A DNA stretch of 64,000 nt from an uncultured Methanobrevibacter sp. (GTDB taxonomy: Archaea > Methanobacteriota > Methanobacteria > Methanobacteriales > Methanobacteriaceae), in the NCBI GenBank assembly GCA_947628455.1, contig CANQZY010000001.1:84613-148612 (forward strand), in the 5' to 3' direction. Position 1 is the first letter of the stretch; every line of letters starts with the position of its first letter. The position numbers were made by a program, and so were the translations under genes. Below, piece by piece: positions 1 to 64,000 of this stretch. The notes beneath the pieces are model-generated. The model was given only the letters and a program-made list of their open reading frames with translations, did no database searches and was not told the DNA's origin.

Positions 1-220
1 CTATGATCAGGAAAACTTTGAAGAAATATTTGAGTATATGGGAAAAAGAAAAACACATTTAGCTCAAAAAATTGAAGAGTTGATTCAAATTGTACAAGAA
101 GAATTTAAAAAAGATAAAATTTATGAAGAAAAAATAAAAAAATTAGAAATTGAGAATGAGGAATTAAAAAATAAATCAAATAATAATTCATTTTTAAATA
201 AATTAAAAATATTTAAATGA
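1..220 (+). CDS. C-terminal end of an unknown coiled-coil protein (5' truncated)
   Basis: The reading frame is open from the left edge, so this is the last 72 residues of a longer protein; the internal ATG at 38 is unlikely to be the true start. The visible part is rich in Lys and Glu with heptad-like hydrophobic spacing (for example LEIENEELKNK), which suggests a coiled coil, and ends in a short basic tail (NKLKIFK). I do not recognise the family, and nothing in this fragment identifies a catalytic domain. Confidence 0.6.
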   Translation, partial: YDQENFEEIFEYMGKRKTHLAQKIEELIQIVQEEFKKDKIYEEKIKKLEIENEELKNKSNNNSFLNKLKIFK

Positions 221-259
221 AAAAATATTATAATATATAACTTATATGGAGCGATTTTG

Positions 260-349
260 ATGAATAAAATGCAAATAGCTGCGCTTTTTATTATTTTAAT
301 TATGGCTTTAAGTGGAGTAGCAGCGTTTATATTATTAGTAGTAGGATAA
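260..349 (+). CDS. Possible 29-residue single-pass membrane protein
   Basis: A short frame starts with ATG at 260, eight bases after GGAG (248-251). It encodes MNKMQ followed by a continuous hydrophobic stretch rich in Ile, Leu, Val and Ala, ending VVG. Such a peptide would be almost entirely one membrane helix. It lies about 100 bp upstream of ribH on the same strand. The ribosome binding site and clean hydrophobic composition are the only support; I recognise no family. The last bases of the frame lie in a 25-bp sequence repeated at 391-415, so the 3' end may have been rearranged. Confidence 0.4.
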   Translation: MNKMQIAALFIILIMALSGVAAFILLVVG

Positions 350-351
350 AA
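327..351. repeat. 25-bp direct repeat, copy 1
   Basis: TTATATTATTAGTAGTAGGA followed by TAAAA occurs here and again, identically, at 391-415. This copy covers the stop codon of the small membrane ORF. The start-to-start distance is 64 bp. Confidence 0.8.
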
Positions 352-360
352 ATTAGGTTC

Positions 361-390
361 GCAGTTCATTGTGAATCCAGTGAGTACTGC
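361..390 (+). other. Hairpin in the ribH leader
   Basis: GCAGT (361-365) pairs with ACTGC (386-390), and TCATT (366-370) pairs with AGTGA (379-383) with one G-U pair. A two-base bulge (384-385) lies on the right side and the loop is GTGAATCC. The stem is clearly more GC-rich than the surrounding spacer. It sits between the two 25-bp direct repeats and ends about 60 bp before the ribH start codon. It could act in the RNA leader or be a processing or termination signal for the small upstream ORF; no known riboswitch class is recognised. Confidence 0.4.
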
Positions 391-415
391 TTATATTATT
401 AGTAGTAGGATAAAA
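391..415. repeat. 25-bp direct repeat, copy 2
   Basis: This is identical to 327-351 and begins immediately after the hairpin at 361-390. In this copy the sequence is not preceded by an open frame, because an in-frame TGA lies just upstream. Confidence 0.8.
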
Positions 416-453
416 TTAAAATATTTAAATGCATTTAGTTGGGGATTTAGAAT

Positions 454-870
454 ATGGTAAAATATAAAATTGGGGCTGTTGTAGCAGAATTTAATTATGA
501 TATAACACAAATGATGTTAGGGCTTGCAAAAGAAGAAGCAAAATTTCATGATTGTGAAATAACTAAGGTTGTAACTGTGCCGGGAGTTTTTGATATGGCT
601 TTAATTATTAAAAAACTTCTTGAAAAGGATGATATTGATGCAATTGTGGCAATTGGAGCTGTGATTGAAGGTGCGACAGATCATGATCAAATAGTAGCAC
701 AACATGCGTCTCGTAAAATTGCAGATTTATCTTTAGAATTTGAAAAACCTGTCACATTGGGTATAAGTGGACCAGGTATGACTAGATTAGATGCTCATCG
801 TCGTGTAGATATGGGTAAAAAAGCTGTTAATGCTGCTATTAAAATGTGTGATAGATTAAATGAAATTTAG
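454..870 (+). CDS. ribH: 6,7-dimethyl-8-ribityllumazine synthase
   Basis: This enzyme condenses 3,4-dihydroxy-2-butanone 4-phosphate with 5-amino-6-ribitylaminouracil to make lumazine, the penultimate step of riboflavin synthesis. The 138-residue length is typical of archaeal RibH. Family signatures are the N-terminal substrate strand (AEFNYDIT), VPGVFDMAL near residue 45, AIVAIGAVIEGATDHD near residues 64-79 and the C-terminal A-HR-DMG-KA segment. The substrate-making enzyme RibB (33411) and riboflavin kinase RibK (32769) are elsewhere in this window. It is followed after 8 bp by mmp11 on the same strand. Confidence 0.95.
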   Translation: MVKYKIGAVVAEFNYDITQMMLGLAKEEAKFHDCEITKVVTVPGVFDMALIIKKLLEKDDIDAIVAIGAVIEGATDHDQIVAQHASRKIADLSLEFEKPVTLGISGPGMTRLDAHRRVDMGKKAVNAAIKMCDRLNEI

Positions 871-878
871 ATGATTAA

Positions 879-1826
879 ATGGAGATTTTAAAACCTAAAC
901 AATTAAAAGAAAAATTCAATGATCCATGGATCGCCCCTTATGAAAAAGTTCTTACAATGGTGGATAAAGATAAAGTAGAAATTGTAGAATTTCATCCATG
1001 CGTTTCAGGTTCTCATTGGCTTTTAAATCAATATAAAAATAATAGTGATCTTATTGATAGTGCATATAGAGATGGGAATAAACATGTTTATTCTTGTCAT
1101 GTGGGAAGTGCTCCAATTGATTTGAAAGCTAGTTTTAATGCGGCTGGTATTGATGAGATTAAAGTTGAAAATGAGGAAGTTAAAGTAACTCATTCTGGTC
1201 TTGCAGGTGCAGGTGTTGGTGCTGGAATGTGTAGGGGAATGGGTGCAGGTGTTAAATATATTGAGTTATTGGAAGTTGGAGGTGGTTCAAAATCTGGTAG
1301 GGCTACTATTGTAACACCAAAAATGAAAAAGATAGTTATTGGTATTGATGATACAGATACTAAAAACTCTGGCGCTACATGGACAATGGCCAATAATTTA
1401 GGTATTGAACTTGAAAAAGAAGGATTTGAATATTTAGATCATACTATTATTCAGTTATACCCTCATAATCCTTATAAAACTCAAAATTGTGTTTCTATAG
1501 CTTTGACTTTCGCTGTTGAAAGTGAAAAAAAAGAAAAATTAATTAATAAAACTATAGAAATTCTTAAAAGAGACACATTATCTGATAAAACAGCGATTGC
1601 TATTTTAGAAGGTCTTGAAATTCCTGAAAAATTAAGACAATATTCTATTGATACTAAATCTAAAATGATGGACTTGGAAACAGCAGAAAAAGTAGCTAAA
1701 GATCTAAATATTCCTTTAATAGCAATTACTGGTGATCAAGGTAAAATAGGTGCTCTTGCGGCTCTTGGACTTTATAATGATGTTGAAGAGGCTGTGAAAA
1801 TTTATAATAAAGATATAATAGAATAA
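879..1826 (+). CDS. mmp11: Methanogenesis marker protein 11 (TiaS-like domain)
   Basis: This matches the methanogenesis marker 11 family, found in essentially all methanogens but without an assigned function. An N-terminal domain of about 150 residues contains a conserved HPCVSGSHW segment and a glycine-rich stretch (LAGAGVGAGMCRGMGAGV). From about residue 155 a second domain begins with IGIDDTDTKNSG, the signature of tRNA-Ile2 agmatinylcytidine synthetase (TiaS)-related proteins. The 315-residue length is normal. It is probably co-transcribed with ribH, whose stop codon lies 8 bp upstream, with a GATGAT-type ribosome binding site. The family assignment is firm; the biochemical role is unknown. 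Confidence 0.88.
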   Translation: MEILKPKQLKEKFNDPWIAPYEKVLTMVDKDKVEIVEFHPCVSGSHWLLNQYKNNSDLIDSAYRDGNKHVYSCHVGSAPIDLKASFNAAGIDEIKVENEEVKVTHSGLAGAGVGAGMCRGMGAGVKYIELLEVGGGSKSGRATIVTPKMKKIVIGIDDTDTKNSGATWTMANNLGIELEKEGFEYLDHTIIQLYPHNPYKTQNCVSIALTFAVESEKKEKLINKTIEILKRDTLSDKTAIAILEGLEIPEKLRQYSIDTKSKMMDLETAEKVAKDLNIPLIAITGDQGKIGALAALGLYNDVEEAVKIYNKDIIE

Positions 1827-1845
1827 ATTCTATATCTATTTTTTT

Positions 1846-3561
1846 TTATTTTACAGAATTAATTTGTAAGAAATGGCCTTGTTGGCTATTTAAAAATTGT
1901 TGAATTGAAGTTATATTATCATCTGTAATATTAATTGTTATCTTATGATTATCATAATTAAATATATAGCTATTTTTTGAGAATGATCCGTTTGTGTAAT
2001 TTAATGTGCCTATGGTATCTTTATTAAATTTAATAGCATATGTATTATTTTCAATAAATATTCCTGTAATAGATCCAAATGATTGATTATCGATAGTTAT
2101 GTCCAATTTATAGCTTTCATGACGTGGTGATATAATATATGAATCAGATAATGTGTAGTTATCAGTTGTTGAGATATTATGAATAGCTACGTTTCCTTCA
2201 AATATTTGTGTGAGTCTACTATTTTGAATTATATCGCCATCACTTAATTGTAGTACTTGTTTTACCTCAGCTGGAAGTCTTAATATATACACTTCATCTA
2301 ATGTTGTTTGATTTATCTCATATGGTCTATTATCTATGATTAATCTGTCGCCATAATCAAGACCTAAACTATCAAGTGCATCCCTTGGTATTCTTAATAT
2401 ATTAGACTCATTGTTAAATGAACTATCTACTGAGTATGGTCCTCTTACAGAAATTGCATCACTACTATCTTCAGAAAATAATATTAAATTTCTTGATGTA
2501 GGCTCAATAGAAATCGAACCATTATCAAATGTAGCTGCTCCAATAAATGTTGAAATCATTAAAATTAAAACAATAGCTGAAATTAAAACGGGAAAATGAA
2601 TTTTGATAAATGATTTTAATAAATTACCTTTAGGAATCCTTTTAAACATTGCAATAGATTTTACAATAACCTTAATTAAATAATAAATGGTCATGACTAT
2701 TCCAATTATAACAATTATAACACCGATTTCTAATGGGAAAAATTTAACAAAGAAGATTGTAAATAATCCGAGAATAATTAATGAAAGACCCACAATTGTC
2801 ATTCGAATAAAGTAACCAATATCATCAATTAATACTATTCTTCCATAATTATTAGCTCTATTTATAATTGTTCTTACAACCTCATTAGCCATTAAATGTA
2901 AATCTTCTAATGGTGACATGTCATGTTTGATATTACCTATATCTATTTCTTGAATTGTTATTCCTTGTACATCTGCATCTAACACAATTCCAACATCTAC
3001 TCCATAATCTGGTTCAAAATTTATTTTTTTAAGTGCGCTTTTTTTAGCTGCAAATTGACCGCTTAAAGGTTGTTCAAATGAAATTTCTGGAAAAAAGAAA
3101 TTTAAAAGTGGTTTTGCAGTAAGTTCTGTTACGCGTCCTTTTTCACGGGCGAATTTTGTTTTTGTGATTTCTGTTTTACCTTCTAAGATAGGTCTTATTA
3201 TAGCATCAACTTTTTTTTCTGTTAAATTTTGAATATCTGCATCAATAAATGCTAGTATATCGGCATCTGTATATTTATAACCTGTTTTAATTGCTTCTCC
3301 TTTACCTTTATTTTTAGAATGAGTTAATAGAGTAACTTTAGTTTTTTTAACTTCTTCAGCTGTGTTATCTGTTGATCCATCATCAACTACAATAATTTCA
3401 TCAACATAATCTAATTTTTTAATAACTTCAATAACAGTTGATACATTTTCTTCTTCATTAAAAGCAGGAATGATAATAGCTATTTTTTCATGTTCATTAT
3501 TATTTTTTGTTGTATTAAATGAAGTCAATAAAAAAGTTAATAATACTATTAACCAAGACAA
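1846..3561 (-). CDS. Membrane GT2 glycosyltransferase with a large outer domain
   Basis: This is a 571-residue protein. A short N-terminal hydrophobic segment is followed by a family 2 glycosyltransferase domain (about residues 25-240) with IIIPAFNEEENV, VVDDGSTDNT and the metal-binding FIDADIQN. Three further membrane segments follow (about residues 255-340). The last 230 residues are probably outside the cell: they carry many N-glycosylation sequons (NQT, NES, NIS, NYT, NGS). Two motifs there resemble the SpoVT/AbrB swapped hairpin: LRIPRDALDSLGLDYGDRL (about 388-407) and LRLPAEVKQVLQLSDGDII (about 425-445). The start is TTG, five bases after GGTG (3567-3570). The sugar donor and acceptor are unknown; a surface glycan role is inferred from neighbouring genes. 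Confidence 0.8.
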   Translation of the reverse strand: MSWLIVLLTFLLTSFNTTKNNNEHEKIAIIIPAFNEEENVSTVIEVIKKLDYVDEIIVVDDGSTDNTAEEVKKTKVTLLTHSKNKGKGEAIKTGYKYTDADILAFIDADIQNLTEKKVDAIIRPILEGKTEITKTKFAREKGRVTELTAKPLLNFFFPEISFEQPLSGQFAAKKSALKKINFEPDYGVDVGIVLDADVQGITIQEIDIGNIKHDMSPLEDLHLMANEVVRTIINRANNYGRIVLIDDIGYFIRMTIVGLSLIILGLFTIFFVKFFPLEIGVIIVIIGIVMTIYYLIKVIVKSIAMFKRIPKGNLLKSFIKIHFPVLISAIVLILMISTFIGAATFDNGSISIEPTSRNLILFSEDSSDAISVRGPYSVDSSFNNESNILRIPRDALDSLGLDYGDRLIIDNRPYEINQTTLDEVYILRLPAEVKQVLQLSDGDIIQNSRLTQIFEGNVAIHNISTTDNYTLSDSYIISPRHESYKLDITIDNQSFGSITGIFIENNTYAIKFNKDTIGTLNYTNGSFSKNSYIFNYDNHKITINITDDNITSIQQFLNSQQGHFLQINSVK

Positions 3562-3795
3562 AAATTCACCTTCATAAATATAATTTATATAGGTTTAAAT
3601 TTGTTAATTAAATAGTATAAATGTTTTTACAGAATTATAAAGAAAAAAAATAAAGGTAATATAATTTATCTATTTAATAAATTATTTTAAATTAAAATCT
3701 TAAATATTTTATTTAATAATAATATTTTTACTATTAAAAAAATAAAATAAGATATAATAAAAAGAGTCTGATTTAAGAAATTATTATGATTTTAT

Positions 3796-5307
3796 ATGAA
3801 TATTAAAGTGGCTATATTAAATAAGAAAAAGTATTTATTGGTATATATTGTGCTTTTAATCTTTTTTACACTTTGGTTTTTAGTTCCAAATAAATTTGAA
3901 AATATAACACTTGCATCATTATTATTTATTTTATTATTAGTAATTGGAGTAGTTTCGATTTGTTATTTTAATATTAATAATCAAAATTTACATAAATTAT
4001 CTTTTATAATAATATTGTCCTTTGGAATAATTTCACTATTTTTATCTCCTATAAATGATATTTCAGATGAAGGAGAGCATACTATAAGATCATATATATT
4101 ATCTGAAGGTAATTTACAGCCAGATTATGTTATAATTCCCAATACAGAGTATAATGGTTATGAAGCTATTAATTCAGTTGTTGATTTAGCCAATTCAAGA
4201 GGAATTAATGTTTTTAATACAGGAATTGATGATTCAAAAATTGATTATGGAAATAACTATTTTAACTCGGCTTTTGCCCAAAATCCATTTTATGCTTATA
4301 TTGCACAAGCTATTGGAATGGAAATAGCAAAATTATTAGATTTAAATAGCATATGGCTTTTATGGCTTGCGAGATTTTGTAATATTCTACTTTATAGTTG
4401 TGTAATAGCTATATCAATTAAAAAAGTTCCCATATTCAAATTTCCATTATTAATTATCAGTATATTCCCATTAGCTATTTATCAAGCTGCATCTACAAGT
4501 GCAGATTGTTTTTTTAATGCATTTGCTATTTTAGCTATCGCATACTTTTTTATTTTATATAAATCAAATAAAATAAAATATTTAGATTTAGGTATTTTTT
4601 ATGGAAGTATTATTTTATGCGGTCTTTTAAAGCCCCCTTATTTAGCATTAGCTTTTTTAATATTTATAGTCCCAACCGCTAATTTCAAAGACCATCAACA
4701 ACATATTATTTCAAAATTAGCCATTTTAGCTGTTTTACTTACAGGTGTGAGTTGGTGTAGTTATTCAACAACACAAATTCAAAATTCATGGAGAATCGAT
4801 TATTTTTTAGCTAAACATGTTAATGGATCACAACAACTAGATTTTATGCTCTCAAATCCATCATTTGATATATGGTATTTCTTTAATACATTTTTAAATT
4901 TACCAACAATAACTTATAGATTGTTTAATTTTTCAAATGGTCCCAATTCATATTATTCTAGTTTACTTACTTACTTATATTCAATATTTTTCATACTTTT
5001 TTCTTTATTATATCCTTTAAAAGAAAAAATCAGATTTTTAAACAAACTTAAAGCTTTTATTATTTTAGTTATAATTTATGTGGGACTTTTTTTCGTTCAA
5101 TATTTAACATGGGTTCCTGTAGGATCACATATTATTGTAAGTGGCGTAATGGGAAGATATTTCATTCCTTTATTAATCTTTTTACCATTTATTTTTAATT
5201 TAAATCTCAATAAAATTAATAAAAATAAATTCCAGATATTAAGTATAACATTGGCTATTATTTTTATAGCTGCCGTTATGATGTTAACCTTAAGTTTAAA
5301 TTATTAG
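3796..5307 (+). CDS. DUF2142-family polytopic membrane protein
   Basis: A 503-residue protein with roughly ten or more hydrophobic segments. After two N-terminal helices, an outer loop carries SPINDISDEGEHTIRSYIL, which matches the DUF2142 signature (acidic pair, then E/H and R in the first large loop), as in GT-C-like glycosyltransferases. Family members are often found in O-antigen or teichoic-acid-like clusters. Here it lies between two GT2 glycosyltransferases and upstream of a GtrA protein, so a role in lipid-linked sugar transfer at the outer face of the membrane is plausible. No ribosome binding site is obvious upstream. Confidence 0.7.
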   Translation: MNIKVAILNKKKYLLVYIVLLIFFTLWFLVPNKFENITLASLLFILLLVIGVVSICYFNINNQNLHKLSFIIILSFGIISLFLSPINDISDEGEHTIRSYILSEGNLQPDYVIIPNTEYNGYEAINSVVDLANSRGINVFNTGIDDSKIDYGNNYFNSAFAQNPFYAYIAQAIGMEIAKLLDLNSIWLLWLARFCNILLYSCVIAISIKKVPIFKFPLLIISIFPLAIYQAASTSADCFFNAFAILAIAYFFILYKSNKIKYLDLGIFYGSIILCGLLKPPYLALAFLIFIVPTANFKDHQQHIISKLAILAVLLTGVSWCSYSTTQIQNSWRIDYFLAKHVNGSQQLDFMLSNPSFDIWYFFNTFLNLPTITYRLFNFSNGPNSYYSSLLTYLYSIFFILFSLLYPLKEKIRFLNKLKAFIILVIIYVGLFFVQYLTWVPVGSHIIVSGVMGRYFIPLLIFLPFIFNLNLNKINKNKFQILSITLAIIFIAAVMMLTLSLNY

Positions 5308-5346
5308 AGATATAATATCTCCTAATATAATCCTTATTATTAATTA

Positions 5347-6273
5347 TTAATCTTTTTTATTTAATCTTAAAGTTGTTAAATAATTTTCAAATTGTTGATA
5401 GTGTTGTTTGTTTAATATATGTAAAATAACACCAGTAAAAAAGATTATTATAGCAATAATAGCTATTCCCACAACCATTATTAATGTAGGGATTTTATCA
5501 ACATACCCTGTCTCTAGATAATTAAAAAACACAGGTGTGAAATAAATTAAAGCTATTATAAGTAGTATTAATGTTAAAAGTGAGAAATAAAAAAGAGGTT
5601 TGGTGTCTCTAAAAAATGCGAATAAAACCTTAATTACTTTTATCCCATCTCTATATGTATTAAGTTTTGGTTCACTTCCTTCTATTCTATCTTTGTATTT
5701 TATAGGCACTTCTTTTATTAAAAAATTATGTGTAAGTGCAAATATACTCATTTCTGTTTCGATTTCAAATTCTTTAGATGAAATAGGGAATGATTTTGCA
5801 AATTCATAACTAAATCCTCTCATTCCTGTTAAAATATCTGATAGATTACTTTTAAAAACAGTGTTTATAAACTTTCTAACAAACCTATTCCCTATATTAT
5901 GAAATGGTCTTTTATTTTCTTCAAAATAGGTACATGATAATCTATCCCCAATCACCATATCTGCTTTGCCAGATAAAATTAGTTTTTCTATTTCAGGAGC
6001 TGCTTCTGCAGGATATGTATCATCTCCATCTATCATTATGTAACAATCAGCATTAATGTCTCTAAACATTGACCTGACTACGTTTCCTTTACCTTGTCTG
6101 TATTCTCTTTTAACAATTGCTCCTGCATTTTTAGCTATTTGATATGTATTATCTTGCGAGTTATTATCATATACATAAATATCTGCATTAGGCATTAATT
6201 TTTGATAATCTTTTATAACTTTTTCAATTGTAAATTCCTCGTTAAAACAAGGTATGAGAATAACTGTTCTCAT
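5347..6273 (-). CDS. DPM1-like GT2 glycosyltransferase with two C-terminal membrane helices
   Basis: A 308-residue protein related to dolichyl-phosphate sugar synthases. The catalytic domain (about 1-220) shows ILIPCFNEEFTI, YVYDNNSQDNT, MIDGDDTYPAEAAP (metal-binding DGD) and DMVIGDRLS. Two membrane helices follow (about 228-250 and 265-288). These enzymes move a sugar from a nucleotide donor to polyprenyl phosphate on the inner membrane face. The start codon overlaps the stop codon of a 49-residue gene by an ATGA junction, so the two are translationally coupled. The GtrA protein encoded nearby (6541) is a typical flippase partner for such lipid-linked sugars. Confidence 0.85.
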   Translation of the reverse strand: MRTVILIPCFNEEFTIEKVIKDYQKLMPNADIYVYDNNSQDNTYQIAKNAGAIVKREYRQGKGNVVRSMFRDINADCYIMIDGDDTYPAEAAPEIEKLILSGKADMVIGDRLSCTYFEENKRPFHNIGNRFVRKFINTVFKSNLSDILTGMRGFSYEFAKSFPISSKEFEIETEMSIFALTHNFLIKEVPIKYKDRIEGSEPKLNTYRDGIKVIKVLFAFFRDTKPLFYFSLLTLILLIIALIYFTPVFFNYLETGYVDKIPTLIMVVGIAIIAIIIFFTGVILHILNKQHYQQFENYLTTLRLNKKD

Positions 6274-6419
6274 TCTTCCCCATCTTTAAATCCAAGATCT
6301 TTTTTTTGTAATCTTGCTATATTATCTGCTAGTGCAGAATGTTTATCAGCTGTTTTTTTCTTTAAATGATAAGCCCATTTTCCTTTTTTAAATGAAGATT
6401 TTTTATTTTTCATATTCAT
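6270..6419 (-). CDS. Small basic protein coupled to the DPM1-like glycosyltransferase
   Basis: An unbroken 49-codon frame starts at ATG 6419 (a second ATG lies at 6413) and ends with a TGA overlapping the ATG of the downstream glycosyltransferase. The product is strongly basic at its N-terminus (KNKKSSFKKGKWAYHLKKK) and becomes acidic at the end (FKDGEE), with no membrane helix. There is no strong Shine-Dalgarno sequence. I do not recognise the family. The ATGA coupling is the best evidence that it is real and acts with the transferase, perhaps as an accessory factor. Confidence 0.55.
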   Translation of the reverse strand: MNMKNKKSSFKKGKWAYHLKKKTADKHSALADNIARLQKKDLGFKDGEE

Positions 6420-6540
6420 TTCACAATAAAATTTTATCGATGAATATATATAGTTATTTCTATTATATGATAATTTTTATATAATTTTTTATAAAATTAA
6501 TACTTAATTAATAAATTAAATTTTTAGCTGGATATAAAAA

Positions 6541-6966
6541 ATGAAAGATAATTTTATATATATATTATTTAAAAAAAGAACAGATAATCCTTTTCTTCAG
6601 TTTTTTAGATATATATTTGTTGGTGGAACATCATTTATCATAGACTTTTGCATTTATCTATTATTGATCAATTTTATAAATTTAAATTATTTGATATCTG
6701 CAGCTATTGCCTTTTTTATATCTGTTCTTGTTAATTACTATCTCAGTACATCATGGGTTTTTAATCAAGACCATATTGAAAATAGATTAATAGAATTTAA
6801 TCTTTTTATATTAATTAGCTTAATAGGTCTTGTTTTTACAGAAATTTTATTATATCTCTTTGTTGATATTTTTAATATAAACTATATTTGGTCTAAATTA
6901 ATTGCTTCGATTATAGTTCTTTTCTGGAATTTTTCTGCTCGTCGTATTATGTTTTATGGTAAATAA
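6541..6966 (+). CDS. GtrA-family membrane protein
   Basis: A 141-residue protein with four predicted membrane helices. The GtrA signature is clear: QFFRYIFVGGTSFIIDF near the N-terminus, then VNYYLSTSWVF after the second helix and NFSARRIMFY at the C-terminus. GtrA proteins help move lipid-linked sugars across the membrane or anchor glycosyltransferases. It is transcribed away from the DPM1-like glycosyltransferase, and the two likely form a functional pair for surface polysaccharide decoration. Confidence 0.88.
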   Translation: MKDNFIYILFKKRTDNPFLQFFRYIFVGGTSFIIDFCIYLLLINFINLNYLISAAIAFFISVLVNYYLSTSWVFNQDHIENRLIEFNLFILISLIGLVFTEILLYLFVDIFNINYIWSKLIASIIVLFWNFSARRIMFYGK

Positions 6967-7061
6967 AAATTAAAAATTTCTTTTTGAGTAATTTAAAAGA
7001 AAAATCCATATATATTAGTTTAAACTAATGGTAAGTATTTATTAAATAAGGTAATGTTAAT

Positions 7062-8078
7062 ATGATTCCAAAAGTTATGGTTATATTAGGAAGTGGGTCT
7101 GATATTGAAATAGCTAAAAAGACTACAAATATGTTAGAGAAGTTAGAAATTCCTTATAGTTTAAAAATAGCTTCAGCGCATAGAACTTATGACTTAGTAA
7201 GAGAACTTGTTCAAAAAGGTACAAATGAAGGTATAAAAGTATTTATTGGAATTGCGGGTCTTGCTGCTCATTTACCTGGAGTAATAGCTGCTTATACTTC
7301 CAAACCTGTTATAGGTGTTCCTGTATCCGTTAATTTAGATGGTTTAGATTCTCTTTATTCAGAAGTTCAAATGCCTTATCCATACCCCATAGCTACAGTA
7401 GGTGTAAACAGGGGAGAAAACGCAGCTATTCTTACTGGTCAAATTATTGCTCTTAATGATTCTAAAGTTGCTGAAAATATTTTTAAATTACGAGAAGAAT
7501 ATGAGAAAAAGGTTATTGAATCTAATGAAAAGATTATTCAAAAAATAGAAAATAAATATATTAATAATGATTTTTTAAGAGTTAAAAATCTTAAAATTGA
7601 AAATGAACCTGTAAAAGAATATCCTGAATTTAATTATGATAATAAAGTTTCCATTATAGCCAGTAATTATATGGATTTAGTAGTAGCTAAAAAAACTGCC
7701 GTAGTATTAGATAGGCTTCAAATAAATCATGATTTACAAATAATTTGTCCTATTAGACAACCTAAAAAATTTCGTAATTATGTTCTTGGAATGAAAAATA
7801 CTGAAATATTTATTGGAATAAGTTCTAAATCCGCAGTCGTAACAGGAGTTTTAACAAGTCTAACAAGTAAACCTGTTATAGGAGTTCCTTGTAAAGATGA
7901 GTTTGGATATGATTCTCTTTTAAGCATGGTAAATATGCCTCCAGGATTTCCTGTAGGTACTTTAGGGATAAATAATGGAAGAAATGCTGGAATACTTGCA
8001 GGTCAAATGTTATCTAATGATGATTCCAAAGTACAAAACAATTTAGAAAAAATTAGAAATAAAAAAATCAATATATAA
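7062..8078 (+). CDS. purE: PurE with a degenerate second domain
   Basis: The enzyme converts N5-carboxyaminoimidazole ribonucleotide or AIR to CAIR in purine synthesis. The 338 residues form a tandem duplication. The first copy (about 1-165) keeps the catalytic signatures GSGSD (residues 11-15), SAHRT (about 43-47) and GLAAHLPGV. The second copy (about 200-335) aligns throughout (KPVIGVPCKDEFGYDSLLSM against KPVIGVPVSVNLDGLDSLYS) but has ASNYMD for GSGSD and PIRQPKK for SAHRT, so it is probably inactive and structural. A two-domain PurE is known from this order of methanogens. A ubiD-type gene follows after 10 bp. Confidence 0.93.
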   Translation: MIPKVMVILGSGSDIEIAKKTTNMLEKLEIPYSLKIASAHRTYDLVRELVQKGTNEGIKVFIGIAGLAAHLPGVIAAYTSKPVIGVPVSVNLDGLDSLYSEVQMPYPYPIATVGVNRGENAAILTGQIIALNDSKVAENIFKLREEYEKKVIESNEKIIQKIENKYINNDFLRVKNLKIENEPVKEYPEFNYDNKVSIIASNYMDLVVAKKTAVVLDRLQINHDLQIICPIRQPKKFRNYVLGMKNTEIFIGISSKSAVVTGVLTSLTSKPVIGVPCKDEFGYDSLLSMVNMPPGFPVGTLGINNGRNAGILAGQMLSNDDSKVQNNLEKIRNKKINI

Positions 8079-8088
8079 GTGATTATTC

Positions 8089-9330
8089 ATGGTTGTTGAA
8101 ATTAATAAAGAAGTAGATCCTAAATATGAAGCTTGTAAAATTTTAAGACAATATCCAAGAGATACAGTAATTTTAAATAATGTTAAAGGATTCGAAATAC
8201 CAATTATCTCTGGAATCTGCAATACAAGAAAAAAAATAGCTGATTCTCTAAATTGTAAAATATCTAACATTACAGAAAAAATAATTAAATGTAGTGACAA
8301 TCCCATTAAAGTTACAAATTTTACTGATTTTTCTAATTATAATACAAGTAACGCTAATTTAGATAAAATTCCTATTTTAACACATTATGAAAGAGACGGT
8401 GGACCCTATATTACCGCAGGAGTAGTATTAGCGAAGGACCCCAAAACAGGCGTGCAAAATGCATCAATTCATAGAATGATGGTTATAGACAATAAAAGAT
8501 TAGCTATTAGAATAGTTCCAAGAAATCTCTATACTTATTTCCAAAACGCTCAAGAATTAGGTGAAGATTTAAAAATTGCAATAGCTATTGGGATGGATCC
8601 TGCCATTCTTTTATCAAGCACATGTTCTATTCCTATAGATTTTAATGAAATGGATGTAGCTAATGCATTTAAAAATTCTAATTTAACTTTAATAAAAACC
8701 AATGATGGTATTGAAGTGCCTCAAGGAGATATTATATTTGAAGGTAAAATATCTATAAGTGAAACATTTGCTGAAGGACCTTTTGTTGATTTAACAGATA
8801 CATATGATATTATTCGAAATCAACCTATCATACATTTATCTAAAATGCATATTAAAAAAAATAACCCGCAATATCATGCCATAATTCCTGCAGGATTTGA
8901 ACATAAACTTCTACAGGGGCTTCCTCAAGAGCCTAGAATATTTAAAGCTGTCAAAAATAGTGTTCCTACTGTGAAAAATGTTGTATTAACTGAAGGTGGT
9001 TGTTGTTGGTTACACGCAGTTATATCTATTAAAAAACAAACTGAAGGTGATGGTAAAAATGCCATTATGGCCTCTCTTTCAGCTCATCCTTCCCTTAAAC
9101 ATGCAATTGTAGTGGATGATGATATAAATATTTTTGATATTGAAGATGTTGAATATTCAATAGCCACACGTGTAAAAGCAGACCAAGATATTATGATTGT
9201 ACCTAATGTTAGAGGATCTTCTCTTGATCCCGTAGCAAAAAGTGATGGTACAACCACAAAAGTAGGTATAGATGCAACCAAATCATTTAAAAATGTGGAG
9301 AAATTTGAAAGAGTTAGCTTCAAAGAATAA
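8089..9330 (+). CDS. UbiD-family decarboxylase
   Basis: A 413-residue member of the UbiD family, which decarboxylates unsaturated acids with prenylated FMN. Supporting segments are [25 protein letters not shown] (the conserved EGPFGD-like motif) and the C-terminal VRGSSLDP region. UbiD homologues of about this size in archaea act as trans-anhydromevalonate phosphate decarboxylase in the modified mevalonate pathway. That is the most likely role here, but menaquinone-type or other substrates cannot be excluded from sequence alone. No ubiX prenyltransferase gene is in the window. It directly follows purE, so the two are probably co-transcribed, although no metabolic link is evident. Confidence 0.82.
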
Positions 9331-9335
9331 TAGAT

Positions 9336-10193
9336 TTATATATTTCCCAGATAAACATGTTTCATACCATAATCCTCAGCAATTTCTTTTGCTTTAAACA
9401 AAACTTTACTATAAGTAGGAGTTATATCAGTCATTTTATAGTATGGAAATGCTCTTGAGAAATGAATTGGAACATCTTTTGATAATTCCGTTGATATAAA
9501 CTCTATTAAATCTTTTATTTGTTTTTCTGAATCGTTTTTATTATTTATTAATAAATTTGTTATTTCAAGGTGTTTACCACTTGAATATATTTTTTTAAGA
9601 TTATCTAAAACCACATCTAAATGTGCTTTACAAATATTTTTATAAAAATCTGTAGAAAATGCTTTTAAATCAATATTGAAAGCATCTACAAAAGTTAATA
9701 TTTCTTCAATAGATCTTGTGCTCATATATCCATTACTTACATAAATTATTTTAAGTCCTTTATCTCGTGCAACTAAAGAAACATTATGATTAAATGGTAG
9801 ATTTACTGTAGGTTCATTATATGTCCAAGATATTGACTTACAATTAGAATTAATAGCATTTTCTACTATTCTCTCTGGTGTCATTTTAATAGCACTTGAA
9901 AATTCATTATATTCATGTGAAATCATATAGTTTTGACAGTGCAAACATCCCATATTACAGCCAAATCCACCTAAAGAATAAGTTAAACTATCTGGCAAGA
10001 AATTATTAAGAGGTTTTTTTTCAATAGGATCAACATTAACCGAAGAAATTACACCATAATTACAATCAATAAGCTCACCATCTATATTTTTATATTGTCT
10101 GCAGATACCATAATCATTTTCTTTAATTTTACAATAATTAGCACATATTTCACACATTAATTTTCTATTTTTAGAACTTTTCTTAAACCTCAT
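9336..10193 (-). CDS. amrS: AmrS-like radical SAM enzyme
   Basis: A 285-residue radical SAM protein of the PflA/AmrS group. An N-terminal cysteine pair motif (CEICANYC then GICRQY) resembles the zinc-like knuckle of the AmmeMemoRadiSam enzyme. The radical SAM cluster is CNMGCLHC (CxxxCxxC, near residue 78), followed by WTYNEPTVN and a C-terminal PIHFSRAFPYYKM segment typical of AmrS. The other family members (AmmeMemo subunits) are not nearby. The target is unknown. Stop codons of this gene and the convergent ubiD-family gene are about 5 bp apart. Confidence 0.82.
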   Translation of the reverse strand: MRFKKSSKNRKLMCEICANYCKIKENDYGICRQYKNIDGELIDCNYGVISSVNVDPIEKKPLNNFLPDSLTYSLGGFGCNMGCLHCQNYMISHEYNEFSSAIKMTPERIVENAINSNCKSISWTYNEPTVNLPFNHNVSLVARDKGLKIIYVSNGYMSTRSIEEILTFVDAFNIDLKAFSTDFYKNICKAHLDVVLDNLKKIYSSGKHLEITNLLINNKNDSEKQIKDLIEFISTELSKDVPIHFSRAFPYYKMTDITPTYSKVLFKAKEIAEDYGMKHVYLGNI

Positions 10194-10209
10194 AAGCTAT
10201 CTTCTCTTT

Positions 10210-11112
10210 TTAAAAATGTTCATATCCTTTATTTACTAGTTTCTCTTTTTTTCCATTAGATAAAATTATTTCTATATCTGAATTTTCTATTACCTCACCA
10301 ATAACCTTAAAATTCATTAGTTTTTCAAGTGTTTTCTTTTTACATTTAGGAAATATAAATAATAACTCAAAATCCTCACCAAAATTTAATATTAAATCTA
10401 AATAGTCAATATTTAAACTTTCAGCTTGTTTTTTAAACTCATCTGTAATATCAAATTTATTCTCATATATTAAAAAACCCATTTCACCATTAAACATTTC
10501 ATATAATTCACTTGATAAACCATCAGTTATATCTGTTGCAGCTGTAATTCCATTATCATTTAATATTAATCCTTCACGAACTTTAGCAAAAGGTTGTTTA
10601 TATATTTTTTTATAAAAATTTAAACCTTGAAGACCAAGATCTCCGGTAATAGCTATTAAATCTCCTTTATTGTAAACATTTTTTCTTAAAACATTTTTAG
10701 ACAATCCTAATGCTGTTCCTGATATTATAATTTCTGATGCTTGATTAATATCACCGCCAATCAAAGGTATATTATAATAATCACATGCATCTAAAATTCC
10801 TTGAAATAATTGTTTAAAACACTCCCAATCTAAATCATTAAAAAGTGCAATTGATGAAAGGTATCCTAACGGTTTAGCCCCCATTGATGCAATATCACTA
10901 ACATTTACAGTGACTGATTTAAATCCCATATCATAATAATCCATAAAATCAGGAAAATGATAAGATTGAATAAGCATGTCAGTTGTAGATACTAAATTAA
11001 GATCATTATTTAAAGAAGTAACAGCACAATCATCAGGAGTAATTGATTTACATTTACTTAAAATATATTTAACTATTCTTTTTTCTCCTATATCTGATAC
11101 CTTTAAATTCAT
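10210..11112 (-). CDS. thiL: Thiamine-monophosphate kinase
   Basis: This enzyme phosphorylates thiamine monophosphate to the active cofactor thiamine diphosphate. The 300-residue protein has the AIR-synthase-like fold signatures of ThiL: PDDCAV near the N-terminus (metal and phosphate binding), STDMLIQSYHF, KSVTVNVSDIASMGAKP, PLIGGDINQ and TDITDGLSSEL. It lies 17 bp upstream of the radical SAM gene on the same strand, so the two probably form one transcript. Confidence 0.93.
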   Translation of the reverse strand: MNLKVSDIGEKRIVKYILSKCKSITPDDCAVTSLNNDLNLVSTTDMLIQSYHFPDFMDYYDMGFKSVTVNVSDIASMGAKPLGYLSSIALFNDLDWECFKQLFQGILDACDYYNIPLIGGDINQASEIIISGTALGLSKNVLRKNVYNKGDLIAITGDLGLQGLNFYKKIYKQPFAKVREGLILNDNGITAATDITDGLSSELYEMFNGEMGFLIYENKFDITDEFKKQAESLNIDYLDLILNFGEDFELLFIFPKCKKKTLEKLMNFKVIGEVIENSDIEIILSNGKKEKLVNKGYEHF

Positions 11113-11222
11113 ATATTGTATATAATAATAAAGAAATAAATATAAATATTGATCTAAAAAAAAATAAGTGAAATAAATAAGAAAACCTAAAAAAAAAAGA
11201 AAAAGAATATCTAGAATTTATT

Positions 11223-13178
11223 TTAGGCTTTAATACTAATTGAATTTATAGTCATTATATCTCCATATAATGGATTGTTTTGAATAACTGCTGCAAACAT
11301 ATATGAACCTGTATCTGCAGTTACTCTTAAACTAGCAACACCAGAACTATCTGTTGTTACATACCATCCTCTTTCAAAGTTTCCATTAACCATATAATAT
11401 AAAATTGCTCTTAAACCTACAATAGGTTCTCCAGTAGCTTCATTTACAAAACTATATTTAATAGATTGACCGCTCATAATAGAAGAAGTTAAAAGAGAAA
11501 TTTTTGCACTTAATTTATTAACAACAATTGTATTACTAATTGAAGCATCATTACAATATGCTGATATAATATATGTTCCTGGATATAAATTGATTGCTAA
11601 ACTTGCAGTACCATTCTCATCAGTAGTTCTAGTATAAAACCTACCATGAATATTGAATGTTACAATTTGATTAGCCATAGGATTTCCTTGACCATCAACA
11701 AAACGTACCACATAAGAACCATCTTGACCATAAGTTTTAGTTAAATTTTCAGCAGCGAGTGTTGGGAGTACCTCAACTGTATTACCAATACTTTGATTAG
11801 TTAAAGCATTATAAGTAGTTATAGTATAATTACCAGGATTAAGATTAATATTCAATATTGCAACACCATTTTCATCAGTTTGTTTAGTATAAAACTTACC
11901 ATTAATATTAAATGTTACATTAACCCCTCTAACTATATTACCATTAGAATCTACTACTTTTGCTAAAAATTGAGTTCCATTACGGAAATATTTAACAACA
12001 TCTGTAGTATTTATAGTACTTAAAACTGTAATATTATTACTAAATTGTTGATTATTAAATAAGTTAGTAGCAGTTATAACGTATTCCCCAGGTAAAAGAT
12101 TAATTCCTAAATCAGCAGTACCATTCTCATTAGTTTCTTTATAATAAATCACACCATTTATATTAAATGTTACATTTTGATGTGCTAAAGGTGCACCATC
12201 CTCATTAAGGAATGTAGCATAATAACGTGAAGCATTCCTGAAATATTTAACAAGATCATCACCTTGAATAGTTGATAAAATGGTAATATTATAATTCAAA
12301 GTTTGATTAGTGTTAGGATTAGTAAGAGTAATTTGATAAACCCCTGGATCTAAATTAATTCCTAAACTTGCAGTACCATTCTCATCAGTTTCTACAGTGT
12401 AACTTTTTCCATTTACGCTAAATGTTACATTAGTATTTGCTAATGGCATACCTTCCTCATTAAGGAATGTAGCATAATAACGTGAAGCATTCCTGAAATA
12501 TTTAATCAAGTCATCTGCAATAATAGTAGTGTTATCTAAAATTTTAACATTAAAAATTGCTGTAGATGCAGCATATTCTGATGTGCCGTTAAACATTACA
12601 GTTACATTATAATCTCCAGGCATGAAATCATAATTTAAATATGCAGTTCCATTTTCATCAGTTATTCCGATGCCAATAATTTTACCATCTAATAAAAAGG
12701 TAATATTTTGACCAGCTAAAACAGTGCTATTACTATTAAGATCTACTGAATAACTTTGATTAAGATGATAACGATTTTCAACATCTTCAACTACAATATC
12801 AGTTGGTAATGGTTCTTTTGTAGTATTATTTTCATCAGAAGTTGAATTATCTGTTATATTACCTTTATCATCAGTAATATTATCTGAACTATTAATAGAA
12901 TCATTAGTGTTATTATCATCTAATGAATCCTGACTATTATTTCCATTATTCTCTGAATCAGAATCTTCAGATGAATTTTGATCTAAATCTACATCATCAT
13001 ATGTATTTATATTATTATTTGATATTTCATTTACTGTATTTGGAGTTTGTATATCTGAAATAGAATCATCAACTCCATTAACAGAGATATCTTCATTGTT
13101 TATATCTTCTGCACTTATAGTAGAAAGAGAAACAAATAATAATAATATTGATATTAAAAATATTTTATTAAATTTCAT
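11223..13178 (-). CDS. Adhesin-like secreted protein with Ig-like repeats
   Basis: A 651-residue exported protein. Residues 1-23 form a signal peptide ending near SAED. An Asp/Asn/Ser-rich low-complexity linker (about 24-130) with many N-glycosylation sequons follows, then at least five Ig-like repeats of about 85-95 residues, each with a FNINGKFYT-like strand and a TDENGTASLGINL-like turn. A different C-terminal domain (about 565-651) ends without a membrane anchor. At the DNA level two repeats share about 50 identical bases (12200 and 12455), showing recent duplication or conversion. Methanobrevibacter species encode many such surface proteins thought to mediate cell contact. The binding partner is unknown. 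Confidence 0.85.
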   Translation of the reverse strand: MKFNKIFLISILLLFVSLSTISAEDINNEDISVNGVDDSISDIQTPNTVNEISNNNINTYDDVDLDQNSSEDSDSENNGNNSQDSLDDNNTNDSINSSDNITDDKGNITDNSTSDENNTTKEPLPTDIVVEDVENRYHLNQSYSVDLNSNSTVLAGQNITFLLDGKIIGIGITDENGTAYLNYDFMPGDYNVTVMFNGTSEYAASTAIFNVKILDNTTIIADDLIKYFRNASRYYATFLNEEGMPLANTNVTFSVNGKSYTVETDENGTASLGINLDPGVYQITLTNPNTNQTLNYNITILSTIQGDDLVKYFRNASRYYATFLNEDGAPLAHQNVTFNINGVIYYKETNENGTADLGINLLPGEYVITATNLFNNQQFSNNITVLSTINTTDVVKYFRNGTQFLAKVVDSNGNIVRGVNVTFNINGKFYTKQTDENGVAILNINLNPGNYTITTYNALTNQSIGNTVEVLPTLAAENLTKTYGQDGSYVVRFVDGQGNPMANQIVTFNIHGRFYTRTTDENGTASLAINLYPGTYIISAYCNDASISNTIVVNKLSAKISLLTSSIMSGQSIKYSFVNEATGEPIVGLRAILYYMVNGNFERGWYVTTDSSGVASLRVTADTGSYMFAAVIQNNPLYGDIMTINSISIKA

Positions 13179-13239
13179 AATTTCTAACCATTTTAAAAAA
13201 AATTTTTAGTACATCTTTATTTTAGATAGATTATATTAT

Positions 13240-13692
13240 TTAAAAGTTATTAAAAACTCTATCTTTAATTATTTCATATATTCTAGGATCTGCTCCCAAA
13301 GGATCTGTAAAAATTATTTCACCGTCAAAATCAATAGATTGATCTTCATCTTCAGATTTATGATCATGGTGATGGTGATTTGTATTATCTATATCAAAAT
13401 CTTCTTCTTGAATTCCAAGGATTTTAGGTATATCTCTTTTTGTATGTAAACCATGTGCAATAAATACTGGCACCACAATCAATTTTTCTATGTCATTTTC
13501 TGTTGTTAGTTTATTTATTGTTTCTGGAATATTTGGTTGTTTAAGTTCCATAAATGCATAATCTATAATAATACCAGGATATTCTGTTTGAAACATTTCT
13601 ACATATGATTTTATTACTTCTTCTCCTTGCGGTAATCTACTACCATGACTTAAAAGTAATATTCCAATTTTTGAATTATTAAAATTTACCAT
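13240..13692 (-). CDS. cfbA: Single-domain sirohydrochlorin chelatase
   Basis: A small CbiX/CfbA-type chelatase (150 residues) that inserts nickel or cobalt into sirohydrochlorin for F430 or cobamide synthesis. Family signatures are ILLLSHGSRLPQGEEV, FMELKQPNIPE and VVPVFIAHGLHTKRDIP, with the metal-directing histidines in SHG and HGLHT. A histidine-rich loop (NHHHHDHK) sits near residue 105. I chose ATG 13692 because the GTGG sequence upstream would otherwise lie inside the coding region; a TTG in frame 12 bases earlier is less likely. A two-domain homologue lies just upstream, so one may serve nickel and the other cobalt; this is inference. Confidence 0.88.
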   Translation of the reverse strand: MVNFNNSKIGILLLSHGSRLPQGEEVIKSYVEMFQTEYPGIIIDYAFMELKQPNIPETINKLTTENDIEKLIVVPVFIAHGLHTKRDIPKILGIQEEDFDIDNTNHHHHDHKSEDEDQSIDFDGEIIFTDPLGADPRIYEIIKDRVFNNF

Positions 13693-13815
13693 AAAAAACC
13701 ACAATTATATTTGATATTATATTATTTTGTTATAATATTATATAATTATTAATCAATCAATTTTGATAAAAAAAATATCCCTTATAAAAAAAAGTATATA
13801 TTAAAAAATTATATT

Positions 13816-14733
13816 TTAGAGCACTTCTTCAATTTTTTCTTTTAAAATATCTATTAAAATATCATCAGCACCAATAGGATCACAATAAAGAATCTCGCCA
13901 TTAAAATCAATCTTATCTAAACTATGATGATGGTGATGACCATTATGTTCATGCATATGATGGTGATGATCATCATGTTCAGATGTATATTTTTTTAAAC
14001 CCAAAATAGTTGGAATATCTGATATTGTATGAACACCAGGAGCAATAAATACAGGTACAACAACTAATTTTTCAATTTTTTTATTATCACTGAGTAATTT
14101 GTTAATTGAAGTTGGTATGTTTGGTTCTACTAACTCCATAAAACCATAAGTATTGGGTAAATCATATGTTTCATCAAATTTTGATTGAATTTCTGAAATA
14201 AATTCTTTATTATAACCTAATCTACTACCATGAGATACAAGTAAAATACCAATATTATCTTCTAATTCTATATCACATAAAATATCTGTAATTTTTTTAT
14301 TAATAATATCTAAAATAGAATCATGAGCTCCAATAGGGGATGTTAATGTAATTTCTCCATCAAAATCAACTTTATCAGCTGTTGAAAGATAATGATCTTC
14401 AGGATATTTTCCATCAGGACATCTTGGATCTGTTTCAAGAACATCTAAACCTAAAAGAATCGGAATATCAATATTAGTATGGATTCCGGCAGCTAAAAAA
14501 ACAGGTAAAGCAATAATTCTTTTAATTTTAGGATTATTAGTTTTTAAAATATTAATTGATTCAGAAATACTAGGATCAGAAACTTTCATATATCCTATTT
14601 CCGTTGGAAGATTAGTAGCTTTAATGAATTTATCTTTAATTTCATTAAATGTTTCTTCTGCATATGGTAAACTGCTTCCATGAGAAACTAAAACTACTCC
14701 AACTTCATTTGACAACTTTGAATTTGTATCCAT
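13816..14733 (-). CDS. cbiX: Two-domain CbiX-type sirohydrochlorin chelatase
   Basis: A tandem fusion of two chelatase domains (about 1-150 and 155-305). The first has VLVSHGSSLPYAEET and PVFLAAGIHTNIDIP; the second has LLVSHGSRLGYNKE and PVFIAPGVHTISDIP. A strongly histidine-rich loop (HHHHMHEH and HHHHH) lies in the second half. Both domains keep the SHG and HT histidines, so both may be active. The ATG at 14733 has GGAG nine bases upstream and overlaps the end of the DUF35 gene by 29 bp; an in-frame extension further upstream is unlikely. With cfbA it gives three chelatase domains side by side. Confidence 0.85.
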   Translation of the reverse strand: MDTNSKLSNEVGVVLVSHGSSLPYAEETFNEIKDKFIKATNLPTEIGYMKVSDPSISESINILKTNNPKIKRIIALPVFLAAGIHTNIDIPILLGLDVLETDPRCPDGKYPEDHYLSTADKVDFDGEITLTSPIGAHDSILDIINKKITDILCDIELEDNIGILLVSHGSRLGYNKEFISEIQSKFDETYDLPNTYGFMELVEPNIPTSINKLLSDNKKIEKLVVVPVFIAPGVHTISDIPTILGLKKYTSEHDDHHHHMHEHNGHHHHHSLDKIDFNGEILYCDPIGADDILIDILKEKIEEVL

Positions 14734-15103
14734 ATGAAATAACTCCATCCTCTCCATCTTCTGATATTTTTCTAAATACCATTTCAACTGGATCCCCTAT
14801 TTCTAAATTATTAATATCACAATCAACTAATTGTGATGTTAATTTAGCTCCTTCTTCTAACTCAATAATAGCTACTGCATATGGAGCTATTCTTTTAAAT
14901 TCATCAGAAGGAGATCTTATTATAGAAAAACTATAGATTTTACCTTTTCCACTAAATGAATATGGTTCAAGATTTCCTTTTCTTCTACAATTTGGACATA
15001 TCACTCTTGCAGGAAAAAATACACTTTCACATTCAGTGCATTTTGAACCTATAAGATTATATCTCTGTTGTATATGACGCCATGATTTAATTGTATCAGA
15101 CAT
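14705..15103 (-). CDS. DUF35 OB-fold protein with zinc ribbon
   Basis: A 132-residue protein with an N-terminal helix (WRHIQQRYNL), a rubredoxin-like zinc ribbon (CTECESVFFPARVICPNC, four cysteines in two CxxC pairs) and a C-terminal OB fold (GKGKIYSFSII). In archaea this family bridges acetoacetyl-CoA thiolase and HMG-CoA synthase in the mevalonate pathway. Those partners are not next to it here; instead it overlaps the two-domain chelatase gene. A strong GGAGGATTATC precedes the ATG. Its function is inferred from the family only. Confidence 0.85.
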   Translation of the reverse strand: MSDTIKSWRHIQQRYNLIGSKCTECESVFFPARVICPNCRRKGNLEPYSFSGKGKIYSFSIIRSPSDEFKRIAPYAVAIIELEEGAKLTSQLVDCDINNLEIGDPVEMVFRKISEDGEDGVISYGYKFKVVK

Positions 15104-15303
15104 GATAATCCTCCAAATATAAAAAAATATTATTCAATTATTAAAATTATCTATAATAATCTAAGATTATAATAATAAATAAATTTTATTAAAGTAATAA
15201 CTTTAATAATAATAAATCAAAAAAAATAGAAATTAAAAATTATATTTTAATTTTTATTTGAAATCTAAAATATAAAAAATAAAAAAAGAAGTTAATCTTT
15301 TTT

Positions 15304-16080
15304 TTATACATCAGAATACATTAAACCTATTGCTCTTCCTGTAAAGAATAATATATAAGTTCCTATGAAGAATACTGAAAGTATAATTCCGATATATGGA
15401 ATAAAAGAAATTGCTGAAGAGATTAATCCTAATATAATATTAATTATTACAAATATTATAAACCATTCTATAAACTTTAACCATCCTACTTTTCCAATAT
15501 CTTTTATTACTTCTAATATATTCAATGCTTCAGCTAAACTATTAGATTTCCCTAATCTTCCATATGCAACTAAAGCGAAAAAAGAAAATATTACTGAAAG
15601 AACAACAGCTACTATGCCTGTAATCATTGCTCCTGTTAATAATGTTGCAGGAATAGATGAAGATATTGCATCAGTTGCAGTACTAGCAGATAATTTTATC
15701 ATTGATAGAAAATCAAAACCTGTTAAAACTCCTACAATTAATACTATTATAAGTGGTATTATAAAGTATACTATTGATACAATTGCAGATTTTATTCCCA
15801 TTATAAAATCATGTTGGCATTCTATTTTAGGTGCTTCATTTGTATAATATGTAGTACTATAAGATATTATACTTATTTCATATCCCCCAAGTATAAATCC
15901 AATTATAAGTTCTATAATAACAAAAATTGCCCATACAATCGCATTATCTTGTCCATATTTATATGATGTAATAAAAAGAGGTATACTTGCAATAACATAT
16001 AATATAGCTATTATAACAAAATGTTGAGGATTATTTATGGGATATTTTAAAGAATCTTTAAATACTTTTTTAATTTCCAT
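15304..16080 (-). CDS. DUF4013 membrane protein
   Basis: A polytopic membrane protein of about 258 residues. The N-terminus MEIKKVFKDSLKYPINN is characteristic of the DUF4013 family, which is common in Methanobacteriales, and about six hydrophobic segments follow. The function is unknown. I prefer ATG 16080 over the ATG nine bases upstream because the family normally begins at MEI and a GATGAT sequence lies just upstream. It stands alone on the minus strand between non-coding AT-rich spacers. Confidence 0.75.
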   Translation of the reverse strand: MEIKKVFKDSLKYPINNPQHFVIIAILYVIASIPLFITSYKYGQDNAIVWAIFVIIELIIGFILGGYEISIISYSTTYYTNEAPKIECQHDFIMGIKSAIVSIVYFIIPLIIVLIVGVLTGFDFLSMIKLSASTATDAISSSIPATLLTGAMITGIVAVVLSVIFSFFALVAYGRLGKSNSLAEALNILEVIKDIGKVGWLKFIEWFIIFVIINIILGLISSAISFIPYIGIILSVFFIGTYILFFTGRAIGLMYSDV

Positions 16081-16170
16081 TTTTATCATCTTATAAATAA
16101 TTTATTTTATATCAATAATAACCTCTTTTTATAAACTATTATTTAAACATTATTAAAAATTGAAATTAAA

Positions 16171-17520
16171 TTAAAATATAATAACTTTTGTTAAAATTAA
16201 TGAGATTATAATTAAAATTAAACTTGAAATCGAATCTGTTATACTAGCAGTGATTGGAATTACGATATTATCTGGGTCCAATCCTTTTCTATAAGATATT
16301 GTTGATACATAAAAAACAATTATCATCATTATTGGCATTAAAATAAATCCTGAAAATGTGGATATTTCAATGATCTTATCTATTCCTAGTCCTGTTGAAC
16401 CAATAACATATGCTGAAAAATCAGATAGTATTCCTATAACGGGATAAATGATAAGGGATAATATAATAATTAATAGAAAGTTGTAAAATGTATTTTTTTT
16501 AGGTTTTAATATAGGTTCTATTATACCAGAATGTAGTCCTGAGGATATTCTTGCACCTAAAATACTCACAAGACTTCCACTTTCACCTGAAAATAATGGA
16601 AGTAATGTCAATAAGCTAGTATTTGTTAATAGTGTTGTAAGTGAACTATTAAATATTCCTCCTGCTATTACACCTAAAATAGAACAAATAAATAGAACAG
16701 GTGTTGATTGTTTTACGATAATTTTTAAATCATTAGATTCTTTTAATACATTAATAAAAATAACAATAATTACTATCAATAAAAAAATAAACACAATATA
16801 TTTAATTAAATAACTCCCATTTAATATATTTAATATAAAAATAGATAAAATAATAGCAGGTAGTGTAAATAGATCTCCAAATGCTGCAATTACTGGTGTT
16901 GTAATATTATCTGGATCCCATCCATTTTCAAAACTTTTAAGAGATATGAACATAGTAATAGGAAGCATTATTACATTAGATATCAAACCAGCAATTACAC
17001 TTATAAGTGTAAAATCTATAAAGCTCATACTATTATAATTTAAAATAATACACAAACATTTAGCAATAATTGCTAAAAATAAAGATAATATAAGAGTCAA
17101 AACTACGGATGAATAAATATTATTAGTTAAATTTTTAGATTTCTTAAATTCTGGTGTTAAAATACCAATATGAAGATTTGTTGAAATTCTAGATCCAAAA
17201 GAACCAAAAATATTTCCTCTCATTCCAATAGCTCCAGGAATCAACACAAGAAGACCTGGAAATGTTTCAAGAAAATAAGTCATCTGTCCTAATATTATTC
17301 CTGCAATTAAATCTCCACATGCACAGATAAATAATGCTATTAAACCCTCTTTAATACTTCTTTTATGATCTAATAAGAAATTATCAAAATATTTTCTAAA
17401 ATTGATAAGCTTTCTGAAGGTTCCTTTTATTACGTTAAATAGTAAAATTATAGAATCAACAAAAAATGTTAATGGTGAGAATGATGTTTGGCGAATCTTC
17501 TTCAATTTTTTGTCCTTCAA
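16171..17520 (-). CDS. MgtE-like divalent cation transporter (two permease domains)
   Basis: A membrane protein of about 449 residues made of two copies of the MgtE-type integral membrane domain. Copy one has FGSFGSRISTNLHIG and GWDPDNITTPVIAAFGD; copy two has LGARISSGLHSG and GLDPDNIVIPITASITD. The acidic residue in the DPDN and GD/TD segments is where MgtE binds Mg2+ in the pore. The cytoplasmic N and CBS domains of bacterial MgtE are absent. The neighbouring upstream gene (17575) encodes a PhoU/TrkA_C protein that may provide regulation. I prefer TTG 17520, six bases after AGGTG, over the GTG at 17529 that lies within that binding site. Confidence 0.85.
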   Translation of the reverse strand: MKDKKLKKIRQTSFSPLTFFVDSIILLFNVIKGTFRKLINFRKYFDNFLLDHKRSIKEGLIALFICACGDLIAGIILGQMTYFLETFPGLLVLIPGAIGMRGNIFGSFGSRISTNLHIGILTPEFKKSKNLTNNIYSSVVLTLILSLFLAIIAKCLCIILNYNSMSFIDFTLISVIAGLISNVIMLPITMFISLKSFENGWDPDNITTPVIAAFGDLFTLPAIILSIFILNILNGSYLIKYIVFIFLLIVIIVIFINVLKESNDLKIIVKQSTPVLFICSILGVIAGGIFNSSLTTLLTNTSLLTLLPLFSGESGSLVSILGARISSGLHSGIIEPILKPKKNTFYNFLLIIILSLIIYPVIGILSDFSAYVIGSTGLGIDKIIEISTFSGFILMPIMMIIVFYVSTISYRKGLDPDNIVIPITASITDSISSLILIIISLILTKVIIF

Positions 17521-17574
17521 ATATCTCACCTATTACCATTTATTTCACCTAAAAAAAAAGTATATATTATATTT

Positions 17575-18147
17575 TTAATCTTCTTCATCTAAAACTTCAG
17601 GTACCTCATCAAAAGTGATTTCACCATCAGCTAATTTGTATAGTACTTCTGATCCTGTTTCAGTGCCTTTAGAAAGTAATACATCATTTGCTAAAATTAT
17701 AGTATCCTTATCTGGACCATAAATCCATGAATCATCACGTCTAATTGCAATTACTCTCATTCCTGTTCTATTTACTAAAAGAAGATCTCCTAATGTTTGA
17801 TTTGTAAGTTCAGAAGATTTACTTACTGTAACTCTCATAATCATCTTCTCTGATTCTTCCATTACCATTTTAAATACTGGATGAGGTTTAAATCCTGTAA
17901 TAACAATATCAGCTAAATCTTTAGCAGCATTAGCCATGCTCTCAGCTGCCTCTGCAATTTCTAAAAGCGCAGTTAATTTCTCAGCATCTTCATAAGACCT
18001 TGCAGCTACAAGCGATTGTTTTTTAATATCATAATTCATAGAATTAACACGATTTTCTAACTTCAAAACTTCTTCAGCAGCATCTTTACTATTAAATAAC
18101 ACTGCAGAATAAGCTAAATCTACCATTAACTCTGACATATTCTTCAT
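17575..18147 (-). CDS. PhoU-like and TrkA_C domain regulatory protein
   Basis: A 190-residue soluble protein. The N-terminal half is an all-helical PhoU-like domain ([19 protein letters not shown] and [16 protein letters not shown]). The C-terminal half (about 105-175) is a TrkA_C/RCK_C ligand-binding domain ([20 protein letters not shown] followed by [12 protein letters not shown]). This architecture is found beside archaeal cation transporters. It is the upstream gene to the MgtE-like transporter with about 54 bp between them, so it probably gates or senses ions for that transporter. The ligand is unknown. Confidence 0.85.
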
Positions 18148-18208
18148 TTCAACTAAAATATTTTTAATAGACAGTTAAATCGCCCCACATTATCATAACT
18201 TTATTTTT

Positions 18209-19282
18209 TTATAAGTCATATGGATTATTTTTAAGCAAACATGCTCTTCTAAGCTTTAATAAAGTCTTTTTCTTATCTTTTAAATCATTAACATCTTTTA
18301 AAATTTCAGTTAAAGGATCTTTAATACAATTTACCCCTTCCTTACTGTGAATCCAATCGCAATCTTTACAATCCCAGATATTCTTTCCTTTAATCCAACT
18401 TCCCCCAGTAGAACTATCACCACATGGATAAAACGGACAATAACAAAAATCACAATATTGTCCATCATAATGACATGGATAAAAATCACAATCCTTTTTA
18501 GGACCATGTTTCACCTCACCCATTAAAAATTTTTCATAATGTTGTCTAGAGAAAGGATGAATCTCAGATTTAATAACATATCCTCGTGGAGTTATCATAT
18601 AACCATCCTGAATATATGTTAAATCATTTCCTACAATTAAAGTACAAGACATATTGACTAATTCTTCACTAAGATTAGAAATTTTAACAACAGAAGTTAT
18701 AGGACCATCATCAGTACCCTCAACAATACCTACTAAGCAATCTGAACCCCTAATATCTTCTACAAGTCTTTTAAATCGTTTGAATGGCTCTTTTCTACTT
18801 TTACTAATAGGATTATAAATAGCTATTATTAAATTAGATTCAAGAGAGCGTTTAATTTTATTTTCAATCTCTGATAAAGGTGTTAGTATATTACTTAAAC
18901 TAATAGCTACAAAATCATTTAAAGGAGCCCCTAATAGATCTGCTGAATAATTAACTGCAGTTATACCTGGATACACTTTTATTTTAACATCATCATATCT
19001 ACTTTCTATTTGATATAATACATTTGCCATTCCAAAAACACCAGGATCACCAGAGCTAATTAATGCAACATTTTTACCTTCAAAATTTTTTTCAATAGCT
19101 AGTTCTGCTCTAACTATTTCACTTCCCATGCCTTTTTTAATAACTTCTTTATTTTCAATTAGATCCTCAATATAATCTATGTATTTTTTATATCCAATAA
19201 TAACATCAGACTCTTCAATTGCTTTTATAGATCCTAAAGTCATGTTTTCACGATCATGAGATACACCAACTACATTAATCAT
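18209..19282 (-). CDS. cbiH: Precorrin-3B C17-methyltransferase fused to a Cys-rich domain
   Basis: The first 240 residues form a SAM-dependent tetrapyrrole methylase of the CbiH/CobJ type (SSGDPGVFGMANVLYQ, YPGITAVNYSADLLGAPL, IAIYNPISKSR), which methylates C17 and contracts the ring during cobamide synthesis. A second domain of about 75 residues contains dense cysteines (CDFYPCHYDGQYCDFCYC, FYPCGD, DCKDCDW) and matches the cysteine-rich small domain found attached to archaeal cobalamin enzymes; it may bind metal or an Fe-S cluster. Total length is 357 residues. CbiG, which acts two steps later, is at 22805 and CbiB at 23815. Confidence 0.9.
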   Translation of the reverse strand: MINVVGVSHDRENMTLGSIKAIEESDVIIGYKKYIDYIEDLIENKEVIKKGMGSEIVRAELAIEKNFEGKNVALISSGDPGVFGMANVLYQIESRYDDVKIKVYPGITAVNYSADLLGAPLNDFVAISLSNILTPLSEIENKIKRSLESNLIIAIYNPISKSRKEPFKRFKRLVEDIRGSDCLVGIVEGTDDGPITSVVKISNLSEELVNMSCTLIVGNDLTYIQDGYMITPRGYVIKSEIHPFSRQHYEKFLMGEVKHGPKKDCDFYPCHYDGQYCDFCYCPFYPCGDSSTGGSWIKGKNIWDCKDCDWIHSKEGVNCIKDPLTEILKDVNDLKDKKKTLLKLRRACLLKNNPYDL

Positions 19283-19297
19283 TGTTTTTACCTTTAC

Positions 19298-19792
19298 TTA
19301 ATATAACTTTAAAATAGATTCTATTTTAATCGAATCTGTATCAATTATAATTTCATCAGAACTCATATTTCCAACACCGTTAGCTACTATTTTATATGAC
19401 GGATCTTGACTTATTACAATCTGCGAGGATGTTGAGTTTGGAGAATCATAACCTAAAGCTTCTATACTCACATTTATATTATCATTATCAGTATCACTAT
19501 AAGTAGTAGCATTCATACTATCCACATTAACGCCATCTACCTTTGATATATTTTCAATTTGTGTTGCTACACTTTGTTTGTTGGAAATATTTAAATTTGT
19601 AGGATCTTTAATTAGTACTTCATTTACTGTGTCTGAATTTATCACACTAGTAATTCCTTCTATCTGCATATCAATAACATTTTTAACATCAGGTGGCTCG
19701 GAAGTAACTATTGTATAGGAACTAAATAATCCTATCTCAAAAAATATAATAAACAATACAATAATTAATACTGCTCTAGCAATTCTTCCCAT
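19298..19792 (-). CDS. Membrane-anchored protein of unknown function
   Basis: A protein of about 164 residues with an N-terminal membrane helix (RAVLIIVLFIIFFEIGLF) and an extracytoplasmic remainder containing several N-glycosylation sequons (NIS, NAT, NVS, NST) and alternating short strands. I do not recognise the family. ATG 19792 is preferred because GTGAT lies just upstream; the GTG at 19801 is part of that site. It lies 15 bp upstream of cbiH on the same strand, so the two are probably co-transcribed, and divergently from the polymerase D gene. Confidence 0.65.
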   Translation of the reverse strand: MGRIARAVLIIVLFIIFFEIGLFSSYTIVTSEPPDVKNVIDMQIEGITSVINSDTVNEVLIKDPTNLNISNKQSVATQIENISKVDGVNVDSMNATTYSDTDNDNINVSIEALGYDSPNSTSSQIVISQDPSYKIVANGVGNMSSDEIIIDTDSIKIESILKLY

Positions 19793-19926
19793 TATTATCA
19801 CATATATATAATTATATAGACAGCTTAAATTTATAGAAATTATATTAAATAAATATAACTATAAATAAAATAAATTATTAAAATCAAAGTATTTTGTAGG
19901 TAAACTAAAATAAGTTTTGAATATTT

Positions 19927-21513
19927 ATGTCAACTAAAATTTTAATGAAATGTGCTAAAAAAGGAATAAATCTTTCACCTGAAGCTTATGATCTTGTTTT
20001 AAATCAAAAAGATCCATTTGATTTTATATCATCAGTTATTATAAAACTTAAAAGTAAAGATTATTCTAAAAAGGATCTAATTTCAGTAGATAAAGAAACA
20101 ATATTAAATATAAAAAAAAATTTAAAGACATCCATTTCTACTGTAAAATCTAATGAAAAAATAACAAAAAATAATTTAAAAAATTCTAACAAAAATCAAA
20201 ATAATATAACTGAAGAAAAATCAAAAATAGAAAAATATGAAGTTGAACAAATTAAAAATGAATCTGAAGAATTTAAAAGAAATATAAATAAATCAAATGT
20301 TAAATATGATTTTAAAATAATTCAAGATACAAGTAAAAAATCATACACTAGTGGCGAAATTGAAAACTTAATTACATATTTTCAAAGTAGATATGAGAAA
20401 TTATCTAAAATTCTTTCTAAAAAACCTGAGCTTAAAAATACTCAAAAAATAGTTGATATTGAAGAAAATCAAAGTATGGTTAATTTAATATTAATGGTTA
20501 AAGATATTAGAATCACTAAAAATGGTCATAGATTAATAGAATTTGAAGATGAAACCGGGACAATACCTATCTTGTTTTCTAATAAAAATGAAAAATTATT
20601 TAAAGAATCTGAAAAACTTCTAAAAGATGAAGTTGTTGGAATAATAGCTGACAATAATGGAGATATAGCTATTGGAACAGAAATAATAAATCCTGGAGTT
20701 ACAAGAATAGCTGAAAAAGAAATGGATTTTGGAATTGTATTTCTGTCAGATATTCATATTGGAAGTTTAACATTTCTTGAAGATGCATTTAACAAATTTA
20801 TAGATTGGATCAATTGTGAATATGGGAATAAAAAACAAATTAAAATAGCTGAAGATGTAAAATATCTTATTATTTGTGGAGATATAGTAGATGGGATAGG
20901 TGTTTATCCAAATCAAGAAAAAGAATTAGCCATAAAAGATATTAAAGCTCAATATAGTGAAGCAGCAAAATTTTTAGGTAAAATTAGAAGTGATATTAAA
21001 ATTATTATAGCACCAGGAAATCATGATGCATCAAGGGTTGCAGAACCACAACCAGCACTTCCAGAAGAATATGCAGAAGATTTGTATAAATTAGATAATG
21101 TGGAATTTATAAGTAATCCTGGAGTAATATCCTTAGATGGAATAAATGTTTTAATATATCATGGTCGCAGTTTTGATGATATTGTAATGGCTGTTAAAGA
21201 TTTTACTCATGAAAAAAATGATTTACTTATGGAAGAATTGCTTAAAAAAAGACATTTAGCACCAATCTATGGAGAAAAAACACCATTAGCATCAGAACTT
21301 GAAGATTATTTAGTTATTGATCAAATACCTGATGTTTTACATACAGGTCATGTTCATATAAATACTTATAAAAAATTTAATGGAATACATTTAATAAACT
21401 CAGGAACATTTCAGACTCAGACAGAATTCCAAAAAATTAATAATATTGAACCTACTCCTGCAGAGGTTCCTATTCTAGATAAAGGTAAATATAAACAACT
21501 AAAATTTATATAA
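19927..21513 (+). CDS. polB: DNA polymerase D small subunit (DP1)
   Basis: This is the small subunit of the euryarchaeal replicative polymerase D, carrying the proofreading 3'-5' exonuclease. The 528-residue protein starts with a small helical domain, then a Lys/Asn-rich linker (about 75-140), an OB-fold (about 180-260) and a metallophosphoesterase domain. The latter's motifs are FLSDIHIGS (about residue 272), CGDIVDGIG (about 317), APGNHDASR (about 361) and [10 protein letters not shown] (about 472). The catalytic Asp, His and Asn residues are all present. The large subunit is not in the window. It lies about 6 kb from the origin. Confidence 0.95.
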
Positions 21514-21569
21514 AAAAAAACATTAATTTATATAAATTATATTAATTAATATTAAATTATGGTGTCAAT

Positions 21570-22154
21570 ATGGATGTAAATGTAGAAGATATTATTAATG
21601 TAGGGAAAAACTTATATAATCAAGGATTAGTTTCGGGTAAGGCAGGTAATATTAGTATTAGGGTTAAAAAAGATGATATAGATGTAATAGCTATTACACC
21701 AACTTTTATTTCTCTTAATGATTTAAAACCAGAAGATATTGTTCTAGTAGATTTAAAAGGTGATGTTTTAACCAAAGGTAATCCATCTTCAGAGTTGAAA
21801 ATGCATTTAAGTATTTATGAGGTAAGAGATGATGTAAATGCAATAATACATATTCATCCTCCTTATGCAACAGGATTCGCATTTTCATCTAAAAAAATTA
21901 AAAGACTTGAAGGTTTTGGAAAAATAGGCATTCCTTTTTTAGAAGAAATAGATTATGAACCTCCTGGATCCAGTAAACTTGCAAAAAAAGCAATTGAAGG
22001 TTTAGGAAATGAAGATGTGCTAATCTTAAAACATCATGGTATAATTTGTGTTGGAGACAATATAAAAGAAGTAGAATCATTAGCTAAATTTGTTGAAGAT
22101 ATAGCAAAAACTCAATTTGTTTCACACATGTTAAGCTTAACAGAAGATATATAA
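21570..22154 (+). CDS. fucA: Class II aldolase, L-fuculose-phosphate aldolase type
   Basis: A 194-residue zinc-dependent aldolase of the FucA/AraD family. The sequence shows GLVSGKAGNISIR, SSELKMHLSIYEVR (catalytic Glu region), the zinc histidines in IHIHPPYATGFA, and LKHHGIICVGDN with the third histidine. In methanogens such an enzyme (characterised in Methanocaldococcus) cleaves fuculose 1-phosphate to supply lactaldehyde, the source of the lactate part of coenzyme F420. That role is the likeliest here. It follows the polymerase D gene by about 56 bp on the same strand. Confidence 0.88.
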   Translation: MDVNVEDIINVGKNLYNQGLVSGKAGNISIRVKKDDIDVIAITPTFISLNDLKPEDIVLVDLKGDVLTKGNPSSELKMHLSIYEVRDDVNAIIHIHPPYATGFAFSSKKIKRLEGFGKIGIPFLEEIDYEPPGSSKLAKKAIEGLGNEDVLILKHHGIICVGDNIKEVESLAKFVEDIAKTQFVSHMLSLTEDI

Positions 22155-22196
22155 AAAAAGAGGAATATTAAATTATAAATATTACAAAAAATAAGA

Positions 22197-22370
22197 TTAT
22201 TCTTCTTTTTCAAATTCATTTTTAGATTTATTTTCTCTAGATTCAATACTTTCATTAATCATTTTTAATATTAATCCAGATAGTGAAGTTTCCTCATCAA
22301 TAGCCATTTTTTTTAATTTCTTTTTTAAATCACTTGGTATTTTAATATTAGTTGGATTTGTATCAGACAT
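22197..22370 (-). CDS. Small ribbon-helix-helix-like DNA-binding protein
   Basis: A 57-residue frame from ATG 22370 to TAA. It begins with MSDTNPTNIKIPSDLKKKLK, a beta-strand followed by a basic helix, then a SLSGLILKMINESIE helix. This is the pattern of a CopG/Arc-type ribbon-helix-helix regulator, and an acidic tail (EFEKEE) follows. It lies alone on the minus strand, divergent from the UPF0147 gene and convergent with fucA, so it may regulate the 22371-22538 promoter region. The family is inferred from pattern only. Confidence 0.7.
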   Translation of the reverse strand: MSDTNPTNIKIPSDLKKKLKKMAIDEETSLSGLILKMINESIESRENKSKNEFEKEE

Positions 22371-22538
22371 AATATAAAATATTATTAGAGGTCATTTATA
22401 ATATTTTTCCCTTTAATTAAATAATTATTTTTATAAAAGTACATTTTATATACAAAACTATATAAAGAAGATAAATATAAAATAATCTTAGTATAAATTT
22501 AACTATTTTTTTTTATAAAACTTTTCGGAGGATGTTTT

Positions 22539-22787
22539 ATGAGTAACGAAGTGATAGAAGAAGTTTCACAAATACTTGAATATATTACAGGTAATCACTC
22601 TGTTCCACGTAATATTAGAGAAGCTGCAGAAGAATCTAATGAAATATTAAACAATGAGAATCCAGATCAATCTGTAAAAATTAGTACAGTATTATCAAAG
22701 TTAGATGAAATAAGTAATGATCCTAATATACCTGTACATGCTAGAACTTTAATCTGGGAAGTATTAAGTAAATTAGAATCTATATAA
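22539..22787 (+). CDS. UPF0147 family protein
   Basis: An 82-residue all-helical protein of the UPF0147 family, conserved in archaea and of unknown function. Typical features are [30 protein letters not shown] and [18 protein letters not shown]. It has a strong GGAGGATGTTTT ribosome binding site, which suggests high expression. It follows the divergent small regulator and is convergent with cbiG. Confidence 0.9.
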
Positions 22788-22804
22788 AACTCTTTTTTTT
22801 ATTT

Positions 22805-23818
22805 TTAATTAGAAATAGCTATAGCAATTGTAATACCATTATAACTAGTTTTTTTATATATTAACTTAGAATTAAATCCTGCAGCAATTAGTGCTGATGA
22901 TTCGCAAACATTATCAATTCCGAACTTTGATTTAACAAATTTGGATTTAGTAATATCTGGGGATTTGAATAATTTTAATTTATCTAAACTAACAAATTCA
23001 ATATTTAATTTTAGCTCACTAGCTAAATTTAATATTCCTTTTTCTTGCTTTTTAATTTCAACAGAAGCTAATTTATCAACACGATCTAAATTAAAATTTA
23101 ATTTTTTTAAAGCATCAATTATTGCTAATTTTATTTCTTCTTTATTTTTTCCTTTCTTACATCCAATTCCAACTATTAATTTTTGTTTTTTTAAATATAA
23201 ATCATAGTTATCATATGATATTTTAATGTGATCTTTTAAAATAGAATTTGAATATTTAAATGAGAGGTGTATTTCATGTGTATTATTTTTTATATAATCT
23301 TTTAAAAAATTGAATTTTGAGTTAGGGTTTATATTAAAATCTAATTTTTTATTATTTAATATTGCTTTATTAATATGAACAATATTTTCAGTATTTAAAA
23401 TTTTAAAATATAAATCTCTGGATAAAACATCTATTCCTAATTTATTGTTAATATCAGTTGCAGTTGTTATTACTGGTGTAGAGTTAATAAAATTTGAAAT
23501 TTTATTAGCTAAATTATTAGCACCACCTAAATGTCCCGAAAGTAAACTTATTACAAATTTTCCATTATCATCTATACATAATACAGCAGGATCTTTTGAT
23601 TTTGATTTTATTAAAGGTGTGATATTTCTAATTAATATTCCTGATGCCATAATTCCTATAATTGCATCATAATTATAAAAAGATTTTAAAATATTATTTT
23701 TAACATCTTTATGAAATTGTTTTACTTTAATTATAGTTGGATCTTTTATTAATTTATAATATAATTCATCAGAAAGTATTTTTCCTTTTTTTGAAATTGA
23801 TAAAATTGCAATTTTCAT
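22805..23818 (-). CDS. cbiG: Cobalt-precorrin-5A hydrolase
   Basis: CbiG opens the lactone ring of cobalt-precorrin-5A and releases acetaldehyde during anaerobic cobamide synthesis. The 337-residue protein has the N-terminal IMASGILIRNITPLIKSK and SLLSGHLGGANNLA segments, the central TDINNKLGIDV region and the C-terminal VGIGCKKGKNKEEI domain, all typical of CbiG. Its start overlaps the end of cbiB by 4 bp (ATGA), so the genes are translationally coupled. A sequence resembling an origin recognition box lies inside the gene at 23261. Confidence 0.93.
   Translation of the reverse strand: MKIAILSISKKGKILSDELYYKLIKDPTIIKVKQFHKDVKNNILKSFYNYDAIIGIMASGILIRNITPLIKSKSKDPAVLCIDDNGKFVISLLSGHLGGANNLANKISNFINSTPVITTATDINNKLGIDVLSRDLYFKILNTENIVHINKAILNNKKLDFNINPNSKFNFLKDYIKNNTHEIHLSFKYSNSILKDHIKISYDNYDLYLKKQKLIVGIGCKKGKNKEEIKLAIIDALKKLNFNLDRVDKLASVEIKKQEKGILNLASELKLNIEFVSLDKLKLFKSPDITKSKFVKSKFGIDNVCESSALIAAGFNSKLIYKKTSYNGITIAIAISN
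23261..23286 (-). repeat. Origin-recognition-box-like element inside cbiG
   Basis: Read on the minus strand it is AATACACATGAAATACACC followed by TCTCA. It matches the oriC boxes at 25321-25483 except for one core base (ACACATGAAAT for ACACTTGAAAT), and it even keeps the TGAGAGG flank. It lies about 2 kb left of oriC within a coding sequence. Chance or codon usage could explain part of this. Confidence 0.4.
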
Positions 23819-24747
23819 ATAAACACCATTAATATGATTAAAATACTTGTAAATAAAATAATTGTAAGTATAGATAAATTTATTGATTTTGAAATAGAGT
23901 TTGGATTTATTTTTTTATTATTATCACCTATTTTATAAATATTTTTTTTTATTAATTGAATATTTAAAGCTCCTGCAGTTGGAGCCATAGTATAACCAGA
24001 ATTTGGACTGGGACAATTTTTAGCATCTCTTTTTAAAATTCTAAAACTGTTTTTCCAATTATATCTTAAAATATAACTTGAAATTATAATGAAAATACTT
24101 GCTACTCTTGATGGAATAAAGTTCAATATATCATCTAATTTAGCAGGTATAAAACCAATATACGCAAATTTTTTTGTTTTATACCCAACCATTGCATCTA
24201 ATGTATTAATAATTCTATAAAATAGAGGTATTAACAGTAAAATAAATAGATGATTTTTTAAAAATAAAGAAAATATAACAAAATAAAAAATAGGAGATAT
24301 ATAACTATCAGTTATATTTTCACTTAAAGATTCTATTGTTGCTGAAATAATAAAACGTTCTGTTAATTCATTTGTATCACGACTAACTAAATATGAAACA
24401 GCTTTTTTTGCAGCATCAATATTATTATTTATTTTATTTTTTACATCCCAAGCAGAATATAATAATAATCTAATAGAAAACATTGATGATAGAATTAATG
24501 AATAAACAAAAATAAATAATATTATGTTTATTTTAATTATTTCAAAAATTATTAATAATAATACAGTTGAAACAAATGTTACTAATACTGTTAAAATAAG
24601 TCCTGATAATCTATTTTTGTAATTTATTAACTTTTTTTTAAAAAAATCAATCATATTACCTATTATTACAACAGGATGAATCTGAGATGGTAATTCACAT
24701 AAAATAAGATCTATAAAAATTGATAATAATAAAATAAATATAAGCAT
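23815..24747 (-). CDS. cbiB: Adenosylcobinamide-phosphate synthase (CbiB/CobD)
   Basis: This membrane enzyme attaches the aminopropanol phosphate arm to adenosylcobyric acid. The 310-residue protein has about five membrane segments and the family motifs LPSQIHPVVIIGNMI (N-terminal), KAVSYLVSRDTNEL, ATIESLSENITDSYISPIFY and KRDAKNCPSPNSGYTMAP. It is the first gene of the cbiB-cbiG pair, with the stop and start overlapping by 4 bp. It is divergent from the DUF2299 gene. Confidence 0.93.
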   Translation of the reverse strand: MLIFILLLSIFIDLILCELPSQIHPVVIIGNMIDFFKKKLINYKNRLSGLILTVLVTFVSTVLLLIIFEIIKINIILFIFVYSLILSSMFSIRLLLYSAWDVKNKINNNIDAAKKAVSYLVSRDTNELTERFIISATIESLSENITDSYISPIFYFVIFSLFLKNHLFILLLIPLFYRIINTLDAMVGYKTKKFAYIGFIPAKLDDILNFIPSRVASIFIIISSYILRYNWKNSFRILKRDAKNCPSPNSGYTMAPTAGALNIQLIKKNIYKIGDNNKKINPNSISKSINLSILTIILFTSILIILMVFI

Positions 24748-24803
24748 ATATTTATATTATAGTATAATTATTATATAAAATAATTAAAAATATAGATGAT
24801 TAT

Positions 24804-25307
24804 ATGAATAAATTAAATGAAAAAGATATTCAAGATTGGTTAGCTGAAGAAGGAATATTTAGGCAAAAAGTACCTGATGATGGTGCTGAATTCCACTTTA
24901 CTATTGAATATCCAAAAAATAATATTATGGATGTTATCCAACCTAAAGGAAAAAAAGACTTAATTTTAATTGTTTGTGGAACACAAGTCTCACCAGAACA
25001 TATTGAATTAATGAAAGAAGCAAGTGAATCACAAAAAGAAGAATTTATTTACGAAATTAAATTTAAAATTAATGAATTAGAAACAGATTTTCAAATGGAT
25101 GTAACTCAAGATTATATATTAAAACAATTTGTAATTCAAGATGGGATCTATGAAGATGCTTTAACTAAAAATAATTTAATGAGATCTATTAAACATATTT
25201 TTAGAACAAAGATGAGTGTTGTTTGGTTAATGGAGAAAAAATTTGGTGTTGTTCAAATGTCTAGTGATAATAATTCTCCATCTACAGATAATATAATGTT
25301 TATGTAA
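24804..25307 (+). CDS. DUF2299 family protein
   Basis: A 167-residue soluble protein of the archaeal DUF2299 family. It begins with the family's IQDWLAEEGIFRQKVPDD segment, followed by DVIQPKGKKDLILIVCG and a C-terminal KMSVVWLMEKKFG region. The fold is probably related to type III chaperone-like domains, but the function is unknown. It directly precedes the replication origin and cdc6, on the same strand. Confidence 0.8.
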   Translation: MNKLNEKDIQDWLAEEGIFRQKVPDDGAEFHFTIEYPKNNIMDVIQPKGKKDLILIVCGTQVSPEHIELMKEASESQKEEFIYEIKFKINELETDFQMDVTQDYILKQFVIQDGIYEDALTKNNLMRSIKHIFRTKMSVVWLMEKKFGVVQMSSDNNSPSTDNIMFM

Positions 25308-25320
25308 AACAGAGAAAGTG

Positions 25321-25343
25321 AGAGGTGTGTTTCAACTGAAAAC
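25321..25343 (-). repeat. Origin recognition box 1
   Basis: On the minus strand it reads TTTTCAGTTGAAACACACC followed by TCT. It has the G-rich flank (AGAGGTGTG on the plus strand) and shares AGTGAGAGG with the inverted box 4. Confidence 0.8.
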
Positions 25344-25367
25344 TTTTTGAGACTATTGAAAGACACA

Positions 25368-25390
25368 AGAGGTATATTTCAACTGTAAAA
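25368..25390 (-). repeat. Origin recognition box 2
   Basis: On the minus strand it reads TTTTACAGTTGAAATATACC followed by TCT. It lies 47 bp from box 1 in the same orientation and has the same AGAGGT flank. Confidence 0.8.
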
Positions 25391-25410
25391 AATACAGTGA
25401 AATTATTCTA

Positions 25411-25430
25411 TTTTTTCACTTGAAATACAT
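25411..25430 (+). repeat. Origin recognition box 3
   Basis: It reads TTTTTTCACTTGAAATACAT on the plus strand, inverted relative to boxes 1 and 2, with ATGTCTTG as right flank. A close relative lies at 35714-35738. Confidence 0.75.
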
Positions 25431-25459
25431 GTCTTGAAAATTAATTTTTGATAAAATAT

Positions 25460-25483
25460 CAATACACTTGCAATATTCCTCTC
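25460..25483 (+). repeat. Origin recognition box 4
   Basis: It reads CAATACACTTGCAATATTCC followed by TCTC on the plus strand. One core base differs (TTGCAAT for TTGAAAT). Its right flank CCTCTCACT is the inverted copy of the box 1 flank. Confidence 0.65.
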
Positions 25484-25751
25484 ACTCCTTTATTGTATAT
25501 ATTTGAAATATTACCAACTATAAAATTGAGATAATTATTTATATAAAATCATAATTTTTTTTTAAAAAAAAATATAAATATCATTTTAATAATTCTGTAA
25601 TAAAAAACTATTTTAATATTTAAAATCATAATTATTATAATTCACTGGAAATGATACTTTTGTTCATGTAAAAAAAAATGATATTAATTTTAGCATTTTT
25701 TTTATAATAAAAATAAATTTTATATTAATTCTTAAGCTTGTTGGTGATAAT

Positions 25752-26903
25752 ATGGGAAATATTTTTGATAATCTAGAACAACAAAAATCAATTTTTAAAA
25801 ACAAAAAACCTTTAGATCATAGATTTTTACCTGATAATTTACCACATAGAAAAGAACAAATCACTCAAATAGCTCAATATTGGATTGAAGCATTAAATAA
25901 TGTAACTCCTTCAGATGTTACTATTTATGGAAAAACAGGTACAGGTAAAACAGCAGCTGTAAAATTTGCAAAAGAACAATTAGAAGAAGCTAGCGCTAAT
26001 AAAAATGTTTTTGTTAAAGTAGAATATATTCGCTGTACTGATTATACAACAGAATATCAAGTAATAGCACAATTATGCCAACTACTTGGAAGAAACGTTC
26101 CACAACGTGGATGGACTAAAGGTGAAGTAGTAAACGCATTTAGAGATATTTTTAAAACCAATGCTTTTGGTAAAAAACTTATTTTAATTGTTATTTTAGA
26201 TGAAATTGATATTTTATTAGAAAAAGATGGTGATGGGATATTATATACACTTACACGGACAGATAATGTTTCTATTTTATCTATAAGTAATTATGTTGAT
26301 TTTAAAAAATTTATAAAACCTCGTGTTATGAGTAGTTTAAGAGATAAAGAAATTGTATTTCCACCATATGGAGCAGATCAATTAGCAGATATTTTAAAAG
26401 AAAGAGCAGCACTATCTTTTTATGATGATGTTCTTGATGATGATGTTATACCTTTATGTTCAGCAATGGCTGCTAAAGAAGAAGGAGATGCAAGATATGC
26501 TTTGGATTTACTTAGAACAGCAGGTGAAATAGCTGATGATGAAGATTCAGATAAAATTTATGGAAAATATGTTAGGCAAGCTAAAGATAGAATAGAACAC
26601 AATAAAGTAACAGACATTATTTTAACACTCCCAACCCAACAACAAAGAGTTCTTGAAGCTATTTTAAAATTAACACAAGATGGAGAAGAAATTACTTCAG
26701 GAAAATTATATGACACATATAAAGAAGTTTCAAAAGGAGATAGTGTAACATATAGAAGAATTTTTGATTTTATAAATGAATTAGAAATGTTAGGAATTAT
26801 TTCAACTAATACTATATCTCGTGGTCGTGGAAAAGGAAGAACAAATATTATCACACTTCAATGTGGAACAGACCTTTTAGAATCCACTTTATATTTTGCA
26901 TAA
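25752..26903 (+). CDS. cdc6: Origin-binding initiator Orc1/Cdc6
   Basis: This AAA+ protein recognises origin boxes and recruits the MCM helicase. The 383 residues include the Orc1-specific N-terminal segment ([17 protein letters not shown]), Walker A GKTGTGKT (about residues 60-67), Walker [10 protein letters not shown] (about 150), sensor 1 in SISNYVDF, sensor 2 near [13 protein letters not shown] (about 240) and a C-terminal winged helix (about 290-383). It starts with ATG after TTGGTGATAAT. It lies immediately right of the origin boxes it is expected to bind, which could also give autoregulation. Confidence 0.96.
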
Positions 26904-26936
26904 ACTATTTTTTTTTACTCCAAATTTAATATAAAT

Positions 26937-27863
26937 TTATTTTTTAACTAAAGTTTTCAATATAGCCATTCTTACAGGAACAGCATTAAAAGCTTGAATA
27001 AAATATTTATTATAAGGAGTATTATCAACATCCTCATTAATTTCATCAATCCGTGGAAGCGGATGCATTACAATTAAATTTTTATTATTAATAAGATTTT
27101 TATCTATTATATATGCACCTTTAATTTTCAAATACTCTTCTAAGTCCGTAAATCTTTCTTTTTGAATTCTAGTAACATATAATACATCTACAATATCAAT
27201 AACATCTTTAATATTTTCTAATTCTCTATAAATAATATTTGTTCTATCTAAATCATGTAAAATTTCCTTTGGCATTTTTAAATCTTCAGGAGAAACAAAA
27301 TATAACTCAATATTATTAAATAATGTAAGCGCATTAGCCAAAGAATGAACTGTACGCCCATATTTCAAATCTCCTATTAAAGCTATTTTTAAATTATCAA
27401 TATGACCATATTCTTTTCTAATAGTATACAAATCAAGAAGTGTTTGTGTAGGATGTTGGCCTGCACCATCACCCGCATTAATAACAGGAACATCAACAAT
27501 ATCAGAAACAAATTTAGAAACACCCTCTAATTCATTTCTTATAACCAAAACATCACAGTAAGCTTCAAACATCTTAGCTGTATCTGCTATTGTCTCACCT
27601 TTAGAAACAGAACTATTCCCAACATTTGAAAGACCGATATAATCACCACCAAGTCTTTTCATAGAAGCTTCAAAAGATAATCTAGTCCTAGTAGAAGGCT
27701 CAAAAAACATACAACCTAATATTTTACCTTTTAAATCCTCACATATTTCTTTTGATTTAGCGATATCTTCTAATTTAACGGCTTCATCAAGAATATATTC
27801 AATATCTTCTCTATCAAAATCTTTTATAGAAATTATATTATCTAATTTAAAAATAATAATCAA
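26937..27863 (-). CDS. pyrB: Aspartate carbamoyltransferase catalytic subunit (start codon unclear)
   Basis: PyrB makes carbamoyl aspartate in pyrimidine synthesis. It has the carbamoyl phosphate motif [12 protein letters not shown] (about residue 50), [16 protein letters not shown] and HPLPRIDEI near residue 260. The start is unusual. The family N-terminus aligns at [13 protein letters not shown], but no ATG, GTG or TTG is suitably placed. AAGGTG (27869-27864) immediately follows the upstream stop, and the well-spaced codons are ATT at 27857 and 27854. TTG 27863 abuts the ribosome binding site and TTG 27884 overlaps the upstream gene by 17 bp. I give TTG 27863 as a conservative end. No pyrI lies adjacent. 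Confidence 0.9.
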
Positions 27864-27867
27864 CACC

Positions 27868-28365
27868 TTATATTGATTGTTCAATTATATTGTTAATATA
27901 TGTAGCAAATTTATCAATCTCTTTTATATTTAACATAGGTAATTTTTTACCTTCTTTTTTATATTTTAAAAGTAAATTATTTTTTGCTCTTTTTTCAAAA
28001 AAATTACCTTCATTAGGATTAATTTCATCACCAAAATTAGAACTTATAACAGAAGAATTGACAATATCATGAGAAAAAGTTTTATCAAAAATTTTCTCAT
28101 TATTATCTACACAATTAATAAATAAAGCTATTGGTTTTTCTTTTAAGGTTTTTATATTTCTAGAAATATATAGTTTTAAAGCTCCCTGAACTTTACCATT
28201 ATTTATAGAACCAGCTAATATAATAAAATCATATTTTAAAAGACAAGCAGTTTTTGCCTTTTCAATGGGTATTAATTGAGTTTGGCAATTAATTTTCTTT
28301 TCCAGTATTTTAGACGCTTTTTTAGTTGTTCTACTTGAAGTGGAATAAATTATAGCTATTTTCAT
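27868..28365 (-). CDS. Flavodoxin-like protein (HemG/Flavodoxin_5 type)
   Basis: A 165-residue protein that begins with the flavodoxin strand and FMN phosphate loop ([17 protein letters not shown]). A second strand [17 protein letters not shown] matches the HemG-like flavodoxin_5 pattern (GSI-xG). Family members use FMN for electron transfer or oxidise porphyrinogens. The partner is unknown. It lies between hisG (6 bp) and pyrB, probably in one transcript, with its stop codon joined to the pyrB ribosome binding site. Confidence 0.8.
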
Positions 28366-28371
28366 AATTAC

Positions 28372-29232
28372 TTATATAATTCTCTCAATGGGTATAACAA
28401 GAATATCTTTTGCACCAGCATTTTTCAAGTTATTTATAAGTTTAAAAACTTCTTTTTCTTCTACAACAGCTTGTACAGCTACAGTATCTTTTTTAGATAA
28501 AACTTCTGAAATTGTTGGACCAGTCATAGAAGGCATTAATTTTTTAATTTCATCTAAATACTTCCTTTCTACATTCATCATAACAAGTTTTTTTCTATCA
28601 GCTTCAATTACACCAGCAATACTAGTAGACACCGCTTCAACAAGATCTTTTTTATTATCAAGGCTATTTTGATTTGTAATAAGCATTATTGAACTATCAA
28701 GAATATTTCCAATAACTTTAAGATGATTCATATTTAAAGTTGTTCCAGTACTTGTTAAGTCTGTGATTAAATCAGCAACACCAATAAAAGGAGCTACTTC
28801 AGTAGATCCACTTAAAGTAACGATTTTTAAATCTAAATCATGATCTTTAAGATATTTTTTAGTTAAATTTGGAAATTCAGTAGCTACAACCATATCATCT
28901 GTAACATCTTCAATTGAATTAATATTAGAATCTTCGGGTGATGCTAAAACAAGACTTGTTTTACCAAATTTCAAATCAGTAAGGTATATTACATCAACTT
29001 CATTTTCTTTTATCAAATCTAATCCAGTTATTCCCATATCTACTATTTCATCTGATACAAATTCAGGAATATCAGAAGATCTAGCAAACATAATATCAAT
29101 ATCTGGATTATATGTGGCTGAAATTAACTTACGGTTATTATTATCTTTTAATTCAATACCTGCCTTTTCTAATATGTTAATTGAAGGATTACTAATTCTT
29201 CCTTTAGATGGTATGGCTATTTTTAATTTCAT
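28372..29232 (-). CDS. hisG: ATP phosphoribosyltransferase, long form
   Basis: HisG catalyses the first step of histidine synthesis from ATP and PRPP. The 286-residue long form has the N-terminal KIAIPSKGRISNPS, the double periplasmic-binding-like catalytic domains with DMGITGLDLI and TDLTSTGTTLNMNHL (PRPP loop), and a C-terminal ACT-like HisG_C domain (about 212-286) for histidine feedback control. HisD (46852) and HisB (50840) are in the same window but in different transcripts, so the pathway is dispersed. Confidence 0.95.
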   Translation of the reverse strand: MKLKIAIPSKGRISNPSINILEKAGIELKDNNNRKLISATYNPDIDIMFARSSDIPEFVSDEIVDMGITGLDLIKENEVDVIYLTDLKFGKTSLVLASPEDSNINSIEDVTDDMVVATEFPNLTKKYLKDHDLDLKIVTLSGSTEVAPFIGVADLITDLTSTGTTLNMNHLKVIGNILDSSIMLITNQNSLDNKKDLVEAVSTSIAGVIEADRKKLVMMNVERKYLDEIKKLMPSMTGPTISEVLSKKDTVAVQAVVEEKEVFKLINNLKNAGAKDILVIPIERII

Positions 29233-29394
29233 AATATAAACATCTGTTATTAAATATTAAATATAATTTTGTATAATAAATTAAATTTTAGTATATATAA
29301 TATTTAAATAACATTTAATTATAAAAATTAATATAATACTTAATCTAATCCTAATTTTAGAATAAGAAACTATAAATTATTAAGGTGAAAATTA

Positions 29395-29607
29395 ATGTCT
29401 GAAATAGCAAAAGCACCTATCACAAGAATCATGAAAGAATCAGGTGCAGAAAGAATTAGTGATGATGCTAAAGATGCTATCGTTGATTATTTAGAAAAAG
29501 TTGTTAAAGATATTACAATTGAAGCAAATATAATTGCACAAGATGATAAACGTAAAACTATTAAAAAAGAAGATATAGAATCAGCTATTAAAATTTATAA
29601 AAACTGA
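29395..29607 (+). CDS. Archaeal histone (70 residues)
   Basis: A single histone-fold protein of the HMf type. It aligns as APITRIMKESGAERISDDAKDA, a long central helix, and DKRKTIKKEDIESAIKIYKN at the end. It differs from the second histone at 57011 by a more divergent middle helix and an extended end. It has a GGTGAAAATT ribosome binding site. It is followed after 43 bp by dadD on the same strand. Confidence 0.95.
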   Translation: MSEIAKAPITRIMKESGAERISDDAKDAIVDYLEKVVKDITIEANIIAQDDKRKTIKKEDIESAIKIYKN

Positions 29608-29650
29608 CTTTAACATTCTTTTTATTATTTTTTTTTAGGATGTAATTTTT

Positions 29651-30955
29651 ATGGATGATTATTCTACTATTTTAATTAAAAATGCCCGTATTTTAGGTAA
29701 AAATGAAAATATTCCTCAATCCCTTTTAATTAAAAATGATAAGATTGAAGATATAGGGTCTAATATTTCTCAATATAATGTTGATAAAATTATTGATGCT
29801 AAAAATAAAATATTAATGCCAGGATTGATCAATACTCATACTCACATATCTATGACTCTTTTTAGAGGATTAGCCGATGATATGAGTCTAAATACATGGT
29901 TAAATGATTATATATGGCCGACTGAATCTTATTTAAATGGAGAATATTGTTACATAGGTGCTCTTTTAGGAATAGTGGAATTAATTAAATCTGGAACAAC
30001 TACATTTAATGATATGTATTTTTATATGGAAGATATAGCAAATGCTGTAGATGATTCAGGAATTAGAGCATGTTTATCTTATGGAATGATTGATTTTGCA
30101 GACTCACAAAAAAGAGAAGATCAAATTAAAAAAAATCTTGAATTATTTAAAACTTGTAATAATACAGTAAATGATAGAATCAAAGTATTTTTAGGTCCAC
30201 ACGCACCATACACAGCATCTAAGGAACTATTGATGAAAACTCGTCAATTAGCAGATAAATTAAATACTAAAATTCACATTCATATATCAGAAACTAAAAA
30301 GGAAGTGGATGATATCATTAACCAAACAGGTCTAAGACCATTTGAATATTTAGATAGCATTGGATTTTTAGGCCCAGACGTTATTGCAGCACATGCGGTA
30401 TGGTTAAACGATGAAGAAATAAAAATCATTAAAAAACACAATGTTAAGATCTCTCACAATCCTTGTAGTAATATGAAATTAGCATCAGGAATATCTCCAG
30501 TATATAAAATGATCAATGAAAATATATGTGTAAGTATTGGAACAGATGGAGCATCATCTAATAATAATTTAGATTTAATAGAAGAAATGAAAACAGCCTC
30601 ACTTCTTCAAAAAGTCAATACTTTAAATCCTAAAGCCTTAAATGCATGTAAAACAATAGAAATGGCTACTATTAATGGAGCTTATACATTAGGTCTTGAA
30701 AATGAAATAGGTTCAATCGAAATAGGAAAAAAAGCTGATATAATATTAATTGACACTGAAAATGTTAATATGGTACCTGATAGTAATTACCTAGAATCTA
30801 ATATCGTATATGCAGCTAATGGATCTAATGTTGATACTACTATTTGTAATGGTAAAATATTAATGGAAAATAAAAAATTACTTACCTTAGATGAATCATA
30901 TATTTATAAACAAGCTCGAGCAGCTATTGAAGAGTTAAAAAATCTAAAAGATTAA
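29651..30955 (+). CDS. dadD: Deaminase of the DadD/MtaD amidohydrolase family
   Basis: A 434-residue amidohydrolase. Metal-binding motifs are GLINTHTHISMTLFRG (HxH, about residues 60-65), GPHAPYTAS, HIHISETKKEV, AAHAVWLND and IGTDGASSNNNLD (metal Asp). In methanogens this family acts as 5'-deoxyadenosine deaminase, recycling the product of radical SAM enzymes, and can also use S-adenosylhomocysteine or methylthioadenosine. The exact preference cannot be set from sequence alone. Two radical SAM enzymes are encoded in this window. It has an AGGATG ribosome binding site. Confidence 0.88.
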   Translation: MDDYSTILIKNARILGKNENIPQSLLIKNDKIEDIGSNISQYNVDKIIDAKNKILMPGLINTHTHISMTLFRGLADDMSLNTWLNDYIWPTESYLNGEYCYIGALLGIVELIKSGTTTFNDMYFYMEDIANAVDDSGIRACLSYGMIDFADSQKREDQIKKNLELFKTCNNTVNDRIKVFLGPHAPYTASKELLMKTRQLADKLNTKIHIHISETKKEVDDIINQTGLRPFEYLDSIGFLGPDVIAAHAVWLNDEEIKIIKKHNVKISHNPCSNMKLASGISPVYKMINENICVSIGTDGASSNNNLDLIEEMKTASLLQKVNTLNPKALNACKTIEMATINGAYTLGLENEIGSIEIGKKADIILIDTENVNMVPDSNYLESNIVYAANGSNVDTTICNGKILMENKKLLTLDESYIYKQARAAIEELKNLKD

Positions 30956-30964
30956 TATTTTTTT

Positions 30965-32617
30965 TTATCTTGGTTTAAATTTCATTTTATTTTTATTTAT
31001 AACAATACTTTTTTTCCATTTATCATTACTTTCAGGAAAATCAGATCTAAAATGAGCACCTCTACTTTCTCTTCTCAAAATAGCAGATTTAACAACTAAA
31101 ATAGCTACTTCCACCATATTTATTACTTCTAAAGCTGTTACTAAATCATCATTAAATTGTTTTTTATTCTTAACATTTAAATTATTTATTTCTTTTTTTA
31201 TTTTTAACAATTCTTTTAATGCTTTATTTAAATTTTTTTCATCTCTTACAATAGATACTTTTTCCCACATTACCTTTTTAATTTCATCTTTAATTTCTTG
31301 TGGTTTAATTTCACCGTCTTTAATTAAATTTTCTATTTTTAATTTTTCTTTTTGAACCATTTCTATGTTTGTTTCTATTTCGCTATTTTTACAAATTTCA
31401 ATAGCACTATCTCCAGCTATTTTACCAAATACTTGTGTATCAGCTAATGAATTCCCTCCTAGACGATTAGCTCCATGAATTCCTCCTGTTACTTCTCCTG
31501 CAGCTAATAAATTTTTAAGTGAAGTTTTTCCTTTTTCATCAATTTCTATACCTCCCATAAAATGATGTGCAGTAGGAGCTACTTCTATTGGTTCATTTTT
31601 AATATCAATACCTACATCTTGAAATTGTAAAACCATTGTTTCTAATTTTTCATCAATTAAATCATTATCTAAATGTGTAATATCTAGATATACTCCTCCT
31701 TTTTCTGTTCCTCTACCTTCTATTATTTCTTGATAAATTGAACGAGCAACCACATCTCTTGTAGCTAGTTCTTTTTTTTCAGGATCATATTTTTCCATAA
31801 ATCTTTCATTATCTTTATTTAAAAGAATTCCTCCTTCACCTCTAACAGCTTCAGTTACCAGAATTCCTTTTTTAGATTCTGGATAAACCATTCCTGTTGG
31901 GTGAAATTGTATCTCTTCCATATCTATTAAATTAGCTCCGGCATTGTATGCAATGGCAAACCCATCTCCATTTTTTTGGCATGTATTTGATGTTACAGGG
32001 AAAAGTTGACCTGCTCCTCCACTAGCTATTATCACAACTTTTGATTTAAAATAAATTATATTATTATTAGCTATATCATAGCCTACAGCACCAATTACTT
32101 TATTCGGAGATTTTTTTGATAAAACAAGTGAAATGATCATAATTTCATCTATAGTTTTTATATTTCTTTTTAAAATCTCTTCTTTTAAAGCAGTTATTAT
32201 TTCATGCCCAGTTCTATCTCCTTGAAAACAAGTTCTTCTATAAGTTTGACCGCCAAATTGCCTTTGATTTATTTTACCACTATTTTGACGATCAAATATC
32301 GCTCCATAATTTTCTAAGTCAATTAATCTATTAGGTGATTCATTTACTAGAATTTTTACTAATTTTGAATCATTAAGATAGCCACCACCTTTTAATGTAT
32401 CATAGACGTGTGTTTCAAGTGTATCATCGCCATCAACTGCTTTAAATACAGCATTATATCCTCCTTCAGCCATCCCTGTACATCCAGATCTAAATGTCAA
32501 TCCTTTAGAAACAATTAATGGTTCGAATCCTCCTTCATCAACTTCAATAGCTGCTCTTGAACCTGCTCCTCCAGATCCTATAATTAATACATCTGATGTG
32601 ATTGTTTTAATATTCAT
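30965..32617 (-). CDS. tfrA: CoM/CoB fumarate reductase, flavoprotein subunit
   Basis: TfrA reduces fumarate to succinate with coenzymes M and B as electron donors, forming the heterodisulfide. The 550-residue protein has the FAD Rossmann motif IIGSGGAGSRAAIEVDEGG, the flavin-linking region RSGCTGMAEGGYN, the active-site segments QFHPTGMV and HHFMGGI, GANRLGGNSLADT near the C-terminal half, and the succinate dehydrogenase-like helical end. The cysteine-rich TfrB subunit is not adjacent. The function links to HdrA (53812), which re-reduces CoM-S-S-CoB. Confidence 0.93.
   Translation of the reverse strand: MNIKTITSDVLIIGSGGAGSRAAIEVDEGGFEPLIVSKGLTFRSGCTGMAEGGYNAVFKAVDGDDTLETHVYDTLKGGGYLNDSKLVKILVNESPNRLIDLENYGAIFDRQNSGKINQRQFGGQTYRRTCFQGDRTGHEIITALKEEILKRNIKTIDEIMIISLVLSKKSPNKVIGAVGYDIANNNIIYFKSKVVIIASGGAGQLFPVTSNTCQKNGDGFAIAYNAGANLIDMEEIQFHPTGMVYPESKKGILVTEAVRGEGGILLNKDNERFMEKYDPEKKELATRDVVARSIYQEIIEGRGTEKGGVYLDITHLDNDLIDEKLETMVLQFQDVGIDIKNEPIEVAPTAHHFMGGIEIDEKGKTSLKNLLAAGEVTGGIHGANRLGGNSLADTQVFGKIAGDSAIEICKNSEIETNIEMVQKEKLKIENLIKDGEIKPQEIKDEIKKVMWEKVSIVRDEKNLNKALKELLKIKKEINNLNVKNKKQFNDDLVTALEVINMVEVAILVVKSAILRRESRGAHFRSDFPESNDKWKKSIVINKNKMKFKPR
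32409..32428 (-). repeat. Origin-box-like sequence inside tfrA
   Basis: On the minus strand the site reads GATACACTTGAAACACAC. It matches the oriC box core ACACTTGAAAC and its following ACAC exactly. It encodes part of DDTLETHVYD, so it may be a coincidence of coding. It lies about 7 kb right of the oriC boxes. Confidence 0.3.
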
Positions 32618-32768
32618 ACATATAATTTATAAAATTAATTATTAAAATAAGTTTATACTTAAATAAACATATTTACTAAATATATATTACACTATATCAA
32701 AATTATTTATATTAAAAATAATATTTAGCTATTTCAAATTCAAATATATAATTTATGAAGGTATATAT

Positions 32769-33149
32769 ATGAAAACTAAAGGTACAATAGTAACAGGTTT
32801 AGGAAAAGGAGCATATTTTATATCACAAGATGTTTACAAAAAAGAATTAACTAAAAATTGTGGATTTGAACCATATTCAGGTACATTAAACATTATAATT
32901 CCGGAAAAATACTTAGAAAAAATCAATAAAATTAAAAATAATTGCACGAATATAATAAAACCAAATGAAGAATTTGGAGCTGTTAAGTATGTTTCAGCTA
33001 TTTTAGAAGATTCTATTAAAGGAGCAATATTATTTCCAATAAAAACAGAACATAAAGAAAATTATATAGAATTTATCGCTCCATATAATTTAAAAGAAAA
33101 ATTAAACCTTAAAGATGGGGATATTGTAAATTTAGAAATTATAGAATAA
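32769..33149 (+). CDS. ribK: CTP-dependent riboflavin kinase
   Basis: Archaeal RibK makes FMN from riboflavin using CTP. The 126-residue protein matches the family: GTIVTGLGKGAYFISQDVY, FEPYSGTLNIII, FGAVKYVSAIL and the C-terminal LNLKDGDIVNLEI. The length is normal, and the N-terminal DNA-binding domain that some archaeal RibK proteins carry is absent. It is followed after about 260 bp by ribB on the same strand, so the two adjacent flavin genes may share control. Confidence 0.93.
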   Translation: MKTKGTIVTGLGKGAYFISQDVYKKELTKNCGFEPYSGTLNIIIPEKYLEKINKIKNNCTNIIKPNEEFGAVKYVSAILEDSIKGAILFPIKTEHKENYIEFIAPYNLKEKLNLKDGDIVNLEIIE

Positions 33150-33151
33150 AA

Positions 33152-33175
33152 CCTTTTACAGTTGAAATATATCTT
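33152..33175 (+). repeat. Origin-recognition-box-like element downstream of ribK
   Basis: TTTTACAGTTGAAATATA occurs here and is identical over 18 bases to box 2 at oriC, followed by TCTTTG instead of CCTCTT. It begins just after the ribK stop codon in non-coding DNA, about 7.8 kb from oriC. The match is too long to be easily explained by AT bias alone. Confidence 0.55.
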
Positions 33176-33410
33176 TGTATAAAAATATTTATATAAAATT
33201 TAAGAAAATAATATCCAAACTATTTTATAATTAACCATATAAAAAAATTTACTATATATTCTAATGGTTGGATGAAATTTTTCACAGGTGATATTTTTTT
33301 TTAAATAAGTCTATTGGTATAAACTGCTGATTTGGTGAAATTTCAAACAATGATAATAAAGAATTATAATTTGCTTTATATTAGTAAATAATTAACAAGG
33401 AGATATTACT

Positions 33411-34097
33411 ATGAATCAAGACTTAGAAAAAGGGTTTAAAGCATTAAAGAATGGAGAATTTATTTTAATCTATGATAATGAAGAAAGAGAAGGAGAAATA
33501 GACATGGTAATTGCTTCTGAATTCGTACAGCCCCATCATATAGCAAGTATGAGAGATAATGCAGGAGGTCTAATATGTAACTGTATACATCCATTTTACT
33601 GTGATAAGCTAGAATTACCTTTTATGAATGAAATCATAGAAGCAGCAAGCTCTACTTATCCTGTTCTTTCAACACTTGAACCAAATGATATTCCATATGA
33701 TGAACGTTCATCATTTTCTATATGGGTAAATCATAGAAAATCATTCACTGGTGTTACAGATCATGACAGAGCAATGACTATTCGTGAACTAGCATTTATG
33801 TTAAAAGAAGAAAGATATGATGATTTTGGTAAATTATTTAGATCACCTGGACATGTATCTCTTTTAAGAGGAGCAGAATCTTTATTAGCTAACAGAAGCG
33901 GACATACTGAAATGAGCCTCGCAATGTGTGAAATGGCAGGCATTACTCCTGTTTGTGTTGTTTGTGAAATGATGGATGGTAAAACAGGTCAAGCTACTTC
34001 ATTTAAAAATGCAAAAAAATTTGCAGATAAAAATAATTTAGTAATGCTTAAAGGTGAAGATATTATTGAAGCATATTTAAAACAACTGGATGAATAA
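33411..34097 (+). CDS. ribB: 3,4-dihydroxy-2-butanone 4-phosphate synthase
   Basis: RibB converts ribulose 5-phosphate to the four-carbon precursor used by RibH (454). The 228-residue protein has the loop and metal motif DNEEREGEIDMVIASEF (about 22-38), FTGVTDHDRAMTIR (about 116-128), SPGHVSLLRGAE and RSGHTEMSLAMCEMAG. It is the single-function archaeal form with no GTP cyclohydrolase II domain. A CAAGGAGATATT ribosome binding site lies upstream. The 261-bp spacer upstream contains an origin-box-like sequence at 33152 and a repeated GRTGAAATTT at 33271 and 33334. Confidence 0.95.
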   Translation: MNQDLEKGFKALKNGEFILIYDNEEREGEIDMVIASEFVQPHHIASMRDNAGGLICNCIHPFYCDKLELPFMNEIIEAASSTYPVLSTLEPNDIPYDERSSFSIWVNHRKSFTGVTDHDRAMTIRELAFMLKEERYDDFGKLFRSPGHVSLLRGAESLLANRSGHTEMSLAMCEMAGITPVCVVCEMMDGKTGQATSFKNAKKFADKNNLVMLKGEDIIEAYLKQLDE

Positions 34098-34191
34098 CAA
34101 TCTAAAAAGAAATTTTAATTCTAATACAAAAGCAATTAATATCCTTTATTTTATATCAAATAGAAAAATCTATAGTATAAATATATATTAA

Positions 34192-35685
34192 TTATCTATT
34201 AAATTTTTCTTGTAATTCTTGAAAATTTAAATATTTATTAAATTTCACAGGTTCTGCCATAGATATTATTTCGTCTACATTTAAACTATTTTCAATAGTC
34301 TCAAATGCTTTTTTAGAAAATTCATCATATTTTATTTCAATTTCAGGTGTATTACCTCTTTTTGTTAATTTTTGTTTTTCAATCGATTGTATATTAGATA
34401 TGTTTGTATTATTTTTAATATAATGTATTACATTATTAAATATATCTTGATTATATATTTTATTCAATATAATTCCTTTAACATTCCCACCCATTTTTTT
34501 AATTAAGTTTACATGTGATGTAATTTCAACTGCAGCAGATTCTATTCCTCCTTTATTTACACTACTAATTAATAATATAGGGACATTAGAAGAAATAGCA
34601 ATTTCTACACTAGAATAAGGAGTTATTTGATTTAAAACACCAGTTAAAATACTCATAACCCCTTCAATTAATATAATATCATAATCTGAGTTTTTAATTT
34701 TTTCAATAGATGTTTTAAAATCACTCCATCCTAAATTTCCAATTTTAATAGAATTATATTCTTCCATAGTTCCTTTTGTCAGATATAATCCAGGAACCAA
34801 ATCTCGTGCATCAGGTCCTATTTTTAAAAGCCCTACTTTATATCCTTTTTTTCTAATAGATCCTGCAAGTCCTGTTAAAATAAATGTTTTTCCGCTATCA
34901 GAACCATTACTTCCAATCATTAAAAATCTAGGTATTTTAAATTTTTTTCTACTAGATATTTTAATATTTGTTTTTATTCCAATTTCTCGATTAAGTTTTT
35001 TTTTAAACTCTTTATTTTTTATATAAATATCTTCAGGATTTTCAATATCAATGTAATCTAATAAATTTCTTACAATAGCTGGATTTTCATCTAAAATATT
35101 ATGAATTAGTGTTCCGACTACATTTCCATCATCATTTACAGCTCCTGAAAAGATATTATATTCATTGTTTTTATTTACATTACCATAATTCATTCTTTGT
35201 ATTTGCGAATAAAAAATAGGTTTTGCATCTCCTTTAATTTTTCCATAAGTATGGCAATGAAATCCAGTTATATAGTCTTTTATATTTTTTGTTATAAAGC
35301 TATTATCATATATTTTAGCTTTTACTCTATCTGAACTTATTAATGGCGAAAATTCAACATTGATAAGGCCTAAACCTTCTTTAATTATAGGATTTGGAGA
35401 ATTTCTTCCAATATCTACTTTATTTGACAAAAGCTGAAAACCTGCACAAATTCCAATTATAGGTTTACCATCTTTATTCATTTGTGTTATTTCTTTTTTT
35501 AAATTTTTTTTATAATCTTCGGATTCTACAATAGTCCCTCCAGGAATAATTAACACATCTAATTCATCTGAGGCTCTATTACCATTAACTAGACCTTGTG
35601 AGTTTACAAAATCCGTTGGAAGATTTCCAAAATTTTCAAATCCTGGAACAGATCCTTTAATGTATGTAATGCCTATTTTCACCAT
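34192..35685 (-). CDS. Domain-permuted glutamine amidotransferase / P-loop protein
   Basis: A protein of about 497 residues with a class I glutamine amidotransferase domain first (about 1-215) and a P-loop ATPase of the dethiobiotin/CobB type second (about 250-470). The amidotransferase has nucleophile motif GICAGFQLL (about residue 87), FHCHTYG and GTLIHNILDE with the catalytic His. The ATPase has Walker A SNGSDSGKTFILTG (about residue 258) and DIILIEGVMSIL. CobQ, CobB and CfbB have the reverse order, so this is a permuted arrangement. The substrate is unknown; an amide-forming step on a tetrapyrrole-like or other cofactor is a guess. ATG 35685 has AGAGG seven bases upstream. Confidence 0.75.
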   Translation of the reverse strand: MVKIGITYIKGSVPGFENFGNLPTDFVNSQGLVNGNRASDELDVLIIPGGTIVESEDYKKNLKKEITQMNKDGKPIIGICAGFQLLSNKVDIGRNSPNPIIKEGLGLINVEFSPLISSDRVKAKIYDNSFITKNIKDYITGFHCHTYGKIKGDAKPIFYSQIQRMNYGNVNKNNEYNIFSGAVNDDGNVVGTLIHNILDENPAIVRNLLDYIDIENPEDIYIKNKEFKKKLNREIGIKTNIKISSRKKFKIPRFLMIGSNGSDSGKTFILTGLAGSIRKKGYKVGLLKIGPDARDLVPGLYLTKGTMEEYNSIKIGNLGWSDFKTSIEKIKNSDYDIILIEGVMSILTGVLNQITPYSSVEIAISSNVPILLISSVNKGGIESAAVEITSHVNLIKKMGGNVKGIILNKIYNQDIFNNVIHYIKNNTNISNIQSIEKQKLTKRGNTPEIEIKYDEFSKKAFETIENSLNVDEIISMAEPVKFNKYLNFQELQEKFNR

Positions 35686-35713
35686 TTTCAAACCTCTTCA
35701 TTAGGTTTCTACA

Positions 35714-35738
35714 TAGACATAAGTTTCAAGTGAAAAAA
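35714..35738 (-). repeat. Origin-recognition-box-like element upstream of the amidotransferase gene
   Basis: On the minus strand it reads TTTTTTCACTTGAAACTTAT then GTCTATG. It shares TTTTTTCACTTGAAA and the following ATGTCT with oriC box 3 at 25411. It lies in the short spacer between gatA and the permuted amidotransferase gene, about 10 kb from oriC. Confidence 0.5.
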
Positions 35739-35749
35739 ATATTTTTTTA

Positions 35750-37117
35750 TTAAATATTTTCAAAAACACTCATAGCTTTAATGATTTTTAAATCTTCTAA
35801 TGGTTTGGCTTGTATTTGTAATCCTACTGGAATACCTTCAACTTCTCCAGCTTTAATACTCCCTGCTGGAATTCCTGCTAAATTAGCTATTACAGTTAAC
35901 ACATCATAGGCATATATTTCGAGTGGTTCTAATTTTTCACCAATCTTATAAGGTAATTTAGGCACTGTAGGACCTACAATTAAATCAACATTTTCAAGCA
36001 TTGTGTTAATCTCATTTCTAATAAGAGACCTTGCTTGAAGAGCTTTTTTATAATATTTACCACTAAACTCTTTTTGTGAAATATAAGAACCAATTTTTAT
36101 TCTTCTTAAAACTTCATCTCCACAAACATCTTCAATTCTATAACCATAATCTCTTCCATCATATTTTCTAGTAGTAGAAAAGAATTCAACATAATTAATT
36201 AAATAGTATGTTGGAAGACAAAGATCAATATGATTAAAACTAACTTCTAAAAGTTCTGCTCCTGCATCAACTAATTTTTGAATAGCTTTATTAACAGTTT
36301 TATTAATCTCTTCATCTGTCACATCTATAAATTCTTTACAAACAGCTATTTTCATTCCTTCAAGTGAAGTTTCATCTAATATTGATGTAAAATCAGGTGC
36401 ATTCCAATCAATAGAAGTACATTCACTTTCATCATAACTAACAATTGTATTTAAAGCAAGAGCAATTCCACTAACATCTTCAGATAATGGTCCAATTTGA
36501 TCTAAACTCATTGATAAATCTAAAAGTCCTTGTCTAGATACAGTTCCATAAGTTGGTTTGAATCCAACAATACCACAATGAGATGATGGATTTCTAATAG
36601 ATCCTCCGGTATCAGAACCAATTGCAATATCGCACATTTGACTAGCTACTGCAGCAGCACTACCACCACTTGATCCACCAGGTATTCTTCCAGGAGCAGC
36701 AGGATTTTGTGTTGGGCCGAAATAAGATGTTTCTGTTGAATTTCCTGCTGCAAATTCATCCATATTAGTTAAACCAATTATTATTCCATCTTCAGCTATA
36801 ATGTTTTCAATTACAGTTGCATTATAACTCCCAATATAATTATCCAATGTTTTAGAAGCAGCTGAAATTATAACATCCTCAACATTTATATTTGCTTTAA
36901 TTGCAAAAACAAGTCCAGCTAATTTTCCAACTTCCTCATTATTGGCTATTTTTTTATCAATTATTTTTGCTTGTTCAATTGCTTTTGCTTTATTATTTTC
37001 TAAAAATGCATTTATAGAATCATTTTTTTCATCTATAACATTGATGAAATTTTCCACATTTTCCCTTGCTGTCATTTCTTTATTTTTAATGGCATTTAAT
37101 TTTTCAATAACCTTCAT
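35750..37117 (-). CDS. gatA: Asp-tRNA(Asn)/Glu-tRNA(Gln) amidotransferase subunit A
   Basis: GatA releases ammonia from glutamine or asparagine for transamidation of mischarged tRNA. The 455-residue protein has the amidase signature: catalytic lysine in GLVFAIKANINVEDV (about residue 73), GGSSGGSAAAVASQM (cis-Ser, about 148-162) and SDTGGSIRNPSSHCG (nucleophile Ser). It has an AGGTGTTTTA ribosome binding site. GatB and GatC are not adjacent. Confidence 0.93.
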   Translation of the reverse strand: MKVIEKLNAIKNKEMTARENVENFINVIDEKNDSINAFLENNKAKAIEQAKIIDKKIANNEEVGKLAGLVFAIKANINVEDVIISAASKTLDNYIGSYNATVIENIIAEDGIIIGLTNMDEFAAGNSTETSYFGPTQNPAAPGRIPGGSSGGSAAAVASQMCDIAIGSDTGGSIRNPSSHCGIVGFKPTYGTVSRQGLLDLSMSLDQIGPLSEDVSGIALALNTIVSYDESECTSIDWNAPDFTSILDETSLEGMKIAVCKEFIDVTDEEINKTVNKAIQKLVDAGAELLEVSFNHIDLCLPTYYLINYVEFFSTTRKYDGRDYGYRIEDVCGDEVLRRIKIGSYISQKEFSGKYYKKALQARSLIRNEINTMLENVDLIVGPTVPKLPYKIGEKLEPLEIYAYDVLTVIANLAGIPAGSIKAGEVEGIPVGLQIQAKPLEDLKIIKAMSVFENI

Positions 37118-37198
37118 TAAAACACCTGGAATTTATTATACTAAGATCATCTATATTTTTTTAAACTTAAATACCTTTTTAATCATATATTATATATA

Positions 37199-37993
37199 AT
37201 GAAAAAAGCTGTTGTTTTTGATAATTCTGGTACATTACTTGAAAGATATAGAGTTATTAAAGATATAGAAAATAACATTTTATTTACAAATATAAATTCT
37301 TTAGATCTTATTAACTCTCATGAAGGACTTGTTTTAGTTGTTCTTCAATTTGACACTAGTTATTTTGTTAATATTCCTCAAAATTCCCTAATTTCTGATG
37401 TAGTCAAAAAATATAATATAGATTTTGATATAAGCTTTACCACAATTGAAGTTAATAAAAATGAAATTAAAAAAATTATTGAAAATGATAAAAAAGTCAC
37501 AATTAAAGAAATTACTGATGGTTTCAATATTTTAAAGAAAAAAATACCTAAAATAGAAATATGTAATGGTTCAGCATTAATAATTGATATTAAATCAAAA
37601 TCTATATCTTTTACTATTACTTCGGCTGGTAGATTATTTAAAGGTGTTAAATATACTATAAACACATTAAAAAATAGAGGCATTGAAATATATATAGCAT
37701 CAGGTGATAGAAAGGGAACTATTAAAACTTTGGCTTCTATTTTAAATATTAACAATAAAAATGCTTTTGGTTCAGTTAATACAAAAGGTAAATATGAAAT
37801 TATAAATAAACTTCAAAAAAATAATTTTAAAGTAATGATGGTTGGAGATGGGATTAATGATATTTTAGCTTTTAAAAATGCAGATGTTTCTGTTTTAACA
37901 GTTCAACAAAAAGAAGAAGTTTCTACTAAACTTTTAAATAAAACAGATTTTATTGTTGAAGAAATATCTGAAATTTTAGACATTAATTTTTAA
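37199..37993 (+). CDS. HAD-superfamily protein, soluble P-type-ATPase-like
   Basis: A 264-residue HAD-fold protein. The nucleophile motif is VVFDNSGTLL (the second Asp of DxDGT is replaced by Ser, closer to the DKTGT of P-type ATPases). A cap of about 125 residues follows, then IASGDRKGTIKTLA (motif II/III region) and MVGDGINDILAFKNADV (motif IV, as in P-type ATPase P domains). The protein is soluble. The substrate is unknown. No ribosome binding site is visible just upstream of the ATG, so the message could be leaderless. Confidence 0.8.
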   Translation: MKKAVVFDNSGTLLERYRVIKDIENNILFTNINSLDLINSHEGLVLVVLQFDTSYFVNIPQNSLISDVVKKYNIDFDISFTTIEVNKNEIKKIIENDKKVTIKEITDGFNILKKKIPKIEICNGSALIIDIKSKSISFTITSAGRLFKGVKYTINTLKNRGIEIYIASGDRKGTIKTLASILNINNKNAFGSVNTKGKYEIINKLQKNNFKVMMVGDGINDILAFKNADVSVLTVQQKEEVSTKLLNKTDFIVEEISEILDINF

Positions 37994-38224
37994 TTTATAT
38001 TTAAATAATACTTTAATGATAAGAAACAAATATTATTATATTTATAATGTACTAAGAATTTTATATTTTATTTAATTCAGGAAAAAGTTAATATTATTTT
38101 CTCTAAAAAATATTAGTAGAAATTATATCTTATTATTTAATTATATAAAAGAAGTAATTAATTTTAAATAAAATATATTAATATTGGATTTAAAAGTAAT
38201 TAAGTAATACGAGAGGTTTGAATC

Positions 38225-39760
38225 ATGCATGATATTGATATTGAAACAATAAAAAAAAATATGAATTTAGCAGATAAAATTTATATTTTTGATACAACCT
38301 TGAGAGATGGGGAACAAGCTCCAGGCGTTGCTTTAACTGTTGATGAAAAAATCCAAATAGCTCAAAAATTAGATAAACTTGGAGTTGATAAAATTGAGGC
38401 AGGTTTTCCAGCATCTTCTCCAGGAGAAATTAAAGCTTGTAATGAAATTAAAAATTCAGTTGATGCTACAACTGTTGGTTTAGCTCGCACTGTAATTAAA
38501 GATATTAATGCTGTTTTGGATGCTGATTTGGATTATATGCATACATTTATCGGAACATCACCTCTTCATAGAAAATATAAATTAAAAATGGATAAAGAAA
38601 AAATTATTGAAACAGCTATTAATGCAGTTGAATATGGTAAAGATCATGGCCTTACAGTAGAATTTTCCTGTGAAGATGCTACAAGAACTGAAAGAGATTT
38701 CTTATTTGAAACATATCGTTCTGTTGTAGATTCAGGAGCAGATTTTTTAAATCTTCCAGACACTGTAGGAGTTTTAATCCCAGCTATTACTAGACCTTTA
38801 ATTGCTGATTTAAAATCAGAGTTTAATACTCCAATTAGTGTTCATTTTCATAATGACTTTGGTCTTGCAACAGCTAACACTTTAACTGCTATTGAAGAAG
38901 GTGCAAATCAAGCACATGTTACTATTAATGGTATCGGTGAGAGAACAGGCAATTCTTCACTTGAAGAATTAGTAGTTGTACTACATGCTGCATATGGCAT
39001 TGACTTAGATATTGATAGTACTCAATTATACAGTATTTCTGAATTTGTAGGTAAAATGACAGGTATTAAAATGCCTGTTAATAAACCAATTGTTGGAGAT
39101 AATGCATTTGCCCATGAATCTGGTATTCATGTTCATGGAATTTTAAATAATGCACTTACATATGAACCAATCTCACCAGAACTTGTAGGCCATTCAAGAA
39201 GAATAGTAATCGGAAAACAAACAGGAGCACATGCATTAAAATCAAAACTTAAACAGTATCATATAGATCTTAATGATGAACAATTTGAAAGAGTATTTAA
39301 ACAAATTAAAGAATTAGGAGATAAAGGTAAAACTATCACTGATGATGATTTAAGAGCATTAGCCGTAACAGAAGTAAGTTCAGCTAAAAAAACACCTATT
39401 AAACTCATAGATTTAGAATTATTCTCAGGATCTTCATCATCACCTACAGCTAAAGTAAAATTAGAAATAGATGGTATTGAAAAAGAAAAGTCTGCTACAG
39501 GTGTTGGACCAGTAGATGCAGCTTTAAATGCAATTAGATATTTAATTCAAAATACTACAGACATAGAATTAGAAGAATATAATTTAGAAGCAATCAATGG
39601 AGGAACTGATGCATTAGCAGATGTTTTTGTTATTAGTTCAGATAGCCATGGTAATAAATCTAAAGGAATAGCTACAAATGATGATATTGTGATGGCATCA
39701 ATACTTGCAGTTATTGACTCAATTAATAAGATGTTATTAATTCAAAGAGCAAACAAATAA
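38225..39760 (+). CDS. leuA: 2-isopropylmalate synthase
   Basis: LeuA condenses acetyl-CoA with 2-oxoisovalerate in leucine synthesis. The 511-residue protein has the HMGL-like barrel with IFDTTLRDGEQAPGVALT (about residues 20-37), HTFIGTSPLHRK, HFHNDFGLATANTL (metal His pair) and HVHGILNNALTYEPI, followed by the LeuA dimer regulatory domain (about 380-511, GVGPVDAALNAIRYL). Methanogens also carry close paralogues (citramalate synthase, homocitrate synthase); LeuA is the best fit but CimA cannot be fully excluded. It has a GAGAGGTTT ribosome binding site. The 230-bp upstream spacer shows no obvious regulatory structure. Confidence 0.87.
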   Translation: MHDIDIETIKKNMNLADKIYIFDTTLRDGEQAPGVALTVDEKIQIAQKLDKLGVDKIEAGFPASSPGEIKACNEIKNSVDATTVGLARTVIKDINAVLDADLDYMHTFIGTSPLHRKYKLKMDKEKIIETAINAVEYGKDHGLTVEFSCEDATRTERDFLFETYRSVVDSGADFLNLPDTVGVLIPAITRPLIADLKSEFNTPISVHFHNDFGLATANTLTAIEEGANQAHVTINGIGERTGNSSLEELVVVLHAAYGIDLDIDSTQLYSISEFVGKMTGIKMPVNKPIVGDNAFAHESGIHVHGILNNALTYEPISPELVGHSRRIVIGKQTGAHALKSKLKQYHIDLNDEQFERVFKQIKELGDKGKTITDDDLRALAVTEVSSAKKTPIKLIDLELFSGSSSSPTAKVKLEIDGIEKEKSATGVGPVDAALNAIRYLIQNTTDIELEEYNLEAINGGTDALADVFVISSDSHGNKSKGIATNDDIVMASILAVIDSINKMLLIQRANK

Positions 39761-40050
39761 ATTTATTCTATTTTTACTTATTTATATAAAATAGTAAATA
39801 TCATCTTAATTGAAAAAAAATATAATAATGACTATAGATAGTTATTCTAATTTCAGTGAATAATTATTCCTATAATCTTTCAAAAAAAATAATAGAAAGA
39901 ATAATTACTAATAATCTTAAATATTATAAAAAATCTAATATATTTATAATCTTTTCATCCAGTTTTTTTTTTATTATTAGAAGATATTATGAAAATAAAG
40001 GATTTACTCATATAGTTAACTTTTAAAGAATTTATATAAGGTATTTAAAA
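39761..40050. other. Gene-free spacer between leuA and the radical SAM gene
   Basis: This is 290 bp of very AT-rich DNA. A perfect 12-bp palindrome GAATAATTATTC lies at 39858-39869, and GAATAATTA recurs about 30 bp downstream. A T-run follows near 39965. I see no ORF with a ribosome binding site and no RNA gene. Confidence 0.5.
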
Positions 40051-41163
40051 ATGTCTCTTTTAAAAACAATACAAATTTTAACAGATTCAGCACAATATGA
40101 TTTATGTGATTATGTAAATTCTAATAAACAATCTTCTATAAATTTACCTGGAATTTATCAAGCAACATCTAATGGTTGTAAAGTTCCTATTTTTAAAACA
40201 CTCATGTCAAATAAATGTAAAAATGATTGTAAATATTGCATAAATCAATCTAAAAGAAATTTTCAGAGACTTCAGCTAACTCCTGAATATTTATCTAAGA
40301 TTTTTATAGATTATTATAATAGAGGACATGTTTTTGGTTTATTTTTGAGTTCAGGAATATCTGATGATCCTGATGAAACAATGGAGAATATAATTGAAAC
40401 AGCATATATTCTACGTAAAAAATATAGCTATAAAGATTATATTCATTTAAAAATAATTCCTGGAGCAAATAAAGATTCGATTAAACGTGCTATGGCTCTT
40501 TCAAATAGAGTAAGTATTAATATTGAAGCAGCTACTGCGGATGGTCTTTCAACAATATCTTCAACAAAAGATTATAACAATGATATTTTAAAACGATTAA
40601 GATGGATAAATTCTTTAAGAAATTCAAAAGATGTTTTTCCTAGATCTACATACACAACACAATTAATTGTTGGAGCTAATGATGAAACAGATAAAGAAAT
40701 CTTAACTAGGATGAGTAAAATTTATAAAAAATTTAAACTTAAAAGAACATATTTTTCACCATTTTTTCCGGTTGAAGGTACAGAATTTGAAAATAAAAAA
40801 GCTTGCAGTGAATATAGAACAAATGCTCTATATAATGCGGATAAATTAATTAATAGTTATGGATATAATGTTAAAGAACTTGTTTTTAATGATAATGATC
40901 AATTATATTTAAATGAAGATCCGAAGATTTTAGCAGCTGAAAGAATGGATATCTTTCCTGTTGAAATTAATCAAGCTCCATATTATGATTTAATAAGAGT
41001 TCCAGGAATAGGAACTAGAAGTGCACATAAAATAATATCTTTTCGCCATAAAAATCCATTTTCTTCTTATCATCAACTAAAAGAAATTGGAGTAGTGGTT
41101 AATAGAGCCGAAAAATATATCACAATCAATGGAGAAATTCAATCTAATTTAGATTTTTTTTAA
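40051..41163 (+). CDS. Radical SAM protein, putative DNA modification/repair type
   Basis: A 370-residue protein matching the family of putative DNA modification/repair radical SAM proteins. It has KCKNDCKYCINQ (the CxxxCxxC cluster motif, about residues 56-63), HLKIIPGA, the SINIEAATADGL segment and TTQLIVGANDETD. The C-terminus has a helix-hairpin-helix DNA-binding motif (IRVPGIGTRSAHKIISFR). The family is usually paired with a DUF4130-type uracil-DNA-glycosylase-like partner; none is adjacent here. Its stop overlaps the end of the convergent ParA-partner gene by 4 bp. The substrate is unknown. Confidence 0.82.
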   Translation: MSLLKTIQILTDSAQYDLCDYVNSNKQSSINLPGIYQATSNGCKVPIFKTLMSNKCKNDCKYCINQSKRNFQRLQLTPEYLSKIFIDYYNRGHVFGLFLSSGISDDPDETMENIIETAYILRKKYSYKDYIHLKIIPGANKDSIKRAMALSNRVSINIEAATADGLSTISSTKDYNNDILKRLRWINSLRNSKDVFPRSTYTTQLIVGANDETDKEILTRMSKIYKKFKLKRTYFSPFFPVEGTEFENKKACSEYRTNALYNADKLINSYGYNVKELVFNDNDQLYLNEDPKILAAERMDIFPVEINQAPYYDLIRVPGIGTRSAHKIISFRHKNPFSSYHQLKEIGVVVNRAEKYITINGEIQSNLDFF

Positions 41164-41825
41164 ATTTCTTTAAATAATTTCCAGATTTCAGGATATTTTT
41201 TACTCACGGCTTCATCAATTAAAACAGCCCCTTCTTTACTAATACTGAATTCAGGTTCGGTTTTTCGTAAGTATCTAAATACTGCTGCTGAATGTGAGGA
41301 CCAAAGTGTAATTCTTGGATTTTTATTAACAATTTCTTTAACTTCTTTTATGTTTTTAATTTCTTTTTCAGTTAAAGTTTTATTAATTTCTTTTTCTGTT
41401 TTAGCAACATCTTCAGATTTTTCTTTATTTATTTTTTTCTCTTCTATTTTAATATTTTTTTCAACACCTATTTCTTTTTCAACAGTATCAAAGTTTTCAT
41501 CAAAAAATTCTCCAGGAACTTCTTTATTTTTTTCTCTTCTAATTGTTTCTTTTTCAGTATATTTTTTATCAATTTCAGTTTTTATTTCATTATCAGATGG
41601 CGGTTTTTTTTTATTTAATTTTAAATTTTTTTCTTTTAGATTCTTTTTATCTTCCGATACTGGATTTACTTCAGTAACATCATTTTCTTTAATATTTTTT
41701 TCTTGATCTTCATTTAACATCTCTTCTAATGAAATTGAATTATTACTATCAAATTCTTCATTATAAAAATCTGGAATTAATGAATCAAGACCTTTTCCTA
41801 GTCCACTTTGTCTTTTTTTGGCCAT
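41160..41825 (-). CDS. ParA partner with a ParB-like N-terminal peptide but no ParB core
   Basis: A 221-residue protein, 7 bp downstream of parA. The N-terminus MAKKRQSGLGKGLDSLIPD closely matches the ParA-contacting tail of bacterial ParB (typically KKRGLGKGLDALI). The rest does not look like ParB: there is no GERR phosphate motif and no helix-turn-helix. Residues 30-155 are a highly charged, probably disordered Lys/Glu linker. A compact C-terminal domain (about 160-221; NPRITLWSSHSAAVFRYLRK, FSISKEGAVLIDEAVSKKYP) follows. Its RxL helix then (V/I)S loop then long helix loosely resembles half of a histone fold; that is speculation. Likely a DNA- or chromosome-linked partner of ParA. Confidence 0.7.
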   Translation of the reverse strand: MAKKRQSGLGKGLDSLIPDFYNEEFDSNNSISLEEMLNEDQEKNIKENDVTEVNPVSEDKKNLKEKNLKLNKKKPPSDNEIKTEIDKKYTEKETIRREKNKEVPGEFFDENFDTVEKEIGVEKNIKIEEKKINKEKSEDVAKTEKEINKTLTEKEIKNIKEVKEIVNKNPRITLWSSHSAAVFRYLRKTEPEFSISKEGAVLIDEAVSKKYPEIWKLFKEI

Positions 41826-41832
41826 TATATCC

Positions 41833-42612
41833 CTACTTCTTCTTTTTGTCTCTACTTATAATTTCTTCAGCTAATTTTAAATAAGCTTTTGTCCCTTTAC
41901 TTTTAGGATCATAAATTAAGCAGGGTTTTCCTCTACTAGGAGCTTCTGCTAATCTAATGTTTCTAGGTATTACTGTTTTTAGTAATAAATCATTTTCAGA
42001 AAAATAATTTTTAAGTTCTTGATGCACATCTTTACTTAGATTAGTTCTTCTATCATAAAGAGTTAATAAAATACCTTTTATTGGTGTTGGACTTCTTAAA
42101 CGTTTTTCAACTAATCTTATTGTATTTATTAAATCAGCCACACCTTCTAATGCATAATATTCTGCTTGTATTGGTATCAATACACTATCTGAAGCTATTA
42201 ATGCATTTACTGTTAGAACACCTAATGAAGGAGGTAGATCTATAAATACATAATCGAACAATGAAATAACTTCTTTTAATGCTTCTTTTAAAACAATGTG
42301 ATAATATTCTTTTTTTGTTAATTCCATTGTAGCATCACTTAATACTATATTGCTAGGAATTATGAATAAATTCTTAATAAAAGTAGAAATTGTTGCTTTT
42401 TTCACGTTTATATTTCCAATTAAAACATCATAAATTGTATTTTCTAATTCTGTTTTATCAATTCCAAAACTTGTTGTTGTATTTGCTTGCGGGTCCATAT
42501 CGACAACAAGTACAGTTTTTCCCATTACAGCTAATGATGTAGCAGTATTTACAACTGTTGTTGTTTTTCCGCAACCTCCTTTTTGATTCATTACAGCAAT
42601 TACTTCACCCAT
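41833..42612 (-). CDS. parA: ParA/Soj-type chromosome partitioning ATPase
   Basis: A 259-residue Walker-type ATPase of the ParA/Soj family. It has the deviant Walker A MNQKGGCGKTTT with the signature lysine (about residues 9-20), VVDMDPQANTT (switch I), FIDLPPSLGVLTVNAL (Walker B) and IPRNIRLAEAPSRGKP near residue 220. The size and lack of an N-terminal HTH put it with chromosomal ParA. It is the first gene of a two-gene operon with the ParB-like-tail protein. A dense array of TAACTT hexamers lies upstream. It has a GGGGAT-type ribosome binding site. Confidence 0.93.
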   Translation of the reverse strand: MGEVIAVMNQKGGCGKTTTVVNTATSLAVMGKTVLVVDMDPQANTTTSFGIDKTELENTIYDVLIGNINVKKATISTFIKNLFIIPSNIVLSDATMELTKKEYYHIVLKEALKEVISLFDYVFIDLPPSLGVLTVNALIASDSVLIPIQAEYYALEGVADLINTIRLVEKRLRSPTPIKGILLTLYDRRTNLSKDVHQELKNYFSENDLLLKTVIPRNIRLAEAPSRGKPCLIYDPKSKGTKAYLKLAEEIISRDKKKK

Positions 42613-42647
42613 TTTTTATCCCCATTATATATAATACTTCTAATTTT

Positions 42648-42851
42648 TAACTTATTAGAATTAAGTTATAATATATATGTTATTATTTTTAATAGATAAC
42701 TTAGAATTTTTAACTTTTAAGATTTAACATTTAAGTTATTTTTTATAACTTTTTACATATAAGTTTTCACTTTTAATGTATAACTTAAATCTTATAACTT
42801 TTTATTTTTAATATTTAACTTATCTATTATAACTAATAAGTTATAACTTAT
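42648..42851. repeat. TAACTT/AAGTTA hexamer array upstream of parA
   Basis: Eleven copies of TAACTT or its complement AAGTTA occur in about 200 bp, starting at 42648, 42663, 42697, 42711, 42733, 42746, 42781, 42795, 42816, 42838 and 42844. Two form inverted pairs: TAACTTA/TAAGTTA with a 7-bp spacer (42648-42668), and a perfect 16-bp palindrome ATAAGTTATAACTTAT (42836-42851). Spacing is irregular (about 13-36 bp), with some 14-bp intervals. The array fills the 369-bp gap between parA and the divergent DUF1786 gene. It looks like a centromere (parS-like) site or a cooperative operator. The function is inference. Confidence 0.65.
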
Positions 42852-42981
42852 AATAAAAAAATAATTATTATAATTTATAAATTCATTAAATAGTATAAAA
42901 TTAAATGTAATCTAGTAATAATTATATTTACAAATATCTAAAACATTAAATATATTAATAAAAAAAGAAACTATTTAATAC

Positions 42982-44016
42982 ATGAAAACTCTAGCCATTG
43001 ATGTAGGAACCGGAACTCAAGATATTCTTTTATATGATGATACAAAAGAACTTGAAAATGGATTGAAATTAGTTTTACCATCACCCCATTTATATATAGC
43101 TCAACTTATTGAAAATGAAAAAAATGATATATATTTTAATGGAGAAATAATGGGTGGAGGTAAACTTAAAGAAAAAATACTTGAACATATAGATAAAGGT
43201 TATAATTGTGTAATGGAACCACATTGTGCTAAAACAATCCGTGATGATATTAATCAAGTTTTATCATATGGTATTAAAATAGCTGATGAAAATAAAAATT
43301 ACAAAGGTTACAGTAAGATAACACTTGGTGACATTGATATTAAAAAATTATCAAAATTATTAATCTCATATGATCTTGATTTTGATTTTGATTATATTGC
43401 AGTTGCAGTTCAAGACCATGGATTTAATGAAAATATAGGGGACAGAGATTTTCGATTTGAAAAAATTCGAGAAAAACTCTCAAAACCTATACCTGCTGAA
43501 GAATTTGGATTTAAAGGCAATGTACCAGAATATTATTCTCGAATGAAAGCTGTTGAAGCACAACTTTCACAAATAGATTTAATTCCTCTTATTATGGATA
43601 CAAAATTTGCATCAATAGTGGGAATGCAACAAGATAATGTGGCAAAACAATTAAATAGCTATATTGTAATTGATATTGGAAATGGTCATACAACTGCAGC
43701 ATCTATTGAAGATGGTAAAATACAAGGTATTTTTGAACATCATACATCAAACCTTAATGGTGATAGTTTAGAAAAATATATAAAAAGACTTGCTGAAGGT
43801 AAAATAACAAATGAAGAAATATATAATGATCATGGTCATGGTGCATGTGTATTAAATCCTTTAACTAAATTAGAAAAAGTTATTGTAGCAGGACCAAAAA
43901 GAAATTTAATTAAGCACACTAAATTAGATTGGCATAATGCTACTCCAGGTGGAGATGTTATGATGACCGGAACAGTAGGACTTATAAAAACTAATGATTA
44001 TTTATGTTCAGATTAG
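42982..44016 (+). CDS. DUF1786 protein (ASKHA-like fold)
   Basis: A 344-residue protein of the DUF1786 family (sometimes called pyruvate-formate-lyase-activating-enzyme-related). The N-terminus LAIDVGTGTQDILLYD and the middle VIDIGNGHTTAASIEDGKI are the two phosphate loops of an actin/hexokinase-like ATPase fold. The function is unknown. It overlaps the PHP-domain gene by 13 bp, so the two are likely co-translated. It is divergent from parA across the TAACTT array, which could also control it. No clear ribosome binding site precedes the ATG. Confidence 0.8.
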   Translation: MKTLAIDVGTGTQDILLYDDTKELENGLKLVLPSPHLYIAQLIENEKNDIYFNGEIMGGGKLKEKILEHIDKGYNCVMEPHCAKTIRDDINQVLSYGIKIADENKNYKGYSKITLGDIDIKKLSKLLISYDLDFDFDYIAVAVQDHGFNENIGDRDFRFEKIREKLSKPIPAEEFGFKGNVPEYYSRMKAVEAQLSQIDLIPLIMDTKFASIVGMQQDNVAKQLNSYIVIDIGNGHTTAASIEDGKIQGIFEHHTSNLNGDSLEKYIKRLAEGKITNEEIYNDHGHGACVLNPLTKLEKVIVAGPKRNLIKHTKLDWHNATPGGDVMMTGTVGLIKTNDYLCSD

Positions 44017-44657
44017 ATCCGCATATTCACAGTAGATTTTCTCAAGATAGTTGTAGTAAAATAACTGATATATTAGATATGGCAAATAAAAGGAATATTG
44101 ATATTATTGCTATTAGTGATCATAACACTGTTGAAGGTAATAAATATGCTAGAAATTTAAAGCAAGATAATGTATTGATTATACCTTCTATTGAAATATC
44201 TTCTCGTGATGGTCATATTCTGGGATTTGGATGTGAAGAACATATTCCTCAAGGTTTACCACCTCAAGAAACTATTGATTTAATACATGATAATAATGGT
44301 ATTGCTATTATTCCACATCCTTTTTGTTTTTATAGACATGGACTTTTACATAAAACTAATGAGAAATTAGATTTTGATGCAATAGAAACTAAAAATGCAA
44401 GATTTATCATGGGGTATTGTAATAATAAAGCATCAAAACTATCAAAAAAGTATAATATACCTTTTTTAGGATCAAGCGATGCACATTATTATAAATTTGT
44501 TGGTGATTGTTATACAGAGATTGATTGTGAAAAAGATATTGATTCCGTTTTAAAAGCTATTTTAAAAGGAAAAACAAGAGCATGCGGTGAAGGAACATCT
44601 AATATAAAATTATCAACATATTTGTTTAATAAAAATATATTAAAAAGAATTTGTTAA
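44004..44657 (+). CDS. PHP-domain phosphoesterase
   Basis: A 217-residue PHP-family metal-dependent phosphoesterase. Metal ligands are visible in LDPHIHSRFSQDS (HxH), ISDHNTVEGN, IPSIEISSRDGHIL, IIPHPF and LGSSDAHYY. The full set suggests an active trinuclear-metal hydrolase. The substrate is unknown (PHP proteins include nucleotide and histidinol phosphatases). It overlaps the end of the DUF1786 gene by 13 bp. Confidence 0.85.
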   Translation: MFRLDPHIHSRFSQDSCSKITDILDMANKRNIDIIAISDHNTVEGNKYARNLKQDNVLIIPSIEISSRDGHILGFGCEEHIPQGLPPQETIDLIHDNNGIAIIPHPFCFYRHGLLHKTNEKLDFDAIETKNARFIMGYCNNKASKLSKKYNIPFLGSSDAHYYKFVGDCYTEIDCEKDIDSVLKAILKGKTRACGEGTSNIKLSTYLFNKNILKRIC

Positions 44658-44747
44658 TTGATAATTATTGTTATTTGATATTATCAAGTATAAAATTTAA
44701 TATTAAAATAATTTTTATCCATATTTAAAAAAAAGTTAAAGGAATTT

Positions 44748-45020
44748 TTATTCCTTTTTAAGATATATTTCTATGGTAGAAACATTAGTTGTCATACCAT
44801 CATTGTTTTTAATCTCTTCTGTATTTGTTTTAATTTCATCTATTTCACATTCTGGTATGAATCTATTTCTAACAATTTCTGCAACATCAACAGCTCTACT
44901 AATAGCTTTACCTCTTGCTTTTAGATAGACGTTTTCATTTCCATTATTAATTTGTGTTACAACTGCTAATACATAGTTCATTACTGGTTTATTTCCAATG
45001 TATATTATATTTTCTTCCAT
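44748..45020 (-). CDS. albA: Chromatin protein Alba
   Basis: Alba coats archaeal DNA and RNA. The 90-residue protein matches the family: [38 protein letters not shown] (the acetylatable-lysine loop region) and the C-terminal strand [10 protein letters not shown]. It stands alone, divergent from ilvD. With two histones in the window, the organism uses both chromatin systems. Confidence 0.95.
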
Positions 45021-45192
45021 GATTAGTCAACTCATATATTTTAATGTTTAAATTTTGAATTAATTTTATGAAATAATTTAAAGTTTAACATTTATTAATT
45101 TTTTTCTTAAAAATTAATATAATTAATCCATTATATTATTATTATATTATTACATATAAAATATATAATGATTAATTTTTTTGTGTGATTAA

Positions 45193-46842
45193 ATGAAAAG
45201 TGATAATATTAAAAAAGGAATTCAAAAAGCACCTCATAGATCTTTATTAAGAGCATGTGGTCTTGATGATGATGATTTTAAAAAACCTTTTATTGGAATA
45301 GCCAATAGTTTTACAGATATTGTGCCAGGACATATACATTTAAGAGAACTTGTTGAAGATGTTAAACAAGGTATTAGTGATGCTGGAGGGATTCCATTTG
45401 AATTCGATACAATGGCTATTTGTGATGGAATAAGTATGAATCATGAAGGCATGAAATATTCACTTCCATCAAGAGAATTAATTGCTGCAACTGTTGAGAG
45501 CATGGCTAATGGACATGCATTTGATGGTTTAGTTCTCATACCAAGTTGTGATAAGGTAGTTCCAGGAATGCTTATGGGTGCTTTTAGAGTTAATGTTCCA
45601 ACTATTGTTGTTACTGGAGGTCCAATGGAAGTTGGTCGTTATAATGATAAAAATATTGATTTAATTAGTGTTTATGAAGCTGTAGGGGAATTATCTGTTG
45701 GAAAAATTACAGAGAAAGAAGTTGATGAGATAGAAAGGCGCGCTTGTCCTGGAGCAGGTAGTTGTTCAGGATTATTCACAGCAAATACAATGGCTTGTAT
45801 AACTGAAACTTTAGGATTATCGTTTCCATTATGTGCAACTACTCATGCGAATGATATAGCTAATAAACAATTGGCCTATGCATCTGGTAAACGTATAGTA
45901 GAAATGATCGATGAGGATTTAAAACCATCAGATATTTTAACACAAAAATCATTTAATAATGCCATCGCTGTTGATATGGCATTAGGAGGTTCAACTAATA
46001 CGGCACTTCATATTCCAGCTTTAGCTAATGAATTAGAAAATGTTAATGTAGATTTAGATTTATTTGATGAAGTTAGTAAAAATGTGCCTCATATAACTTT
46101 AATTTCTCCTGCAGGTGAGAATACAATGATGGATCTACATTTAGCTGGTGGAATACCTGCAGTATTAAAAAATTTAGGAGATAAAATAGATCGCGATCAA
46201 TTAACTGTTAATGGAAAGACTATTGGAGAAAATATTGCGGATGTTAAAGTTAAAAATTCTAATGTTATTCGTCCTTTAGATGATCCTATTCATTTTGATG
46301 GAGGAATTGCAATTTTAAAAGGTAATATTGCTCCTAATGGTTCTGTAGTTAAAAAAGGTGCTGTTGCACAAGAATTAATGCATCTTAAAGGTCCTGCAAA
46401 AGTATTCACATCAGAAGAAGAGGTTACACAAGCAATATTTAATCATAAAATTAATGAAGGAGATATTATTGTAATTACTTATGAAGGACCTAAAGGAGGT
46501 CCTGGAATGAGGGAAATGCTCAATCCAACATCTGCTATTGTAGGAATGGAAATTAAAAATGTAGGTCTTATAACTGATGGAAGATTTTCAGGGGGAACTA
46601 GAGGGCCATGTATTGGACATATATCTCCAGAAGCAATGGCTGATGGTCCTATAGGCGCAATTGAAGATGGGGATATTATTGAAATAGATATTGAAAACAG
46701 ATCCATTAATGTTGATTTAACTGATGAAGAAATAGCTAAAAGAATTAAAGAAAGGAAAATACCACAAAAAGATGTTAATGGATGGTTAGCGTTATATAGG
46801 AAACTTGTAACTTCTGCAGATACTGGAGCAGTTTTAAGGTAG
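45193..46842 (+). CDS. ilvD: Dihydroxy-acid dehydratase
   Basis: IlvD dehydrates dihydroxy acids in valine, isoleucine and leucine synthesis. The 549-residue protein has the Fe-S cysteine motifs [12 protein letters not shown] (about residue 117) and [16 protein letters not shown] (about 185), [12 protein letters not shown], and the C-terminal [13 protein letters not shown] and [10 protein letters not shown]. It is followed after about 9 bp by hisD on the same strand. LeuA (38225) belongs to the same pathway. Confidence 0.95.
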
Positions 46843-46851
46843 TGAATAATC

Positions 46852-48108
46852 ATGGAACTTTTAAGATATGATGATATTGATATTGATAAAGTTGTAAAAC
46901 GTTCAGAAAATGATGTTAATTCGGTAGTTCCAATAGTTTCTGATATAATATCTGATGTAGCTAAAAATGGTGATAAAGCAATTAAAAAATATACTAAAAA
47001 GTTTGATAATATAGATGTTAACACATTAAAAGTAACTGATGAAGAAATTAAAAATGCTTACGAAAGTATTGATAAGGAATTATTAAATGCTTTAAAATCT
47101 TCAGCGAATAATATTCGAAAATTTCATTCAAGACAAATGCCTAAAGAATGGGAAATAGAAATAAATCCTGGAGTTAAAGCAGGACAAATTATAAGGCCTA
47201 TAAATTCTGTGGGATGTTATATTCCAGGAGGAAAAGCCATTTATCCATCTTCTATTTTAATGGCTGCTATTCCTGCAAAGATAGCGGGTGTTGAAAAGAT
47301 AATTGCTTGTTCACCACCTGAAATTAATAATGCTATTTTAATTGCAGCAGATTTATCGGGGATTGATGAAATATATAAAGTTGGGGGAGCACAGGCTATT
47401 GCAGCAATGGCTTATGGAACAGAAAGTGTTCCTAAAGTTGAAAAAATAGTAGGTCCGGGTAATATTTTTGTTACTGCTGCTAAAAAATTAGTTTATGGTA
47501 GAACAGATATTGATTTTCCAGCAGGACCATCTGAAGTTTTAATATTAGCTGATGAAACTGCAATACCTGAATATATAGCTAGCGATATTTTAGCCCAAGC
47601 AGAACATGATCCTAAAGCATCTTGTTTTATTGTAACAGATAATGAAAATTTAGCTTTTAATACACTTGAATCTATTAATAAATTAATCAAACATGCTAAA
47701 AGAAAAGATATTATTATGAAAGCTTTAGAAAAATCGGGTAAAATTATTCTTTGTAATAATTTTGATGAAGCTATTGAAGTAACTAATAAATATGCTCCTG
47801 AACATTTACAAATAATAACGCAAAATGATGAAAAAGTATTATCTAAAATTAATAATGCAGGTTCTATATTTTTAGGTAACTACTCTCCTGTACCATGTGG
47901 TGATTATGGTTCGGGAACAAATCATGTGCTTCCTACGGGTGGTGGAGCGAAAATGTATTCAGGACTATCAACAGAGTCTTTTATTAAAAAACCAACTGTA
48001 CAAAAAATTTCAAAAGATGGTATTGAAAATTTATCAAAAACTTGTATTACAATTGCAGAATATGAAGGCTTATATTCCCATGCTGATTCAATTAGAAAAA
48101 GACTATAA
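46852..48108 (+). CDS. hisD: Histidinol dehydrogenase
   Basis: HisD oxidises histidinol to histidine in two NAD-dependent steps. The 418-residue protein has the signature PGGKAIYPSSILMAAIPAK, VGGAQAIAAMAYGTE, FPAGPSEVLILADE, LAQAEHDPKA and CGDYGSGTNHVLPTGG (zinc region). The length is normal. It is co-transcribed with ilvD (9-bp gap), joining histidine and branched-chain steps in one operon. Confidence 0.95.
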   Translation: MELLRYDDIDIDKVVKRSENDVNSVVPIVSDIISDVAKNGDKAIKKYTKKFDNIDVNTLKVTDEEIKNAYESIDKELLNALKSSANNIRKFHSRQMPKEWEIEINPGVKAGQIIRPINSVGCYIPGGKAIYPSSILMAAIPAKIAGVEKIIACSPPEINNAILIAADLSGIDEIYKVGGAQAIAAMAYGTESVPKVEKIVGPGNIFVTAAKKLVYGRTDIDFPAGPSEVLILADETAIPEYIASDILAQAEHDPKASCFIVTDNENLAFNTLESINKLIKHAKRKDIIMKALEKSGKIILCNNFDEAIEVTNKYAPEHLQIITQNDEKVLSKINNAGSIFLGNYSPVPCGDYGSGTNHVLPTGGGAKMYSGLSTESFIKKPTVQKISKDGIENLSKTCITIAEYEGLYSHADSIRKRL

Positions 48109-48255
48109 ATATCGGGATTTTATTATTTTTATATGAAAATAATTAAATTAATCATATAATTATAAAAATATGATTTTTTTTATAATAATTAATTTTATAT
48201 AGTAAATTTTAGTTAATTATAATATAAATCTATTTTTTTTAAATGGATGATGACT

Positions 48256-49830
48256 ATGGGAAATAAATTAATTCGCGGTAGTTTTATAATATTTCTTGGA
48301 AATATTATTTTTCGTTTAGGAGGATATATCTATCGTTTTTTAATGGCTTCTTTACTTGGACCGGCACTTTATGGTGTTTTAGGTATTACTTTACCATTCC
48401 AAGGTATATTTCAGACTTTATCTGCGGGGGGACTTCCGCCTGCAATAGCTAAATATGTTGCTGAGTATGAAGCTACAGATCAAAAAGATCTTGCTCGTCA
48501 AACTATTTTTACTTCACTGAAAATAATGTTTTTTTTAGGATGTTTCTTTGGCGTTATTATGGTTGTAGTGGCTGCTCCATGGTTAGCTTATGAATATTTA
48601 CATAAACCTGAAACTTTAATTCCTCTACAGATTGTAGGTTTTATTACTCCTTTTAGTGTTATTGTTGGAGCTTTTAGAGGAGCATTTCAGGGTGTTTATA
48701 AAATGGAGTATATTCTTTATACTCGTGCAGTTGAACAGCTTTTTATGATTTTATTTTCGGTTGGTTTTGTTCTCATAGGTTTTTCAGTTGTTGGAGCTCT
48801 TTGGGGTACTGTTTTAGGATTTGCCTTATCTGCAGTAGTAGCTGTTTACATTTTCAAGTTCCATATGTATAAATATATGCCTAAAGAAAATGATAATTTT
48901 AAAATGTCAATTAAAGAAGAACTTAAATTAGCGGGTGTTCTTGTTAAATTTGCTATTCCAGTTATTATTACAGCTATTGCTGAAATGGGCATTTATAATA
49001 TTTGTACTTTAGTTATGGGTGCTTTTTTAACAACAGAAGCAATTGGATTTTTTGCAGCGGCTGATCCAATCTCTAGATTACCTTTAATTATTTCTATTTC
49101 AATAGCTACTACTATTCTTCCAGCTTCTTCTGAAGCATTTAGCTCTGGAAATAAGAAAAGTTTAGGAAAATATGTTAATGAATCTTATAAATTCTCCTTG
49201 TTATTTGTTATTCCTATGTGTGTTGGAATAGCTGCTTTTTCAATTCCAATTTTAAAATTACTATACTTTACTAATCCTTCCTATGTTGCTGGTGCTTCTG
49301 CATTAGCTATTTTATCAATTGGAATGACTTTTTATTCAATATTTTCGATTTCAACAAGTATTATTCAAGGTATTGGAAATCCAAGAATTCCAATGTATAT
49401 TTTAGTTCTTGGAGCCATTTTTTGTTTAGTTTTAAATTGGTGGTTGGTTCCAATCATGGGTATTGCAGGTGGAGCACTTGCAACTACATTAGCATGTTTA
49501 GCTATGATGATTCCAGTAATGTTTTTTGCATTTAAATTAACGGATACTAGACCTCAATGGACACCAATATTTAAAATGATAAGTGCTTCTATTTTAATGA
49601 GTGTTATTGCTCTTATTATCCCAAAATCCATTATAGGTTTATTTATTGGTATTATATGTTGTCCTATAATTTATCTTGTTTCTTTAATCTTATTTAGATT
49701 TTTCACTAAAGGGGATATAATAGCTTTAAGAGAGTATTCCTCTAAATTTAAAGGATTTTCAGGCATTATAAATAAAATTTTAGACATTATAGAAAAAATA
49801 GAATCAAAATGTTCAAAAATGAAATCTTAA
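48256..49830 (+). CDS. Polysaccharide flippase (MATE/MOP superfamily)
   Basis: A membrane protein of about 524 residues with roughly 12-14 helices. It opens with IRGSFIIFLGNIIFRLGGYIYRFL and SAGGLPPAIAKYVAEYEA, typical of SpoVB/Wzx-type exporters of the MOP superfamily. LPLIISISIATTILPA and FSISTSIIQGIGNPRIPMYI are conserved family segments. It probably flips lipid-linked sugar units, matching the glycan genes at 1.8-7 kb and the polymerase-like gene at 59.2 kb. ATG 48256 is preferred: the ATG nine bases upstream lies inside the GGATGATG binding site. Confidence 0.85.
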   Translation: MGNKLIRGSFIIFLGNIIFRLGGYIYRFLMASLLGPALYGVLGITLPFQGIFQTLSAGGLPPAIAKYVAEYEATDQKDLARQTIFTSLKIMFFLGCFFGVIMVVVAAPWLAYEYLHKPETLIPLQIVGFITPFSVIVGAFRGAFQGVYKMEYILYTRAVEQLFMILFSVGFVLIGFSVVGALWGTVLGFALSAVVAVYIFKFHMYKYMPKENDNFKMSIKEELKLAGVLVKFAIPVIITAIAEMGIYNICTLVMGAFLTTEAIGFFAAADPISRLPLIISISIATTILPASSEAFSSGNKKSLGKYVNESYKFSLLFVIPMCVGIAAFSIPILKLLYFTNPSYVAGASALAILSIGMTFYSIFSISTSIIQGIGNPRIPMYILVLGAIFCLVLNWWLVPIMGIAGGALATTLACLAMMIPVMFFAFKLTDTRPQWTPIFKMISASILMSVIALIIPKSIIGLFIGIICCPIIYLVSLILFRFFTKGDIIALREYSSKFKGFSGIINKILDIIEKIESKCSKMKS

Positions 49831-49924
49831 AATATTTTTTATAAAAATTATTAATACTACTCTTTTTTATATTTAAAAATTAAAATAATAGAATATTGTC
49901 TAATTAGATCATGGTGAATATAAA

Positions 49925-50617
49925 ATGACGGATGTTAAAGCAGGAGTGGAATATAAAATTAATATTGGAGATAACTTTTTTTGGCTTGATAAAAAAAAAT
50001 TTAATCTTCTACAGAGTATTTTAGAGACAGGTTCCATCACTCATGCAGCGAAAGCTATTAATGTTTCATATAGAACTGCATTAAACTATATTGATAAAAT
50101 TGAGAATAATCTAAACATCAAAATTGTAAGCACAAAAAAAGGAGGAAAAGGTGGTGGTGGAGGAACATCACTTACTGATGAAGGTTTTTCAATATTAAAA
50201 GAATGTAAAAAAATTAATGCAATAATGGAACTTCATAATGATGTTAATGAACTAGAAGTAATTGTTAAAGATATTGATGAGTCTAAAGGAATAATGAATA
50301 TACAAATAAAAGACAATATTATTAAAGCACCTTTAAACAAAAATTATAGGATTGGAGATAAATTATTAATTCTTATTAGTTATGATAATATTTTCATAAT
50401 GCTTAAAGCACAAACTTCAAGTATTAGAAATATTCTTAAAGGTAAAATAGTAGAGATAAAATTAAAAGGCGAAATTATAAGAGTTAAAATAGATATTGGT
50501 GGAGTGTTTGTCTATTCTGATATCACAATATCTGCTGAAAAAGAACTAGATTTAAACATAGGAAAAGAAGTATATATTGCATTTAAAGCAATGTCTGTAG
50601 CTACTTTAAAATTATAA
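49925..50617 (+). CDS. modE: ModE-family transcriptional regulator with TOBE domain
   Basis: A 230-residue regulator. The N-terminal winged helix (KFNLLQSILETGSITHAAKA, VSYRTALNYIDKIENNL, GGGGGTSLTDEGF) is the ModE/LysR-like HTH. A Mop/TOBE domain (about 160-230; SSIRNILKGKIVEIKLKGEI and AFKAMSVATLKL) probably binds molybdate or tungstate. The intervening 60 residues may form another TOBE copy. It is followed by a ferredoxin gene and hisB on the same strand. ModE-type proteins control molybdate uptake and Mo enzymes, but none is encoded nearby. Confidence 0.87.
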   Translation: MTDVKAGVEYKINIGDNFFWLDKKKFNLLQSILETGSITHAAKAINVSYRTALNYIDKIENNLNIKIVSTKKGGKGGGGGTSLTDEGFSILKECKKINAIMELHNDVNELEVIVKDIDESKGIMNIQIKDNIIKAPLNKNYRIGDKLLILISYDNIFIMLKAQTSSIRNILKGKIVEIKLKGEIIRVKIDIGGVFVYSDITISAEKELDLNIGKEVYIAFKAMSVATLKL

Positions 50618-50636
50618 CTAATATGGGGGTATAACT

Positions 50637-50837
50637 ATTTTAAAAATTGATGTAGATGAAACTAAATGCATTGCTTGTGGGAATTGTTATGATATTTGTC
50701 CTAAAGCAGCTAAAATATGGAAAATAACTAATGTTGCACATATATTAGATTTAAGATATTGTCATGTATGCACACTCTGTGCAATGGAATGTCCTGTTGA
50801 TTGTATTACTATAATAAGAAATGCTCCAGAGGAATAA
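50637..50837 (+). CDS. 2[4Fe-4S] ferredoxin with apparent ATT start
   Basis: A 66-residue bacterial-type ferredoxin. Two cluster motifs are complete: [12 protein letters not shown] (CxxCxxCxxxCP) and [15 protein letters not shown]. The N-terminus [10 protein letters not shown] is at the usual place. In frame, no ATG, GTG or TTG exists between the upstream in-frame stop and the first cysteine. GGGGGT (50625-50630) lies six bases before ATT at 50637, so ATT looks like the initiation codon. It lies 19 bp after modE and 2 bp before hisB, so all three are probably one transcript. It may deliver electrons to an unknown enzyme. Confidence 0.85.
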
Positions 50838-50839
50838 AA

Positions 50840-51418
50840 ATGACAAGAGTCACTGAAACTTCAAGAAATACTTCAGAAACACAAATTTATATAAAAATGA
50901 ATTTAGATGGAAATGGAAAATATAAAATCCAAACTGATGTTAATTTCTTTAAACACATGCTAGAATCATTTTCAAAACATTCACTTATAGATCTAGAAAT
51001 AGAAGCTAAAGGAGACATTGAAATTGATGATCACCATACAGTAGAAGATATTGGAATATTATTAGGAGAAGCTTTTAATTTAGCTATTGGGGATAAAAAA
51101 GGGATTAACAGAATGGCCAATGCAATAGTCCCTATGGATGAATCAGTTGCTACTGTTGCAGTCGATATTAGTGGACGCAGCTATTGTAATATGAAATGCT
51201 CATTTAAAAATCCTAAAATAGGAGATATGACTGCAGATGTTATTTTACATTTTTTTGAATCATTTGCAAATTCTGCTAAAATTAATATATATGGAAAAGT
51301 TGAAGGATTTAATGATCATCACAAAGCAGAAGCTTTATTTAAAGCATTTGCTAAATCTTTAAAAGAAGCTATCAAAATTGAAAGAACAGATCTTCCTACT
51401 ACAAAAGGAATTCTTTAA
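50840..51418 (+). CDS. hisB: Imidazoleglycerol-phosphate dehydratase
   Basis: HisB removes water from imidazoleglycerol phosphate in histidine synthesis. The 192-residue protein has the metal-binding motifs [12 protein letters not shown] (about 66-77) and [14 protein letters not shown] near the C-terminus, plus [13 protein letters not shown] (about 39-51). The ATG at 50840 has GAGGA upstream and begins 2 bp after the ferredoxin stop; a longer in-frame extension would overlap the ferredoxin gene and is not real. Confidence 0.94.
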
Positions 51419-51466
51419 ATTAAATTTTACAGTTTTTATTTTAAAAAATTAAAAAAAAATTAGTTA

Positions 51467-52303
51467 TTAAATTTTAGATGGTTTATCTAGTAAATTACAT
51501 TTGTTTCCAATACAACCATCACTCATATGAGGTGTTCTACAGACGCTATCATTGGATTTTTCTATCTCTCTTGCTTCTGTTGCTAACTTAGCTGCTGCAG
51601 ATGCCATCTCGTGTGCTGCTGCAATAATTGGTATGTATTGCTGGTGATCTTGTAACATGAAACAACCTTTTGTATCTAAATTAGCTACTGCAGATGCCAT
51701 TTCATAGGCTGCTAAAGCTTTTGCTTTTGCGTATGGATTTTTAAAATTACCTGCTTGAACAGCTTTTTCACCGGTAATAACTAATTTAGGTAATTTAATT
51801 TCTTTACCATCTTCAATATCTGCTATTATCTGACCAATTGTATGTTGTATTAGTCTATAAGCTCCAGTAGCTGATAAAACTTTAATAATATCAGAATTAA
51901 ATGAAGCCATTTCAGTAGGATCTAATAGTTCTCTTCTAGCCCCAATCATCGGATCAGCTTTTATAATAATATAACCTAATCCTTGTTCATCCATTTCATC
52001 TTTTTTAGATAAACCTGGAGCATCTCCTATAATAATAGCAGGTGTTTTTTCTTCAGATAATAGTTCTCTAGCTCTTGCAGGTCCTGGCGCTCCAGGATTA
52101 GGACTTATAAATATACAAAAATCAGGTGCAAAATCTTTAATTTTAGGAACAACTTCTTCAATTTGTTCAGGATTCATTTTTGCCCCAGATCCTACAAGTC
52201 TAACATCAATATTTGGCCTATCAGCTCTTTCATCTAAAATTAAATCAATCACTGGTGAAGTACCAATATTTCCACTTTTAATAATTCCTATTTTTATAAC
52301 CAT
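51467..52303 (-). CDS. mtd: F420-dependent methylene-H4MPT dehydrogenase
   Basis: Mtd reduces methenyl-H4MPT with reduced F420 in the CO2-to-methane pathway. The 278-residue protein matches the family: IGIIKSGNIGTSPVIDL at the N-terminus, FISPNPGAPGPARARELL, KADPMIGARRELLDP and LQDHQQYIPIIAAAHEMA. The length is normal. It stands alone on the minus strand and is followed on the right by tRNA-Val. Confidence 0.97.
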   Translation of the reverse strand: MVIKIGIIKSGNIGTSPVIDLILDERADRPNIDVRLVGSGAKMNPEQIEEVVPKIKDFAPDFCIFISPNPGAPGPARARELLSEEKTPAIIIGDAPGLSKKDEMDEQGLGYIIIKADPMIGARRELLDPTEMASFNSDIIKVLSATGAYRLIQHTIGQIIADIEDGKEIKLPKLVITGEKAVQAGNFKNPYAKAKALAAYEMASAVANLDTKGCFMLQDHQQYIPIIAAAHEMASAAAKLATEAREIEKSNDSVCRTPHMSDGCIGNKCNLLDKPSKI

Positions 52304-52480
52304 TTAATCACTTTTTTAATTTAACAGAAAAAAGTTCTACAATGTAATTATTAATAATAAGTTTATTATCAATTTTTTGATTTAATTTATTACCAATATA
52401 TTAAAATATCTAAATTTAATTAAAAAAATCATGGCGTCTTATTTAAAATATCTAAAATAAATTAATTAAAAAAAAATTAG

Positions 52481-52552
52481 TGGTTCCGACGAGATTTGAA
52501 CTCGTGATCCCCTCCTTGTAAGGGAGGTATCATACCCCTAGACCACGGAACC
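52481..52552 (-). tRNA. tRNA-Val (UAC)
   Basis: On the minus strand, the acceptor arm GGTTCCG pairs with CGGAACC, discriminator A. The anticodon stem CCTCC/GGAGG holds loop CTTACAA with anticodon TAC (valine). The T arm is ACGAG-TTCAAAT-CTCGT. No CCA is encoded; the 3' end is followed by CTAATTTTTT, a T-rich probable terminator. No intron is visible. Confidence 0.97.
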
Positions 52553-52582
52553 ATATAACATTACTATTTAAGTTTGATATTG

Positions 52583-52597
52583 TATATAAATATTTCG
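52583..52597 (-). promoter_or_regulatory. Archaeal BRE/TATA promoter of tRNA-Val
   Basis: On the minus strand CGAAATATTTATATA matches the archaeal consensus CRNAANNTTTATATA exactly. The TATA box (TTTATATA) ends about 31 bases before the tRNA 5' end, the expected spacing. Confidence 0.85.
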
Positions 52598-52695
52598 TTT
52601 AATATTGATATAATTATAATATTGTTTTGTTTAGGAATTAAAAAAGCTTAAATTTAAATAAAATTTATAATATTCAACTGGTAATATTATTTATA

Positions 52696-53601
52696 ATGAA
52701 TGTAATTGAAATTACTATTTTATCTATTGTTATAATGATAAGTTTAGGTTATTTCTTAAAAAAAATTGATTTTTTAACAGAAAAAGACATTCTTCCTTTA
52801 AATAAATTAGTAATGAATATTTTAATGCCGTGCATGATTTTTTCAGCATTATATTCTGCTGATTTAAGTTTAATACCAAAATTAGGGATTTTGCCTTTTG
52901 TTATTTTAATATCCTCTTTTATTTCAGGTTTTATATCTTATTTTATTTTAAAAAGATTTAATATAGATAATAAGAAAATTTGGAGTATTATTGTATCAAT
53001 AATGATAGCTAATACTGCATTTATGGGATATCCTGTGAATTTAGGTATATTTGGTCAATCTGGATTTTTAAGAGCTATATTCTGTGATTTAGCTACTTTA
53101 TGCATATTCCTAATACTTTCATTTATTCTTATTCTTAAGTTTGGAGGCACAATTAAAACAGCTCTTAGAAAAATGTTATTATTTCCACCATTATGGGCTG
53201 TTATTTTAGGTTTGACTCTTAACTCTTTAAATATTCATATTGGTCCAGTTATTGACAATGTTGTTAATTATCTTGGAAATGGAGCTATTCCAATTATCAT
53301 GATTTCTCTTGGTCTTTCAATTAATTTAAAAAGAATTAAAAGAAGTCATAATATAGCAATTTTTACATCAATTATGAAACTTGGAATTTTCCCGTTAATA
53401 GCTTTTATAATTGTGTCTTTTCTACATTTATCAGGACTTGAATATACAATAAGTATTATTGAAGCTGCAATGCCGTCAGGAATGTTATCTTTACTTTTAA
53501 CTATTACATATAAATTAGATTATCATTTGACTTCTGATTGTATATTAACTAATACATTATTATCTTTAATAACTCTTCCAATCATCATAAATTTAATTTA
53601 A
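52696..53601 (+). CDS. Auxin efflux carrier (AEC) family transporter
   Basis: A 301-residue permease with about ten membrane helices in two repeated halves. Family features are LGYFLKKIDFLTEKD, KLVMNILMPCMIFSAL, ANTAFMGYPVNLGIFG and GNGAIPIIMISLGLSI. AEC members carry organic acids such as malate. The substrate is unknown here. It stands between tRNA-Val and hdrA, on the plus strand. Confidence 0.87.
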   Translation: MNVIEITILSIVIMISLGYFLKKIDFLTEKDILPLNKLVMNILMPCMIFSALYSADLSLIPKLGILPFVILISSFISGFISYFILKRFNIDNKKIWSIIVSIMIANTAFMGYPVNLGIFGQSGFLRAIFCDLATLCIFLILSFILILKFGGTIKTALRKMLLFPPLWAVILGLTLNSLNIHIGPVIDNVVNYLGNGAIPIIMISLGLSINLKRIKRSHNIAIFTSIMKLGIFPLIAFIIVSFLHLSGLEYTISIIEAAMPSGMLSLLLTITYKLDYHLTSDCILTNTLLSLITLPIIINLI

Positions 53602-53690
53602 TTTTATAAATTAATTATATACCCTAAAAAATTAAATTTTTGAATTATAAATTTATCATGTTATATATAGTTTACTCAACGTTTTTTTAT

Positions 53691-53705
53691 AGAAATATTT
53701 ATAAA
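53691..53705 (+). promoter_or_regulatory. Probable hdrA promoter
   Basis: AGAAATATTTATAAA resembles the archaeal BRE/TATA pattern (RNAANN-TTTATAAA). It lies about 107 bp before the hdrA ATG, giving an RNA leader of about 80 bases. Confidence 0.5.
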
Positions 53706-53811
53706 TGTGGACTTATTACATATTTAATAGTCTAATATTTTAATTAATAAAATTCTTTTTTTTATATAAAATATTTAGATTATGTCCTATACTTGTACAA
53801 GGTGAATTTTA

Positions 53812-55800
53812 ATGGCAGAAAAAAAAAGAGATAATAACGAAGAATTGAGGATAGGAGTTTATGTCTGTCACTGTGGTGTAAATATCGGTGGAGTCATTAA
53901 CTGTCCTGAAGTTGCAGAATATGCAAAGACACTTCCTGGTGTCGTTTTAGCTAAAGATTATAAATACATGTGTTCTGACCCAGGTCAATTATTAATACAA
54001 GAAGACATTAAAGAACATAACCTAAATAGAATTGTTGTAGCAGCTTGTTCTCCTCGTCTTCACGAACCCACATTTCGTCGATGTGTTGAAGAAGCAGGAT
54101 TAAACAAATTTTTATTTGAATTTGCTAATCTAAGAGAACAAGATTCTTGGGTGCATATGGCTGAACCAGAAGAAGCTACTGAAAAAGCTAAAGATTTAAC
54201 ACGTATGGCAGTGGCTAAAGCAAGATTATTAGAACCTCTTGACGCAACAAAAGTAGGAGTAGACAACAAAGCTCTTGTCATTGGTGGGGGAGTAACTGGT
54301 ATTCAATCAGCATTAGATTTAGGAGATATGGGATTCCAAACATATATGGTAGAAAAAAATCCTACTATTGGTGGAAGAATGGGTCAATTGGATAAAACTT
54401 TTCCAACTCTTGACTGTTCAATGTGTATTTTAGCACCTAAAATGGTAGATACTGCAAAACATGAAAATATTGAATTAATTACTTATGCCGAAGTAAAAAA
54501 TGTTGATGGATATATTGGTAACTTCACTGTAGATGTAGAGAAAAAGGCAAGATATGTTGTAGAAGATCTTTGTGTAGGATGCGGATCTTGTGTAGAAGTT
54601 TGCCCTATTGAAATACCTAATTACTATGATGAAGGTATTGGTATGGTAAAAGCTGCTTACATTCCGTTCCCTCAGGCTGTACCATTATGTGCAACTATTG
54701 ATAAAAATTATTGTATTGAATGCATGCTTTGTGATCAAATTTGTGAACGTGGAGCAATTGATCATCAACAAGAACCAGAAAATATCAAATTAGAAGTCGG
54801 TACAATTATTGCAGCCACCGGATATGATCCTTATGATCCATCTGATATCTATCAATATGGATATGGTCGTTACGCTAATGTAATTACCGCAATGGAAATT
54901 GAAAGAATGATTAATGCATCAGGTCCTACTGAAGGTCATGTAATTAAACCGTCTGATGGTGAAACACCTAAACGTATTGCATTTATCCATTGTGTTGGTT
55001 CAAGAGATGAACAAATTGGAAAACCATATTGTTCTAGAGTATGTTGTATGTATTCTATGAAAAATGCACAATTATGTGTTGATCATGAACCTGATACTGA
55101 AGTAACATGTTATTATATGGATATTCGTGCATTTGGTAAAGGATTTGAAGAATTCTACAAAACTTCCCAAGAAAAATATGGTATTGGATTCTTAAGAGGA
55201 AAACCTGCTCAAATTATTGAAAATGATGATTTAACTTTAACTATAAGATCTGAAGATACTTTAATGGGAAAAGTAACAGAATACACTTATGATTTAGTTG
55301 TTTTAAGTGTAGGACTTGAAAATCCAGAAGGTTCAGAAGAACTCAGACAAACATTAGGTATTTCAAGATCTTCAGATGGATTCTATATGGAAGCTCACCC
55401 TAAACTCAGACCTGTTGATACTTTGACTGATGGTGTTTATGTTGCTGGGGTTGCACAAGGCCCTAAAGATATTCCTGACTCTGTAGCACAAGGTTCAGCT
55501 GCAGCATCAAGAGCAGCTATTCCAATGTCTAAAGGAGAAGTAGAAATTGAACCTATTGTCGCACGTTCTGATGACTTAGTATGTGGTGCTTGTGAAGTTT
55601 GTGTTGAATTATGTCCATTTAGTGCTATTTCCATTGTTGGAGATGAAGGTAACAGTCATGCAGAAATTAATGTTGCATTATGTAAAGGATGTGGAACATG
55701 TGTAGGTGCATGCCCATCTGGTGCTATGGATCAACAACACTTTAAAACAGATCAAATTATGGCACAAATTAGTGCAGCTCTTGAAGATATGGGTAAATAG
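53812..55800 (+). CDS. hdrA: CoB-CoM heterodisulfide reductase subunit A
   Basis: HdrA is the electron-bifurcating flavoprotein of HdrABC, which reduces CoM-S-S-CoB and ferredoxin. The 662-residue protein has the N-terminal cysteine motif [26 protein letters not shown], the FAD site [19 protein letters not shown] (about 155-175), [12 protein letters not shown] and four ferredoxin-type cysteine motifs: [39 protein letters not shown] and [14 protein letters not shown]. It has cysteine rather than selenocysteine throughout. hdrB and hdrC are not adjacent, as is common in this order. It has an AAGGTGAATTTT ribosome binding site. Codon use is visibly more biased toward highly expressed genes than its neighbours (inference). 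Confidence 0.97.
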
Positions 55801-55808
55801 ATTTAAAA

Positions 55809-55848
55809 ATTTTTTTTTCTAATTTTTTTTCTTTTAAACTATTTTTTT
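55809..55848. terminator. T-rich terminator region between hdrA and argF
   Basis: Several oligo-T tracts follow the hdrA stop (T9 near 55810, T8 near 55823, T7 near 55842). Such tracts terminate archaeal transcription. Confidence 0.5.
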
Positions 55849-55911
55849 AAATTTATTAAATTAAAAACAAGTAATTTTTTCTATTATAATATAAAAAATA
55901 GGAAGATATAT

Positions 55912-56817
55912 TTATTTTAAATAGTAATATAAAATTGCTTTTTGTGCATGAAGTCTATTTTCAGCTTCATCAAATACTACTGATTGTGGTCCATCAATAA
56001 CATCGGATGTTACTTCTTCTCCTCTAATAGCTGGAAGACAATGCATAAATATTGCATTTTTTTTAGCTTTCTTCATTAAAGTTTTGTTAACTTGATAGGG
56101 TAGAAAATCTTTTAATCTTTGTGATGATTCTTTTTCATCGCCCATACTAACCCAAACGTCTGTGTATACTATATCAGCATTATTAATAGCTTCATTAAGA
56201 TTAGATGTTATTGTTATTTGTGAATTATTTTTTGAAGCTATTTTTTCAGCTTTATCCATAATTTGTTTGTTTGGTTTGTATTTTTCAGGTCCTACTATGG
56301 TTATATCTATTTCTAACATTGGACAAATTAAAAGTAGTGAGTTACTTACGTTATTACAGTCACCAACAAAACATAGTTTTTTACCTTTAAATCCCCCTAA
56401 ATGTTCTTTAATTGTTAGCATGTCTGCTAATACTTGGCATGGATGTTCTAAATTTGTTAAGCCACTTATTACTGGAACATCGGAATGTTTAGCTAATTCT
56501 TCTACATCACTATGTTCTATTGCTCTAATCATTATTCCGTCTACAAATCGACTTAAAACTTTAGCGGTGTCAGATATAGATTCTCCTCTTCCCATTTGCA
56601 AATCGTTTGATGATAAAAATAATGCTCTTCCACCTAATTGATACATTCCAACATCAAATGATACTCTCGTTCTTGTTGAGGCTTTTTGGAATATCATAGC
56701 TAATGTTTTACCTTTTAATGGTTGATCTTCAATTTCATTAGCTTTTATTTTTTCAGCTAACTCTAGAATATTTTTCACGTCTTTTTGTATATCACAAACT
56801 GATAATAAATTTTTCAT
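55912..56817 (-). CDS. argF: Ornithine carbamoyltransferase
   Basis: ArgF makes citrulline from ornithine and carbamoyl phosphate in arginine synthesis. The 301-residue protein has the carbamoyl phosphate motif STRTRVSFDVGM (about 52-63), HPCQVLADMLTI (ornithine region), FVGDCNNVSNSLL and MHCLPAIRGEEV near residue 260. It is paralogous to PyrB at 26937. Confidence 0.95.
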   Translation of the reverse strand: MKNLLSVCDIQKDVKNILELAEKIKANEIEDQPLKGKTLAMIFQKASTRTRVSFDVGMYQLGGRALFLSSNDLQMGRGESISDTAKVLSRFVDGIMIRAIEHSDVEELAKHSDVPVISGLTNLEHPCQVLADMLTIKEHLGGFKGKKLCFVGDCNNVSNSLLLICPMLEIDITIVGPEKYKPNKQIMDKAEKIASKNNSQITITSNLNEAINNADIVYTDVWVSMGDEKESSQRLKDFLPYQVNKTLMKKAKKNAIFMHCLPAIRGEEVTSDVIDGPQSVVFDEAENRLHAQKAILYYYLK

Positions 56818-57010
56818 TTTATCATTACCTAATCTTTTAAGAAAAACATATTTTCTTTTTATTATATATTAAAGGTTTCTATATTATTTTTTTAATTGTT
56901 TTTATTTTTAATATCTATTATATTAAAAATTAAAGAATTTTAAACCATTATATTTAAATATTATAAAGAATATATTCTTATTTACAAATTTATAAAGGAG
57001 GTTATTATAT

Positions 57011-57214
57011 ATGAGTGAATTACCAATCGCACCTGTTGGTCGTATATTAAAAAATGCTGGAGCTCAAAGAGTTTCTGATAATGCTAAAGAAGCATTAGCT
57101 GAAGCATTAGAAGACTATGGTGAAAAAATAGCTTCAAAATCTGTTGAATTTGCACGTCATGCAGGTAGAAAAACTGTAAAAGCTGAAGATATTAAATTAG
57201 CTTTAAAAAATTAA
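57011..57214 (+). CDS. Archaeal histone (67 residues)
   Basis: A canonical HMf-type histone: [20 protein letters not shown], the long helix [20 protein letters not shown] and [17 protein letters not shown]. It is closer to typical HMfB than the histone at 29395. A strong AAAGGAGGTTAT ribosome binding site suggests high expression. A 48-residue gene follows after about 60 bp. Confidence 0.97.
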
Positions 57215-57275
57215 TTTAGTTCTAATATTTTTATTTTTTTAATTTTTTCTTATCTATAAAATTGGTGTACTTTTT

Positions 57276-57422
57276 ATGGCTGTTAATCAATTAGAAACTA
57301 ATTTAGAAGCAATTACAAGAACTCTTGCATATCTTGAAAATAATGGATGTAATGATGAAAATAAACTTAATGAATTGAGAAGAGAAAGAGATAAAATACT
57401 TTCAGACCTTAAATTAATTTAA
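57276..57422 (+). CDS. Small coiled-coil protein, 48 residues
   Basis: ATG 57276 has GGTG eight bases upstream and opens a 48-codon frame ending TAA. The product, MAVNQLETNLEAITRTLAYL then a short Asn/Gly turn, followed by NKLNELRRERDKILSDLKLI, looks like a two-helix hairpin. The last nine bases overlap the end of the convergent surE gene. The family is not recognised. It follows the histone gene on the same strand, so co-transcription is possible. Confidence 0.6.
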   Translation: MAVNQLETNLEAITRTLAYLENNGCNDENKLNELRRERDKILSDLKLI

Positions 57423-58190
57423 CCATTTTTTTAGGAGTTCTTTATCCCCTGTTTGATCTAATTTTAATGGAGTCAAGGTGGTTTTATTTTCTTTTAATAA
57501 ACTGTAACCATCAGTTCCTTTTTCTTTAAATTCGCATTGATTTCCTCCAATCCAGTAGTAAGGTTTTCCACGAGGGTCAAGACGTGTTTGGATTTTAGGC
57601 ATATACATTCTCTCTCCAAGACTTACAACTTCGAATTCTTCGTTTACAGGATTTTCAGGTATATTTAAATTTAGTAAATCTGCACCTTCAGGCATTCCTT
57701 TTTTAAGAATTATTTTTGCTAATTTATTAATCATTTTTTTTGCAAAGTTAAAATCTACATCAATCTCTCCATTTTCAAATTTAATATCGTTTTTACTTAC
57801 TGTTTGTGAAACGGCCAGTGTAGGAATATTGAAACTTGCAGATTCTATGGCGGCCCCTATTGTTCCAGAAGTTGTTAACTCTGATTTCCCTATGTTAAAC
57901 CCTGTATTTATTCCAGATATCATAATGTCAGGTTTTTCTTCCATTATTTCAAATAATCCTATTGTAACTGCATCTGTTGGAGTTCCATTAACGCTATAAC
58001 CTTTACTACCATCTTTTAATGTTACTTGATTTACTCTTAGTGGATCGTATAATGTTAGAGCATGTCCAATTCCACTTTGTTGAATTTCTGGAGCTACTAC
58101 AGTAGTATCACATAAATTTTCCACTGCTTTTTTTGCATATAAAATACCTGTTGCATTTATCCCATCATCATTACTTATCAGTGCTTTCAT
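57414..58190 (-). CDS. surE: 5'/3'-nucleotidase SurE
   Basis: A 258-residue metal-dependent nucleotide phosphatase of the SurE family. The N-terminus LISNDDGINATGIL has the paired Asp residues, QQSGIGHALTL follows, and GYSVNGTPTDAVTIGL and SGINTGFNIG carry the third metal region. The length is normal. It removes phosphate from nucleoside monophosphates and may act on damaged nucleotides. Confidence 0.93.
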   Translation of the reverse strand: MKALISNDDGINATGILYAKKAVENLCDTTVVAPEIQQSGIGHALTLYDPLRVNQVTLKDGSKGYSVNGTPTDAVTIGLFEIMEEKPDIMISGINTGFNIGKSELTTSGTIGAAIESASFNIPTLAVSQTVSKNDIKFENGEIDVDFNFAKKMINKLAKIILKKGMPEGADLLNLNIPENPVNEEFEVVSLGERMYMPKIQTRLDPRGKPYYWIGGNQCEFKEKGTDGYSLLKENKTTLTPLKLDQTGDKELLKKWLN

Positions 58191-58298
58191 ACATTGATTT
58201 TTGTTTTTAAGAATTAAAATATATTTTCAATTTCATAAACTTTAATAATAATTATTTTATATATATTTATATTAATAACATTCTTTAAGGTGGAAAAT

Positions 58299-59210
58299 TT
58301 GGAAAAACAACAACTAATTAATTTTATTTCTAAAGTTATGGAGGAGTCTGGTTTTAAAGTTTATAAAAATTTTAAAACTTCTATAGATGTTATTGATATT
58401 TATGCTGTTTTACCTACTACTGTTGGAGATTTTGGTGTTGTTGTTGCATGTAATAATTATAATAAAGATTCTTATGTTGGAATTGATTTATTAAAGAATA
58501 TGGAATCAATATCTGAGAATATTAAAGCGTCTAAGGTCATGATTGTTACATCATCTTTTTTTTCAGAACAAGCTACTAATTATGCTATTAGAAAAAATAT
58601 TAAATTAGTTGATAGAAAGGGTTTACTTGAACTTGCTCATAAATATCAAAATCATGAAGAGGAAGTTGAAGTTGAAATAATTGAGAATTATCATGATAAA
58701 GGTCTTGGATCAAATGTTATAGACGATGATTATGCAGAATATGATTATGATGCTCGTGATATGGAGTATTTAATGCAAAATAGTGGTAGTGATCTTTATT
58801 TTAGCGGACAAAATAATTTATATAGACAAATTGAGTATGAACAAGTAAATGAAGGTATTTTTTCTAAATTTAAAAAAAATAATAATGGTTCTTTAAATAA
58901 TATAAATATTAATTTAGATAGAAATAAAGCTCCAATAAAAACTATTTTAACTCTTATTAAACCTTATTTAGGAAATCCTCTTGTTTTGATTCTTCTCGTT
59001 GTTTTGATCAGCTATTTTATTTCATATGTTATTGGAAATATATTAAAATCCCCTAGTGCGATAGGAGGTATAGTTGAGCTTTTCTTTGCATTAATACTCT
59101 CCTATGGATTTACTTATTTCTTTGCTCAAAGAAATAGATATTTTATCATTAGAGGAACATTTGTTTTCTTTGTTTCTTTAATTATTTTAATTATTTTAAT
59201 TTTAATCTAA
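58299..59210 (+). CDS. Membrane-anchored Mrr-like nuclease-fold protein with a degenerate site
   Basis: A protein of about 303 residues. The N-terminal domain (about 1-115) resembles the PD-(D/E)XK fold of Mrr-type restriction enzymes: helix QLINFISKVMEESGFKVYKN, then VIDIYAVLP and GVVVACNNYNKD, then KVMIVTSSFFSEQATNYA. Where active members have a catalytic Lys (CKxY), this protein has CNNY, so it is probably not a nuclease. Three membrane helices lie at the C-terminus. TTG 58299, six bases after GGTGG, is preferred over GTG 58290, which is part of that site. A role in DNA binding at the membrane is a guess. Confidence 0.65.
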   Translation: MEKQQLINFISKVMEESGFKVYKNFKTSIDVIDIYAVLPTTVGDFGVVVACNNYNKDSYVGIDLLKNMESISENIKASKVMIVTSSFFSEQATNYAIRKNIKLVDRKGLLELAHKYQNHEEEVEVEIIENYHDKGLGSNVIDDDYAEYDYDARDMEYLMQNSGSDLYFSGQNNLYRQIEYEQVNEGIFSKFKKNNNGSLNNININLDRNKAPIKTILTLIKPYLGNPLVLILLVVLISYFISYVIGNILKSPSAIGGIVELFFALILSYGFTYFFAQRNRYFIIRGTFVFFVSLIILIILILI

Positions 59211-60289
59211 ACTTTTTTTATATTTTTATAATTTAAACAAATTAAAATCAAACCTAATATAAAAAATATCCAAATCATAATATCTGTTGGGCCTGTTTCA
59301 ATCCAAATTAAAGTATGAATAAGAATTATAGAATAAATTCCAATAAATATTCCTTTTTCTACTTTAGCTGTTTTATTTAATAATTTTAAGAATGCTCCTA
59401 AAAATAACATTTGGATAATAAGGCCTATTATTCCAAAATCAAGATAAACAGGTCCAAATAATGTTGATGTTAGACAAACATTATCTGTTAAAACATAATT
59501 TCCAATAAAAGTTCTAGGGCTACCTGAAGAGAATATCATTGATAAAATATGTCCATGTGTTGTTCCTGCTAAATGCAAAATTCTTTGAAATACCTCTAAG
59601 GTAAAACCCGCTCTATAGAATACTAATTCTAAAGGATTTAGCATCCAATGTTGATTTAAAATTGATTGTGATGCAATATATCCTATGCATATTCCTCCGA
59701 CAACAATTGATACTATAAATATAATTCCAAGCTTTCTTGAAATTTTTTTAATATAATAGAGTGTTATAAAAGCAGATCCAAGAACACCTATTACTGAAGT
59801 TCGATATCCATTAAGAATATAAACAATACTACCTATTAAAACTAAAAATAAATATTTTTTTTTATAATATTTAGCTAGTAAAATATTAAGTGAGGGTAAA
59901 AATATTAAATATGAAATTCTCCATATAATTGTTGTTGCATTAGATTTTAACACACTATTAAATAAAGGAATTCCACCAATTAATATTAAATTAACACATT
60001 GTAAGATAATAGCAATTAATGTTAAACTTAATAGTAATTTTTCAGACAAAAATGAGATTTTAATTTTATTTTTATTCTCTATTTTGATTTTATATTTTAT
60101 AATCAAACTACCTATTATTAAGATAATAACTCCAAAGATGACTGTTAATATTGTTTGTATATTTAAAGGGTATTCAAATCTATAATTAAATGATCCAATA
60201 TATCCCATTGCTAAAAATATTAAAATACAAATAGCTATAATCCATGGAGAAAAAAAATCAATTTTTCTAAAATTCAATTTATTCACCAT
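59207..60289 (-). CDS. Oligosaccharide repeat unit polymerase-like membrane protein
   Basis: A membrane protein of about 360 residues with roughly ten helices, related to O-antigen polymerases of the oligosaccharide repeat unit polymerase type. A loop with [15 protein letters not shown] and a large extracellular loop ([27 protein letters not shown]) are typical. It likely joins sugar repeats at the outer membrane face and would work with the flippase at 48256 and the glycan genes at 1.8-7 kb. ATG 60289 is given, but TTG 60277, six bases after GGTG and just past the cfbB stop, is at least as likely. It ends 4 bp inside the convergent Mrr-like gene. Confidence 0.7.
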
Positions 60290-61628
60290 TTTCTTTTGCT
60301 GAAATAACAAATCTTTCACCAAATTTTGGCATTGCGGCTACATGTGTATGTATATAGCTAGCAAGCGTATTATTTGATATGAATCCATCTTGATTTTTAT
60401 AAGAACCTGTTCCTCTATTAACTTTAAAAGCTAATTTATTTTGAAGTTTATTTACATTAACTTTAGAATAATGGAATTCATGTCCATTAATAATATCTCC
60501 TTTTTTAGAAATTATATTATCTTTTTGAACTTCGCTTATTGTATATTTAAGAGCTTGAACTTTATCAGTTAAATTAGAACTATAAGGATATATATTAACC
60601 ATTTTTTTGTTATTAATAGAATTAGTTAAATATATTAATCCGCCACATTCTGCAAATATTGTTCTTTTATCATCATGAAATTGTTTAATATCTTTTAACA
60701 TTTTTTTATTTGATGTAAGTTCTTTTGTAAATAATTCGGGATATCCTCCGCCAATATATAATCCATCAACATCAGGAAGATTTTCATCTTTTAATGGAGA
60801 AAAATATTTAATTTTAGCGTTGTTAGCTTCGATAGCTTCTATATTTTCTTTATAATAGAAGTTAAAAACTTCATCAAACGCAACACCTATTTTTACTTTT
60901 TCTTTATTTCCTTTTATCCAAATAGGTTCTAAATTTGAATTAATTTTAGGAGCATTTTTAGCTATTTCAACTAATCTATCTAAATCTATAGAGTTTTCTA
61001 TTAATTTACACCAGGAATCAATCTGTTTTAATGAGCTTTTTGATTCAAAAGTAGGAATTAAACCTAGATGTCTTTGTTCAATAGCTATTTTATCATCACG
61101 TTTTATTCCTCCAATAACTTCAACACCCGTTATTTCTTCTATTGAGCGTTTTGTTTTAAGATAATGTTTTTGATTTTTAACTTTATTTAAAATAACTCCT
61201 GCAATGTTAATTTCAGGATCTATTTGTTTAAATCCTAAAACAATAGCTGCAGCACTTCTAACAATACTTTTTGAATTGATAATTAAAATAACAGGGGCTT
61301 TTAATGATTTGGCTATTGAAGCAGTACTTCCTATGTCATTAACAGAATCTATTCCTTCATATAATCCTCTTACACCTTCAATAATTGCTATATCTTTATT
61401 TGTCATAGCTTTAAGATAAGAATCTCTAATTTGTCCCGGTGTCATAAAAAAAGAATCAAGATTACGTGAAGGGGTGTTACATGCTAAAGTATGATAAGAT
61501 GGATCAATATAATCAGGACCGACTTTAAATGGTTGTACTTTATATTTTTCACTTAATGCTTTCATAATTCCGGTAGATATTGTTGTTTTTCCAACAGCAC
61601 TACCCGTCCCTGCTAAAATTATTCTCAT
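60279..61628 (-). CDS. cfbB: Cobyrinate / Ni-sirohydrochlorin a,c-diamide synthase
   Basis: This enzyme amidates the a and c side chains of the tetrapyrrole using glutamine and ATP, in F430 (CfbB) or cobamide (CbiA) synthesis. The 449-residue protein has Walker [16 protein letters not shown] (residues 6-20), [24 protein letters not shown], and a C-terminal amidotransferase domain with [20 protein letters not shown] (nucleophile Cys) and the SYIHTH histidine. CbiA and CfbB are close homologues and one protein may serve both; I cannot separate them by sequence. The standard P-loop-then-amidotransferase order contrasts with the gene at 34192. Confidence 0.88.
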
Positions 61629-61776
61629 AATATTTTCTTTTAGTATATTTAATTATATTAGTATTTTCATTCATGTTTTAGATAGTATTTTTCAATATCA
61701 ATGCTTATTTAAACCAAATATTTTATTTAATATCATTAATAAAATTAAATTATAAATTATTTTATTTGGTGAGTAG

Positions 61777-63603
61777 ATGAGAATTTTATTAATTCATTCT
61801 GATTATTTAAATTATAATGTAAAAAAGAAAACTCCCGTTGCTGAGGAAATTGAGGAGGCACAAAAACAAGGATCATTTGATGAATCTTTAGTTATTTTTA
61901 TAGCTGTAGAAAAAGATGACGAGAAAAATTCTGAAGCTATTGTTAAAAATTTAGTTGAAGAAATTAAAAAAACAAATAAACAATTAAAAGTTAGAAATAT
62001 TATTCTTTATCCTTATGCTCATTTATCTTCTTCATTAAGCTCTCCTAAAACAGCAATTGATATTTTAAAAAATGCTGAAAAAATGCTTCTTGAAGAAAAT
62101 TTTAATGTTAAAAGAGTTCCTTTCGGATGGTATAAATCATTTGAAATTTCATGTAAAGGACATCCATTAAGTGAATTATCTAGAACTATTACAGCAGATA
62201 TTAATGAAAATGAAGAAGAAGAAAAAAAACCCTCCTCATGGTATATTCTTGATAGAGATAAATTAATTGATATTAATGAATTTAATTTTAAAAATTCTCA
62301 ATTTAAAAAACTTGTTAAATATGAACTTGGAGAGGGATCTTCTCATGAAGGAGAACCACCACATGTTAAATTAATGAGAGAAAAAGAATTATGTGATTAT
62401 GAAAGCGCATCAGACGTTGGAAATCTTAAATGGTATCCTAAAGGAAGATTAATTCGCGATTTACTCTCAGATTATGTTTATAATTTAGTTGTTGAACAAG
62501 GCGCAATGCCAATTGAGACACCTATTTTCTATGATTTGGAAAATGAAGCTATTAATGATCATGCAGCTAAGTTTGGAGAAAGACAATATAAAACAGATAC
62601 TAAAAATAATTTAATGCTTAGATTTGCATGTTGTTTTGGTGCATTTAGAGTAATGGCTGATTCATTTTTAACCTGGAAAAATTTACCAGCTAAATTATAT
62701 GAACTTTCTACATATAGTTTTAGATATGAGAAAAAAGGAGAAGTAGTTGGTCTTAAAAGATTAAGATCATTTACAATGCCAGATTTCCATACATTTTGTG
62801 CAAATATACCTGATTCTTTAGAAGAATTCTCAAAACAAACAGATATGTGTATTCAAACAGGAGTAGATTTAGGAATTAACTATGAAATAATATTTAGAGC
62901 AACTAAAGATTTTTATGATGAAAATAAAGAATGGATATATTCAATAGTTAAAAAATGTGATAAACCAGTTTTACTTGAAATATTACCAGAAAGAAAACAT
63001 TATTGGACATGTAAAATTGATTTTGCAGCTATTGACTATTTAGGAAGACCAATTGAAAATCCTACTGTTCAAATTGATGTGGAAAGTGGTAAAAGGTTTG
63101 ATATTAAATATCTTGGAGAAGATAATGAAGAACATTATCCAGTAATTATTCATTGTAGTCCGACAGGAAGTATTGAAAGAGTTATCTGCAGTTTACTTGA
63201 GAAAACAGCGATTGAATTAGAACAAAAAGCTCCAATGTTACCAGTTTGGTTAAGTCCGATTGAAGTGAGACTGATCACAGTAAAACAAACCCATAAAAAA
63301 TTTGCAAATGAAGTTGCAAATAAAATATCTAATGCAAATATTCGTGTTGATGTTGATGATAGGGATGAAAGTGTAGGTAAAAAAATTAGAAATGCTGCCA
63401 CTGAGTGGATTCCATATGTTTTTGTAGTAGGGGATAATGAAGTAGAATCAGGTAATTTCAAAGTATCTGTTCGTGAAACTGGTGAAAAAGTGGATATGAC
63501 AGTTGATGATTTAATTGATGAAATTCATAGTGTAAATGAAGGAATGCCATTTAGAAGATTGCCATTGCCAAAGGATATTTCAAAAAGGATTAATTTCCAA
63601 TAA
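61777..63603 (+). CDS. thrS: Threonyl-tRNA synthetase, archaeal type
   Basis: ThrS charges tRNA-Thr. The 608-residue protein has the archaeal N-terminal editing domain (about 1-140; [26 protein letters not shown]) related to D-aminoacyl-tRNA deacylase, the class II catalytic core (about 200-500; motif 2 [20 protein letters not shown], zinc ligands in MLRFACCFG and later histidines, motif 3 [12 protein letters not shown]) and an anticodon-binding domain (about 510-608; [18 protein letters not shown]). It has a TTGGTGAGTAG ribosome binding site. Confidence 0.96.
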
Positions 63604-63775
63604 ATTCTTTTTTTCTATTATTTTTTAATTTACTTATTTAATGTTATTGTGAATATCAATTGCTAAATATTATAATTATTTAAATTTTATATTTTTTAGA
63701 TTATTTTAAAATAATATGTATTTAATAATGATAAAATATAAAAAATATTAATGTATTAATATACGGAGGGACTTT

Positions 63776-64000
63776 ATGTACAATATTGGAGAAGCTCTTA
63801 TTGGAGAAGGCGATGAATTAGCTCATGTTGATTTAATAATTGGTGATAAAGAAGGGCCTGCTGGTCAAGCTTTTGCAAATGGATTATCTAATCTTTCAGT
63901 AGGACACACCCCTTTAACTACAGTTATTAGACCAAATTTAATGACTAAACCAGCTACTTTAATTATTCCTAAAGTAACTGTTGAACATATGGATGATGCA
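63776..64000 (+). CDS. fae: Formaldehyde-activating enzyme (N-terminal part, cut by the window end)
   Basis: The visible 75 residues match Fae: [39 protein letters not shown] and a following [12 protein letters not shown] strand. The His in AHVDL is the proposed catalytic base. Fae joins formaldehyde to tetrahydromethanopterin. In methanogens of this order Fae is commonly fused to hexulose-6-phosphate synthase, making pentose phosphates; the downstream half lies outside the window. It has GGAGGG (63765-63770) six bases before the ATG. Confidence 0.93.

Follow-up and report, generated by a model that had tools for sequence, protein, structure and literature searches.

In Sulfolobus and Saccharolobus, the SegAB system consists of a ParA-type ATPase, SegA, followed downstream by SegB, with sites just upstream of segA. 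The SegB motif obtained by ChIP in Sulfolobus is TCTAGA-S-TCTAGA, and ~40-50 of these 13-bp sites are dispersed, mostly within genes (PMC12284271). SegB is an RHH-domain protein whose left-handed superhelix on DNA resembles that of omega, the centromere protein of plasmid pSM19035 (review, PMC9178275). Each WATCACW heptad is bound by one omega dimer, and ParA activation requires four or more contiguous heptads (PMC9499535). Bacterial ParABS systems have an HTH/CTPase ParB and a 16-bp parS site. The presence of SegAB in Euryarchaea has already been noted (PMC5120986). Which sites does SegB recognize there? A 2025 ChIP study of SegB could not point to a convincing site in the vicinity of segAB in Thermococcus sibiricus, and other sequences were expected (PMC12284271).

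We analyzed a 64-kb stretch (hereafter, the window) of a metagenome-assembled Methanobrevibacter genome. A sequence-only reading had drawn attention to a dense cluster of hexamers filling the divergent spacer between a parA gene and a DUF1786 gene, and had suggested an operator, a centromere, or both. The features of the window that concern us are the following (window coordinates):

41160..41825, minus strand: segB, 221 aa; profile and fold match to Sulfolobus SegB
41163..41345, minus strand: C-terminal SegB domain, residues ~161-221, with a PRITLWS segment and helices; query for the profile, fold and structure searches
41833..42612, minus strand: segA, ParA-type Walker ATPase (AAA_31), 259 aa; AAA_31 E=1.4e-62, NQKGGCGKTTT motif
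42645..42854, no strand: heptad array, 30 units of 7 bp without gaps on a single lattice; consensus TTATAAS with S = C or G, from phase, autocorrelation and lattice score; proposed, from sequence, as a candidate SegB-binding centromere overlapping the segA promoter region
42836..42851, no strand: 16-bp perfect palindrome ATAAGTTATAACTTAT, formed by adjacent heptads with opposite S bases
25791..26858 (G000:C1:110403-111470), plus strand: orc1/cdc6-1, replication origin marker, ~15.8 kb from the array; TIGR02928 E=5.9e-120
25321..25425, no strand: origin-recognition-box (ORB)-like repeats TTTTCAGTTGAAA, TTTACAGTTGAAA and TTTTCACTTGAAA next to cdc6; motif different from the heptads

The segAB gene pair

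The gene called parA in the sequence-only reading does encode a ParA-type protein, while its partner, left unnamed there, is of the SegB type. Given the profile and fold matches to SegB, the gene pair is segAB: the window parA is segA, and the next gene downstream, separated from it by 7 nt, is segB. Orthologues of segA from Methanobrevibacter are 80-85% identical to it; for those from the order's other families the figure is 58-62%. Members of the SegB family have GLGKGL at the N-terminus, then a charged linker whose length varies, and a C-terminal domain of 61 aa that is strongly conserved; the N-terminal GLGKGLDSLIPD motif resembles the start of ParB proteins. The linker is highly charged throughout, and its length ranges from near zero to ~200 aa across species.

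Searches of Pfam and NCBIfam yielded no family match for the 221-aa protein, and no Pfam ParB CTPase/HTH domain was found in it; the identification as SegB comes from the PDB profile and fold searches only. The profile of the C-terminal domain matched the Sulfolobus SegB entries 7dv2 (E=9.6e-10) and 7duv (E=1.7e-9), and no other PDB entry significantly. At E values up to 10, this search returned weak histone matches besides SegB and no omega entry, and gave no sign of homology between the proposed binding protein and omega. In the structure search, the AF2 model matched the SegB-DNA complex 7dv2 best (prob 0.99, TM 0.72, E 0.3), a specific match though its Foldseek E-value is weak. Model confidence is modest over the first 20 residues (pLDDT 63-72), and the beta strand is unassigned in this monomer model. 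Of the 152 genomes sampled from the phylum, 136 encode the SegB domain, and all 20 genera in the sample are represented; in the loci examined, the SegB gene lies just downstream of segA.

The order of the genes and the homologous SegB C-terminal domain are shared with Sulfolobus and Saccharolobus SegAB, as is the position of the sites just upstream of segA. With the delta/omega ParABS system of pSM19035 the locus shares an RHH centromere protein and, upstream of the genes for ParA and ParB, uninterrupted 7-bp repeats that occur in both orientations; delta/omega differs in being plasmid-borne and bacterial, and its heptads are non-palindromic and of a different sequence. Likeness to bacterial ParABS extends to ParA homology (~50% identity), origin-proximal sites and a GLGKGL-type N-terminus on the ParB partner, but not to the HTH/CTPase ParB or to parS; a bacterial parS was rejected, as none occurs within 2 mismatches in the window. 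Another contig of the same MAG (L132, G000:C16:1-4500) encodes a bacterial-type ParA with a canonical 295-aa ParB and is probably a bacterial contaminant.

A 7-bp lattice upstream of segA

The spacer holds exactly the eleven TAACTT/AAGTTA copies that had been counted in it, 8 on the plus strand and 3 on the minus strand, at 42648-42849. Dinucleotide-preserving shuffles of the spacer (n=1000) contain a mean of 1.7 copies and a maximum of 7. It had been conceded that comparable densities in other AT-rich spacers would undo the case; we looked for them in 392 kb of the same genome and found at most 3 copies per 204-bp stretch, so within that sample the spacer stands alone. Over the entire window TAACTT is not over-represented (71 observed versus 90 expected), and since it is nevertheless dense in the spacer, the signal is one of local density.

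The repeat unit is a heptad. All 12 WTAASTT words lie in a single 7-bp phase, with every pairwise distance up to 70 bp a multiple of 7; the chance of a common phase for 12 words is ~7^-11. The only autocorrelation peaks in the spacer are those at lags 7, 14 and 21. A lattice profile trained solely on other genomes gives the array 129.8 bits, with an optimal scoring segment at 42636-42883, compared with 21.9 bits for the best score outside the array (392 kb, same genome) and 15-22 bits in shuffled 64-kb windows. The lattice scan covered 392 kb of the 1.47-Mb MAG and was accompanied by whole-genome pattern searches. The array is imperfect, many heptads having 2-3 mismatches.

TTATAAS is a pseudo-palindrome centred on S (TTATAA-S-TTATAA), and because S may be either C or G, the embedded hexamers appear now direct, now inverted. 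The perfect 16-bp palindrome described earlier is indeed present, and it exists because neighboring heptads of the lattice carry opposite S bases. Inverted hexamer pairs did not survive as the unit of the array; hexamers and inverted pairs alike are by-products of the 7-bp tandem lattice. A variant heptad, TTTTCAC/TTATCAC, recurs, often at the ends of arrays (42764-42770 in the window, and many of the satellite arrays described below). The word TATCACT fits the omega heptad WATCACW, perhaps by coincidence.

How does this lattice compare with the described sites? The Sulfolobus motif can be read as two 7-bp units in the same layout, and the layout as published (TCTAGASTCTAGA) is present here: pseudo-palindromic, S-centred, 7-bp-spaced sites upstream of segA. 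The heptad sequence differs from that of the Sulfolobus site. The TCTAGASTCTAGA consensus, a species-level rather than a family-defining feature, was rejected as the motif of the array, its one 2-mismatch match in 64 kb being at chance level and far from the array. Whereas the Sulfolobus sites are dispersed, we find here either one long unbroken array or a handful of short ones, mostly between genes and close to segAB or the origin. As the layout is shared, the 7-bp SegB unit may be general across SegB proteins. Against the omega minimum of at least four contiguous heptads near the parA promoter, the window has 30, and the smallest satellites, with 4 heptads, match that minimum.

Conservation, satellite arrays and the replication origin

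It had been suggested that the homologous region be compared in related species, and the comparison finds the same lattice beside segA across the genus and in most other Methanobacteriales examined. Essentially all Methanobrevibacter loci with a long enough upstream region have it (~30-90 heptads), as do related genera of the same family; two further families of the order have ~7-12 heptads upstream of segA. Arrays are short and degenerate in genomes that we take to be of the Methanosphaera type. Among the Methanobacteriales genomes examined nearly all carry the TTATAAS lattice upstream of segA, G049 being the exception, and in nearly all the array covers the segA promoter region directly 5' of the start codon. 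Bacterial ParA relatives whose partner is a canonical ParB have no lattice upstream, and none that convinces was found at the Thermococcales-labelled locus L111.

The proposal that the array is an operator shared with DUF1786 is rejected, because the neighbor on that side changes between species: a trpB-like gene intervenes between the array and DUF1786 in other Methanobrevibacter, and other genes lie there elsewhere. DUF1786 is an incidental neighbor of the array.

Some observations on individual records belong here. L053, from a record titled Bacilli bacterium isolate RGIG2951, is a Methanobrevibacter segAB contig with an array score equal to that of L056 and is likely mis-binned. In the order of G055, SegB was found in 1 of 30 genomes only. 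A second par locus, L130 (G055:C6), has a 7-bp periodic, ATCGTAG-like stretch ~15-135 bp upstream of the parA start; next to it is a SegB-like gene that is divergent, and the architecture may be the same one, built from a different heptad.

Relatives carry extra arrays of 4-7 heptads away from segAB, at conserved intergenic positions within one 60-85 kb region. By whole-genome pattern scan, all 5 arrays of G047 (1,751,377 bp) lie at 1286.9, 1294.9, 1318.0, 1337.2 and 1362.1 kb; its cdc6 is located at 1278.2 kb and its segA at 1318 kb. The same scan of G043 finds 4 arrays within 69 kb and zero elsewhere. G049, a class-level relative, lacks an array upstream of segA (at 1043 kb) and has six perfect copies at 1073.6-1136.5 kb, i.e., 30-93 kb from segA. 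If positions were random and shared ancestry is ignored, the chance of such clustering would be ~2e-5 for G047 and ~2e-6 for G049. The f2-family genomes G043 and G047 share the gene borders at which three satellites lie, and a satellite next to acnX (aconitase X) is common to G047, G038 and G042, which represent two families. Extra arrays occur also in G038, G042, G079 and G014, most of them close to segAB or cdc6. Several Methanobrevibacter genomes have few satellites or none, and G033 has none clearly above control. Five of the six G049 satellites (L205-L209) sit inside a longer repeated element, a ~40-bp conserved block with the ORB-like word TTTCAAGTGTAA adjoining them; the first three of the six copies run in one direction and the last three in the opposite one.

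The ORB-like repeats at 25321-25425, beside cdc6, likely mark the oriC of the genome, and G047 has 11 copies of the same motif beside its cdc6. No clear origin could be read from the GC skew of G049 or G047. In six genomes, 15-25 kb separate the array from orc1/cdc6-1. In G038, segAB is ~300 kb from cdc6 and the heptads stay with segAB.

Centromere or operator?

We consider it highly probable that the array is both the centromere and a promoter-proximal operator of a chromosomal SegAB segregation machine, with SegB tiling the heptads as a filament. This reading builds on the lattice with its single phase and its conservation, the link to segAB, the satellites near segAB or the origin, and the homology of SegB. 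The earlier suggestion of an operator, a centromere or both thus pointed to the right area: the centromere is favored, with autoregulation as a second role, and what falls away is the inverted-hexamer operator as the unit.

The array could be solely an autoregulatory operator, at which SegB or SegA represses segAB with no role in segregation; its place over the segA promoter in nearly all genomes would suit this, as would the frequent autoregulation of RHH partition proteins. We regard this as unlikely, since 30-90 heptads far exceed what an operator needs, and since an operator would account neither for arrays tens of kilobases from segAB at conserved intergenic positions nor for G049, with none upstream of segA and six elsewhere. 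It is the satellites away from segAB, together with G049, that tip the balance toward a centromere.

Could the array instead belong to the replication origin, as Orc1/Cdc6 boxes or an AT-rich unwinding element? It is AT-rich, repeated and not far from cdc6-1, but the repeats directly beside cdc6 are of another sequence, ORB-type TTNCAGTTGAAA repeats do not occur in the array, and the heptads track segAB even where segAB and cdc6 lie far apart, as in G038; origin boxes are rejected, and an origin element of any kind is very improbable. A neutral AT-rich tandem repeat, generated by slippage and bound by no protein, would fit the very AT-rich region and an array length that differs between species. 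We give this reading equally little credence: despite degeneracy at some positions the heptads hold to a single phase; conservation of the lattice extends over families of the order and to orthologous satellite loci, and genomes of moderate GC content show it as well; and neither shuffles nor other spacers produce it.

If the array is a SegAB centromere, how might it work? By analogy with omega of pSM19035 on its WATCACW heptads, SegB dimers would bind pseudo-palindromic TTATAAS units side by side through the RHH-type C-terminal domain; with one dimer per heptad, a continuous nucleoprotein filament would cover ~210 bp. The N-terminal GLGKGL tails displayed along this filament would contact ATP-bound SegA at the nucleoid and boost its ATPase activity, so that sister origin regions move apart, and SegB occupancy of the array would also repress segAB. 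From these parallels we infer that SegB binds the array, places one dimer on each heptad, forms a filament, stimulates the ATPase and represses segAB.

A broader reading strikes us as evenly balanced between right and wrong. SegB throughout the archaea would read DNA in 7-bp steps, and the heptads would co-evolve with it: TTATAAS in Methanobacteriales, TCTAGAS in Sulfolobales and others, such as ATCGTAG or GATAAGT, beside SegB-like genes in G055. Within Methanobacteriales, the centromere would have passed from several short arrays, scattered about the origin and segAB, to one long array at segAB with as many as ~90 units.

SegAB itself was already known; what appears to be new, from sequence analysis, is a candidate chromosomal centromere in the form of a heptad lattice. 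In the openly licensed literature, where only reviews came up, we found no earlier description of a euryarchaeal heptad site, and one may exist elsewhere. For Methanobacteriales, gut Methanobrevibacter included, the lattice provides a concrete, testable answer to the question of the euryarchaeal SegB site. It would connect the SegB sites of archaea with the heptad scheme by which RHH proteins partition plasmids, and it gives methanogen work a candidate centromere that could serve in cell-biology tagging or in stabilizing plasmids.
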